A DNA stretch of 64,000 nt from Voacanga thouarsii (taxonomy: Eukaryota > Streptophyta > Magnoliopsida > Gentianales > Apocynaceae). Within the stretch, counting starts at the first letter, position 1; the number at the start of each line of letters is the position of its first letter. Under the pieces are notes generated by a model. The model was not told where the DNA came from, did no database searches, and worked only from the letters and a program-made list of their open reading frames with translations. The position numbers and the translations under genes were made by a program. The stretch is from positions 496,001 to 560,000 of the forward strand of contig JANUWF010001694.1 of assembly GCA_026120185.1 (NCBI GenBank), written 5' to 3'. Of the stretch, positions 1 to 64,000 are shown piece after piece.

Positions 1-1265
1 ATGTGTGACTAGTTAGTTAAGACAGACTTATACAAGATAGTTTATGCACTATATCGCCTCTTGTGGTTGTCCGAATGGTCTAAATTATCCAGGGCCCTGG
101 GAAACATGACTTGGATGTTTGCTTTAGGGTAGCTCCCTTGGAAAGTGGAAACACTCCAGGAAGTCGTGGATCATTGGACTAGAAGCCTAAGGATGGTAGA
201 TGTCATTTAGGGGGGTGTTAGTACACTTCTTCCTCTCTAAATGCACGTCGATGTGTAGAGGGGTATTTTAGTCATTTCACCTGTAGGTCGGAGACTTTGC
301 GAATGCAGCATTGTCCTTGGGGTCAATATTTCCTTATGGTGATATTAGAAAATATTTAAAATGTAAAATACAGCTATTTATATAGCAGGGGTATTTTGGT
401 CATTTTAACAGCCAATGCGATGTGTCTTTTTGGTCCTCGGGATAGCCCGTAAGTCCTAACTATTTTTGGGTTGAGGAATTGGTCTCAGTTGAAGAGGATT
501 TTATTTTATTTTGTTTTATTTTATTTTATTCAGGAAGTCTAATTTATTATTGGACTGGAATAAAATAAATAAATAAATAAATAAAATAGAAGTTGAGAGA
601 AATTAATTATCTAGTTTATTTGGTTAATTAATTATTCAGGGCCTAGGTCCAGTATGAATAATTAAGAAATTAACCTGGGCTTAAACTAAGGGGAATAATT
701 AATGTTTAATTATTTATTGGGTTATTTATATAGGCCCAAGAAATAAATAATTAAAGATTAATTATTATGGTTCATTTGGGCTCATTAATTATTTATTGGG
801 TTACTTATGTAAGCCCAGAAAATAAATAATTAATATTTATTATTTTGGGTCTTTTGGGTCCAAGAAAAATAATAAATATTTATCTGGCCCAATAGCTTGG
901 ACCTTAGGTTTTTTTCCAGATACGGTTAAGAGGAGTTTAAGGTTAGGCCAAACAGTTTCTCAGGATAACATCCGGGTGTTTTGAAATCCCGGGGAGATGT
1001 TTATCAGAGATTGAGAGACCTAGTTTAGGCAAAATATAAACAACTCTTTGAAAAGGAAAAACCCTAAATTTCTTTCCCTAGCCTTACAAGCTTCACGTGA
1101 GTCTCTCTCTCAACGTCTCTCTCCTCCTCTTTATTTTTCTCCTTGTTCTTTGCTAACTAAGAGCGAGCGAACCAAGGAGAATTGAGACCGTTTCTCTTTC
1201 CCATTGTGTTCACCAACTAGAGGTTAGGCTGAGGAATATCTCGAGAGCTAGAGAGCTAAGCGTTA
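1..1265 (+). repeat. LTR fragment, E-like, forward
   Basis: The first 700 bases or so match, in reverse complement, the E LTR pieces at 38752-38870, 20221-20638 and 4830-5211, in that order and without the large insertions found there. Shared landmarks are the TGACTAGTTAGTTAA block near the start, the GTCGTGGATCATT block near 165 and the run of TTTTATTTTATT units at 500-532. Similarity fades after about 700 but short matches continue to about 1250. Simple repeats occur at 500-532 and at 562-587 (AAAT units). It is non-coding. Its left end lies outside the window, so the element type is inferred from the reverse copy, which is a copia LTR. Confidence 0.6.
1033..1041 (+). promoter_or_regulatory. 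Candidate TATA box in left LTR
   Basis: AATATAAAC lies about 230 bases before the first ATG at 1266. No other ATG occurs between roughly 1065 and 1266, and the stretch between is pyrimidine-rich (CTCTCTCTC blocks) like a plant 5' leader. The position suits an LTR promoter, but no transcript evidence is available. Confidence 0.3.
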
Positions 1266-1559
1266 ATGCAAACAAGGCGAAGTCGAAGGCTAGCGGGTGT
1301 TCAACCGGAAGCTCCTTCAAGTGTGCAAAGCGAGGCGATTCCAGCCGTTCATTCTGTTCCTACGCAACCTAGGAGGGTTAAGGAACGCAAAGGTATGATC
1401 TTCACGCTTCCGCATGGCCTTTATGGGTCGCGTTTAATTTTTTTTTTCTCTGTTTTTTTTCCCGTCCATGGCTCCCCTGTTTCTACGTTTTCGTTCAGCT
1501 TGCACTCTAGAATAGTCAGCATTCTTTTCTTGGAAGGTTTTCACTACTCACTTCTTTGA
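1266..1559 (+). CDS. Small basic ORF in left LTR region, unknown
   Basis: The ORF codes 97 residues. Only the first 42 or so look protein-like: an N-terminal basic cluster (TRRSRRLAG), then a Pro/Ser/Val-rich stretch, then RRVKERK. After a GTATGA at about 1393 the sequence turns into T-rich low complexity (FFFSVFF), as if an exon ended at a 5' splice site there. It is the first ATG after the candidate TATA box. I do not recognise a family. It may be a chance ORF in LTR DNA, or the first exon of an LTR-driven transcript. Confidence 0.2.
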   Translation: MQTRRSRRLAGVQPEAPSSVQSEAIPAVHSVPTQPRRVKERKGMIFTLPHGLYGSRLIFFFSVFFPVHGSPVSTFSFSLHSRIVSILFLEGFHYSLL

Positions 1560-3230
1560 GGTAAACTAGATTACCTGACTCAAGTTGTTAAGTTTGGGGT
1601 GCTATGAGATGATTTTCTAGTGTTTCAATCATGCATGAATGTATGTGTGGATTTAAAGTCTAAGATCTAATTTACTTTTGTTGGAATATGATATTATGAA
1701 TGATATAGATTTTGTTTGACGGTCAAATACTATTGAGTTCATTTGTTATATAAGTAAAGCATGCCTGTTGTAAGTGTTGATTATATGTTGATAGAAAAAT
1801 TAAGTTGGTGTAGAAGAATGTGGTTTACTTCTATTCTTGCGAGTAAATATGAGTGTTTTAAGGAATCATTTTGATGAATTTGATCATGGGAGTATCGAAG
1901 GTCTCTTTGATGGTTAGATATGTTCTTGTGCTATGTGTGTACTTGAGTAGTGGTAAGATTATATGGATATCCATGTCATCTAAGGTTCAGGAGCATATTT
2001 AGTTTGATGAGATCTTAGTGAATCCTAAGCTATATTGACTTGGATGACTGTAATGGTTATGTTGTACATTGGATTAGTAATTGATCTCAACTTTATAACT
2101 TATTGCTAGATGTGGGTAAGAGTCGAGGTCAGGGCTAACCCATATTCGAGTAAGCTAATTCAGGTAAGTCCTTGCATAAAGTTTTGAATATCAATGCTTT
2201 TATTAGAAAGTCATTTGTCAATTGTTGGTAAGTTAAAATGAAATTACATACTCTGCAAGTGTGGTTCATTTTCTTACAAAATGATTTTGATCGAACAATT
2301 ATTTTAAATAAAAATTACCTTTTATTACAAAATTGATTTTGAGAAAACCATTCTAAAACTCTATTTGCGTGAACAAGGTATTGGAAAATGGTTGTTTGAG
2401 ATTAATCTTTGACCAAGATGCTTATACGTGTAGTACTTATTAAGGATAGGCTAATAGTACTAGCTGTTGAAGGTTAGAATAAGTCTTTTGATAGGCAGTC
2501 ACCTTCAGAAGTTAAGCTCTGCTTGAAGAGATGATAGTACTAGTTAGTTAGACTGGTCTAAGCTATCAACTAGTCTATGTGGACTATTCTTGGAAGTGCA
2601 CAATCGGTATGTTTTGGTAGATAGATGGAGAAGTATCTCACCCAATGGGTCAATCATCCACTGTACTGTGATGGAAGGTTTCATAATGCCTTGTCATAAT
2701 ACAAGTTTTTATGGCAAAAGGATATGATACATGGTTTCATAGCCTACTTGTTTTACAAGTGGTTAATTTTCTAGAATTGTACAGTTATGTTTTTATGTAA
2801 GGGTATGCAAAATAACACTCATTATTTGTAAAAAATGAATATGTTGTGATTTGCAAATAAATTCTTATAAATGTTGCCAACCTATAAGAACAAATTCACT
2901 TCAAAATGTTCAAGAGTACACTGAGGACTTACTGGGAAGTAATTCTCACACCTTTTTGTACCATGATTTTAGGAAGATCTTACATTAACAAGGTTAAGCT
3001 TGCCTAGAAATTTGAAGATTTTATTTCTTTTCTTGATGTTTTTATTTGGAAGTTTTGATTAGTTTTCCTTATTTTAAGATCTATAGCATTTCATTCGTTG
3101 TAATAAGTTTGAACTTTAGCATATTTCTTTTGACTTATACTTTACCTAGTTAAAAATAAGGATCCCTAGTCCTAAGGATGAGATGATATCCCTGCCCCTT
3201 TTTGGGTATGTAGGTAATCGTGGTGTTACA
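1560..3230 (+). repeat. Gypsy-type LTR 3' portion, forward
   Basis: No gene is present. The stretch ends in GGTGTTACA at 3230, the same 3' terminus as the C-family LTRs (26783, 36451). Block order near the end also matches those LTRs: a CAGGTAAGTCC motif near 2162 followed by CATAAAG, and an ACTGAGGACTTACTGGGA-like block at 2922-2940, which is the counterpart of the GGACTTACT block near 26439. After 3230 there is no tRNA-Met primer site, so this is a solo or truncated LTR. It is joined to E-like sequence on its left, so its true 5' limit is uncertain. Confidence 0.5.
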
Positions 3231-4076
3231 TGGATAATGTTGACCAAAAATTATCTCGCCAATAACAAATTTTTTTGTTGCCAAAAGTTTGTCAATGGCA
3301 ATAAATAAATTTGTCATTGGCGTAAAAAAATTTCCTTGTCAAAGAGGTATTAAAATTTTTTAAAAACTAAGAATTGTTAAAATTTTTTTGACCACATCGA
3401 ACTACACCACTAACCTCTTCTTATTGGTTGGTCCACATACACCAGCCACAAAAGAGTGCACCCCTCAATTTAATTGAAGAATATTTAATGCTGACAATAT
3501 TTGAACCTGAGACCTCCCATATATGGCTGAAGCTACTCAGCTGCTATGCTAAACTCAATTGTTTTGTCATGTTCTTTTTTATTTAAACTATTCTCAACAT
3601 TATTTTTAATTTACATTAGGGTAATAACAAAAATAATACTTATATTGAATTTACTATCAAAACATACTATTTAATATAATAAATTACTTTGCACATTTAT
3701 ATAATTTAAAAGTTTATATTCTGTTAATTATGTCATCATTTTTATTAAATGGTTCATACATATAGGTCGATAAGAAAAAAAAGACTTATACGTAACATAT
3801 GATAAATATATAAACATAAGTATACTATATATACATATATATAAACAATACATGTATGCACTCACACATATATACAACACACACACGTAAAAACATAAAT
3901 ACTATCATATTAAATTTACTATTGGTACATATTATTCAATATAATAAAATAATTTGTACATTTATATAATTAAAAAAATTATATGTTGTTAATTATCTCA
4001 TCGTTCTTATTAAATGCTTTATGTATATAGATTAATTAGAAAAAAAAGACTTATACTTGTATATTTTCAATACATA
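3231..4076. other. AT-rich intergenic filler, no gene
   Basis: No coding signal is seen. It is low-complexity AT-rich DNA with short direct repeats around TTTGTCATTGGCG/TTTGTCAATGGC near 3288-3322, and it holds the tRNA-like stretch listed separately. Two similar AT-rich blocks recur at about 3655-3800 and 3900-4050 (AATATAATAAATTACTT / AATATAATAAAATAATT, then TTATATTCTGTTAATTATGTCATC / TTATATGTTGTTAATTATCTCATC), which is a diverged local duplication of roughly 150-250 bp. Confidence 0.5.
3496..3556 (-). repeat. tRNA/SINE-like pol III promoter remnant
   Basis: On the minus strand a B-box-like GGTTCAAATATTG (3511-3499) follows, about 30 bases downstream, an A-box-like TAGCATAGCAGCTGAGTAGC (3551-3532). 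Together they resemble the head of a tRNA-derived SINE. There is no tail or clear target duplication, so this is a remnant at best. Confidence 0.3.
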
Positions 4077-4097
4077 CATATATATATACACATATAT

Positions 4098-4130
<33 letters not shown>

Positions 4131-4254
4131 TATATATACATATATATACATACATACATACATATATGCATATATATATATGTATACATACATATATATA
4201 TATGCATATATGTATATAAAAATATACAACACATATATATACTTAAAGATATGA

Positions 4255-4290
<36 letters not shown>

Positions 4291-4341
4291 GTGCACATAT
4301 ATACAACATATACATACATATATATATATATATATATTATA
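4077..4341. repeat. Compound microsatellite (TA)n/(CATA)n/(CA)n
   Basis: Interleaved TATATA, CATACATA and a pure CA run at about 4254-4282, closing with TA repeats to 4340. All long ORFs here on both strands are repeat artefacts rich in Y/I/T/H. Confidence 0.95.
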
Positions 4342-4468
4342 ATACCCTGCCCTAAACCATTCTTAGAAGTATAGGGGAACATAATTTGAAAATGGAACGC
4401 AGCCTCGGAAGCATTTAATGACTAATTAAATGCCAAGTAAAACAAAGGTAGCAGCAGAAGTATACCAC
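4342..4468. other. Unassigned flank next to E LTR
   Basis: It begins AATACCCTGCCCTAAACC, resembling a reverse-oriented gypsy LTR end (TGTAACACCCTG...), and runs to the proposed end of LTR E. No coding potential. The GCAGAAGTATACCACTG at 4454-4470 looks superficially like the reverse of a primer binding site but diverges after seven bases. Confidence 0.3.
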
Positions 4469-5540
4469 TGCGATTTTTCAAAACAGATAACTTAGGTTGA
4501 TTAGGCACCGATGGAACTGTTAGATTAGTCTATGATGCCTATGGTTCTCTCGTCAATGCATTTGGTTGCTATCTTGCAAACCTGTGACTTCGTCGAATGA
4601 ATGCCACACTTTTAGGCTTTTGGAATATGCCGTTGCCTGAGTTGCCGGTGAAAGTCAAAGGATAGAGCAAAGGTCTCCCTTGACAAGGTGCTATCGAGTA
4701 GTACTGTTTCTATGTCTTCTTAAGAAAAAGATGACACATAGAAAACCTAAAGGAAATTATAGTGAAAAGAAAGCTCAAGTGTTTTGTTAAGGTTTTTCTG
4801 ATCAATTCGTATCCCAAGCTCTCGATATCTTAACACTATATCTAAGAAGAAATCACTAGAGCAATCTCTGGGAATTTAAAAAGAGACTAATCACCTAACG
4901 ACCCATACCTGTTTAACCTTATCCGGTTAAACATGGACCTTCGTTCCAATCCTATTAGGCTACTCAAATTAATTATCTAGACCAAGATTAATAAAAATCC
5001 AATAGACAATTAATTAATTAGCCCAAATGGACTAAACTACTTTCTCAAGCCTTTGACCTAGTTCAGACTAGGCCAACCTTAATCATTCAATTTGGGTTCA
5101 AGCCTTGAATATTTACTTAACCAACTAAAATATGCTCTTGATTAATTCTCTCTTAGGGCCTTTTAATTTATTCTAGCACAATAATTAAATCAGACTACCT
5201 AAATAAAATAATGTTAGTGTTATGCCCTAGAGGCAATCACTTGTCTATTGTATATGACACATTTTATTTTAAAAGGCATTATTTATCTTACAATTTCTTT
5301 TGTTTACTTTTAAGTAATATAATTGTTCGATAAAGTCCCTAGTACAACACTGTGTTAAGTGATAGGGGCTAAATTAGTCATGTTTTTCCTAGTTATTTAA
5401 GGTTCCTTTTTGATACATTTTGTTCAATAACTAATCATTTTCCTTCATATTTGAGATTTTACCCTTAGAAAGGTATTTTGTTCATTATTACAAATTTTAG
5501 GGGTAAAATGAAACAAAAACGTCACAAAATAAAGGAGACG

Positions 5541-5782
5541 TGGCACCGGCTAGGGCCCTAGAACCAGCGCCGGCCATGCACTGGATTGTACGAACTTGGA
5601 AGTGACGAAAAATTGTTGAAATAGAGTGGAATAGAACCAAGGTGGCGCCGGCTGTGAAGTTGGAACCGGCACCGGCTGCATTCTGGTATTCATTATGCAA
5701 AATTTGGAGAAAAGATCGATGAACGAGTAGAGAAGTAGAACACAACCGGCGCCGGCTCTGAGAGCCAAGGCGGCGTCGGTTG
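5541..5782 (+). repeat. Three spaced GCCGGC-rich motif pairs
   Basis: Each unit has two GC-rich boxes of the form GGCACCGGCT or CCGGCGCCGGC, at 5541-5575, 5642-5678 and 5745-5781, so units recur every 101-103 bp. They stand out sharply from the AT-rich surroundings and lie 130-370 bp upstream of the TATA box, where U3 enhancers would sit. Related boxes occur in the copia B leader near 8870-8995. Confidence 0.75.
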
Positions 5783-5908
5783 TGCCCTGAAGTGAAGGCA
5801 GTGCTTGATTTTTTCTACGCGATTTTTGGTAATTTGAGGAGTTTTAGTATCTTCCGACTTCTACTCTACCAAGAACACTGTACCTACGAGTTTAGGCACT
5901 TCCTAAGC

Positions 5909-5919
5909 CTATAAATAGA
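5909..5919 (+). promoter_or_regulatory. TATA box of solo LTR I
   Basis: CTATAAATAGA, a near-perfect plant TATA box, sits 549 bp into the LTR and is followed by a purine-rich leader (AAGGGGGAGAATTC near 5938). It marks the U3/R region in the usual place. Confidence 0.7.
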
Positions 5920-8008
5920 TGAAAAACACAAGGAAAAAGGGGGAGAATTCATTGATCATCATAGAAAATCACTCAATCAAAGGAGGAATTCTTCAAGCTC
6001 AAGGAGGGTTGTGTAAGAAGGTCTTCAAATGAAGAAGGAGGCTTGTCTATGAGTGCTTTCTTTTACTTTGTTTTCTTTTTCTTGAACAATGATATGTTAA
6101 TTGCTTTGTTGTAATTTGGAATTGTTTTAGATATTCATAATATTTAGAGATTTTTGATCTTTTGATTAATTGGTTGTTTTTCTTGGTATTTAATTACTTA
6201 GATTGATTATGAGATTGATTGATTGTTACTTTTTTATTGACTTGCTTTGAAAAGGTGTTGATGGTGGTTTCAATTCATTGATTTCATATTTGTTGTTTCT
6301 TAACTTGCTTGGAAAAGAGGTTAATTGTGAAGAACAAGGTAATTAAAGGTTAATTGAAATTTGTTAGGCATGGATTCATTGGTTAATTTCATGTTTAAGT
6401 CTGCCAGGAATGGAAATTTAATCAAAAGATTGTGTTTAATGCATCTTTTGGGTAAGACAGGTTGATACAGGAATGTGATGCTAAGTTATCTAGAAGATAG
6501 GGATTCATGGATTGGAAATGAAGTGAATCTATATTAATCCTTCATGATGCCAAAGGAATAATTAGTTGTGATAAAGATTGGATACTTTAAGATTATGGTT
6601 GTCTAACCAATGGCTTGAGTTACATAATTTTCCATCCTTGACCTATATATATATATATTTTATTGTATTTATTTTTCACCTTATTGAGTCGGTTAAACAA
6701 CGAAAGAAAGGTAATTAATGTCTACTTGTTGCTTGAGGATCGACACTCGTTTGAACCTTATGCTATGTTAATGATGATTACGCTTGCTTATATGTGTAAT
6801 TTGGGTTTAACGTTTTAATTTAACTTCGTTGGGAATGTGCTTAGTTTTTATATGATTTTTATACCTAAGTCTGAACACATCATTAAGGAAATCATGATAT
6901 GAGATTCCTATTACAATGTATAGTTTTAGTACTTAAATAGTCCCTAGTCGTAGTATTAATGAGACAGGACATCATTAATGCGTTAAGAGTAGCATATGTT
7001 AGACTTCCTGATTTTATTAGGTGGTAGTTTTCATATCCGTGAGTATTAAGATACTTAAAGTTAACACATAGATGCTTGTTAATGCAACAAGTTTATTAGA
7101 TGACCTAGCTTTGAGATAATCACATGGATACTATTTAGTGCCACTGATACAATCTTAATATGGCAAATGTGCAAGTATCCTTAGACTTGAGATCTGCAAG
7201 GTACTTTGTTTGCTAAGCACTGTACTTTGATTCCAATCTCAGGAGCTAGATCGAGGGCCACCTTGGGATGGATATTGGGTACATTATGAGGTAAACGAAA
7301 GTAGTTGAGAGGGTTAATAAAGGATTCACCACTCCTAGTAGTAGGGGCGAATATGTCACGGCCACTTGTAGGATTTACTACTTGAGAAGTCCTTAGCCAA
7401 GGTAATTGTGTATTGGAAACCGTTTGAATTTATACACATCTAGAGTAGTAGGTTCCTAGTACAAGTACTATCGTATTCGAGCCAGAATTAATTCTGGAGG
7501 GAGTTGGCACTAATTTCGTACTCCAAACCGAATAAGATATTGTATGGTGAAAGGAGTTAATTGCACTGAAGTTTGTTATTGAAGGGTTCATGTCAAGCCT
7601 CTACACTTCCTAGACTCTTGGGTGGTCATGATGTGTTGCTAGATACCACTCATGATTAGGGAATATGGGTTTATTAATTGATGAATTAATAAATCAATCA
7701 TGATTAGAATTAATATTATTAATTCTAATTAATTATGGATTATTAATCTCCAAGACGTTTGGATTAATTCATGCTCTCTTCCAATTGACTGGGAAACCTA
7801 ATAGGTCACACACAATAGAGGACTATATACTCAGGATGTTATTTAATAACATAGTGGGGTTAATTGGGAGAAAGGGAAGTTGTTGTGGACAAATTATAAT
7901 TAGTTATAATTTATGGTCTAAATTGTAATTGTGAGAACTTGATGTTTCCAATTACAATTAGGGAATTCTAATAGGATTAGAATTCTTAGTTTTAGCAGGA
8001 TTTTTCAG

Positions 8009-8018
8009 TTATATATAT
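8009..8018 (+). promoter_or_regulatory. Candidate TATA box, copia B LTR
   Basis: A TTATATATATGATATAA stretch is conserved in the 3' LTR near 19776-19791 and is followed in both by AAACCCTAGCTGAG and a CT-rich leader, which fits a U3/R boundary. Confidence 0.5.
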
Positions 8019-8426
8019 GATATAATCAAAACCCTAGCTGAGGTTGGAAAAAAACGTACACTCTAGGCAACACAAAACTTTCTCTTCTTCTTCCCTCTCT
8101 CTCGATTGTTCCTGTGAAGAACCCTAGCCGTCATCTTTTTCTGCTAGCACATTAAATTTTGGTGCTTGAGTATTCCTCTATGTGGATTACTGTTAGAGAT
8201 AATCACACACTATGATTATAGTGGTTAGACATTCAACTCTCGTGAAGTTGGATCAAGAGGATTACTGGATCGCGCCTCGATTTGAAGAAGAAATTTTTGT
8301 TCTTCGGACGATCAAACAAAGATAAAAGCTATAACCTTTATTATCTTTGTGTCTTGTTGTCCTGAGATGGTATCTCGTTTATTTTCTATTGCGCCGTATG
8401 GGATACAAGCCTGAGATACCCAACAG

Positions 8427-8440
8427 TGGTATTAGAGCCA
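8427..8440 (+). promoter_or_regulatory. Primer binding site of copia B
   Basis: TGGTATTAGAGCCA begins one base after the 5' LTR. It matches the plant copia PBS complementary to the 3' end of initiator tRNA-Met, with one C-to-T change. Confidence 0.9.
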
Positions 8441-10217
8441 TGCTTTGTGTGGTCTACAGACATTGTTTTTTGCATGAAAAAATGTTTTCATGCATTCGTG
8501 TTTATCTTTGTCTGCTATAAAAATTGATTTCACTCGAGTCAAAATTATTTCGAGCATCATAGGTTGGGTTTGTAGCACAATATGATTGTGTAGAAGTTAC
8601 AACATATTTCGAAAGATGCTTTCTCCATGTGCTAAAAATTTTTTGCAGAAAAACGTTTCCTTGCAACATGGTTGTTGCCTTCTGTTTCATCTTAATTTTC
8701 TGTTTTGATTTTGTTTAAACCAACAAATTGGTTGTTGTTTTGAGCTTCAAAACAGAAAATTCTGCTGATTATTGTTCTCATTGATCGGTTGCAGAAGATT
8801 AGGGCACCAGATATTGTTTCTGAAAAATTTTCAAAATCACCGCCATTGTTCCCGACTACTGCTGACGCCAGCTCCGGCCTCCAAGCCGGTGCCAGTTGCG
8901 TGCTGTTCGTGAACATTCAGAAATCATTTCTGTAAAGTTTTTCTAAAAATCAGAACACAGGCGGCACCGGCTCCGACTTCCAAACCGGTGCCGGTTCTGC
9001 TCTGTTTTGCATGACCAGCCAGCGAGACTGCCGTTTTCGTTGCCGAAGACGGGACCCAAAAGCATTTTCTCAAAACTAGTTTTGAGATAAACAATTTTAT
9101 TTTTCAAAATAGTGATTTTGAAAATTTAAAATTAATGTCTTTTTCTAAAATAATGATTTTAGAATTTGTTTTATTTTTTCAAAATAGTTATTTTGGAATA
9201 ATAAAAAGTATATGTTTATTTTGTTTAAGCATAGTCAATTGCTTGGTGGATGGTTATGGACTAAAACCAATTATATATGTTTATGCATTTTACAGTTTTG
9301 GTTTTTTATGAAATAGGGCCTGCGTGTCCTGCTTTCTCAAGAATTTTAATGTAATTCTCTTCTCATCTAACTCCCCTCGAATATAACTTGAGGTTTTCTC
9401 TCTTTAGGAAATTATGTAATTAATTTACATAGGTTAGATAGGAGTAGAATTATTCTATTTTGGAGATGGCAGCCAAAACAAGGTGAGACGGTAAGACCTT
9501 CTACTTAAATCATGCATGAACACATATGGTTAACTATATTAATTTCTTTTATAGCTCAAAGAAATTAATTTAGGGTAAAGTCCATAACCATACCACGTAA
9601 TTACTTTATTACCATGATTATCAATTATGTGATTTATTGATTTTTATGCATGTCATTTAATGAAATCACTAAAAGGAACAAATCCCTCGATTAATATTAA
9701 ACCAAATTCCTTCTGTTAATATAGTAAGAAAGAGAGTCCTTTTTGGAGACCAGGTTGTCGGGCAAACCCAAGCTAACTTGACATCGGGCATGTTCAAGCT
9801 ATGGAATTAAATTCCTGATTAATGGGTTGGGTTTAACTAAATTCTTTATCTCGGTTGGACAAACTTAAGCATAAAGAAATTTAGAGGAAAAGTTGGGGTA
9901 GCTCAAAAGGCTTTATGATTAAAAGCTATTAATCACCCAATGATCTAGTAGTTACATACGATGCAATTGGTATTGGATACCTACCAATGAACTTAAGATT
10001 GGCTTGTTGGGCGAACCCAAGGTTGTTCTTGAGGAATTTGGATACTGGTCCACTAGGAAAGCTTCCAATGGGCTTTCCCAAATCAGTAGTGGGGGCTATT
10101 GGTTTGAGTAAAATAGTGGAGTAAAAATGGGTTTAATTAAAGTCCTATTTATTTGCATATCATGTGCATATAGAAGTAGGTAATGTTCTCTATATTTACA
10201 TCTAGGTCACTTGTATC
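8441..10217 (+). other. Long untranslated leader of copia B
   Basis: About 1.8 kb lies between the PBS and the gag ATG, with no conserved domain. It holds GC-rich boxes at about 8866-8897 and 8958-8998 (GGCACCGGCTC and ACCGGTGCCGGTTC), poly-AT stretches at 9070-9230, and two partly similar blocks around GGGCAAACCCAAG (near 9760) and GGGCGAACCCAAGG (near 10010). The length is unusual for copia leaders and may include unrecognised insertions. Confidence 0.5.
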
Positions 10218-10970
10218 ATGTCTACAAACTTAAACCTACATAGCATCTTAGAAACCAACAAGTTAACCGAATCAAACTATCTCGACTGGTATAGAAATTT
10301 GAGAATTGTTCTCAAATTAGAAAAGTTGCTCTACGTGCTAGATGCTTCTATTCTACCACCAGCAGCTCAAGATGCTCATACCGATAAGCATGCTATCCAC
10401 AAAAGGCACAAGGAGGATAGTGATAAAGCATCATGTATTATGATGGCATCCATAACTCCTGAGTTGCAAAAACAGCACAAGCATATGGATGCTCAATGGA
10501 TTATACTACATTTTCGAGAGCTGTTTGATGCCCAAGCCAGAATAGAGAGATATGAGACCTCGAAGCAACTATTCCATTGCAAAATGGTAGAGGGTTCTTC
10601 TGTGGCCACTTATGGGCTGAAGATGTTGGACTTAATTGAGAAGCTTGGATCTCTTAGGTTTGCAATGGATCACGACATAAGTGTTGACTTAATTCTACAA
10701 TCTTTGCCTAATAGTTTCTTAGAATTTGTGATTAACTATCAGATCAACAAGATTGAGTCCACCATTTCTGAGTTGATCAATCTTCTCAAAACTGCGAAGT
10801 CCTCTATGAAGAAGGATTCCAATTCAGTTTTAATGGTAGAATCTTCCTCTTCTAAGAAGAATGTTCAAAAGAAGAAGAAGAAGGCTCCCATGAAGCCCAA
10901 AGGTGGTGTGAACAAGAAGGACGCAGCTACCAAGGGCCCATGCCATCATTGTGGGAAGATGAGCCACTAG
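10218..10970 (+). pseudogene. gag: Copia B Gag (UBN2-type), stop in zinc knuckle
   Basis: Reads 250 residues from an ATG that begins the typical plant copia Gag pattern (SILETNKLTESNYLDWYRNL at residues 9-28). The nucleocapsid C-terminus is Lys-rich, followed by a CCHC knuckle starting CHHCGKMSH at residues 242-250. A TAG at 10968-10970 falls inside the knuckle; the last Cys of the CX2CX4HX4C pattern is coded just downstream in the same frame (near 10980), so the stop is secondary damage. Gag would form the particle and bind RNA. The start is well supported because it follows the long leader and matches where family members begin. Confidence 0.9.
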
Positions 10971-11040
10971 AAGTGCAACTGCGAAGTCTACTTGGAGACC
11001 ATTTACGACAAGAAGCAAAATGAGAAGCTTACAAGCACTT

Positions 11041-12345
11041 CTACTTCTACTTCGAGTATGTTTATGAATGAGATAAATACTATCTTTAGAAATGGGATAT
11101 GGGTATTAGATACAAAATATGGATCTCATTTGTGCAATAACTTGTAGGGACTAAAGAGCAGTAAAAGGCTAGAGAAAGACGATGTGGATCTACATACTGC
11201 AAATGGGGCAAAGGTTACTGCACTTGCTATGGGGACATACGAGCTGAACCTGCCTTGGGGATTAATGCTAGAACTACAAAACTGTTATTATGTACCAGTT
11301 TTAATGAAAACAATCTCTGAATTACATGTTTAGACTTAAATGGATTTCATTTGATATTTAAGAATAAATGCTGTTCTTTTTTATTGAACAATATTCATTA
11401 GAGTTCAGCAACTCTAGGTAACGGTTTATATGTTCTAGACTTGGATAATCCATTTCTCACAATAAACAATAAGAAACCTAAAATGGATAACTCTAACACC
11501 CCTTACTTATGGCATTATCGTTTGGGCCATGAAAACGAAAATCGTGTTTCTAAGTTCCACAAGTTTGGTGATTTAGGGTCATTTGATTATCAATCATATA
11601 GCACATGCGAATCTTGTTTACTAGGCAAAATGACTAAAACTCATTTTTCTAGGAAAAAGGAGAATGGACCAAGGAGTTATTAGAACTCATACATTCTGAT
11701 GTATGTGGCCCAATGTCAATACATGCAAGAGGAGGTTATAACTATTTCATAACCTTTATCGATGATTTCTCACGATACGAGTATTTGTATTTAATGAAAT
11801 ACAAATCTGAGGCCTTTGAAAGGTTCAAAGACTTCAATAATGAAATAGAGAAACAACTTGGCAAAAGAATTAAGACTCTAAGATCCGATCAAAGAGGAGA
11901 ATACTTGAGCCAAGAGTTTCTGAGTTATCTTAGAGATAATAGGATATTATCTCAATGGACTCCACCACATACACCTCAACATAACGGTGTATCTGAGAGA
12001 AGGAATCGAACCCTTCTAGACATGATATGGACCATGATGGCTTTTTCAAACCTACCAAAATCATTTTGGGGGTATGCACTAGGAACTTCTATTTATATAC
12101 TAAACAAATTTCTGACAAAATCGGTTGATACTACCCTATTTGAGATGTTCTTTTGTAAAAGACCAAAGTTATCTCACTTGCGAGTATGGGGTTGTCTTAC
12201 CTTTGTCAAAAGCCACAGTTGGACAAACATGATAGTAAGTCTAACAAGTGTTTGTTTGTTAGATATCCGAAGGAATCTTTCGGATAATACTTCTACCTAC
12301 CCTCCGAAAATAATTTGTTTGTTTCACAGCATGTCGTCTTTTTAG
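11041..12345 (+). pseudogene. pol: Copia B protease, GAG-pre-integrase and integrase
   Basis: A protease-like segment near 11097-11330 shows WVLDTK-GSH, where the usual DTG catalytic triplet reads DTK, and is broken by TAG codons. At 11441-11683 the GAG-pre-integrase zinc finger is clear (WHYRLGH, then CESCLLGKM: HHCC). A TAG at 11681-11683 and a frame change precede the integrase core: the first Asp near 11698, the second in the LRSDQRGEY block near 11883, and the Glu in SERRNRTL near 11995, all present in D-D-E order. The C-terminal part degrades after about 12210 through frameshifts. The order PR-IN before RT is diagnostic of Ty1/copia. Confidence 0.9.
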
Positions 12346-13439
12346 AGAATGAGCACATGCTTAAAGGGGACAGTGGGAGTAAGATTGAACTTAGTGAAGT
12401 TAATGAAGATCAAACAAATAAGGATCAACCATGTAACCCCACTTCTGTTGAGAAAATAGATGAACTTTCTAATATACAAGAACCTCGTATATCTAGTAGG
12501 ATACGTGTGGCACCTGAGAGATATGGATTTCTTATTAGTGACCACAATGACATATTGCTCATAGATGAAGATGAGGCTACTGCCTACAAGGATATTCTAA
12601 ATAGTTCAGAATCTAGCAAATGCCTAGAGGCCTTGAAGTCAGAGATGGATTCCATGTATGACAACTAAGTATAGACTTTGGTTGATCCACCTAAAGGAAT
12701 TAAGCCTATTGGGTGTAAGTGGGTTTTCAAGAAGAAAACGGACATGGATGGTAACTTAGTTACCCATAAGGCATGACTAGTGGTGAAGGGTTATCATCAA
12801 TAACATGGTTTTGACTATGATGAAACCTTGTCGCTAGTAGCCATGTTGAAATCCATCAGGATACTCCCAGCCATTGCTACTCATCATGATTATGAGATTT
12901 GGCAAATGGATATGAAAATAGCTTTCCAAAATGGAAATCAGACTGAGGAAGTGTATACGACACAACTTAAGGGTTTCACATCCAAGGATGGCACAAAGTT
13001 GTGTAAGATGCAAAGGTCTATTTATGGACTTAAGCAAGATTCTAGGAGTTAGAATATCCATTTTGATGAAATAATCAAAGAGTTTGGTTTCATTCAAAAC
13101 ATGAATAAGCCTTGTGTATACGAGAAGGTTAGTGGGAGTGTAATCGTTTTCTTACTGCTTTATGTAGATGACATATTGCTAATAGGAAACGATATACTTG
13201 TCCTGCAAATGGTTAAAATTTGGTTGTCCAAACAATTCTCCATGAAAGATCTTGAAGAAGCAACCTATATTCTTGGAATAAGGATCTGTAAGGATAGATC
13301 CAGAAGGTTGCTAAGTCTTTCGCTGTCTACATACATAGATAAAGTGCTAAAGAGGTTTAGCATTGATCAATCCAAAAAGGGATTCTTACCTATATTACAT
13401 GGTGTAAGACTTTCAAAGTCGATGTCTCCCAAGACATAA
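12315..13439 (+). pseudogene. pol: Copia B integrase tail and reverse transcriptase
   Basis: After the IN-RT linker (12315-12668, acidic, with the SSRIRVAPERYGF motif seen in copia pols) RT runs from about 12690 to 13440. Readable motifs are the QMDMKIAF block (about 12903-12926), SIYGLKQ (about 13018-13038) and the catalytic YVDD at 13161-13172. Stops at 12666, 12775, 12801 and 13050 and others break the frame, so no functional enzyme is made. Confidence 0.9.
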
Positions 13440-13454
13440 GTTGAAAGGGATCAC

Positions 13455-14128
13455 ATGAGTAAGATTCCATATGCCTCGACAGTTGAATCTATCATGTACG
13501 CTATAATATGTACTAGGCCCGATATATCTTGTGCTCTTATTTTGACAAGTAGATACCAATCTGACCCTTGTGAGGGTCATTGGGCGGCTGTAAAGAACAT
13601 TCTTAAATACTTACGAATGACTAAGGATATGTTCTTTGTATATGGAGAAGGTGATTTGAAAATAAACGGGTATACTGATGGCAGTTATTAATCTGACAAA
13701 GATGATTTCAAATCACAATCAGGCTACTTATTTATGTTGTGTGGAGGGGCAATAAGTTGGAAAAGTTCCAAACAAAACACTATTGCCGACTCTACGATAG
13801 AAGCTGAGTATATAGCTACTTCTGAAACAGCTAAGGAGGCTGTTTGGATCAAGAAGTTCATGATGGAACTGGGTATGGTTCCTAGTGCTGTTGGTCCAAT
13901 AACTTTGTATTGTGACAACAATGGAGTTATTGCACAAGCAAAAGAGCCACGGTCTCATCAACGATCCAAACACGTACTGCAACGCTATCATTTGATCTGG
14001 GAGATCGTAGATAGGAATGATGTAATGATAGAGAAAGTTTTCACTGATAAGAACATAGCTGACCCGCTTACAAAAGTACTATCCCCAAAGAAACTTGATT
14101 GTCATGTTAAGTCATTTGGTATTAGATA
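13455..14128 (+). pseudogene. pol: Copia B RNase H, interrupted by solo LTR C2
   Basis: Covers the RT/RNase H connection (ARPDI-like TRPDISC near 13511) and the RNase H region, with GYTDGSY (near 13669-13689, followed by TAA), SSKQNTIADSTIEAEY (about 13764-13811) and LYCDNNG (13904-13924). The last codons read KSFGIRY. There the 4.3 kb LTR C2 is inserted at 14129. The remaining codons (YMNDWI and a TAA at 18474-18476) lie on the far side, so the insertion hit pol seven codons before its natural stop. Confidence 0.9.
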
Positions 14129-15679
14129 TGTAACACCTTATTACCTAGGCCCAACAGGGCTGGGGATGTCGCCTCGTCCAAAGGACAAGGGGTTTTTATA
14201 ACTCGGTCACACAAATAAAAATAAAATAATACATTAAAATTTAAACTTATTATAATCCAAAAATTCAAGACAAATCCAAAACAAAAATTGTTCACTCTCA
14301 ACTCTCAAAGCATTACATAAAATAGATAACAGAATATCTTCCAAGCAGGCAACAACTAGATACTCATCCCCACAGCAGGATCGACCTGAAATCATGGCAA
14401 AAAGGGTGATGAAATAAAAATCTCAGTAAGTCCGTGGGTGCTTTGGGTGTTCAGTGAAAACAGTTCACGAATGCATGGTGTAAGAACTTGATAAGAAAAA
14501 TACTAGCAAGCAATAAACAATATTCAAAATCAATAGTGGCGTTTTGGCTTTTCAAATCATACATGAACAACAAAATCAACCACTCAAAAGGGCGGCGATG
14601 GGTTACCACACGTTGGGCCCCATAACCATACAACGGTCAAAATGCCACTTTTGTGCAGACTAACAAAAAAGGTAGGTGATCGGCCTACCAGTTAAGATTC
14701 TCCTCTTTATCCACACCCAAATAAAATTGTTGTCCACTCTGGCAACACACAGTCCACATGACTGAAACCTGCTAGCTCGGACCGGCATGACTAAATAGTA
14801 CTGACGTTTCTCTAAGTTGAGTTCATCTTCTGGAGGTGGCCTCCTGCCAGAAGACTCACTCTTGCTCTTCAAAACTAGTACTACTAGCCTATCCTTATTG
14901 AGTACTCAACGTAGTTCATCCCACTTGGGAGAAAATTGATGAAACATAGCTTTACTTGAAAATGGCAATCAAGGTTTCCAAAGTTTGTGTCAAAATTGGT
15001 TTTAGAAAGAGTTTAGTGTTTGAGAAAATCTGGTTGTTGGTTTTCAAATAATTTATATGACTGAAATAAGAAAGGGAATAGTCCTCAATTGCCTTTACAA
15101 AAATGAGTGTTCACACACTTCACATTTGGCTTGCCATAGCGACATTTTTACATCAAATAAGTTTTATGTAGGAGCTTACCTAATCCTTTACTCGAGATAG
15201 AATAAAGATCTCCAAAACCTTACCTAACCCTGCCTGGGGTAAATATAAGATATAATTAAACTCAAGCCAAAATTTGCTTTCACAAATAATCCTAGTTCAA
15301 CTTACCACAATCATGACCTTAGTGTCCCAAGCTTTAAGGCTAAATAATAATTAAAGGGTTTATAAAATAAATATAGCTTGATATTAAAATAACTAGGGTT
15401 TGTGAAATAGTTACTAATAAGTTGTAGGTTTAAATCTTGTTATAAATAAATTAGGATTTAGTTGATAAAGGATCTTAGGTCCTAGGTGATATTATTTAAA
15501 ATAATGATTTATAATAACTAATGGTTAGAAAATAATTGGTAAATAAATTTAGTTGTAAGTAAATTTTAATACATTTGATTAAAAGATAATAAATAAATTT
15601 TATTATTATTTATGAACATAAGACTTACAAAATTAATATTTTCCCTATTATGATTATTTATATAAAAGGCTTTATTCGA

Positions 15680-15733
<54 letters not shown>
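15680..15733. repeat. (ATT)n microsatellite
   Basis: About 18 uninterrupted ATT units inside solo LTR C2. The corresponding place in other C-family LTRs (near 50770 in G) has only two or three units, so the expansion arose after this copy inserted or in its recent lineage. Confidence 0.95.
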
Positions 15734-16510
15734 CTATATATTTTATTTCTTTAATAAACGTTATCATTTATTTGACTAAAATATCATTATTTTATATAAT
15801 AGTCCAATCCACATTTTCCTAGGGTTTTTGAAATCACTAGAAGAAATTATAGCATTAATCATTTTATTGATGAAATAAAATTGGCTAACTCAATTAGCTT
15901 AGGGACAATAAGGTCATGATCATAATTCCTATTGTTAACCATAATCATGAACATACACTCTACACCAATCAACAAAATATCCAATCATGAATCAAGGCAT
16001 AAATCCAAATCTACCAAGACATGATCCAAACTCCATTAAACATAATCATATTCATGGCCTTAACAAGAATACATGAACATAAAACCCTATTCACCAAAGG
16101 TGACATAATCTCTAGCATGCTTGATCATTCATGCTACTCACAACATGAAGGCATGCAACAAACCCTAAAAATGTCATATATTCAACCAAGATAAATCATC
16201 TCATGCATCAACCCCATCTCCATCATACAAACACATTCATTCTCAGGCTTCAATCCCAACTCCATCACAAAACACATAATCAATCTCCAAATATATTCCA
16301 TCCTCATCCAACTACATCCAAGAGACATGAATCTAGAATTTAAAAAGGAGTTTGAAGAAGCTTACTTGAATGATGACTACCTTGAGGACGTTTCAAGGGA
16401 ACCCTCTCACTAGGAAGGCTTGATCCATCCAAGGAGAAGAAGAAAAATGGCCATGGTGGGAGTAACTATTCGGCCGAGAGAGAAAGAGAAAGAAAGAGAA
16501 AGTCTATTAG

Positions 16511-16518
<8 letters not shown>

Positions 16519-16552
<34 letters not shown>
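16519..16552. repeat. (TG)n microsatellite with TA flanks
   Basis: About 17 TG units bounded by TATATATA on both sides, next to a GA-rich run. It sits where other C-family LTRs carry a CT/GA run. Confidence 0.9.
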
Positions 16553-16565
<13 letters not shown>

Positions 16566-18145
16566 TCATTAAGAGTTGAAGATGAATAAAGTTGGAAATG
16601 ATCGTTCATGCTTACCTTGAAGGTGTTCTCGAGCCTTCAAGAAAATTCTAGTTTTTTATCAAAAAGTGAGACTTTGATTTCAGCGTTTGATGTTAAAAAT
16701 TACAAAAATGGATTCACGAGAATGAGTAGGTATAATCTGGAGTTTTTGGAGAAGATTGAAGTGGTTTTGAGTGCCCTTAGGCGTGAGAATGGTAGTAGGT
16801 GTTCTTGGAGGTTTGGAGAGAATGGAGAGAATGGATGAAGCTGGCTGAAATTTTGTTGAGAAAGAGTGGCCGACTGGTTTGGAGGTTTTTGGTAATTGGA
16901 TTTTCAGATTTGGGAGGAAAAGGAAAGCCGGTTGTTTGAAATTCAAAAAGAATAATTTAGGGAATTTTTTGTGGTAGCAAATATGGTAAGAAGATCTTTG
17001 TTGTTGGAGGTCTTTTGGAAGCTTCAATAGCCGACTGAATTGCTGGAATTTCTACTGAGATGAATGTTGTTTGAATGAGCTTAAGGGTGGCAGAAATATG
17101 GTGTACAATGATGAAGGAATTTTCTAGTTGTTTGAGGCTTACTCCATGGAAGGTTGCTGGAATATTTTGCTAGAATTTTGGACTCCAATTAATGGATTGA
17201 TTGTAGTAATTGATGGAGAGATTTTAGGAGCAGCCATGGAGCTCCTTTCATGCAGAACAATGGAGAAGATGATGAATCTTAGTTCATGGCTGACAAAGGT
17301 GAGCTTGTACAAAAAAATGGGATATGTTTCGGGCAAGGGAGAAGAAGGAACAAAGCTGGAAATTCTGATCAACATTTCGCAAGCTTGCTAGAAATTTCTG
17401 GGCAGATTTTTCTGCCATGATTCATCCGATATGCTGCAGGTTCAAAGGGATATTAGGAGGTCTTTTAAGGCTGGTTTCCAGCCTTCTTTATAGAGGAAAA
17501 ACAAGGTTGAATTTCTGGTTGAAAAGCTGGAAGAAACAGCTTGGTTTTTGGCTCACCAAGCTACGAAAACTGTCCAGGAATTTTCCTGGTTTGCACAGCT
17601 TTTGTGCAGCTTAGTTTTGGCTGGAATTTTCAGTCTTCAGGCTGTATTTATTGGTCATTTTTTTGGTAGTATTTGGGAGCGAAATATGGCTGAAATTTTC
17701 GACAATTGGACTGATCAAGAAGCTGGAAAAATCTCCAGACTACTACATGAAGAAAATAAACACACATAGGATGGAGTTTGAAGGTTCAACCATAGAGATT
17801 AATTCCCTTGGGAACCTTCCATAACTCCTCCCCATTTTTGACCAACAAGATACCTCACATAGACATTTTCGAAACCTTAATATCACAGAACTTTGCTGGA
17901 ATTTTTTGGAAATAAGATTGGCTTAGATGAATTAAACAACCTAATTGATTAAGAAGTAGGGAAAGATAGAGATCAAGAAGGGTATGAATCCCTTAGAAAT
18001 TTTTGTAGGGCACAAGAGTGGAATTAGGATATTCCTTTCATGTCTCCCCCTAGGACAACTCTCGTACCCTTCCCTAAGGCATGCACGGGCCGAAATATAG
18101 CCTACCTAACAAAAATAAAATTTAATCATGCTAAAACTCAAATGA

Positions 18146-18202
18146 TGGAATTTGAACTCAAGACCTCAAGTATATATTCCAAATCTCTAACCACTAAACC
18201 AC
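18146..18202 (-). repeat. tRNA-like module in LTR C2
   Basis: On the minus strand an A-box-like TGGTTTAGTGG (18201-18191) is followed about 30 bases on by a B-box-like GAGTTCAAATTCC (18159-18147). It lies 251 bp inside the LTR 5' end, the same offset as in the other C-family LTRs. Confidence 0.65.
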
Positions 18203-18477
18203 AATAACTCTTGTTCTTATTTTCTTTCCTAAATATTTTTGCTATTTAACCTTCAAGGTATCTCCCTATTTCCACCTCAAGCAAAATTACCATTTTACTC
18301 TTCTTACTCACTAAGCACAATTAAGCTATCTAGACTACAAATCACATATCCAAAGCATATAAAATCATACAAAAATACATTTATGCATGCAGAAAAATAT
18401 GATATGCATCCCGACCCCTTACTCTGAGGTTGGCTTTAGTTGGGGTTTCACAAGATACATGAATGATTGGATCTAAT

Positions 18478-18490
18478 GCTATTGGGAGTT
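18478..18490 (+). promoter_or_regulatory. Polypurine tract of copia B
   Basis: GCTATTGGGAGTT directly precedes the 3' LTR start at 18491 and follows the pol stop codon by one base. It is a short degenerate PPT, as usual in plant copia elements. Confidence 0.6.
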
Positions 18491-20215
18491 TGTTAGTGTT
18501 ATTCCCTAGAGGCAATCACTTGTACATTGTATATGATACATTTTATTTTAATAAAAGGCATTATTTATCTTACAATTTCTTTTGTTTCCTTTTAAGTAAT
18601 ATAACAGTTTCATACAGTCCCTAGTACAACACTGTGTTAAGGAAATTATGGTAGAGATCATGATATGAGATTCCTAATACACTGTACAGTGTTAGTACTT
18701 AAATAGTCCTTAGTCATAGTATTAATGAGACAGGACATCATTAATGCGTTAAGACTAGCATATGTTAGACATTCTGATTTGATCAGGTGGTGGTTCTCAT
18801 ATCCATGAGTATTGAGATACTCAAAGTTAACATATGGATGCTTGTGAATAGAACAAGTTCATTGGATGACCTAGCTTTGGATAATCACACGGATAACTAC
18901 TTAGTGCCAGTGATATAATCTCAATATAGCAAACGTGCAAGCATCCTTAGACTTGAGATCTCCAAGGTACTTTATTTTCTAAGCATTGTACTTTGATTCC
19001 TATCTCCGGAGCTCAATTGAGGGCTGCCTATGTGATGGATATTGGGTACAATGTGAGGTAAACAAAAGTAGTTGAGAGGGTCAATAAAGGATTCACCACT
19101 CCTAATAGTAGGGGTGAATATCTCACAGCCACTTGTAGGAATTACTACTCGAGAAGTTCTTGGCCAAGGCGATTGTATATTGGAAATAGTTCCAATTGAT
19201 ACACATCTAGAGTAGTGGGTTCCTAGCACAAGTACTATTGTATTCGGGCCAGAATTAATTCTTGAGGGAGTTGGTACTAATTTCGTACTCCAAACCAAAT
19301 GATATATTGTATGGTGAAAAGAATTAATTGCACTGAAGTTTGTTATTGAAGGGTTCATGTTAAGTCACTTAACTTCCTGGACTCTTTGGTGGTCATGATG
19401 TGTTGCTAGACATTGCTCATGGTCTGAGAATATGGGTTTATTAATTGATGGATTAATAAACTAATCCTGATTAGAATTAATATGATTAATTCTAATTAAT
19501 TATGAATTATTAATCTCAAAGACGTTTGGATTAATTCATGTTCTCTACCAATTGACTGGAAAACCTAATAGGTCACACACAATAGAGGATTATATACTCA
19601 AGATGTTATTTGATAACATAGTGGGGTTAATTGGGAGAAAGAGAAGTTGTTGTGGACAAATTATAATTAGTTATAATTTATGGTCTAAATTGTAATTGTG
19701 AGAACTTGATGTTTCCAATTACAATTAGGAAATTCTAATAGGATTAGAATTCTTAGTTTCAGCAGGATTTTTCAGTTATATATATGATATAATCGAAACC
19801 CTAGCTGAGTTTGGAAAAAAACGGACGCTCTAGGCAACACAAAACCTTATTTTCTTCTTCTTCTCTCTCTCTCTCTCGATTGTTCATGTGAAGAACCCTA
19901 GCCACCATATTTTTCTACTAGCATAGGAAATTTTGGTGCTTGAGTATTCCTTTGTGTGGATTACTATTAGAGATAATCACACACTATGATTCTAGTGGTT
20001 AGACATTCAACTCTCATAAAGTTGGATCAAGAGGATTACTAGATCGCGCCTCAACTTCAAGAAGAAATTTTTGTTCTTCGGACGATCAAACAAAGATTAA
20101 AGTTGTTACCTGTATTATCTTTATATCTTATTTTCCACACATATGCAGGTCATGGGATGGTATCTCGTTTATTTTCCACTGCGTCGTATGGGATACAAGC
20201 CTGTTATACGCAACA
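18491..20215 (+). repeat. Copia B 3' LTR (1725 bp)
   Basis: Starts TGTTAGTGTTATTCCCTAGA and ends TACGCAACA. It aligns end to end with the 5' LTR, except that it lacks solo LTR I and so shows that insertion's empty site. Candidate TATA near 19776-19791. ORFs on the minus strand (18972-19358) are chance. Confidence 0.93.
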
Positions 20216-20335
20216 AATAAAACCCATTAAATTAAGACTATTTCCTCTACCCAAATCCATCTGGACTTATGGGCTATGCACAGGCCCAAAAGACACATCG
20301 CCTTAGGTACTTAAATGTCCAAAATATCCTTGGTA

Positions 20336-20371
<36 letters not shown>

Positions 20372-22678
20372 ACATTTTAAATATTTACTAAAATCACCAT
20401 AAGAAAATATTAATCCTAAGAACAATGTTGTGTTAGCAATATCTCCGACCTACAAGTGTTAAAATAAATACACCCCTGTACGTAGCACCATACATTTAGT
20501 GAGGAAGAGTGTACTAACACCTCTCGAAATAACATCTATCATCCTTAGATCTCTAGTCTAATGATCCACGACTTATTGAAATATTTTCGCTTTCCAAGGG
20601 AGCTAATCTTATGCATACATCCAATTCATGTTCCCCAGTATAACACCCAATATTTTATATCGTAGTATACCTTACATTGTAGGATGTCACCCCGTCTACA
20701 ACTTACAATACAGTGGAATTCTTCAAAAACTTTAACTCAAGTACAAGGATAACTAATTTATAGGGCCATACGAAGATCAAATATTCTGACCAAGTACGGG
20801 TAATATCCAAATCCCCACCGTCATCCTTGACACCATCTCCAGACTCGTCACATTCAAGAATCTTTGCTAGGAACTGGTTTCTTAATATTGTTAAGAATAA
20901 AACCCCTTGTGAGTGCTAAATACTCAGCGAGTCCCATATGTGCTAGTGTTTTCCTTAAAGGAAAATTTGGAAATACTGAGTACTATGTCCAGGGTTAAAT
21001 CATAAATTAAGTAGCCAGAAAACCAGTTAGTAGACTTGCACTTATTCTAAATAGGCATAACAAAGTATTGGGAATTCATGTTTATCCAGAAATGTATGTA
21101 GTAAAATCCATATGCCCTTAATGGAAAATTCATGTTCAGGATTTTAGGAATTTAGGTAAATCAGGCTTTATTTCAGGAAAATTCATATGCAGGAAATCAG
21201 GAGTTCAAGTAATGCAAGTATTAAATCTAGAAAAATTCATGTTCAGGAATCTCAAAAAATCATGGAATTCTTATCTAGAAAACTCATGTGCATGAATTAG
21301 GAATTCAAGTGTAAAACATGTCATTTCAGGAATTCAGGAATTAAAATATGTAAAATCAGGTATGTAGGATTTCATGTATGTATGGCCCACTTAGGCTGAT
21401 TTGTCAGGAAATGAGGCCTACTTTGGCCTGTTATTTAGGAATTGTGGCCCACTTGGGCTAGTAATTTAGGTGTTAGCTACTTCTAATGTCTTATCACCCT
21501 GTTTAGAGTAAGAAAAATCCCTGAACTAGCCATATTACTCAGGACTATCTATCTCTAACGTAAGCTAGTACAAGGAGAGCAGCTCCTGTTGAGTACTCAA
21601 TACATTCACAACACGTATTTAGGTCCAATAAATACAAAAGGGTTTTTCTCTCCTTTTCCATAACTTGTAAAAGCAAGACATGTGTGAAAATATCGTGAAA
21701 ATGTGGCACACAGTGGGATTTCCATAAGTAACCTCAAAAATGTGTCAAGAGTTTATGATTTTATCATGTAACAAGAAATACTTGTCATCAAATAAGGTAT
21801 AACAGGTATTTTCAATCATATGCACGAAACCGATGATTAACGAGTAATAAAAGAATTTGAAATTCTTAACAATCTCGGTTTTCCATTTGATCGAGTGAAA
21901 TACTTGTATTTCATTTTGTAAAATTTCTGTAATTAAGATGGAGTCTAGAAAAACAAAGTTCAATTGACTCGTAAAACGTTTTCACATTCCGTGTTCCAAG
22001 TATAACATTTTCTAAACCATCGGATTCATTTTGTAGAAATTAATCCTACATGAATCCAATAGTAAAGTCTTAATTAAATATAGTTTTATAAAATTAGGAA
22101 GCTTGCGTAGCGCATAAAACATGGGTTTCGATGTGCAAAAGCTTTGTAAAACATAATTGTTCAAGAAAAGGATTTATGCTAGAATCTGGCAATCGATGCT
22201 CACAAATCTCAAGTAAAAACGTTTTCTTGAATATATCAAAAAAGCAAGAATCTATATCAGGAAAACATTTATTTGTATAAAAAAAGACACTGTGTAACTC
22301 CTAGAGATTTGAAAGCCAAGGAATGTTTGTTGCTAAAGCTTTGCTTTAAATATGTCAGGACAACACATTTCTATATCCAGAAAGCATTTAAATATACTGG
22401 AAATATTTCACCATCCAAAAGGAATTAACTGTGAAACCCCAGTCTAAACCAACCTTAGAGTAAGAAGGTTGGGATGCATATCATAATTTATTGCATGTTT
22501 CAATATATTTTTAAATGATTTTCTATGCTTTGGATTTGAGTTTTAATGTCTTGGAGGCTTGTTGGTGAGTATTGAGTGAGAAGGGCAAAATGGTAATTTC
22601 TGCTTCAGGTGAAAATAGGAAGATAGCTTGAAGATTGAATAGAATTTTTTTTTTTTTTTTGAGGGAAAATAAGAACAA

Positions 22679-22748
22679 GAGTTGTTGTGGTGTAATGGTT
22701 AGAGCTTTGGAAATTAATTCTTGAGGTCTATGATTTAAATTCCATCAT
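22679..22748 (+). repeat. tRNA-like module in C1 5' LTR
   Basis: A-box-like TGGTGTAATGG at 22688-22698 and a degraded B-box GATTTAAATTCC at 22732-22743, spaced as in a tRNA. The 3' LTR copy keeps a better B-box. A folded tRNA gene is not claimed; this looks like a SINE or tRNA-derived insert fixed in the LTR family. Confidence 0.65.
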
Positions 22749-23313
22749 AGGAGCTTTAGCTTGGTTAAATTTTGTTTTTGCTTGGAAAGTAAGAATTTCG
22801 GCTTTATGTGCTTAGAGTAGGGTAGTGATGTTGTCCTAAGAGAGACATGTTAGGAGTATCTTCATTCTACTCCTTTGCCCTACTCGAATTTCCTAAGAGG
22901 AATTCTTTTTTCCTTGATATTTGATTTTCCTTATTTCTCAACTCTTTAGTTTGATCAAGTTGGTCTAGCCATTTTCTTTCCAGAAATTTCAGTAAAGTGC
23001 TGTGGCTTCATAGGATCAAAATGTCTTAGTGAAAGACTTCTTATGGTCTGAAAATATCGAAGAGTTACAGGACATTCCAAGAGGATAAACCCTCTAGTGA
23101 ACTTGCTAAAAATTCACTCTAACTAGGTTCATCTTCCTTCTTGGAATGAGCTGAAATTTTCCAGCTTATTGTGCCTCCAAGGTGTCAAGATTCTTAGCTA
23201 ACATTCCCTCCCAAATGCTGCCAGAAAAATGGTATTTTGGATCAGCTTACAACCTGAATTTCTTGCCAATTTTTGGACCCCCCAAAGATGGAGCGAAACC
23301 TGGAAAAATTCCT

Positions 23314-23322
23314 GTATAAATC
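23314..23322 (+). promoter_or_regulatory. Candidate TATA box, C1 5' LTR
   Basis: GTATAAATC, conserved in the 3' LTR near 33061-33069 and about 885 bp from the LTR start, a position similar to the TATA box of LTR D. Unproven. Confidence 0.35.
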
Positions 23323-24368
23323 GCAACTTTGAGAGTCCAATACCAAGCTGTTTTCTTCCAGATTTTGTTCAGCACCTTAGCCATGTTTTTCCTCCATGAA
23401 GAAGGCTGGAAACCAGCCTTGAAAGCCCCTAAAATTCCCCTTCAAACTATCTGCAAGTTGGCTTCAAAATGGAAGCCGAAAAACTGTCCAGGAACTTCAG
23501 CTCAGCGAAAATTCTGTGCAGTCCATTGTCAAGCTTTGTTTCCTAATTCTATTCCAACTGAAACACCATCCTTGTTCTGCATAAACTTCCCTTAAACCTC
23601 CAGTAACTGAGCTCCATTATTCCCCTTAAGCTTTTTCACGAAATTCAGACATGGCTGCCCGAAAATCTCTCCAACAAATCCCTGCAATAATGCTTGATTG
23701 ATTACCAAATTCCCAGCAACCATAGTTTAGCAACCTTCCATAACGTATCCCTCAAATAACCAGACATTTTCTCCACCATTATGCACCTTGTTTTCGGCCA
23801 CCATAAGCTACCTTAAACCATCCTTCATCCCACCGAAATTCTACTCAAAACAGTCGGCCATGGCAGACTTCCAAAGCTCTCCAATAATCAAGATATTCTA
23901 GGATATTTAGTTTCTAAATTTGCTTCCTAAAAATATTCTTCAAGGATTTTAACAACTAGCCTTTCTTTTTCCCTTTCAAATCAGAGAACCATCTTCCTAA
24001 ACCCTACAGAAAATTCGGCAGCCCTAGTTCTCACAGAATTTTGGTAGCTGCAAATCAAATTCTCTCAAATTCCTTCAACCTTCAAGAACACACACAATAC
24101 ACCTAGAACACCTACTTCTTCCTTTCACCTAATACCCCTCCAAACCACTTCAAACCTTCTCTAAATTCTCCAGATATGACCTACTCACTGCCGTGAGTCC
24201 ATCAACACCATTCTTAACATCAAACTCCACAAACCAACTCGCTAGTTATGATTAAAACCAGAAAATCTGTGAAGGTTCAAGAACACTTTGAAGGTAGGCT
24301 TGTTCTAACAATTTTATCTTCTCCAATTTTGATCTCTAGTGAAAATATATATGAATAAACATGCTCAT

Positions 24369-24370
<2 letters not shown>

Positions 24371-24413
<43 letters not shown>
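24371..24413. repeat. (TC)n microsatellite in C1 5' LTR
   Basis: A pure TC run. The same LTR position has TC at 34121-34166, GA at 51481-51509 (reverse element G) and CT at 63705-63732. It is followed in C1 by an ATGGCCGAAACTC block at 24426. Confidence 0.95.
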
Positions 24414-24424
<11 letters not shown>

Positions 24425-26785
24425 ATGGCCGAAACTCTCTCTCTTGGCCAGATGGCTTCTTCTTCCATGGCCATGCTTCCTCCATCTTCCTTGGACGATT
24501 TTAGGCATCTAAGAGTTGAGATCCATTCTAAAATCCTTCAAGGTATTCATCAACCAAGAAAAAGTCCCTTCAATCTTTCTTTTAAAATCTAGATTTATGT
24601 CTCTAGGATGATGATGATAGAAGGTGGATTGTAATAGGATTTGAGTATGTATTGTTGAGATTGAAGCATGAATATATGTATGATTGTGAAGGAGATGGGA
24701 TTTATGCATGGAAGGATTATCTTGGTTGATTGTATGATGATTTGAGGTTTCATGCATGTTACCATGTTTTAGGTAATATTTGGGGTGAAGTATACTAAAG
24801 ATTATGTCACCTTTGGTGAATAGGATTTATATTCATGTTGGATTATTGAAGCCATGATCATATTAATGCTAGTAGAGGTTAGATACTGTCTTGATAAATT
24901 TAGATCTATGATTGTATGCATGATTTGGATGATTGGATGAATTGAAGGATTGTATATGTTCATGATTGTGAATAGCCATGGAAATATGATAATGACCAAG
25001 TTATCCCGAAGCTAAATTTTATTTCTTCAAATAAAATATTTAATATGATGATTTTTGGCTAGTAATTTCGAAAAAACCCTAGGAAGGGTAGAATTAGATT
25101 ATTATATATATTAAGGATATTTTAGTCAAATAAATAATAGCTCTTACTAAAAAAATATATATAGATATTATATAAAGTAATGAAACAACTAAAGACTTTT
25201 ATGGAAATAATCATAATTAGTAAAATACTTATTATAATAAAATTAATTATTATATTTTAATCAAAGCTTATTAAAATTTATTTATTAATTTTCAAGCAAG
25301 ACTTATCGAAATTCATTTTCAACTAACTTTGGTTATCAATTATTTTCTAACAACTAAATTATTAATAAATCATTATTTTTCCTAAAAACCACCTAAGACT
25401 CTTCATCAAATAAACTCTAAATTTTCTTAGCAATATTTAAACCTTTAACTTATTAGTACTTATTTCCCGAAACAGTGATTATTTTAAAGATCAAATTACC
25501 CTTAGCTTATAAACCTATTTACTTGTTGTTTGGCCTTAAAGCTTGAGACACTAGGATCATGATTGTAGTGAGTGGATTTAATTTAAAATTGAGGAAGTGG
25601 ATTGTGGCTTGAGATTGATTGTGGTTTGTTTTTGACATGCGGGGTTAGGTCAGCTGTTGGAGACCTATTGTTGTGAGTGAGGATCAGGTAAGCTCCTGCA
25701 TAAAACCTGATTGATGAAAAGTGTTAAATTATGGCAAGCCAAATGTAGAGTGCATGGACACTCATTTTTGTAAAGGCAATTGAGGGTTGTCTCCTGTTTT
25801 ATTTCTGATAAATGATTCATTTGAAAATTTCTAGGTATATTTACTCAAACTCAAAACTCTTTCTAAAACTATTTTTGACAAAGATTTTGGAAACCCTTAA
25901 TTGCCATGTTCAAGTGGAACTGTGTTTTGTTCATTTTTCCCAAGTGGGATACGTGACGTTGAGTACTTAATAAGGGTGGACTGCTAGAGCTAGTCTTTGA
26001 AGGGTTAGGGTAAGTCTCTCAGTAGGTGGCCACCTCTGAAGGGTGTGTCCTTCCCGGATGAGATGTCAGTCCAGTAGGTCGTGCCAGTCCGAGCTAGCAG
26101 TTTGTTTTATTTTAGTCAAGTGACTGTGTTTTGCCGGAATGGACACCCAGTTGTTGTTGGGTAAAGAAAAGGAAGAGTATCTTGCCCGGTAGGCCGATCA
26201 CTTACTTGTTGTCAGTTTTCACAAAGTGTCGCCATTCTAACCGGTTATGGGGCCCAACGTGTGGTAACCCATAATCATTTATTTTGAGTGGTTGATTTTA
26301 TTGATTATGTATGCTTGGAAAAGCCAAAACACCACTCTTGCTTTTGACTAATGTTTATTACTTGCCAGCAATTATTTTGTAAAGATTTCATACTTTGCAT
26401 CCACGAACTAATTTCACTGAACACCCAAAGCACACACGGACTTACTTAGATTTTTGTCTCATCACAGTTTTACCATGATTTCAGGTCGATCCTGCAATGG
26501 GGATGAGTAGCTAGATTATGCCTGCTTTGGAATATTTTCTGATGATTTTTTTTGTGCAATGTTTTGGGGAGATGAGAGTGAATAAATTTTTATTACGGAT
26601 TTGTTTTTGGTATTTTGGGATTTATTCTTGGATTGATATTTATTTTGGGTTGTAATAAATTTTAAGTTCAAGTATCATTTATATTTCGCTATTTTATCTG
26701 TGTGACCTAGTTATAAAGACCCCTTGTCCTTTGGACGGGGCGACATCCCCGACCCTGGCAGGCCTAGGTAGCGGGGTGTTACAAG

Positions 26786-26797
26786 TGGTATCAGAGA
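26786..26797 (+). promoter_or_regulatory. Primer binding site of C1
   Basis: TGGTATCAGAGA starts two bases after the 5' LTR, complementary to the 3' end of plant initiator tRNA-Met apart from its last base. Element G carries the unmutated TGGTATCAGAGC. Confidence 0.92.
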
Positions 26798-26881
26798 CTA
26801 AGTTTAGGCAAATAATGATTGCATGCATGTTATTTATTTAAGTTCAAATCTTTATCTAACCTATCTTATTGATGCTGTAGG

Positions 26882-27346
26882 ATGGTTAGGATACTTAGGA
26901 CCGCGCGAAAAGGGCAGCAGTGGCACCCGCCTATCCCTATATACCCGGAGGACCTTCTAGTTCCCCAGCCTGCCCCTCAACCAGTTATCCCTATGGAGGA
27001 TAGCAGTGATGATGAGGTCCAGATCATTGAGCCACCCCCAATTCTGGTGATAGACATAAGCTCTGACAGTGAGGATGAGGTGATGATAGTGGAGCCTGAA
27101 CCCCACCCTTCTATTCACGAGATGGAGTTAGCAGTAGATAGTGATGACTCGGGGGAGATAGACTATGAGTCTCCACCTAGACCTTCTTTCCTCCCTTCTT
27201 CCAGCCGAGTTGAGCCCGGGGAGAGTTCTAGGTGCCCTGGAAAGGAGCCAGTGGAAGGATTTGCAAGCGGGGTTGGGGTAGATTTCTCCAAGAACTCTGG
27301 GGGATGGTTGTATGAGGCTGATGATGAGGGTTCTGATGAGGATTAG
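26882..27346 (+). CDS. Small acidic upstream protein of C1, SIM-like motifs
   Basis: Intact 154-residue ORF between PBS and gag. The N-terminus is basic (MVRILRTARKGQQWHPP), the rest Pro-rich and strongly acidic. SUMO-interacting-motif-like segments: VQII (46-49) preceded by EDSSDDE, LVIDIS (55-60) followed by SDSEDE, and VMIV (67-70) in acidic context. Element G carries a homologue at 59867-60343 (minus), with shared blocks KGQQWHPP, IYPEDL, EDSSDDEV, GEIDYESPPR and GESSR-PGKEP-EGFASGVG-DF-KNSGG. No zinc finger, membrane segment or enzyme motif is seen. I do not recognise a named family. Regulatory binding to SUMOylated chromatin proteins is an inference only. The sequence TCTAACC...GCTGTAG just before the ATG resembles a 3' splice site. 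Confidence 0.75.
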   Translation: MVRILRTARKGQQWHPPIPIYPEDLLVPQPAPQPVIPMEDSSDDEVQIIEPPPILVIDISSDSEDEVMIVEPEPHPSIHEMELAVDSDDSGEIDYESPPRPSFLPSSSRVEPGESSRCPGKEPVEGFASGVGVDFSKNSGGWLYEADDEGSDED

Positions 27347-27596
27347 AGGACTAGGAGTTCTTTTGATTTGGATGTTATTTGTTTATTATTTTTCGAGAAC
27401 TTTTATGTCAATGATTTTTAATTCTGCTTTCTCTCAAGATTTCAAATCTATGCAAGTCCATTTTTGAAAGAGAATTTATTCCTTAGCTAAAATTACATCC
27501 GCTTTCCATTTACATCTATTTAATAGTGCATGCAAGTACAACTAAAATGATTTAAACCTTACATGCATACACTTATCATTTGGGGTGTGGTTTAGA
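27347..27596 (+). other. Spacer between acidic ORF and gag
   Basis: 250 bp, AT-rich, non-coding. Its end (ATGATTTAA ... ATCATTTGGG) is conserved in G near 59600-59665. It ends GTGGTTTAGA before the gag ATG in C1, which could be a second 3' splice site, but G reads ATGGTTTAAA there, so this is weaker than the upstream one. Confidence 0.5.
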
Positions 27597-28700
27597 ATGG
27601 CACCAAAGCGCCGTGCAGCCTCAATAGTTGGAAGAGTTCCGGAAGCCGATCAAGTGGCACCAGAAGTGGAAACAGCCCAGGTGCAGGCACCCAACCGGGG
27701 TGAAAGGAATAGTCAGAATATGTGATCGAGGACTGAAGTTCCAGTTGATATGACCATGGGCTAAGCGTTCAGCAATATGGCCAAGATTTTGCAGTCAATG
27801 ACCGAGCGACGGAACCCTCGGGGTGAGGACAAGGCCTTAGAGAGGTTCTTGAAGTTTCAGCCCCCCGTCTTCCTGGGTGAAGCAGAACAAGATTAGAAGG
27901 TAGAGTAGTGGGCTGAGCAGTTGGAGGACATATTCGCGACGCTCCAGTACACCGAGGAGCGGATGGTTAAGTTTGCAACTTTCCAATTGAGAGGACTAGC
28001 TCGAGTATGGTGGCAACGGGTCCAAGACGACTGGGAGATGGACGAGCAGGAATGGACATGGTCCAACTTCGTTGAAGCCTTCAGGGCTAAAAACATCCCA
28101 CAATGGATTGTGCAGAAGCGAGAGGACGAATTCCAGAATCTGAGGCAGGGAAGCATGTCAGTAGCCCGGTTCACTCAATTGTCCAAATACTACAAGCGAT
28201 TGGTGGACACCGAACAGAACAGGACGAGGCAGTTCGTTAAGGGGCTGAGATCGGTATTGCGGAGAGCATTGGCACCTGCTCTACGGACAACCTATTCGGG
28301 GGCTGTAGACATAGCTACGCGAACGAAAAATGAGGATCGCAGCAGGATGGCGGCAAAACCCTTCCAGCTGCCGAGACAGCCGCAGGGTCACTTTCTGAGA
28401 CCGCAACCTCACAAGCGCCCCGCCAATCACCAATGGCAGAACCAGGGGAAGCAAGCCTGGACAACATCAGGTGGACCTGCCCCGAATCTCCCATCATGTA
28501 GGCAGTGTGGAAAGAAAGGCCACACCGAGAGGAATTGTTGGTCCAAGGGTAGAGAAAGAAAGTGCTATCACTGTGGTGACCTGAACCACCTGAGGAGCGC
28601 CTGTCCCAAATTGCACCGCGTCGGGCAAGAAAACCCAGCTCAGAACTTGGGGCCCTACCAAGCCAACCCCACGGGAGTATCCGGGAGTGGAGCATCGAAG
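27597..28700 (+). pseudogene. gag: C1 Gag with two CCHC zinc knuckles
   Basis: Starts MAPKRR at 27597, chosen because G's gag begins with the same MAPKR at 59594. In-frame stops lie at 27723 (TGA), 27762 (TAA), 27894 and 27906 (TAG); after 27909 the frame is open to 29594. The Gag core shows the gypsy retrotrans_gag pattern (WWQRVQDDW near 28010, then [13 protein letters not shown]). The nucleocapsid has two CX2CX4HX4C knuckles: [14 protein letters not shown] (from 28497) and [14 protein letters not shown] (from 28562). Gag packages the RNA. Compared with G, this copy lacks a few residues near 28165 and has extra ones near 28275. Confidence 0.9.
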
Positions 28701-29594
28701 CCGCAAGTGAAGGCCAAGGTATTCGCTCTTAACAAAGAGGAAATTGGGGTAGATGCAGCGGTGGTAGAAGGTACGTTCACTATTCAAGGACGTTCCATTA
28801 ATGCTTTAATTGATCCTGGCTCTACTCATTCCTATATAAACAAGTTGTGTGCATGTCATTTGGGTTGGGATGGAATGGAGCTACCTTTTATTTTAGAGAT
28901 AAGAACACCTTTGGGGAAAATGGTGCAAGCGGATCGGTATGTAAAGGAGTGTAAAGTTAATGTTGGGAATGAAAGTTTGGAGGGGGATTTGATAGTGTTA
29001 GACCTTGAGGATTATGACTTGATTTTGGGGATGGACTGGTTAGCCAAGCATGGGGTTAGGGTAGACTGTAAAAATAAGACAGTCCAATTCATTAGACCAG
29101 GTTGTGATGTTTTGGAATTTAATGGCAAGAGGGTGAGAGAATATAAGTACTTGATTGCGGGGGCTAAAGCCCGAAAATTATTGAAGCAAGGGTGTCAAGG
29201 GTACCTGGCTTACATGATAAATAAGTCAAAGGACCAGTGCACTCTGGAGGACACTGAAGTAGTAAGGGATTTTCCCGATCTGTTTCCGGTAGAACTTGAT
29301 TCTCTACCTCCTAGCCGAGAAGTGGAATTCACCATCGACTTAGTTCCGAGAGCGGAACAAGTATCGCGGACTCCGTACCGGATGGCACCGGCAGAGGTGA
29401 AAGAGCAATTGGAGGAGTTAGTGAGTCAAGCTTATATCAGACCTAGCACGTCGCCTTGGGAAGCGCCTGTGCTATTTGTGAAGAAAAAGGATGACACTAT
29501 GAGGCTATGCATTGACTACCAGGGTTTGAACAATTTAACGGTCAAGAACAAGTATCCCTTACCGTTGATTGATAAGCTGTTCGACCAGTTGTAA
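28701..29594 (+). pseudogene. pol: C1 protease and N-terminal reverse transcriptase
   Basis: Same frame as gag, so Gag-Pol is one fused frame. The protease active site reads IDPGSTHSY (DPG at 28812-28820), and the second half has the [12 protein letters not shown] flap-region block (about 29021-29056). RT begins with [18 protein letters not shown], then [16 protein letters not shown] and [12 protein letters not shown] (29507-29542). The frame ends at TAA 29592-29594 in the DQL-block, where G keeps a Gln codon. Role: processing of Gag-Pol and start of cDNA synthesis. Confidence 0.92.
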
Positions 29595-30560
29595 GGATCC
29601 AGTTGCTACTCTAAGTTGGATCTGAGGCAAGCGTAGTACCAGGTGCGGATAAGAGAAGATGATATTCCCAAGACAGCCTTTAACACCAGATATGGATACT
29701 ACGAGTTCGTGGTGATGCCGTTCGGGGTAACTAATGCTCCAACAGTATTCATGGACCTGATGCACCGAGTATTCCGACCTTATTTGTACAAGTTCGTGGT
29801 TGTCTTCATCGACGACATTTTGATTTACTCCAAGAGTCCGGAGAAGCATGCGGAGCATCTGAAGCTCGTATTGGAGAAATTGAAAGAGCACAAGCTGTAA
29901 GCGAAGTTCAACAAGTGCGAAATTTTGGCTAGACAGTGTGGCATTCCTTGGCCATGTGGTGACCAAGGAGGGAATCAAGGTAGATCCGGCAAAGGTTGAA
30001 GCGGTATCAAACTAGAAGCAGCCGGAGAATATTACCGAGATCCGGAGTGTCTTGGGATTGGCCGGATATTACCGAAGGTTTATCAAGGGATTTTCGACAC
30101 TCGCATCGCCAATGACCCGTCTGTTGAGAAAGGATGTTCCATTTGTGTGGAACGGAAAATGCGAGAAAAGTTTCCAAGAATTGAAGAAAAGACTGATGAC
30201 AGCACCGGTATTGAGTCTACCGGAAGAAGGCAAACCTTACGCACTGTATACCGATGCTTCAAAAGAAGGACTGGGAGCGGTGCTTATGCAACACAGGAAG
30301 GTGATTGCTTATACATCTCGAAAGCTAAGACCTCATGAAGTAAACTACCCTACTCATGATCTGGAGTTGGCAGCTATAGTGTTCGCCGTAAAGAAATAGC
30401 GACACTACTTGTGTGGAGCTGAATATGAGGTGTTTACTGACCATAAGAGTCTGAAGTATATATTCACTCAGAAAGATTTGAACTTGAGGCAGCGAAGGTA
30501 GATGGAGTTCTTGGAAGAATACCATTGCCCGATCCACTTCCATCCCGAGAAGTTGTGGCA
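29595..30560 (+). pseudogene. pol: C1 reverse transcriptase core and RNase H
   Basis: RT palm with the catalytic FIDDILIYS (D-D at 29811-29816) in an open stretch 29643-29900. A frame change falls at about 29925-29940. The thumb region has the [14 protein letters not shown] block (30055-30096). RNase H has [13 protein letters not shown] (about 30247-30285) and the ELAA block near 30364. Stops at 29632, 29898, 30015, 30397 and 30500, plus a deletion in the region 30540-30560, break the chain. Stops where G has Trp or Gln codons suggest transition mutations. Confidence 0.9.
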
Positions 30561-32202
30561 GACGCCTTGAGCAGAAAAGTTGGAATGGCCAAACTGAAGG
30601 TGTAGGAAATGCAAGCGGTCCAGGATGTGTTGGACATAAGAGTGGAAGTACAAGACAGAGGAATTATCATCAGCAATTTGAGGTTAGTGCCGGATCTGAA
30701 GAAGGAAACCGTAGAAGCTCAGCAAAGCAACGCCGAGTTTCAACTTTTCAATGACAAGGAGCTTAAGCGTCCAAGAAGTGAATTCCATCAAGATGAGGCG
30801 GGATTTTTTCATTTTAGAGATCAATTGTGTATGCTCGGAGAGTAGCAATTGAAGGACAGAATTTTGGAGGAGGCACACAAGAGCAAGTATGCTATTCATC
30901 CGGGGAAAGTCAAGATGTATCAGGATTTGAAGAGAGCTTATTGGTGGCCTGGACTAAAGCAAGATGTGGTCAAGTATGTTTCGACTTGTCTCACTTGCCA
31001 AAAAGGTAAAGCCGAGCATAAGAAGTCAGCGGGACTATTGCAGCTTTTGCCAGTACCGGAACGGAAGTGGGAGGAGATGACCATGGATTTTGTCACCGGG
31101 CTTCCCATGTCAAAGACTCAAAAGGATGCCATATGGGTAGTGGTGGATCGACTCACCAAGTCAGCCTATTTCATACCGGTGAATGTGAGGGACTCGATGG
31201 AGAAGCTGGCTCGGACTTATGTTTGAGAGATCGTCCAACTACATGGAGTGCCTTCAAGCATAGTGTCAGATCAAGACCCGAGGTTTACGTCTCGTTTCTG
31301 GGGAAAGTTTTAGGAAGCAATGGGGTCGAATCTGAAATTCAATACGATGGCGCATCCGTAGACCGATGGGCAGTCAGAGACGGTGATACAGATATTGGAA
31401 GATATGCTGAGAGCCTGTGTTTTGGACTTCGGAGATAAATGGTTAGAGTATGTATCATATGCAGAATTATCGTATAACAACAGCTACCAAGCTTCGATCG
31501 GGATGGCACCGTATGAGGCTTTGTATGGGCGCAAATGCCAGGCACCGTTGTATTGGAGTTGGTCTGAAGATGGTCATGTGAGCAAAACTGGGGAAGTATG
31601 TGTCCAAGAAATGTTGAATAAAGTGAAATTGATCAGGGAAAGGTTAAAGGCGGCACAGAGTAGGCAAAAGAGCTATGCGGACAACCGGCAAAGAAAATTA
31701 GAATTTCATGTCGGGGACAGCGTGTTTTTGAAGTTGACACCAAACAGTGGAATTTTGAAGCATCCGAAGGGCGGAAAATTGAATTCGAGATATTTGGGAC
31801 CGTTTTCGATTAAGGAAAGGATCGGACCGGTAGCTTACCGATTGGACCTACCAGATGGGTTGACGGGAATCCATGATGTGTTTCATGTGTCATAATTGAA
31901 GAAGTATAATACGGATCCCGGTCATGTATTGAATGATGAACCGTTGGTGTTGCAGCCAGACCTGAGCTATGTGGAGAAGCCTTTGTGAATATTGGAACGC
32001 AGTGTCAAGACACTCCGGAGCAAACAGATACCGATGGTTAAGATTCAGTAGGAGCACTATGGCACACAGGATGCCACATGGGAGTCAAAAGAGTGGGTTA
32101 AACAGAAGTATCCCGAGTTGCAATAGAGGTATGCTTGAATTTCAAGGCGAAATTCCTCTAAGGTGGGGAGGATGTGAAACCCCCAGTCAAAACCAACCTT
32201 AG
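30561..32202 (+). pseudogene. pol: C1 integrase with chromodomain
   Basis: The integrase zinc-binding HHCC region lies at about 30870-31010 (ends TCLTCQKGKAEHKKS). The catalytic core has DFVTGLP (first D near 31085), then VSDQDPRF (second D near 31268). The GPY/F module reads LGPFSIKERIGPVAYRLDLP (near 31795-31855). A chromodomain-like end follows (IPMVKIQ near 32026, then DATWES near 32071 and YPEL near 32110) in a different frame, after TAA 31893 and TGA 31986. The chromodomain places the element among chromoviruses, whose integration is thought to be guided to heterochromatin. The C-terminal frame runs through the PPT and into the 3' LTR, stopping at about 32202. Confidence 0.9.
32161..32172 (+). 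promoter_or_regulatory. Polypurine tract of C1
   Basis: AGGTGGGGAGGA directly before the 3' LTR start TGTGAAAC. G has the matching AAGGAGGGGAGGA on its coding strand at 53408-53396. Confidence 0.9.
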
Positions 32203-34117
32203 AGTAAGGGGGTTGGGATGCATATCATAATTTATTGCATGTTTCAATATATTTTTAAATGATTTTCTATGCTTTGGATTTAAGTTTTATTGTCTTGAAG
32301 GCTTGTTGGTGAGTATTGAGTGAGAAGGGCAAAATGGTAATTTCTGCTTGAGGTGAAAATAGGAAGATAGCTTGAAGATTGAATAGATATTTTTTTTTTT
32401 TTTTTTTGAGGGAAAACAAGAACAAGAGTTGTTGTGGTGTAATGGTTAGAGCTTTGGAAATTAATTCTTGAGGTCTAGGGTTCAAATTCCATCATAGGAG
32501 CTTTAGCTTGGTTAAATTTTGTTTTTGCTTGGAAAGTAATAATTTCGGCTTTATGTGCTTAGAGTAGGGTAGTGATGTTGTCCTAAGAGAGACATGTTAG
32601 GAGTATCTTCATTCCACTCCTTTGCCCTACTCGAATTTCCTAAGAGGAATTCTTTTTTCCTTAATATTTGATTTTCCTTATTTCTCAACTCTTTAGTTTG
32701 ATCAAGTTGTTCTAGCCATTTTCTTTACAAAAGTTTTAGTAAAGTGCTGTGGCTTCGTAGGATCAAAATGTCTTAGTGAAAGACTTCTTATGGTCTGAAA
32801 ACATCGAAGAGTTATATGAGATTCCAAGAGGATAAAACCCTCTAGTGAACTTGCTAAAAATTCACTCTAACTAGGTTCATCTTCCTTCTTGGAATGAGCT
32901 TAAATTTTCCAGCTTATTGTGCCTCCAAGGTGTCGAGATTCTTAGCTAACATTCCCTCCCAAATTCTGCCAGAAAAATGGTCTTTTGGATCAGCTTACAA
33001 CCTGAATTTCTTGGCCATTTTCGGATTGCCCAAAGATGGAGTGAAACCAAGAAAAATTCCTGTATAAATCGCAACTTTGAGAGTCCAAAACCCAACTTTT
33101 TTCTTCCAGATTTTGTTCAGAACCTTAGCCTTGTTTTTCCTCCATGAAGAAGGCTAGAAACCAGCCTTGAAAGCCCCTGAAATTCCCCTTCAAACTATCT
33201 GCAAGTTAGCTGGAAAATGGCAGCCGAAAAACTGTCCAAAAACTTCAGCTCAGCAAAAATTCTGTGCAGTCCACTATCCAGCTTTGTTTCCTAATTCTCT
33301 TATAGCTGAAACACCATCCTTGTTCTGCATAAACTTCCCTGAAACGTCCAGTAACTAAGCTCCATTATTCCCCTTAACCTTCTGCACTCAATTCAGACAT
33401 GGCTGCCCGAAAATCTCTCCAACAAATCCCTGCAGTCATACTTGATCGATTACTAAATTTCCAGCCACCATAGTTTAGCAACCTCCATAATGTATCCCTC
33501 AAATAACCAGACTTTTTCTCAACCATTATGCACCTTGTATTCAGCCACCATAAGCTACCTTAAACCAGCTTTCATCCCACTGAAATTATGCTCAAAACAG
33601 TCGGCCGTGGCAAACTTCCAAAGCTCTCCAATAATCAAGATATTCTAGGATATTTAGTTTCCAAATTTGCTTCTTAAAAATATTCTTCAAGGATTTTAAC
33701 AACTAGCCTTTCCTTTTCCTTTTCAAATTAGAGAACCATCTTCCTAAACCCTACAGAAAATTCAGCAGCCCTAGTTCTCACAGAATTTTGGCAGCTACAA
33801 ATCAAATTCTCTCAAATTCCTTCAACCTTTGAGAACAGACACAATACACCAAACACACCTACTTCTTCCTTTCACCTAATACCCCTCCAAACCACTTCAA
33901 ACCTTCTCTAAAATCTCCAGATATGACCTACTCACTGCCGTGAGTCCATCAACACCATTCTTAACATCAAACTCCACAAACCAACTCGATAGTTCGGATC
34001 AAAACCAGAAAATTCTATGAAGGTTCAAGAACACCTTCAAGGTAGGTTTGTTCTAACAACTTCATCTTCTCCAATTTTGATCTCTAGTGAAATATCTATG
34101 AATAAACATGCTCATGG

Positions 34118-34162
<45 letters not shown>

Positions 34163-34732
34163 ATCTTTCTCTCATGGCCGAAACTCTCTCTCTCGGCCAG
34201 ATGGCTTCTTCTTCCATGGCCAAGCTTCCTCCATCTTCCTTAGACGATTTTAGGCATCTAGGAGTTGAGATCCATTCTAAACTCCTTCAAGGTATTCATC
34301 AATCTTGTATGTCCCTTCTATCTTTCTTTTATACTCTAGATTCATGTCTCTAGGATGATGATGATAGAAGGTGGATTGTAATAGGATTTGAGTATGTATT
34401 ATTGAGATTGAAGCATGAATATATGTATGATTGTGAAGGAGATGGGATTTATGCATGGAAGGATTATCCTGGTTGATTGTGAAGCCATGATCATATTTAC
34501 GCTAGTAGAGGTTAGATCATGTCTTGATAAATTTAGATCTATGCTTGTATGCATGATTCGGATGATTTGATGAATTGAAGGATTGTATATGTTCATGCTT
34601 GTGAATAGCCATGGAAATATGATCATGACCTAGTTGTCCCGAAGCAAAATTTTATTTCTTCAAATAAAATATTTAATATTATGATTTTTGGCTAGTAATT
34701 TCGAAAAAACCCTAGGAAGGGTAGAATTGGAT

Positions 34733-34769
<37 letters not shown>

Positions 34770-36451
34770 GGATATTTCAATCAAATAAATAATAGCGCTT
34801 ACTAAATATATATATATATATATATATATAGATATTATATAAAGTAATGAAACAACTAAAGCCTTTTATGGAAATAATCATAATTAGTAAAATACTTATT
34901 ATTATAAATTTAAATATTATCTTTTAATCAAAGCCTATTAAAACTTATTTATTATTTTTCAAGCAAGACTTATTAAAATTCATTTTCATCTAACTTTGGT
35001 TATCAATTATTTTCTGACAACTAAATTATTAATAAATCATTATTTTTCCTACAAACCACCTAAGACTCTTCATCAAATAAAATCTAAATTTTCTTAGCAA
35101 TATTTAAACCTTTAACTTATTAGTACTTATTTCCTAAAACAGTAATTATTTTAAATATCAAATTACCCTTAGCTTATAAACCTATTTACTTGTTGTTTGG
35201 ACTTTAGGCTTAGGACACTAGGATCATGATTGTAGTGAGTGGAGTTAATTTAAAATTGAGGAAGTGGATTGTGGCTTGAGATTGATTGTGGTTTGTTTTT
35301 GCCATGCGGGGTTAGGTCAGCTGTTGGAGACCTATTGTTGTGAGCGAGGATCAGGTAAGCTCCATCATAAAACCTGACTGATGAAAAGTGTTAAATTATA
35401 GCAAGCCAAATATAGAGTGCATGGACACTCATTTTTGTAAAGGCAATTGAGGGTTATCTCCTATTTTATTTCTGATAAATGATTCATTTGAAAATTAATA
35501 GGCAGATTTACTCATACTCAAAACTCTTTCTAAAACAGTTTTTGACAAAGATTTTGGAAACCCTTAATTGCCATGTTCAAGTGGAACTATGTTTTGTTCA
35601 TTTTTCCCAAGTGGAATACGTTACGTTAAGTACTCAATAAGGGTGGACTGCTAGGGCTAGTCTTTGAAGGGTTAGGATAAGTCTCTCAGTAGGTGACCAC
35701 CTCTGAGGGGTGAGTCCTTCATGGATGAGATGTCAGTTCAGTCCGTCGTGCTGGTCCGAGCTAGCAGTTTGTTTTATTTTAGTCATGTTACTGTGTTTTG
35801 CCGAAATGGACACCTGGTTGTTGTTAGGTATAGAGAAGGAGGAGTATCTTGCTCGGTAGGCCGATCACCTACCTGTTGTCAGTTTGCACAAAGTGTCGGC
35901 ATTTTTATCGGTTATAGGGCCTAACGTGTGGTAACCCATAATCATTTATTTCGAGTGGTTGATTTTATTGATTATGTATGCTTGGAAAAGCCAAAACACC
36001 ACTCTTGCTTTTGACTAATATTTATTACTTTCCAGTAATTCTTTTGTAAAGATTTCATACTTTGCATCCACGAACTGATTTCACTGGACACCCAAAGCAC
36101 ACACGGACTTACTGAGATTTTTGTCTCATCACCGTTTTACCATGATTTTAGGTCGATCCTACTATGGGGATAAGTAGCTAGATTATGCCTGCTTTGGAAG
36201 ATTTTCGAATGATTTAATTTTGTGTAATGTTTTGGGGAGATGAGAGTGGATAAATTTTTATTACGGATTTGTTTTTGGTATTTTGGGATTTATTCTTGGA
36301 TTGATATTTATTTTGGAATGTAATAAATTTTAAGTTCAAGTATCATTTATATTCCACTATTTCATTTGTGTGACCTAGTTATAAAGACCCCTTGTCCTTT
36401 GGACGGGGCGACATCCCCGGCCCTGGCAGGCCTAGGTAGTAGGGTGTTACA
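32173..36451 (+). repeat. C1 3' LTR (4279 bp)
   Basis: Colinear with the 5' LTR and ends GGTGTTACA at 36451. Differences include a deletion of about 115 bp near 34484 relative to 24735-24850, expanded TA runs at 34735-34766 and 34806-34830, and scattered substitutions. TC microsatellite 34121-34166 with interruptions. No genes. Confidence 0.95.
32429..32495 (+). repeat. tRNA-like module in C1 3' LTR
   Basis: A-box-like TGGTGTAATGG at 32435-32445 and B-box-like GGGTTCAAATTCC at 32478-32490, close to the pol III B-box consensus. It sits about 258 bp inside the LTR. Confidence 0.7.
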
Positions 36452-37892
36452 TTAACAATTAGTCTACTTGACAAACTGAAGAATTTCACAATCATAGTAT
36501 TTCAAAAAATACTTAGTCGAAACGGGATTTAAAAATCAAGGGACTCACCTCGAATCACTTATCGCTTGGCAAGATAATTATTTTCTAAGTCAACACCAGT
36601 GCTTTACAATGAATGGCCTACAAGAATAACCATTCATAACTCAATTAGCATTCTGTGATTGTCAGCGACAATGCACATATAGCTACATATATATTCATCT
36701 AATGTTATCACGTCATTTCCTATTTCATTCCACACTTGAAATGAAATATAATCATTGCATGCTTGTAGTCTATTTCCTTATTTCATCTTCTTCACAAGAA
36801 TATAAGGTCTTAATATGCCCAATTAACTTCTCATTCACCCATGAGCATAAATAAAATCACTTCATGAATTTATTTGTCCTTTAATGAAAATTCTGCACTT
36901 TCCAGCTTTGGCACATCATCTTGTTTTGCTCATAACTTTCAATCCGCAAGTCCAAATGATGTCAAAATAGTTTTAAAATAACCTCAAGACATTCCTTTAC
37001 AATTTCCAGAGTGGAATACCAACTCTTGTCTTCATTTTTCTTAGTTTTGAATACAAATTTCTAGTAGTTAAATCCCATCACTAATTTGGCACATTTCACT
37101 ATTTTCACCGTAACTTTTGATCTGTGAATCTAATTAACCTCAAACTTGTGCCAAAACACTCCTATGATTATTAGCTACAGTTACATAAGCTTGATTTATA
37201 AAAATCCAGAAACACTAAAAAATTACTGGATGGAAACCGACCAAAAAGTTTATGGAATTCTTCATTCTTCCAGCAAAATCATTGTATCTCTATTCTCCTT
37301 TTTCCAGAGCATATAATTATCACTTACTTCATTTCATTTTTCTTAAACTTCACCTATTCACACACTTCTAGTTTTCACAAACCCAAACCATAACAAAACC
37401 AGTAGCTTTTATATATCTCACAACATCGTAATTTTCTCAACAATTCACATCAGTTTCTTTCCTCCTTCCTTTCTCGATAAACAGCTATGATTACCTTATT
37501 TTAACACATTTAAATTACTTCTAAATTTCATATAAACACTACGAAGCACTTTTTATTTCAACCGCCACACATCCAACACAAAAATAGTCCACTACATGGA
37601 ATTTTTATCAAATAAATTCCATAAGTCATGCATAATATCTTGAAATACTTACACTAAAATAATCTCAAAGAGCTATATAACAACTTTACTTCAAGGAGTA
37701 TAGCTTTTTACCTTGTATTTCACTGATTTTTGGAGCAAGAAAACCCCAAGCTTTCTTTGCTCTCATTCTCTCTCATTCTCTTGATTTTTCTCTCTCTCAT
37801 CTCTATATTTTTTTTCCTTTTCTTTTCATTATTTCTCCTTGTGTTTGGCTGATTTCTAGTTGCCTAAAACCCTCTCAACCAGTTCTCCCTTG

Positions 37893-37902
37893 CTATTTAT
37901 AG
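37893..37902 (-). promoter_or_regulatory. TATA box of LTR D
   Basis: CTATAAATAG on the minus strand, about 845 bp from the LTR 5' end at 38746. A purine-rich leader follows downstream on that strand (the CT-rich block at 37760-37815 on the plus strand). Confidence 0.65.
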
Positions 37903-40297
37903 AAACCTCTAGTCTTCAAGTTGACCAAGCATAAATTGATCTCAATTCACTTAGAAGCTTGTGAATGGTTCAAGTAAATAGTTCGGTGGCATTTGAGAAT
38001 TTGGTAGAATTTACCAAAACTCTTGCATGATTGTTCACATCTAATCAAGTATTGCCACACAGTACTGTTGCAATCAATCTTGAAGTTCCACCTAGCTATG
38101 CATACAACCAATCAAATATTTTTGAACAAAATTAATATAGCTATAATTCTTCCTACTTTTCCTTTTCTTCTTCTTTTCTTCTTAGCTAGCTGCCTTGCTA
38201 CTTTTCTACCACCACTACCTTTTTCTTGTTTTATAAAAATGGTTCATGGCTTAGTTCACTTTCATTGGTCCAAATTTCACTTAGATGGCATACTTAGGTG
38301 TCCTTAGAAGTTTATAGAAGAATGACTAAGTTTTCTCACATTCAACCATACCTTGGCACATGGCTTATCCATTAAGCACAAGTAACACCTAGCATTTTGC
38401 AACCAAGTACAATTTGCCATCTGCTTTCTTTTTCCTAAAATCTACCATTTTTCCTTAGAAAATAATCATAATTCAGACCATTATTTATTCCAATGGGGAA
38501 AACTTTTTCTTTTACCAATAAAATCTACTCATTAAACTAAGCACAATGATGTCTCTCAAAATTCCTAAATTCTTTCCAAATTTTTCTTCATTCGCGTATG
38601 AACATTCCTTTATCGCCCATGAAAATTTTTATTGCCCACAATATTTGTCTGATTAAACTGAGCATTTATTGTTCTGCACATCCATATATATACTGCTTTA
38701 ATACAAAGTAGTACCCATTTACAAACAATACGGGAAGGATATTACACCCAGGGCCATGGATTATTAGATCACTCGAATAGTCTCAAGGGGTGATATGGCA
38801 TAGAAGATATCTTGTACAAGTCTATTTTAACTAACTAGTCACATATACCCAAAATATAAGTATATTAGGGCTACGATAGAACCACAACTATTGCATATCA
38901 AAGTATATACTTCTAGCTTCGCCAGACCACCAACCTATACTCAAGCCGTAGGGTATAAGTCCATACTGTAGCAATAGTAGTCTAGGTTTTCACTATATAC
39001 TACTTTTAGAAAGTACTACTACAGGTCTAGTTCTACATATTCGAAATACACTTATGTTATGAAGTGAGAGGACAACTCACTAGCTAAAGGTAAGTCATTT
39101 ATGTTTAGAATTCATACTATAATTACTAGCTAAAGGTAAGTCATTTAGGTAAGTCACTAGCTAAAGGTATGTTAGAGGACACTTATATTTAGAATTCATC
39201 TATAATTACCTTACATGATGAGAATCTGATTCTCAACATTCGGTTAAGAACAATAGTTTATGTGTTAAGTAACCTGTGATCCATACCTTACTGTGAAAGA
39301 CCGTCATTCACATTGATCACATCCTTAAATATTAGGTCTTTTCCAACGATATTGTGCATGAATCAAAATGCGAAAACAAAAACAGTTAATGAAAATAAAA
39401 CTTTTATTAATTTAATCAAAATTATATTTGGAATATAATCTTAGTGGGCAAATAATCTAACAGTCTCTCATTTGCACTCTAAGACTATGTAAGTCCATAA
39501 GTGCCACCCTTATGGTGTTTAAGTGTCTTTTAAATATTCTCTCAGCCAAAGGCTTGGTGTATGGATCAACTAAACTATTCTCTGAGGTAATCTATTCTAC
39601 CATGACTTCCCATCTCTGAATAAATTCTCTAATCAGGTGGTACTTCCTCTCTATATGCTTCCCCTTCTTGTGGTTCCTAGGTTCTTTGGATTGCAGGACT
39701 GCATATGTGTTGTTGCAATATTCGCTTGTCCATCAGTGGTAGGACTCCAAGTTCTGCAAGGAACTTCTAAAGCCAAACTACTTCATTGGATCCCTCTGAA
39801 GCTGCCACATACTCAGTTTCCATAGTTAAGTTAGCAATACAACATTGCTTAGTATTAATTCCTCGATGAAATAGCTCATCCAGACAAGTTGAAGATATAT
39901 CTACTAGTGAATTTTCTCTCATTCTTATCTGCCTGGAAGTCTGAGTCTGTGTATCTTGTAGGAACTAGGTCATCAGCTATAAACCAGAATATCCTTGAGG
40001 TACTTGAGAATATATTTTATAGCTTGGCAATGAACCACCCTAGAGTTTGACTGATATCTGCTAACTTAGCGTACAGTAAAACAGATATCTGGCCTAGTAC
40101 ACAATATAGCATACACGAAACTTCCTGCAGCCGAATTGTGTGGAATCCTACTTATCCTGTCTTTTTCTTGAGACTTAGAATATTCCTTTGAAGAAAGAGA
40201 TAGCCCATGTGTGCAAGGTATTAGAGCACCCTTGCATGAGTCCATACTGAACTTAGCCAACAACTTGTTAATGTATGTGGCTTGGGATAAACTTAAC

Positions 40298-41494
40298 TAA
40301 AGGCGGAGCCACACTAGGTTAGGGGCCCCTTAAGATTTTTTTTTTTTTAAATACCTCCTATTTATAATATATGTAATGTATATTATTAATAATTTTTATT
40401 TCCCCCTCAAAATGTGAAACTAACTCCTAAATAAAGAATATAATTGATCTAATAATAATAAAAAAAATTCTAAAGTAACCTACCTAAAATTATATTGAAT
40501 TGGAATTTTTATTAATTTTATTTTTTTAAGAAGCAAACAAAATAAATCTTAATTAAGAATTTGTTGTTAATTAGGTGATTTTTTTTTTTTTTTTTTGAGG
40601 AGAAAAGAGAGAGTGACATTATTATTTCTTGAGAAGTTATGTTGAATTGATAAATTAGAAGAGGAGGATTTTTAATTAGAGCAATTGGAAAGATCAAAAA
40701 CATGTCCTTACACCAACATGTTGATGTCAATATGGGGCACCATTATTGGGTTGACATATTCAATGCTGCTATATATTCTCACCTTTTTGAGCTAAAGAGA
40801 AAATTTAATGAACATGCAATGGATCTTCTTACTCCTAGCTCAACTTTAGATCCTAAAGATGCTTATAAATCCTTTAATATTGATGATATATGCTTTCTTG
40901 TGGAAAAATGTTATCCTCAAGATTTCACTGAGAAGGAGAAAATAAACTTGAAGCTGTAACTACAACATCATAAGCTTAATGTTGTAAATCATCTGAAGTT
41001 GCAAAATCTATCCAGACTTTTTGATCTTTGTCAAGGATTAGTAAAGATGAATATGTCAAATGTGTATTTTCTGGTTGATAGATTGATCCGTCTTCTATTG
41101 ACTCTTCCAGTTTCAACTTCAACTACTGAAAGGGTATTTTTTAGGAATGAAAATTGTCAAAACAAGACTTCGCAACAAAATGGAAGATGAGTTTCTTCCA
41201 GATAATCTTGTTGTTTATATTGAGAAAGAGATTGCTAAAACTTTTGACTTAGACTCTGTGCTTGATGATTTTATTTCTCCGAAAGAGTGTCGTGCACAAT
41301 TCTATGTAAACGTACATTACTCATCCTTAACAGTTTTTTTTTTTAATTTATCTATATGTTTTCTCTACTCATATTAATAGATATTATGTTTTTTGTAAAG
41401 ATTTTCATAGAATACTTAACATAACATATAAAAAATCATGCTAAAGAATTTTTAGTTTGGTACTCCTAAGGTTAAAATCCTGGCTCTGCCACTA
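40298..41494 (+). mobile_element. hAT transposon remnant, ZMYM1-like (1197 bp)
   Basis: Terminal inverted repeats TAAAGGCGGAGCCA (40298-40311) and TGGCTCTGCCACTA (41481-41494) match at 11 of 14 positions. Flanking 8-mers AACTTAAC (40290-40297) and AACCTATC (41495-41502) match at 6 of 8, as expected for an old hAT target duplication. Removing the insert rejoins copia E RT in a sensible order. The inside has a poly-T run (40580-40598) and only the 3' part of a transposase gene. Confidence 0.85.
40702..41330 (+). pseudogene. hAT transposase C-terminal remnant
   Basis: Three overlapping frame pieces. The first (40702-40959) resembles the region preceding the dimerisation domain in plant ZMYM1-like hAT proteins (HHYWVDIFNAAIYSHLFELKRKF). 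The second (40999-41190) ends LTLPVSTSTTERVF, the start of the Dimer_Tnp_hAT domain. The third (41147-41377) continues it (MKIVKTRLRNKMEDEFL) after a frameshift near 41140. The N-terminal zinc finger and most of the catalytic core are absent, so it is inactive. Confidence 0.85.
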
Positions 41495-43325
41495 AACCTA
41501 TCATTCCCTACTTAATGCTTCTAAGAAGCTTAATACTGAGAATGTAGCTAGCTTTTCCTATGGCTTTCATACTAAATTGGCTGGACAGTAAAACCTCAGT
41601 AGAAGACAATGTCCTCACATTTTTTCTAATAAATAGAATGTCATCCACATAAAGCACAATAAAAAACACATTAATGCCTTCCAGTTTCATGTATACATAT
41701 GGTTCTTCCTCATTTTTAGTAAAAACATAAGATTTTATAGCCTCATCGAAATGAATGTTTTATGCCCTCGATACCTGCTAAAGTCCATAAATAGACTTTT
41801 TAAGCTTATAAACTATATGTTCCTAACTTTTAGCAAAAAAGCCCTCCACTTTAGACATATAAAAATCTTCACTAGGACGGTCATTAAGAAAGGTCGTCTT
41901 GACATTCATTTGCCATCTCTTATAGTTATAGTGACGTGCGAAAGCAAGGAGGATATAGATGGACTTAAGCATAGCTATCGGGGAAAAAGTTTTCTCATAA
42001 TTGATTCTCTTTTTTTGAATATACTCTTTCTCTACAAGCCTAGCTTTGACTATTTTCACTTTCCCATATGCACCTCTTTTTCTCTTGTGTACCTACTTAC
42101 ACCTAATGGGTTTTATCCTTACAGGTGAGGCTACAAGATCCCAAATCTAATTGAAGTACATATACTCAATCTCAGTTTTTATTACTTCATGCCATAGGTC
42201 TGCATCAGTATCAGCAATAATCTCTTAGTATCTAGTGGGATCCTGTTCTTGATGGTCTGGGACTAGGTCAAAAACCTCTCCAGTCCACCTTTCTAAAACC
42301 CTAGATTCCCTCCCACTATGACCAAACTCCCTTTATAAAGGTTCCTACGACTATGCCTCTTTTTATTCTATAATTTGGGTCAAAAGATGTTGCTTCAGAA
42401 GATAACTTCTCTTGAGTTCCAACCTAGTTGGACCTTTCGTGGATGTACTTTAATCATCCTCTCAATATTTGGCATTAGTACTTACCAGTACTTTCTGCTC
42501 CTTAGGATGATAAAAGTAACTACCTTTTGTTATTTTTGGATACCTACCAAAATAGCATAATTATGACAGTGGTTCTACCTTGTCTCCCATGATTAGTACA
42601 TAAGCTGGACAACCCCATATCCTGAGATAGTTCAGACATGGCTTATGCCCAATCCACATCTCATAGGGTGTCTTAGGTGTTAACTTGGAAGCTACCAAGT
42701 TTAGAATATATGTCACTAATTCTAGGGGACATCCTAAAAAAGAAACTGGAAGATTAGCATCAGACATCAATGTCCTATTCCTTATCTTAGCTAATACATT
42801 CTACTTGGTGTCCTTGGCTCAGAGAACTAGAATACTATCCCATGATGTACCATATAATCCTTGAATTCAGCAAGAAGGTATTCTCTACCACAATCTGATC
42901 ATAATGTTTTAATCAATTTACTTATTTGACGATCCACTTCAGTCTTAAACTCCTTGAAATTAGGAAAAGAGTCAGACTTGTGCCTCATTAGATAAATGTA
43001 ATCATACCTTGTACAATTATCCATGAAAGTGATGAAGTATTCAAACTCTCATCTTCTGGTGTAGACAATGGACCAGACACATAAGTGTGAACAAGGTTTA
43101 ATATCTCATTAACTCTATCTACCTTTTGGGTAAAAGACTTTTTGGTCATCTTTCCCATAAGGCAGGATTCACACTAAGGCCAACTTTCCAATCTCTATGA
43201 GCCTAAAGGCCCATCATAAATTAATCTCTGAATTCAGATTGAGTTAATATAACCCAACCTTAGATTCCAAAGATATGAGCCATTGACATTTGTCTTTTTC
43301 TTCTTACTTAAAGGTTCACTTTGAA

Positions 43326-44597
43326 TGTTATTTAATTGATTTTTAATTAGATTTGAAAAACCTTAGAGGAGGGGTGAATAAGGTTTTTGGCAAGCTAAAA
43401 AAAAATCCAACTTGTCTAAAATACAGAATAATGATGATCACCAAGTTGCTTGGATGGACTTTATGGTAACATAGAAAGTTATCCAAGCGCTCGTAGATAT
43501 ATATCCATATTTAGACAAAAAAAGAAACTCAAAGTAGTAAATGAATAACGAAAAGAAGTGAGATAAGGAATGTATAGTGGTTCAATTTACCAAGATCTAT
43601 ATCTACTATCTTAAGCTCACACTTAAGGATTTTCAACCAGATTTCATTTGCTTCACTTAATGAAATCAAACAGTACCACATACAAGAGAGGATCACCACA
43701 CTAAGTTTTCCAAATCCTCTCAATTAAGCAATCACATCAAGGATCACCCCAACTAGGTTTTACACCATAAACTTGAACAATAACCAACACAAGGTTCACC
43801 CCAATGGGTTTTCCACCATAACCTTGCATTAAAATAGAGATTTGAATATCAATAGTATAGTAAGGAGCTCACTTGTTTGAGCAAATATTTACTCAGATAC
43901 AAAGCACAAATACTTTTACCTTTGACACAAAATGAATTCACTTTGAAGCTTTGATAAAAGGAGATTTTTGAAAATATTGAGCAATAGTGTTTCTAAGAAG
44001 AATGTTTCATAAATCTTATCTCTAATATTTCTTTAGAGGCTATTTATAGAGCCAAAAAGTGAAGTGCCAACAATCATAAAGAAACGGCTATAATTTTCTG
44101 TTTAAACTTATTTTTGTTTTGGACTCAGGTTTCGGACGACGAAGCATAAAAAATGTATGTCCAAAATGGCACTTTTTCAGACAGAAATATTTCAACACAG
44201 TTAGTTGGATTTTGGATGAATCTTTTGGATTCAAACTATTCAACCTAAAATTCTGAGATTTTCAAAAACTTTGAAATCTTCTCCTTTGGAGCTTCAAGGT
44301 AAAGTCAAATGAATCAAGAGATAAAGAGATATAGGAATTAATAGATATACCTTAATAACACTTCCTAGTCTAATGTTCTTCTTATAAGGACTTCTTAATA
44401 TGCAATTGCATATACTTCGATATTCTATTTTGATCTTCCATACTTGAATTCTATTACGAAAAAGTTACCAAATAATCTTATCTGAAAGCTTTAGAAGAAT
44501 AGAGGTCAAACATGTCCTATCACAATAGATTAACAAGTTAGTCCATATCAATGTTTGTTATAAGTTAAAATATAAAAGAAAGCCCTTAAGGCTAACA
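43326..44597 (-). repeat. SIRE/Maximus-like copia F 3' LTR, reverse
   Basis: In minus orientation it starts TGTTAGCCTTAAGGGC at 44597, immediately after a PPT, and ends AATTAAATAACA at about 43326. It contains the CTTAGAGGAGGGGTGAATAAGG block (43372-43383 area) that I associate with plant SIRE/Maximus-type LTRs. Length about 1.27 kb. It interrupts copia E pol on its left. The ORF at 43529-43723 is chance. The inner end is firm, the outer end approximate. Confidence 0.65.
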
Positions 44598-44614
44598 ATC
44601 TCCCCTTTTTTGAG
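44598..44614 (-). promoter_or_regulatory. Polypurine tract of element F
   Basis: On the minus strand CTCAAAAAAGGGGAGAT directly precedes the LTR start TGTTAGCC. Confidence 0.8.
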
Positions 44615-46260
44615 TGATGACAAACATAAAACAAATGCTATGTAATGAGTGAACATGTTGAATGAAAGAGGTGCAAATGAATGCAATATTATAGTATAGA
44701 TCTCAAAGAGAGCTTATGAATATTAGCTTGTAAACATATCTCAATGAGCCTAATGCCTTTCACATCTCTATATAAATATTCAAAATTATTTGTTAGAGAT
44801 AGAAGACAAGTCATATGATAAGATACTCCCGCTAAATATATCCTTACATGAACAATTTAAACATAAGAGGGAAAAACAGAAATCAAGATTTTTTTGTCCA
44901 GAATATGCATCCCAAAGAGTTTTGGCAGAGTGTATAAAATGAGTCTTTTAAAAAATCCATTTTGGATACAGATTTTAGATGTCCAAAAGGTATTTTTTAA
45001 AAGAATATTAGTTTGGATCAGAAAATATTTAAGTCCAAAACTCCTCCTGACTCAATGCATGAGAATTTATAATAGAATCTAGTCTCAAAAATACCCTTAT
45101 CAAGCAGAAAATGCTTTTTGAATTAAGTAATCGTAAACTAAAAATCAGAAGTTTAGTCAACTATCTAGGCAAAAGATTTTTAGTGAACATATACAGTAAA
45201 TCAACCAGTTTTAAATTAAATCATATCAGTTCTTCTCATAACAGTTCATATTTAATTTCAGTACATAATAGTTCATATCAGTAGCCGTTCATGTAGTTCA
45301 TATCAGTAACAGTTCATGCAGTTATCAGTTCATGCAATTTAGATCATAACAGTTTAGATCCCAGATATTTCCATATATCATTAGTCATATGCCATCAGAT
45401 CATGCCATTCATCATTTCATGCAATTCAATAGTTTAATCAATTGAGTTCAGTCCATCATATTAGTTTAAGATAGTTTCTCATAATGGATTCATCATATCA
45501 GTTCATCTTTTTCTCCTTCAAAACAGTTCATCATATTAATTTCTCATAAAAATTCAAAATAGTTTATATATCAGTTTCTCATAACAGTTCCCTAAAATAG
45601 TTCATCATTAGTTTTTATAACCATTCATGATAACAGTTCATCATTTTCTCCCCCACAACAGTTAACATCATATCATATTAGTACGAGGTCATCTTATATC
45701 AGTTTATAATGGTTCATGATAACAATTCATCATTTTCTCTCCCCCTTTGTTATCAATTAAAAACAAGAATATCAGAAAGAGAGTAGAACAAAACTAGATA
45801 GGAATATGCATAATATAAGAAGAAGACTGAACATAAACAAGTATCCAGTAGTAATTATCCCAAAGCATAATGTAAAAGACAGAAAAAGTAAACTGTTTTG
45901 AGAGATCATCAAAAGAGTTTTTCTGCCCAACAGTGTTGCCTATAAGATATTATTCGTTTCAGCTTTTGACCCGACACCCTTCTTAAAGTGTTGACCTGCA
46001 ATTCTGTTTGATTTCCTCTTCACCACAACATGCTTCTAGCACTTTTCAGAAGATTTTGGCTTAGGAGAAGTAAGAGGAACCACTGTTTCCTTCATAGGAG
46101 ATGGTTACCTAACTGGTTTAGGAGAATTATCCTTATCTTCAGTAGGCATCTCAGACTTTTCTTCTAGGATGGGTTCATCATTTTCTTGAACAGATTCTAT
46201 TTGGGAAGATACTGGAGCAGTAGGTTGAGTAGATTTTTCGACTGCAGAAATTCTATTGTC
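44615..46260 (-). other. 3' untranslated region of F with CAGTTCAT repeats
   Basis: No gene is seen. From about 45220 to 45735 short units of the form CAGTTCAT, ATCAGTTCAT and TCATATCAGT recur dozens of times with drift, forming a degenerate short-period tandem zone between the extra ORF and the PPT. Such repeat-rich 3' spacers are known from SIRE-type elements. 45735-46260 is unremarkable, partly a decayed continuation of the ORF to its right. Confidence 0.6.
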
Positions 46261-46266
46261 AAGACT

Positions 46267-47142
46267 CTAAATTTCAGCGCTGAGAAGGTCCAATTTCTCA
46301 GTTAAAGAACTAATTGCACCTAGTATGCTTTCAGATATGCTTGTGTCCTGATCTTTTCTTTTGGCAAAAGATCCTGCCTGAAGAACTTCATCAATTTTCC
46401 TCTTTGTTGCTATACTAGGAACAAACTTCCCTTCATCCTTAATCTTCATCAAATTTTCCCATTCTTTTCCTGCAATCTCTCTCAGTAATTTCCATGTATT
46501 ATTTTCCCTTACATAGCCTATCCTTTCAAAGGAATAAAAAATATAAACATTTGTTTTGGATGGATCTTAGGGAGCAAAATTTAAATCAACTTAAAAAAAT
46601 CTAAAAACTTTGGTCAGTAAATTTCCAAATGGCAGAGCTTTACTTGATGTGTTTCTTGTCTACAACATCAATTTTGTTGCCAGAAACCCAAAGTTAATCT
46701 GCCTACATTCTGCTAGAGCTAACATAATCACCATCTGCAGAATAGTATTTGAAGTGTTATGCCCATAGCTAGGTACTATCATGGTTGACACCATATGATG
46801 CAGAATTCTACCAACACCATTATGCCATTTTGAGCTCCTATTTCCAGAATTTCTGAAAATTTTCCCACCAGTGAATAATTTCTCAAAATTTTTTAGATCA
46901 AACATGTCATTTCCCTTAGGAAATTTGTTTAGCTCAAAGTATTGAAATCCAGCATCTCTTACATCACAAATCCTATTAAACAGCCTATGATCAAACTCTA
47001 TGCCTTTACCTTTCACTCTCGACACATACCAGCGAATCATAAAACCACCATCAGTTTCTTCCAATTTTCCTTTCCTTAAGTTAGCATAAAATTCCCAGAC
47101 CAGAGAAGTGCATATTTTCTCATCAACAGACAGTAAACTCAC
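46267..47142 (-). pseudogene. Extra ORF of F, plant-transposon-protein-like domain
   Basis: Two minus-strand open pieces, 47142-46660 (160 residues) and 46452-46267 (61 residues), separated by stops and shifts. The first has the pattern of a domain repeatedly annotated in plant retrotransposon ORFs (SLVWEFYANL near its start, then FDHRLFNRICDV, W-HNGVGRILHHMV, VPSYGHNTS and ECRQINFGFL). The second is acidic/helical (SFAKRKDQDTSISESILGAI). It lies between where pol should end and the PPT, the position of the env-like ORF in SIRE/Maximus elements. The 47142 end has no ATG; the start was lost when the sequence to the right was joined. Function unknown. Confidence 0.6.
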
Positions 47143-47181
47143 CTACCCAATGTGCTATATCATGTCCAAAATATTTGACAG

Positions 47182-48227
47182 ATAGGACATCATTAATGCG
47201 CCAAGACTAGCACGTGTTATACATCTTGATTTGATTAAGTGATGGTTCTCACATCCATGAGTATTGTAATACTCAAAATTAATACTTGGATTCTTTTTAT
47301 TTGAGCAATTATATTCGTTGACCTAACTATGAGATAATCACATGGATAATTATTTAGTGCCATTGATAGAATCTCATTATAGCAAATGTGAAAGTATCCC
47401 TAGGCTTGTGAACTCCAGGGTACTTTATTTACCAAGCGTTGAACTTAGATTCCAATCTTTGGAGTCCTTACAAGACCACTTATGGGATGGGCATTAGGTA
47501 AAATGTGAAGTAAACAAAAGTAATTGAGAGGGTTAATAAATGATTCACCACTCTTGAAAGTAGGAGCGAATATTTCATGGCCACTTGTAGGAATCATTAC
47601 TCAAGAAGTCCAAGGACAAAGTGACTATGTGTTGGAAATAGTTTTAATTGATACATATGTTGAGTAATGGATTTTGGAAACAAGTACTAAAATATTCAGG
47701 CCAAAATTAATTAATATTTGAGGGAGTTGGCACTAATCCCACACTCTAAACCAAATGAGGTATTGTATAGTGAAAGGAGTTTATTGCATGATGTTTTGCT
47801 CTTAAAAGGTTCATGTCAAGCCACTTGACTTTTTGGACTTTTGAGTAGTCATGATCTGTTGCTATATACCGCTTATGATCTGCTGAATATGGATTTATTA
47901 ATTAGAGAATTAATAAATTTAATTCCAATTCAAATTAATAAATTAATTGTAATTATAAAATGGATTATTAATTCCATTATGATACAATTAATTCATATTA
48001 CGTGCCAATTGACTAGAAAAACCTAATGGGTCACACACAATAAAGGTTAAAGTACTTAAGATGTTATTAGATAACATTGCAGGTTTAGTTATGAACAAAA
48101 GAAGTTTTAGTGGTCGAACTATAATTAACTATGATTCATGGGCTATATTGTAATTAGAAGAATTCTAATTCTAATTACAAGATACAAGATTCCAATTCTC
48201 GTAGGATTTGGTTTTGCTATCACAAGC

Positions 48228-48265
<38 letters not shown>

Positions 48266-48700
48266 TGATATATATGTTGCACACGGTTGTGAAGGTAAAT
48301 CGTGAGAACAAAAAATTGTAGAAGAAAAAATTAGTTTTCTTTTGTTCTTCTTCTTTTAACCAATCCAAGCTCCCTTTCAAATGTTGCTGGCATAAAATTT
48401 AATTGTTCTTGAGTGCTCCTTATGTGGGCCAATATTAGAGAAATTCCTGTCCTTGGAATTTGGTGGCTCGATTGGATAGACTTTTGATGGGGATTTGCGT
48501 GGAAATTTTTTTCTCAAAGCTACGTTTTTTAGGTAATTAATTTTTCTTCCCTTCTCTTGAATCATTTAATTACATATGAGTGATCATTTGCGCATATTTC
48601 GTTTTATTTTTTTCACTGCATGTGGACAGATTTGCATGATCAAAATCTAATAGTTTTTAGATAGTGTATTTATTTTTTATCTTCGAGAAAAGAATTAGGT
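47182..48700 (+). repeat. Divergent B-type copia LTR fragment (B2)
   Basis: Begins inside the LTR at AGGACATCATTAATGCG (47186 region), the same core found in B at 6965 and 18733, and runs colinearly through the ACTCCAAACCAAATGA-like block near 47743, the GGTCACACACAATA block near 48028 and the TTATAATTA-type stretch near 48120. It lacks the first 250 bp or so of the LTR. The right end is vague. TA run at 48228-48263. No gene. Confidence 0.7.
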
Positions 48701-48729
48701 AAATTTGGAGCTAACAAATAAGAGTAATT

Positions 48730-49204
48730 AAGTTGGAATAGAGGACAAAAGATATGAGTAGGAGTAGTGGTTAGAGCTTGGAGTTTTGTTGCTTTACGAC
48801 TTGAGTTCAAATCCCAGTTATTACATAATTATTTTGATTTTAATCCTATTTTATCTCCATGGCTGGGTAGAACATTGCAACTACCATTTCATTTTTTTTT
48901 TTTTTTTACTTTCTATGAATTTAAGGAAGATGTTTTGAGAGTCTTGAGGTTAAGTTTCTTACATATCCTCAGAAGATTTAGAGAAATCTTCATTCCTAAA
49001 TATGTGCTTTTGAATTATTTATCAACTTGAATTCTCGTATATTTAAGTTGATTTTCCTCAATTCTTAGCTACCCATGTCACCGGAATTTCAGCCAAGACG
49101 GGTCTACATTAGCCCAAACATAGGAGGGAGTAAAAGGTTAGAGAGATTCTTAGCTTTCAAAATCAAAATACCTATTTTTGTTCCTTAGAAGACTATATGA
49201 TGTT
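48730..49204 (+). repeat. C-type LTR fragment H, forward
   Basis: Carries the tRNA-like module (AGTAGTGGTTAGAGC at 48772-48786 and B-box GAGTTCAAATCCC at 48803-48815), as in the C-family LTRs, then a poly-T tract and diverged LTR sequence. It is cut at 49204 by element G. Its other half, if it exists, should lie beyond the window on the far side of G. No believable gene. Confidence 0.5.
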
Positions 49205-51478
49205 TGTAAAACTCCACTACCTAGGCCTAACAGGGTCGGGGATGTCGCCCCATCCAGACGACAAGGGGTCTTTATAATTAGGTCACACAAACGAGAATAA
49301 AACAAAACTTTAAAATTAAAACTTATTACATTCCAAGAATTCAAGACAAATTCATAAATACATTGATTACTCTCATCTCTCAAAGCAATACATAAAGAAA
49401 ACAGCAATAGGTCTTCTAAGAAAGCAACAAACTATCTACTCATCTCCACAGTAGGACCGACCTGAAAACATGGCAAAAGGGTGATGAGATAAAAATCTCA
49501 GTAAGTCCATGTGTGCTTTGAGTATTCAGGTAAAACAGTTCATGAATGCAGGTTGTAAGACTTCATAAGAGATAATGCTGGCAAGCAATAAAGAAGGTTA
49601 AAATAAAGAGTGGTGTTTTCTTCTTTTCAAACCATACAAGTGCACAATAAACACAACCACTTAAATGGGTGGCCATGGCTAACCACACATTAGGCCCCAT
49701 GTCCATATAACGGTCAGAATGCCACACTTTGTGCAGACTGACAAAAGGTAAGTGTATGGCCTACCGGGTAAGATACTCCTTCTTCTCTACACCCAAACAA
49801 ACTGATTGTCCATTCCGGCGACACACAATCCACATGACTGAATCTTGCTAGCTCAGACCGACATGACCTACTGGACTAACATATTATCTACGAAGGATTT
49901 ACCCCTGAGAGGTGGCCCACCTACCGAGAGACTTACCCTAACCCTTCAAAGGCTAGTCCTAGTAGTCTACCGTGAGAGTACTCAATGTTGATTGTCCAAC
50001 TTGGGAGAAAATTGATAAAACATTAATTTACTTGGAAATAGCAATTAAGGGTTTCTAAAATTCGTGTCAAGTGGGTTTTAGAAAGAGTTTAGTGTTTGAG
50101 CAAAACTGCTTGTTTGATTTTTAGAAGATTTATTTAACTGAACAAGAAAGAAGCAGTGCTTAATTGCCTTTACAAAATGAGTGTCCATACACTTCACGTT
50201 TGGCTTGCCACAGTAACCTTTTGACGTTAAATAAGTTTATGTAGGAGCTTACCTGATCCTTGCTTGACCTAAATCAAAGATTTTCCAAAGCTGGCCTAAC
50301 CCTACCTGGGGTAAACACAAGCCATAATTAAACTCAAGCCATATTTGCATCCATAAATAATCCTAACTCAACTTAATACAATCATAACCCTAATGTCCTA
50401 TGTTTTCAAGCTAGATGATATATGTTTTATAAATAGATCTAGCTTGATAACAAGATAACTAAGGACTACAAAATAATTACTAATAAGTGATAGGTTTAAA
50501 ATATAAACCATTGATATTAATAAATAAAGTAGAGTTTATTTGATGAAGGATCCTATGTCCTAGATGCTATTAATAAAAATCATAACTTATTACTATTCTC
50601 TTAATTAATAATAATTAATAGTTAGCAAATAATTAATAAAATACTAAGTAATTATATATTTTGATTAAAAGATAATAAACAATTTTTAATAGTATTTATG
50701 AATATAAGCCTTATAAGATTAATAATTTACCTATTATGATTATTGATATAAAATGCTTTATTTAATATTATTATTATATATATAATGTTTATATATATTT
50801 TATTTTTAATAAAGATATCATTTATTTGGCTAAAATTTCACTAATTCATATAACAATCCAATTCCAAATCTCCTTAGGGTTTTCGAAATCATTAGGAGGA
50901 AATATAGTGCTAGTAATAACATTTGGTTAATCAAAATTGCTTAGGATCAACAAGGTCGTGATCACAATTCTCCTATTGCCAACAATAATCAAGAACATAA
51001 ATTCTAACACTAACCATTCAATTCATGAATAAAGGCTTAAATCCATAGCTACCATCACATGATCTAAAGTTCACTAAGCATAATCATAATCATGGCTTCA
51101 ACAAGAATACAAGAATATAAAACCCTATTCACCAATGGTGACATAATATCTAGCATGCTTAACCATCCAACTCACTCAAGATAAGAAAAACATGCATTGA
51201 TCCACAAGAAATACTATAACACTTAATCTTGGAAAAATATCCTCATACTCCAATCTCAACTCCTTCATTCACAAGCATATACTCAACCCCCAAACATATT
51301 CCATCATTTTCCAACAACAACTAAGAGACATGGATCTCGAATTTAAAGAGAAGGTTGAAGGGGCATACTTGAATGATGACTACCTTGAAGCAGTCTCAGG
51401 AGAATCCTCGTGCTTGGAAGGCTTGATACGTCCATGGAAGAAGAAGAAAAATGGCCATGGTTGGAAAAACCATTTCGG

Positions 51479-51509
<31 letters not shown>

Positions 51510-53395
51510 CATTAGTACTTTATTTTAAAGATTGAAAAGGAATGGAAGATGAACATAATCATTCATGGTTATCTTGAGAGAGTTCTTGAATTCCCAAGAA
51601 AAATTTTGGTTTTGATCCAATAAAAGAATTTTTTTTTTAGTGTTTGATGTTCTAAAATACAACAATAGACTCTAGAGGGTTAGTTGACATGATCTGGAGT
51701 TTTTGGGAGAGATTGGGGGTGTTTTGGGTGGTCTTCGGCTTGAAGAGTGGTGGTGGGTGTTCTTGGTGTTCTTGGTGAAATGGAGAAAATAGAGAGAAAG
51801 CTGGATGAATTTTGCTGAAGGGGTTTCCCGAATGGTTAGGAGAAGAGGGAAAGCTGGTTGTTTGAAATTCAAAAGAAGTAATTTAGGGAGTGAATTAAGG
51901 TAAAAGATATAGTAAGAATGGCTTGGTTGATGGAGGTCTTTGGGAGCTTCAATGGCCGATTGGTTTGGCTGGGATTTTGCTGAGATGAATGATGTTTGAA
52001 TGGGTTATAGGATGGCTAAAATGTAGAGTGTAATGGTGGTGTATTTTCTTGTTGTTTGAAGCTTAATCCAAGAAGTTTTCATGGAGTAAATTGCAGGAAT
52101 TTTGAATTTTAATTGGAGGCTTGATTGTAGTGATTGTTGGAGTGATTTAAGGAGTAACCATGGAGCTTTATTCATGCAGATCAATGGAGGGGATGAAGGA
52201 GTTCAGATCATTGCTGACTTATGTTAGTTTCATAGAAAGTTGGAGTGGTTTTTGGGACAAGGTTGGAGAAGGAACAAGGCTAGAATTTCTGGTTGTCCAT
52301 TCGAATGGTTTGCTGGAATTTTTGTGCAGATTTTTCTCCAATGTTCCAGTTGACTTGCAGAAGGTTTGAGGGGTATTGGAGGGTCCATTAATGCTGGTTT
52401 CCAACCTTCTTTATGGAGGAAAGACAGTGATGAATTACTGGTATGAATGCTAGATGAAACAACTTGGTTTTTGTACTGCTATGTTTCGAATTCTGCCCAG
52501 AATTTTTTTTTTTTTTTTTTTTTTTTGCATAGCCTTGTGCAGTTTGCATTTTGGCCAAAGTTTTCAGTCTTCAAGTTGAGCAGATTGGCTTTTTTTTTTT
52601 TTTTTTTGCAGAATTTGAGTGAGAAATGTGGCTGAAGATTTTGAAAGTTAGACTAGCAAAGAAGTTGAAAATTTTTCTAGATTACTACGTGAAGAAGATG
52701 AATACTTATAGGGTGGAGTTTGAAGGTTCAACCATAGAGATTAATTCTCTTGGGAACCTTCCTTAACTCTTTACCTATTTTCAGCCCAAACTCCATCCTC
52801 TAAGAATTATTTTCGAGATTCGAAGGTTAATAAATCTTGCTGAAATTTCTGGAAATAAAAATGGCCTTGGGATGAATTGAACAACTTAATTGATAAAGAA
52901 TTAAGGTAGGCTAGGAAGTTGAAGGACATGAATCCTTTAAGAATTCTTGTAGGGCTTAAGAATAGGATTAGGACACTCATTTCATACCTCTTCTAGGACA
53001 ACACTCTTACTTCTATTAATGGAGCATAAGACCGAGAATCCCAATCCTCAAGCAAAAATAAAATTAATCATTCTAAAACTTAAATGATGGAATTTGAACT
53101 CAAGACCTCAAGGATTAATTCCAAAGTTCTAACCACTACACCACAATAACTCTTGTTTTTATTTTCTCTCCTAGATATTCTTCCTATTTACTCCTCAAGC
53201 TATTTCTCTATTTTCACTTCAAGCAAAATTACCATTTTGCCTTTTCTACTCAATTAGCACAATTAAGCCTTCTAGACTACAAATCACAATTCCAAAGCAC
53301 ATAAAATCATTCAAAAATATATTTATGCATGCAAGTAAGTATGATATGCATCTCAACCCCCTTACTCTAGGGTTGGTTTTAGTTGGGGTTTCACA
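49205..53395 (-). repeat. G 3' LTR (4191 bp)
   Basis: Plus strand starts TGTAAAACTCC and ends GTTTCACA. It has the same block order as C2. GA run 51481-51509, poly-T runs 52503-52527 and 52589-52609. ORFs such as 51330-51515, 52160-52369 and 52447-52635 are not supported. Confidence 0.93.
53088..53144 (-). repeat. tRNA-like module in G 3' LTR
   Basis: Minus strand A-box-like TGGTGTAGTGG (53143-53133) and B-box-like GAGTTCAAATTCC (53101-53089), 252 bp inside the LTR start. Confidence 0.7.
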
Positions 53396-53408
53396 TCCTC
53401 CCCTCCTT
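53396..53408 (-). promoter_or_regulatory. Polypurine tract of G
   Basis: On the minus strand AAGGAGGGGAGGA precedes TGTGAAAC. The pol reading frame passes through it. Confidence 0.9.
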
Positions 53409-53643
53409 AGAAGAATTTCGTCCTGAAATTTAGGCATAGCTCTACTCAGTTCGGGATACTTCCACTTTATCCACTCTTCTAATTCCCATGTGGCATCTCG
53501 CGTGCCATGATACTCCCATTGAACATTTACCATCGGTATCTTCTTGTTCTGGAGTGTCTTGATACTACAGTCCATTATTCACACGGGTTTCTCCGCATAG
53601 ATCAGATCGGGTTGCAACACCAACGGCTCATTATTCAAAACAT

Positions 53644-55335
53644 TATTAGTGTTGTGCCCTAGAGGCAATCACTTGTACATGTATATTGCATATTAAATTA
53701 ATAAGAGGTATTCTTTATCTTTCAGTTTGATTGTTATATCTAACTATGTGTACAAACCATTAGATAAAGTCCCTAGTACAACACAGTGTTAAGGAAATCG
53801 TGATACAGATCATGATGTGGGATTCCTACTACATTATGCAGTGTTTGTACTTTAATAATCCCCAGTCATAGTATTAATAAGATGGGACATTATTAATACG
53901 CCAAGACTGGCACATGTTATATCTCTTGATTGGATCAAGCGGTGGTTCTCATATCCGTGGGTATTGAGATACTCAGGATTAACGTGTGGATGCTTGTTTT
54001 GAAACAAGTTCATTGGATGACCTAGCTACGAGATAATCACTTGGATAACTATTTAGTGCCAGTGATAGAATCTCATTATAGCAAGTGTGCAAGTATCCTT
54101 AGACTTGAGATCTCCAAGGTACTTTGTTTATCAAGCGGTGTACTTTGATTCTAACCTTTGGAGTCTTATCTAAGACCGCCTATGGGATGGATATTGGGTA
54201 CAACGTAAAGTAAACGAAAGAAGTTGAGAGGGTCAATAAAGGATTCACTACTCCTAATAGTAGGAGAGTATATCTCAAGGCCACTTGTAGAAATCATTAC
54301 TCATGAAGTCCTTGGCCAAGGCGACTATGTGATGGAAATGGTTCCAATCGATACACATATCGAGTAATGGATTTCTTGAACAAGTACTAAAATATTTGGG
54401 CCAGAATTAATAATATTCTGGAGGGAGTTGGCACTAATTCCATGCTCTAGACCAAATGAGATATTGTATGTTGAAAGGAGTTTATTGCACTGATAATTTG
54501 CTATTGAAAGGTTCATGTCAAGCCACTTGACTTTCTGGACTTTTGGGTGGTCAAGGGTCATTGCTAGATGTCGCTCTTGATATGATAAATATGAATTTAT
54601 TAATTAGAGAATTAATAAATTTAATCCTTTATTTTATTAAGGATTATTAATTCTAATATTGTTAAAATTAATTCATATTATACTACCAATAAGACCAGGA
54701 AACCTAAGGGGTCACACAAAATAAAGGTTTGAATGCTCAAATATATTATTTGATAATATTGTGGGGTTAATTAAGAGAAGGGAATATATTTATAGGTGAA
54801 TTATAAGTTTGTTATAATTCATGGGACCTAATTGTAATTAAGTAAACTTCAAGGACCAATTTGTTGACAATTGGACGTTGAATGACTAAGTTGCAATTTA
54901 TGGTAATTATAAATCTATAAATATAAGGAAACGGTTTCCTTAGGGTTTGAGATAGACTATTCACACAATAACAGAGAAATCGTTTCTCTGCCTCTCTCTT
55001 GATCAAACCCTAGCCGTCTCTCTCTTCTTGATCAAAACCCTAGCCTCCCGAATTCTACTAGCATAGAATTGAGAGATTGTGAGTATTCAACCTTGTGTGG
55101 ATTATCATTAGAGGGAGTTCTTTCTTGGACTTCAGTGGAGCTGCAGTGAACGGTTTTGGATAATCTGGATCGCACATGTGTTCTTGTTTCTGAAATTTTT
55201 GAATTCCGGCTTCACGAGGTAATAAACGCAATCTTCTCCTTTTCCCGTTTCTATTGAAAACCCGTGATCCATGGCTTGGATTTCTTGTTGTTTTCCGCTG
55301 CGCTTAATCTGATTATGCATGATAGAAATCCTACA
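53644..55335 (+). mobile_element. Solo LTR B3 (1692 bp), B-type copia, forward
   Basis: Starts TATTAGTGTTGTGCCCTAGA (one change from TGTTAGTG) and ends AATCCTACA. It shares most of its U3 with copia B LTRs, including the AAGGAAATCGTGAT block where solo LTR I sits in B, but the last few hundred bases are different, so it belongs to a related family. TATA box at 54915-54923 (CTATAAATA). No internal genes. Confidence 0.9.
54915..54923 (+). promoter_or_regulatory. TATA box of solo LTR B3
   Basis: CTATAAATA followed by TAAGGAAACGG and a CT-rich leader with CTCTTGATCAAACCCTAGCC, matching the U3/R position of the copia B LTR. Confidence 0.6.
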
Positions 55336-56599
55336 AACATGACTAAGATCGGCATTGTACTTCTTCAGCTGTGACACATGAAACACGTCATGAATTCCCA
55401 TCGATCCATCTGGCAAATCTAATCGATATGCTACCGACCCAATCCGCTCCTTTATCGGGAATGGTCCCAAATACCTCGGATTCATCTTTTCACCTTTCGA
55501 ATGATTCAAGATTCCTCTATTTGGTGTCAATCTTAGGAATACACTGTCTTCTACTTGAAATTCCAACTCTCTCCGCCTATTGTCTGCATAGCTCTTTTGT
55601 AGGCTCTGAGCTGCCTTCAACCTTTCCCTGATTAACTTAACTTTCTCCAACATTTCCTGAACATAGACTTCTCCGGTTTTGCTTATATGTCCATCTTCTG
55701 ACCAACTCCAGTACAGTGGTACCTGACACTTATGTCCATACAGGGCCTCATACGGAGCCATCCCAATTCAAGCTTGATAACTATTATTATACGACAACTC
55801 CGCATACAACACACATTCGATCCAATTATCCCCGAAATCCAACACACAAGCTCTCAGCATATCCTCTAATATTTGTATAACCCTTTCTGACTACCCATCG
55901 ATTTGCAGATGTGCCGTCGTACTGAACTTCAGACTCGTCCCCATTAATTCTTGAAACGTACCCCAAAATCGAGACGTAAACCTCGGGTGTTGGTCAGACA
56001 CAATGCTTGAAGACACTCCATGTAGATGGAGTATTTCTCGCACATAGGTTTGAGCCAACTTCTCCATGAAATCTTTTACATTCACTGGTATGAAATGTGC
56101 TAATTTGGTTAGTCGATCCACTACCACACATATGGCGTCTCTCTGGGTCCCTACCATATGAAGTCTGGTGATAAAATTCGTGGTCACTTCCATTCAGGTA
56201 CTGGCAACGGTTGTAATAGTCCTGCTAACTTTTTGTACTCTACTTTGACCTTCTGATAGGTGAGATATGTCGAGACATATTTAACCACATACCGCTTCAT
56301 TCAGGGCCACCAATAGGCCCTTTTCAGATCCTGGGACATTTTGACTTCCCCCGGATGAATGGCGTACTTGCTCTTATGCGCTTATTCAACTAATGCTCCT
56401 ATCTGAAATGCAAAATTCCCATTGCATCTTGCCAGAATTCATTGCCTTGCCGTCTAAGCTCCTCATATTTGAAAAGCTGAAATTCTACATTACTTTGCTG
56501 AGCTTTCACAATTTCCTACCTTAGATCTGGTGTCAACTTCAGGTTGCTAACAATAATTTTCTTCTCTTGCACTTCCACTCTTCTATCCAACACATCCTA

Positions 56600-58000
56600 A
56601 ACCACTTGAATCTCCTACACTCTTAATCTAGCTATACTAACTTTTCTACTCAGGGCATCAGCAATAATGTTGGCCTTCTCGGGATGATAGTTGATTGGAC
56701 AATGGTACTCTTCCAAAAATTCCATCCATCTTCGCTGTCTCAAAATTCAAATCCTTCTGGGTGAAGATGTACTTCAGGCTCTTATGGTCAGTGAACACTT
56801 CATATTTCGCTCCCTACAGATAGTGTCCCCATTTCTTTAGAGCGAACACAATGGTTGCTAGTTCTAGATCATGTGTAGGATAATTGACTTCACGAGGTCT
56901 CAACATTCGAAAAGCATAAGCGATCACTTTCCGGTCTTGCATCAATACTATCCCCAAACCTTCTTTTGAGGCATCGGTATATAGTACGTATGGCTTATCC
57001 CCCTCTGGCAGACTCAACACTGGTGCTGTCATCAATCTTCGCTTCAGCTCTTAGAAACTCTTCTCATATTTTTCACTCCAAACAAATGGAACATCTTTCC
57101 TGAGCAGTTGAGTCATAGGAGATGCGAGTGTTGAAAACCCTTTGATGAACCTCCTATAGTAACTAGCCAATCCTAAGAAGCTTCGAATCTCAGCGATGTT
57201 TTCTAGCTACTTCCAATTCGCAACTGCTTCAACCTTTGCTGGGTCTACCTTAATTCCATCCTTGGTAACCACGTGGCTAAGAAATGCCACACTATCCAGC
57301 CAAAATTCACACTTGCTAAACTTGGCGAAAAGCTTGTGCTCACGTAGCTTCTCCAATACCAACTTTAGATGTTCTACATGCTCCTCTAGACTGTTGGAAT
57401 AAATTAGGATGTCGTCAATAAAGACCACTACGAACTTGTCCAAATAAGGTCGGAATACTCGATGCATCAAATCCATAAATACTGCTGGTGTATTGGTCAT
57501 CTCGAACAGCATTACTATGAACTCATAATGACCATATCTTATGTTGAAAGCCACCTTGGGAATATCCTCCTATTTTATCCTCACTTGATAGTACCCTTAC
57601 CTCAGGTCCAGTTTGGAGTAACAGCTGGATCCTTGCAATTGGTCGAACAGCTCATCAATCAATGGTAGGGGATACTTATTCATGATCGTCAGATTGTTTA
57701 AGCCCCAATAGTCGATACACAGCCTCAGAGTCCTATCCTTTTTCTGCACAGACAACGTAGGTGCTCCCCAGGGCGACGTGCTAGGTCTGATGTAACCGTA
57801 CTTCACTAACTCTTCTAGCTGCTCCTTCAGTTCCTTCAGCTCTGCTGGTGCTATCCGATATGGGGTCCGAGATACTAGTTCCGCTCCCAGAACTAGATCA
57901 ATGGTGAATTCAACTTCTAGGCTGGGAGGTAGAGAAGTAAGTTCCGCTGGGAACATATCAGAAAAGTCCTTCACTACCTCAGTGTCCTTTAGAGTGCACT
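56600..58000 (-). pseudogene. pol: G reverse transcriptase and RNase H
   Basis: Minus strand: RT start ([32 protein letters not shown] near 57715), palm FIDDILIYS (D-D codons at 57416-57411), the sequence through [21 protein letters not shown] (57554-57207), a short gap with stops, then RNase [24 protein letters not shown] (57035-56814 region). Breaks lie near 57600, 57205, 57050 and 56813. The layout matches C1. Confidence 0.9.
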
Positions 58001-59594
58001 GGTCCTTCGGCTTGTTTATCATATAAGCCAAATACCCTTGACATCCTTGCTTCAACAACTTCCGGGCCTTAGCCCCAGCTATCAAATACGTTAATTCCTT
58101 TACTCTCTTGCCATTGAATTCAAACATATCACACCCTAGCCTAATGAACTGAACCGATTTATTCTTACAGTCTACCCTAGCCCCATGCTTCGCTAGCCAA
58201 TCCATTCCTAATATCAAATCATAATCATCAATATCTTGCACTATCGAATCCCCCTCTAAGCTTTCTCTCTCCACTTCAATTTTGCAATTTCGCACATACC
58301 GATCCGCCTGCACTATCTTCCCTAAAGGTGTACTCACAAATAAAGAAAAAAGTAGTTCTATTCTATCCCAACCAAAATGACATGCACAATTCTTGTTTAA
58401 ATAGGAATGGGTAGATCCAAGGTCTATCAATGCATTAACGGAACATCCTTGGATAGTAAACGTACCTTCCACTACTGCCGCATCAATTCCAACCTCCTCT
58501 TGGTTAAGGGCGAATACATTTGCTTTCACTTGAGGCTTCGGTGCTCCACTCCCGGATGCTCCCGTGGCATTGGTTTGATTGGCCCCTAGATTTTGGGCTG
58601 GATTTCCTTGCCCGACTCGGTGCAGTTTAAGGCAAGCGTTCCACAAGTGGTTCAGGTCCCCACAGTGGTAGCATTTCCACTCACCTCCCTTGGACCAATA
58701 GTTGTTCTCTGTCTGGCCTCTTTTTCCACAATGCTGGCATGATGGAAGGTTCTGTGTAGGACCAGCCGATGCAATCCGAGCTTGCTTTCCCCGATTATGC
58801 CACTGTTGGTTGGCGGGATGCTTGTTGGGTTGCAGTCTCTGAAAGTGTCCTTGCGGTTGTCTTGGAGGCTGAAAAAGGTCTCGACGCCATTCTACTGCGA
58901 TCCACATTTTTTGTCCTGGTAGCTGCCAACGCCCTCCTTAATTCCTGCCTCAGTCCATTGACAAACTGCCTCATTCTATTCTGTTCAGTGTCTACTAGCC
59001 TCTTAAAGTACTTTGATAATTGGGTGAACCATGCTGCGTATTGAGCTACTGTTATACTTCCCTGCTTGAGGTTCTGGAACTCGTCTTCCTGCTTCTCCAC
59101 TATCCACTGAGGGATATACTCAGCTCTGAACGCTTCGACAAAATTGGCCCACGTCCATTCTTGATCAATCATCTCCCAGTCGTCTTGGACCCACTGCCAC
59201 CATGCCCGAGCCGGGCCCCTCAAACGGAAAGCAACAAACTTCACCATTCGCTCCTCAGTATATTGGAGCATAGAAAATATGTCTTCCATCTGCTTTATCC
59301 ATTATTTAGCTTCGCCCAAGAGGACGGGCGGTTGAAATTTCAAAAAGCGCTCCAATGCTTCGTCCTCTCCCTTGGGATTCTTTTGCTCAGTCAGAGTCTG
59401 CAGAATCTCTGCCATCTTGCTGAATGCTTGCCCCATCATCACCTCAACAGGTGTTTAAGACCCCATTCCCAAATCTGGTTCACTTTCGATTCCCCGGTTG
59501 AGTGATGGTATTTAGGTCGCTTCAACCTCTAGTACCACAGGTTCTACCTCCGGAACTCTCCTGCCTGATGTAGCTACACAGCGCTTGGGTGCCA
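57597..59594 (-). pseudogene. gag: G Gag and protease
   Basis: Begins with MAPKR at 59594. Early stops lie near 59511 and 59455 and near 59300, then the Gag core is readable from 59289 ([42 protein letters not shown]). A frame change near 58870 leads into the nucleocapsid with [15 protein letters not shown] (the first knuckle has lost its His and last Cys) and an intact [14 protein letters not shown]. Protease shows IDLGSTHSY (the usual D-T/S-G is DLG) and the [12 protein letters not shown] block, after which RT begins. Gag and pol share one frame, as in C1. Confidence 0.9.
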
Positions 59595-59866
59595 TTTTAA
59601 ACCATTCCCAAATGATGAGTTTATACATTTAATAATTAAATCATCTCAGTTGAGCATGCATTCATATTCAAGTTTAAGTAAAAGAAAATCAGATGAATGT
59701 TTTGTATAAAAAGTTGTATATAAATTTCTCTCAAACCTTAGAGTACTCAAGTACTCCTATTTGCATAAATTTGAATTTAAAATAGCAAACAAAAATGAAA
59801 TTCTTAACATAGAAGTCTACGAAAAGCAGTAAATAAACATCCTGATCATAACAGCTCTCAATCACT

Positions 59867-60343
59867 CTAGCCCTCATCAGAATCTTCAAAGTCTGCCTCG
59901 AACAACTATCCCCCAGAATTCTTAGTGAAATCTATCCCCACCCCACTTGCAAACCCCTCCATTGGCTCTTTCCCGGGTCGCCTAGAACTCTCCCCGGTCT
60001 CAACCAGATTGGGTGGATGTATGAAAGAAGATCTGGGTGGAGATTCATAATCAATCTCCCCTGGGTCATCACTATCAGCTGACAAATCAATTACGGAACT
60101 AGGAGGGTGGGGAACATATTCCATATCAATCTCCCCACATTCACTATCGGAACTCAAGTCTATTATAGGTATTGGGGATGGCTTATTGATCGGGACCTCA
60201 TCATCACTGCTATCTTCCAAGGGAATAACTGGCTGTAGTGCAGGCTGATGTGCAGGCTGAAGCTCTGATAGGTCTTCTGGGTATATAGAGATAGGAGGAT
60301 GCCATTGTTGCCCCTTCCTCATGGCTTTAAGCACTCTGACCAT
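59867..60343 (-). pseudogene. Small acidic upstream ORF of G, one premature stop
   Basis: Homologue of the C1 acidic ORF in the same place between PBS and gag; 158 codons to the TAG at 59869-59867. An internal TAG falls just after KNSGG (residue 145), where C1 has Trp, and the downstream acidic tail is still recognisable. SIM-like segments are clearer than in C1: IIDLSSDSE (60-68) and VIDLSADSDD (84-93). The basic N-terminus MVRVLKAMRKGQQWHPP and the C-terminal PGKEP-EGFASGVG block are shared. The CTAACCTCTCTTATTTATGCTATTAG-type sequence before the ATG again resembles a branch point and 3' splice site. Confidence 0.75.
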
Positions 60344-60427
60344 CTAATAGCATAAATAAGAGAGGTTAGATACAAGATTTAAACTTAATAAGATAAAACA
60401 TATACTATCAATATTTGCCTAAGCCTA

Positions 60428-60442
60428 GGCGCTCTGATACCA
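60428..60442 (-). promoter_or_regulatory. Primer binding site of G
   Basis: Minus strand TGGTATCAGAGCGCC, two bases from the 5' LTR, complementary to plant initiator tRNA-Met. Confidence 0.92.
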
Positions 60443-60444
60443 CT

Positions 60445-61792
60445 TGTAACACCCTACTACCTAGGCCCAACAGGGCCGGGGATGTCGCCCAGTCCAGAGG
60501 ACAAGGGGCTTTATAACAAGGTCACACAAATGAGAATAAAATAATACTTTAAAATTAAAACTTATTACAATTCAAGAATTCAAGACAAATCTATAAATAC
60601 ATTTATTACTCTTATCTCTCAAAGTAATACATAAAGAAAATAACACAAGGTCTTCCAAGCCAACAACAAACTATCTAATCATCTCTATAGCAGGACCGAC
60701 CTGAAAACATGGCAAAAGGGTGATAAGACAAAAATCTTAGTAAGTCCGTGTGTGCTATGAGTGTTCAGGTAAAACAGTTCATGAATGCAAGTTGTAAGAC
60801 TTCATAAGAGATAATGTTGGCAAGTAAAAAAGAAGGTTAAAATAAAGAGTGGCATTTTCTTCTTTTCAAACCATACAAGTGCACAATAAACACAACCACT
60901 CAAATGGGCGGTCATGGCTTACCACACGTTGGGCCCCATGTCCATATAACGGTCAGAATGTCACACTGTATGCAGATTGACAAAAGGTAGGTGTACAGCC
61001 TACCGGGTAAGATACTCCTCCTTCTCTACACCCAAATAAACGATTGTCCATTCCGGTAACACACATTCAACATGACAAAATCTTGTTAGCTCGGACCGGC
61101 ATGACTTACTGGACTAACATCTTATCTGGGAATGATTTATCCCTCAGAGGTGGCCACCTACTGAGAGACATACCCAAACCCTTCAGAGACTAGTCCTAGT
61201 AGTCTACCCTTATTGAGTACACAATGTTAATTGTCCCACTTGGGAGAGAACAGATAAAACATTGATTTATTAGTAAATAGCAATTAAGGATTTCTAAAAT
61301 TCGTGTCAAGTGGGTTTTAGAAACAGTTTAGTGTTTGAGCAAAACTGCTTGTTTGATTTTCAAAAGATTTATTTAACTGAACAAGAAAAAAGTAGTCCTT
61401 AATTGCCTTTACAAAATGAGTGTCCATACACTTCACGTTTGGCTTGCCACAGTAACCTTTTGACATCAAATAAGTTTATGCAAGAACTTACCTGATCCTT
61501 GCTTGGGCTAAATCAAAGATCTTCTAAAGCTTACCTAACCCCACCTGAGGTAAACAGAAGCCATAATTAAACTTAAGTCATATTTGCTTCCTTAAATAAT
61601 CCTAACTCAACTTATTACAATCATGACCCTAGTGTCCTAAGTTTTAAAGCTAGATTATATATGTTTTATAAATAGGTCTAGCTTGATAACAAGATAACTA
61701 AGGATTGCAAAATAATTACTAATAAGTTATAGGCTTAAAATATAAACCATTGATATTAATAAATAAAGTAGAGTTTATTTGATGAAGGATCC
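60445..61792 (-). repeat. G 5' LTR, 3' part only
   Basis: Plus strand starts TGTAACACCC and is colinear with 49205-50540 until GATGAAGGATCC at 61781-61792, where LTR C' begins. The missing 2.9 kb should resume after C', to the right of this window. No genes. Confidence 0.9.
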
Positions 61793-62035
61793 TGTAAAAC
61801 CCCACCTAAAGCCAACCCTAGAGTAAGGGGGTCGGGATGCATATCATATTATTTTGTATGAATACATATATTTTTGAATGATTTTATGTGCTTTAGAATT
61901 GTGATTTATAGGTTAAAAGGCTTAGTTATGCTTATTGAGTAGGAAGGGTAAAATAGTAATTTTGCTTGAGGTCAAAATAGGAAGATAGCTTGAGGATTAA
62001 ATAAGAGGAATGTGTGGGTGACAAAATAATAACAA

Positions 62036-62104
62036 GAGTTGTTGTGGTTTAGTGGTTCGAGGTTTGGAATTAATCTCTAAGGTCATGAGTTCAAATCCCA
62101 TCAT
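62036..62104 (+). repeat. tRNA-like module in LTR C'
   Basis: The best preserved copy: A-box-like TGGTTTAGTGG at 62045-62055 and B-box GAGTTCAAATCCC at 62087-62099, close to the pol III consensus, about 250 bp inside the LTR. Confidence 0.75.
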
Positions 62105-63704
62105 CTAAGTTTTTATCATGATTATCTTGATTAAGTTTGAATTTTGTTTTCTTGTATTACATAAAAATAGGAATGTTGCCTTAGGGGAGACATGAAGAGA
62201 ATGTCTTGATCATATAAGCATGTCCTAAAAAGAATTCTAGAGGAATTCTTGTCCTTTTTATTACCTCTAGCTTTGTCCTAACATCTTCATAATTTAAATA
62301 AACAAAAAACCATTAAATCTCTTCTTTTAAATTCCAAAAATTCTGTGATAATTCTTTAGCCTTGAATTTTGAAAATCAGTCTTGAAGGATTGATGATTGG
62401 CCGAAAATAGGAGAGAAGTTAGGAAGGATTCCCAAGAGAAATAAATCACCATGGTAGAACCTTCAATCCTACATTCATGTTGTTCATGGTTTTAATGAAG
62501 AAAAGTCTCGAAAAATTCCAGTATTCTTGACAGTCCAGCTTTCAAAAAATTCAGCTAGTAATCCTAACCATTTGCTACTAGAAAAATGGTCATTTCATGT
62601 GGCTTGAAGACTGAAAATTCTGTGCAAAATTCGGACTGCACAAACCAGGAAAAAATTCTGGGTAGTTTCGCAACTCTCAACCAGAAAATGAAGCTGTTTA
62701 TTCCACCTTCAAGCCAGCAAACTTCTCTGCTTTTCCTCCATAAAGGAAGCTGGAAGACCAACCTTAAAAGACCCTCAAACACTCCAAGAAAACTAGCTGC
62801 AAATCGAGCTGAAGAAATGCAGAAAATTCTGCATCAAAAAGCTTTTCCATTTGAAACCTTGAACAAGTTGAAACCAGAAAAAAAAAAAAATTCCAGTTTT
62901 GTCTCCCTAGGCCTAGACCGAAAAACACCTTCAAACCTCTACAAATTGGACCTTGTTCAGCCATGGACTAAACACCATTAATCTCCACAATTACCTTGAG
63001 TACTTGGACTCCATAATCATACCTCAAAAACCTCCTAAGATCACTTTATCCAAAACTCATTTGAACTTCAAAAAAAATTCCAGAATTCTTACTTCATTAA
63101 ATCACTCTTGTATCAAGCTTGCAAACCAGAATTTTCTCTGCCATTGTAAACTGAATTTCGGCCAGCCTTAGAGCTATATTAACCTTCATTCCTTTCAACA
63201 AAACCAAGCAGTCCAGCCGGCACCATTGAAGAGCAAGGAAACCTCTCTCAACCAAACACCATTAACATATCCTATACCTCAAACCACTCCTCAAATCACT
63301 CCATTTGAATTTCAAACAATCAGATTTTTCTCTTCCTCTCTAAGCTGAAAACCAAAACCCCTGAATTCCGTAGACCATTCGGCCAGCACTCACCAGCAAT
63401 TCGTCCAGCATTTTCCCTCAACTCTCACCATTTTCACCAAGAACACCAAGAACACACTACCTTTATTCAAGCCAAAGACTACTCTGAACACCTCCAATCC
63501 CTCTCAAAAACTCCAGAACACTCCTACATACTCCCTAGAGTTCATTTCTGGAGTTTATAACATCAAATCTCGAAAACAAAAATTAGCATTCGGATCAAAA
63601 CTAGTTTTTTTTTTTCTCTTGAAGTCTCAAGAACATCATCAAGGTAACCAAGAACAATTCTTTTGTTCATCTTCTTCCCTTCAATCTTTAACATATCATG
63701 CTAG

Positions 63705-63732
63705 TGCTCTCTCTCTCTCTCTCTCTCTCTCT
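63705..63732. repeat. (CT)n microsatellite in C'
   Basis: CT run at the same LTR position as those in C1 and G. Confidence 0.9.
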
Positions 63733-64000
63733 GCCAAAATGGTTATGACAACCATGGCTATTTTCTCTCCTCCTCTCTTGGACAATTCAAGACTCTCAAG
63801 CATGGACCTTCTTAAATCTTCATCGAAGTAATCATCAACCAAGTATTTTCCCTTAACCTATCTTCTAATTATGAATTCATGTCTCTTAAATGTTGATAGG
63901 GAGAATAGAATATGAATGGGGGATTGAGTATGTGCATATGTATGAAGAGGTTGAGATTAGTCCCTGAGAGTGATTGATCATGTTTAAGCTATATAGATTT

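Follow-up and report, generated by a model that had tools for sequence, protein, structure and literature searches.

The open reading frame between the 5′ LTR and gag of two retrotransposons of Voacanga thouarsii, here called ORF0, is a genuine accessory gene whose frame is selected as a protein. Its distant homologues share a near-invariant module that resembles SUMO-interacting motifs (SIMs). That the disordered, acidic product works through this SUMO-docking-like module is a reading to which we give a little less than an even chance. The two elements, C1 and G, lie in the window, by which we mean the whole stretch of 64,000 nucleotides analysed.

Pfam matches in pieces of C1 or G (Retrotrans_gag, RVP_2, RVT_1, Integrase_H2C2 and SH3_Tf2-1, with rve below the cut-off) follow the Ty3/gypsy order gag-protease-RT-integrase. 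After the integrase of C1, a stop-interrupted stretch resembling a chromodomain was recognised by eye; there was no Pfam chromodomain match for two C1 pieces, nor for the G frame. Both elements are likely Tekay (Del) chromoviruses. Counted from the first base of the C1 primer-binding site, the ATG of ORF0 comes 96 nt later; the ORF0 stop is separated by 251 nt from the gag ATG (27598). The gag start of C1 is broken, this ATG being in a different frame from the capsid, and the RT-integrase part is broken too. The sequence-only reading had described an intact 154-codon ORF ahead of gag in C1, and this was found (Table 1); its further statement that no other ORF of C1 was free of stops was wrong, as the frame from capsid to protease is also open. 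The homologue that it had placed in G was located there and is 67% identical, with an in-frame TAG where C1 has Trp. An antisense ORF of 126 codons lies inside the C1 gag (28315-28695, minus strand). Elsewhere in the window, a related LTR (14129-18452, minus strand) directly abuts plus-strand ORFs that appear copia-like by eye (13101-14201), and no homologous ORF0 was found there.

Table 1. Features of elements C1 and G, with positions in the window; copy counts refer to the 98-copy set described in the text
Feature	Position	Strand	Remarks
5′ LTR of C1	22430-26784	+	LTRs of 4.3 kb
Putative 3′ splice site directly 5′ of ORF0 ATG	26856-26881	+	CTAAC ... TAG-G; function putative
Primer-binding site of C1	26786-26796	+	TGGTATCAGAG; presumably initiator tRNA-Met
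ORF0 of C1	26882-27346	+	ATG to TAG, 154 codons plus stop
Core 0, residues 35-41	26984-27004	+	SIMa match VIPMEDS; aliphatic pattern in 89/98
Core 1, residues 43-49	27008-27028	+	SIMr match DDEVQII; aliphatic pattern in 64/98
Core 2, residues 56-62	27047-27067	+	SIMa match VIDISSD; aliphatic pattern in 92/98
SIMr match, residues 64-70	27071-27091	+	EDEVMIV; varies between copies
Core 3	27122-27148	+	MELAVDSDD in C1; 95/98; other copies mostly [VMI]DL[AST].DSDD
Gag capsid - zinc knuckle - protease frame of C1	27963-29594	+	open, 543 codons
3′ LTR of C1	32173-36451	+	92-94% identity with 5′ LTR, in two pieces
ORF0 of G	59867-60343	-	158 codons, one in-frame TAG
Core VIDLS of G ORF0	60080-60094	-	
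Core IIDLSSD of G ORF0	60146-60166	-	

The host genome of 1.35 Gb holds thousands of candidate ORF0 copies (first-look counts of 7797 and 7131, with 150 scored in each). We fetched 90 ORF0-bearing loci, C1 and G among them: 60 of C1 type, made up of the 20 highest-ranked ones and 40 more that were mostly picked as stop-free, and 30 of G type, which were best matches with no selection on stops. Together with eight copies from the primer-binding-site sample described below, and with the frameshifted L111 excluded, these made up a set of 98 copies, in which the count of 64 intact copies is, through the picking of C1-type loci, not a population estimate. Among the G-type best matches, 14 of 30 were intact, and of 50 in-frame ORF0 stops, 28 were TAG replacing a Gln or Trp codon, which is what C-to-T decay would produce.

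Selection was measured with a codon model that allows separate omega values for internal and terminal branches, the latter serving as a built-in control since they mostly record decay after insertion. Along internal branches ORF0 is under purifying selection: omega was 0.221 there against 0.711 on terminal branches in the 98 copies (LRT 82.5), 0.293 against 0.689 in the 60 C1-type copies (LRT 14.1) and 0.224 against 0.525 in the 30 G-type copies (LRT 15.1); the 64 intact copies alone gave 0.259 and 0.679. An internal value of 0.233 was obtained from transversions only, which sidesteps C-to-T decay, and the wrong frames of ORF0 gave internal omega of 1.8-2.4. Gag capsid values for the two window types were 0.383 internal and 0.720 terminal, and 0.341 and 0.784; gag was measured on the capsid, and the internal omega of 1.43 obtained from the ATG at 27598 was set aside because the C1 frame changes before 27963. 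The spacer between ORF0 and gag showed no difference between internal and terminal omega in any of three frames in both types. One C1-type spacer frame had an omega of 0.61 internally and 0.64 terminally, so that about 0.6 can be a neutral level in this model, and ORF0 lies well below it. The possibility that ORF0 is the N-terminal part of gag was rejected on the grounds of this spacer. The accessory protein proposed in the sequence-only reading agrees with an internal-branch omega far below 1 and with the fetched loci, most of which continue from ORF0 into gag.

The leader of these elements has splice-like features. Before the ORF0 ATG, AG was found in 85 of 90 loci and an upstream CTRAY in 83 of 90; the gag ATG (27594-27600) sits after AGA, with AGAATGG in 67 of 90 loci. 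Such contexts hint at alternative splicing as a possible route to ORF0 and to gag. Two candidate splice donors in the LTR were rejected: GTAAGT at 26010 was not conserved, and CAG-GTAAGC near 25687 was moderately conserved, not clearly above its neighbours, in a comparison that included L002, L004 and L007 in the wrong orientation. A conserved TATAAA (26712-26717) precedes the end of the C1 LTR by about 70 nt, and with a transcript start just 3′ of it ORF0 would be the 5′-proximal cistron.

The hydrophobic and acidic segments quoted for C1 and G in the sequence-only reading are present in the sequence. Matches to the SIMa, SIMb and SIMr patterns, as given in the available text of PMC3395311, were counted against shuffled sequences. 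The ORF0 of C1 has four matches (shuffle mean 0.19, with 0 of 2000 shuffles reaching four), and that of G has two (P 0.006), plus two cores of the form [VIL][VIL]D[VILM][ST]. Across 14 window-type copies tested, the SIM patterns exceeded shuffles (P<0.05) in nine and the latter core in 13. The SIM-like pattern claimed earlier stands above chance in C1 and G, but not in five of the 14 copies (L104, L108, L110, L070 and L089); in L106, one counted SIMr match spans a stop. The cores had been expected to persist in family members, and cores 2 and 3 did so in nearly all copies (Table 1). Core 2 is followed directly by three D/S/E residues in 60 of 98 copies, and the divergent L108 has lost about 35 C-terminal residues and retains three cores. 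Aliphatic retention over the 98 copies was 0.951 in the cores versus 0.924 at other aliphatic positions, a near equality by which the window family alone does not single out the cores. Internal omega was low, at 0.00, in the acidic stretch that follows core 3, as it was in IDYESPPRPSF (0.02), core 2 (0.09) and the N-terminus (0.11), but not in core 1 (0.61) or core 3 (0.59); segments other than cores, namely the N-terminus, DSDDSGE and IDYESPPRPSF, are equally tight. The ORF0 protein is acidic, and AlphaFold2 gave no fold for two sequences (mean pLDDT 58.6, pTM 0.12). Pfam had no match for the ORF0 of C1 or G, and no solved-structure match was found for the protein.

When 5.8 billion proteins were searched with a single ORF0 sequence, nothing was returned; profile searches returned 7, then 34 distant homologues. 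Each comes from a single JGI metagenome contig, 0.9-2.4 kb long, and we infer these homologues to be plant DNA lying in retrotransposons. Several have in common an N-terminus resembling MVRMYxTARK...WHPPIPI. The near-invariant module, acidic-V-[QE]-I-[IL]-E-P-P-P-I-P-V-[VIL]-D-L-V-[ST]-acidic, was present in 30 of 34, a share that is an upper bound for relatives at large because word-based retrieval favours module-bearing matches. The other four have an insertion (P0002), a changed form (P0034), a truncation (P0028) or no module (P0025). Eight of the 30 possess the module twice. In the window family, the segment VIPMEDNSDDEV occurs in two or three repeats in L068 and L115, so an acidic SIM-like segment expands inside the host genome too.

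In the 38 module instances, each of 16 positions carries 2.5-3.5 bits and most flanking positions 0.5-1.6. Positions that the pattern leaves free are as conserved as those that it fixes (of 38: I 32, P 32, P 34, P 33, I 33, P 36, V 33 and S/T 32). In 30 of 38 modules, the residues after the forward core match [ST]xx[DE], a CK2-type site. Strict SIM patterns matched 35 times in the 34 homologues together, versus a shuffle mean of 7.1 (maximum 21) and a local-shuffle mean of 11.5 (maximum 24), and 11 of the 34 had no strict match. Of the two halves of the module, the reverse one agrees with SIMr, while neither SIMa nor SIMb is matched by the forward one, V-V-D-L-V-[ST]. Core 1 of C1 corresponds to the first half and core 2 to the second. 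Homologue P0004 had 43 matches in the host genome, all in residues 1-171 of 244, that is, the N-terminus and module region; an IMG/VR scan with it confirmed 0 of 87 stretches, and ten of the 34 homologues, compared with Pfam, gave nothing close to the cut-off. Within a retrieval that leans towards module-bearing matches, no part of the distant homologues was seen to be more conserved than the module. The SIM reading of ORF0 gains from this SIM-like module, near-invariant and sometimes in tandem, more than from the window family.

It should be noted that not all ORF0s of the host genome are of this kind. From the listed part of 2,536 genome matches to the primer-binding-site pattern, we sampled 20 sites with TTACAAG. 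Of 18 readable ones, nine have a window-type ORF0 and nine belong to another acidic class, as assigned by eye from translations; no ORF0 was seen in L105 and the stretch of L101 was too short. Members of the second class (L099, L100, L102, L103, L107, L109, L112, L113 and L117) start with M-V-[RKN]-R...DWP and are very acidic, without SIM cores except VVDLS in L107, and they have the leader and acceptor-like context in common with the window-type ORF0s. The ORF0s with SIM cores therefore form a single branch within a broader population of acidic ORF0s, and the SIM interpretation, which is plausible, would hold for one element class.

In the mechanism that we propose, the module would be the working part of ORF0, with acidic-V-Q-I-I/L as a SIM of reverse type, PPPIP as the hinge, and V-V/I-D-L as the hydrophobic forward core, behind which Ser/Thr and acidic residues stand. 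Some relatives have the module in two copies, and more cores are present in the window family. That the module binds SUMO or SUMO chains we regard as evenly balanced, and CK2-type phosphorylation might strengthen the binding. Through such binding, SUMOylated silencing factors or chromatin would become docking points for the protein, which would most probably act as a competitor or adaptor and help element expression or integration to escape SUMO-dependent repression. This docking and escape step is doubtful, and is made weaker by the report that the SIMs through which MOM1 and PIAL2 bind SUMO are unnecessary for silencing (PMC6084981, available text). The broader idea that a large plant LTR retrotransposon lineage encodes its own reader of SUMO or SUMO chains, a double-headed module competing with or hijacking SUMO-dependent silencing, is tentative and on the unlikely side. 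Confidence in SUMO binding and in such a reader is held down by the forward half, which misses the strict patterns in the homologues.

The sharpest rival to SUMO docking is that the P-x-[VI]-D-L cores are HP1-type PxVxL motifs, the ligand motif of chromoshadow domains, which would tether the element to a chromoshadow protein (e.g. plant LHP1), the acidic flanks being secondary. Tethering of this kind suits the chromatin habit expected of chromoviruses, and a relaxed PxVxL is found at core 2 in 76 and core 3 in 82 of 98 copies, and in 33 of 38 distant modules. Of the 98 copies, 61 have the exact P-x-V-x-L at core 3 but only one at core 2; among the 38 distant modules, 22 have it. As PxVxL leaves unexplained the near-fixed Asp (87 and 95 of 98 copies; 33 of 38 modules), the Ser/Thr-acidic tail and the V-[QE]-I-L half, we consider this explanation improbable. 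A generic acidic disordered protein, such as an acidic activation domain or histone-binding decoy, whose cores act without specific SUMO contact, is also a serious rival, though to our mind rather an unlikely one. It would account for the strong acidity of ORF0, the lack of a fold in AlphaFold2 and the existence of an acidic ORF0 class without SIM cores in the same genome. However, acidic activation domains usually tolerate scrambling, whereas the order V[QE]I[IL]E-PPPIP-V[VIL]DLV-[ST] is fixed across very divergent homologues, which speaks for a specific docking site.

Two further explanations concern the leader and the ORF itself. The conserved acceptor-like context ahead of ORF0 would be in line with a Rev-like or leader-RNA factor that governs export or splicing of the genomic RNA, and a nuclear-export protein has been reported for the LTR element Cer1 of C. 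elegans; as no conserved splice donor was established and ORF0 has neither an RNA-binding feature nor a Pfam match, we find this very unlikely. A chance ORF, open merely through its short length, would explain why many copies have stops, including over half of the G-type best matches, but more than half of the in-frame stops follow a decay pattern, and the frame-specific selection seen in ORF0 and absent from the spacer rules it out; we give it practically no credence.

If the preferred reading is correct and the module binds SUMO, a plant retrotransposon group that ranks among the commonest would be linked to the SUMO system, and there would be a handle on how Tekay-type elements live with heterochromatin. 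Descriptions of their extra 5′ ORFs go back years, yet no function is known for them, and the module now offers a concrete candidate ligand.

The extra ORF itself is known: the papers cited below are quoted from their available text, in which 5′ extra ORFs of Tekay-type elements (PMC3485330, PMC11728184) and extra ORFs between LTR and gag in rice Retrosat2, RIRE3 and RIRE8 (PMC3485330) were described, and reviews treat extra retrotransposon ORFs in general (PMC7264820, PMC6317226). ORF0 has the same position and strand, between the 5′ LTR and gag, and is found in many copies. What appears to be new is a conserved SIM-like module in a Tekay-type 5′ ORF: 'SUMO' has no occurrence in PMC3485330, PMC11728184 or the 2025 host-factor review PMC12786077, and a search of the open-access literature yielded no description of a SIM in any extra ORF of a plant retrotransposon, though an earlier mention is possible.

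By description, ORF0 is similar to that of the rice elements, which are Ty3/gypsy elements whose LTRs measure roughly 3 kb or longer and which have a same-strand ORF between LTR and gag and, as here, an ORF0 far more divergent than pol; theirs differ in having been assigned enzyme-like functions via homology modelling (PMC3485330). The 5′aORF of sunflower Tekay group 2, also likened by description, is mostly disordered and conserved in 500 of 523 elements, but has 402 residues, a nuclear localisation signal and 15.9% proline (PMC11728184). MOM1 and PIAL2 are plant nuclear proteins with a short SIM of V-V-x-L-S type, in their case shown by yeast two-hybrid, and differ in being host silencing factors (PMC6084981). 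In RNF4, SIMs of several types stand in a row and SUMO chains are read by avidity (PMC3901395). Proteins of this type resemble that of ORF0 in their forward and reverse SIMs arranged in a row in an unstructured stretch; RNF4, however, belongs to the host, is a ubiquitin ligase and has had its SUMO binding measured, whereas ORF0 has no RING and its SIMs are predicted from sequence. The ORF0 protein looks like an RNF4-like reader of SUMO chains without the enzyme.
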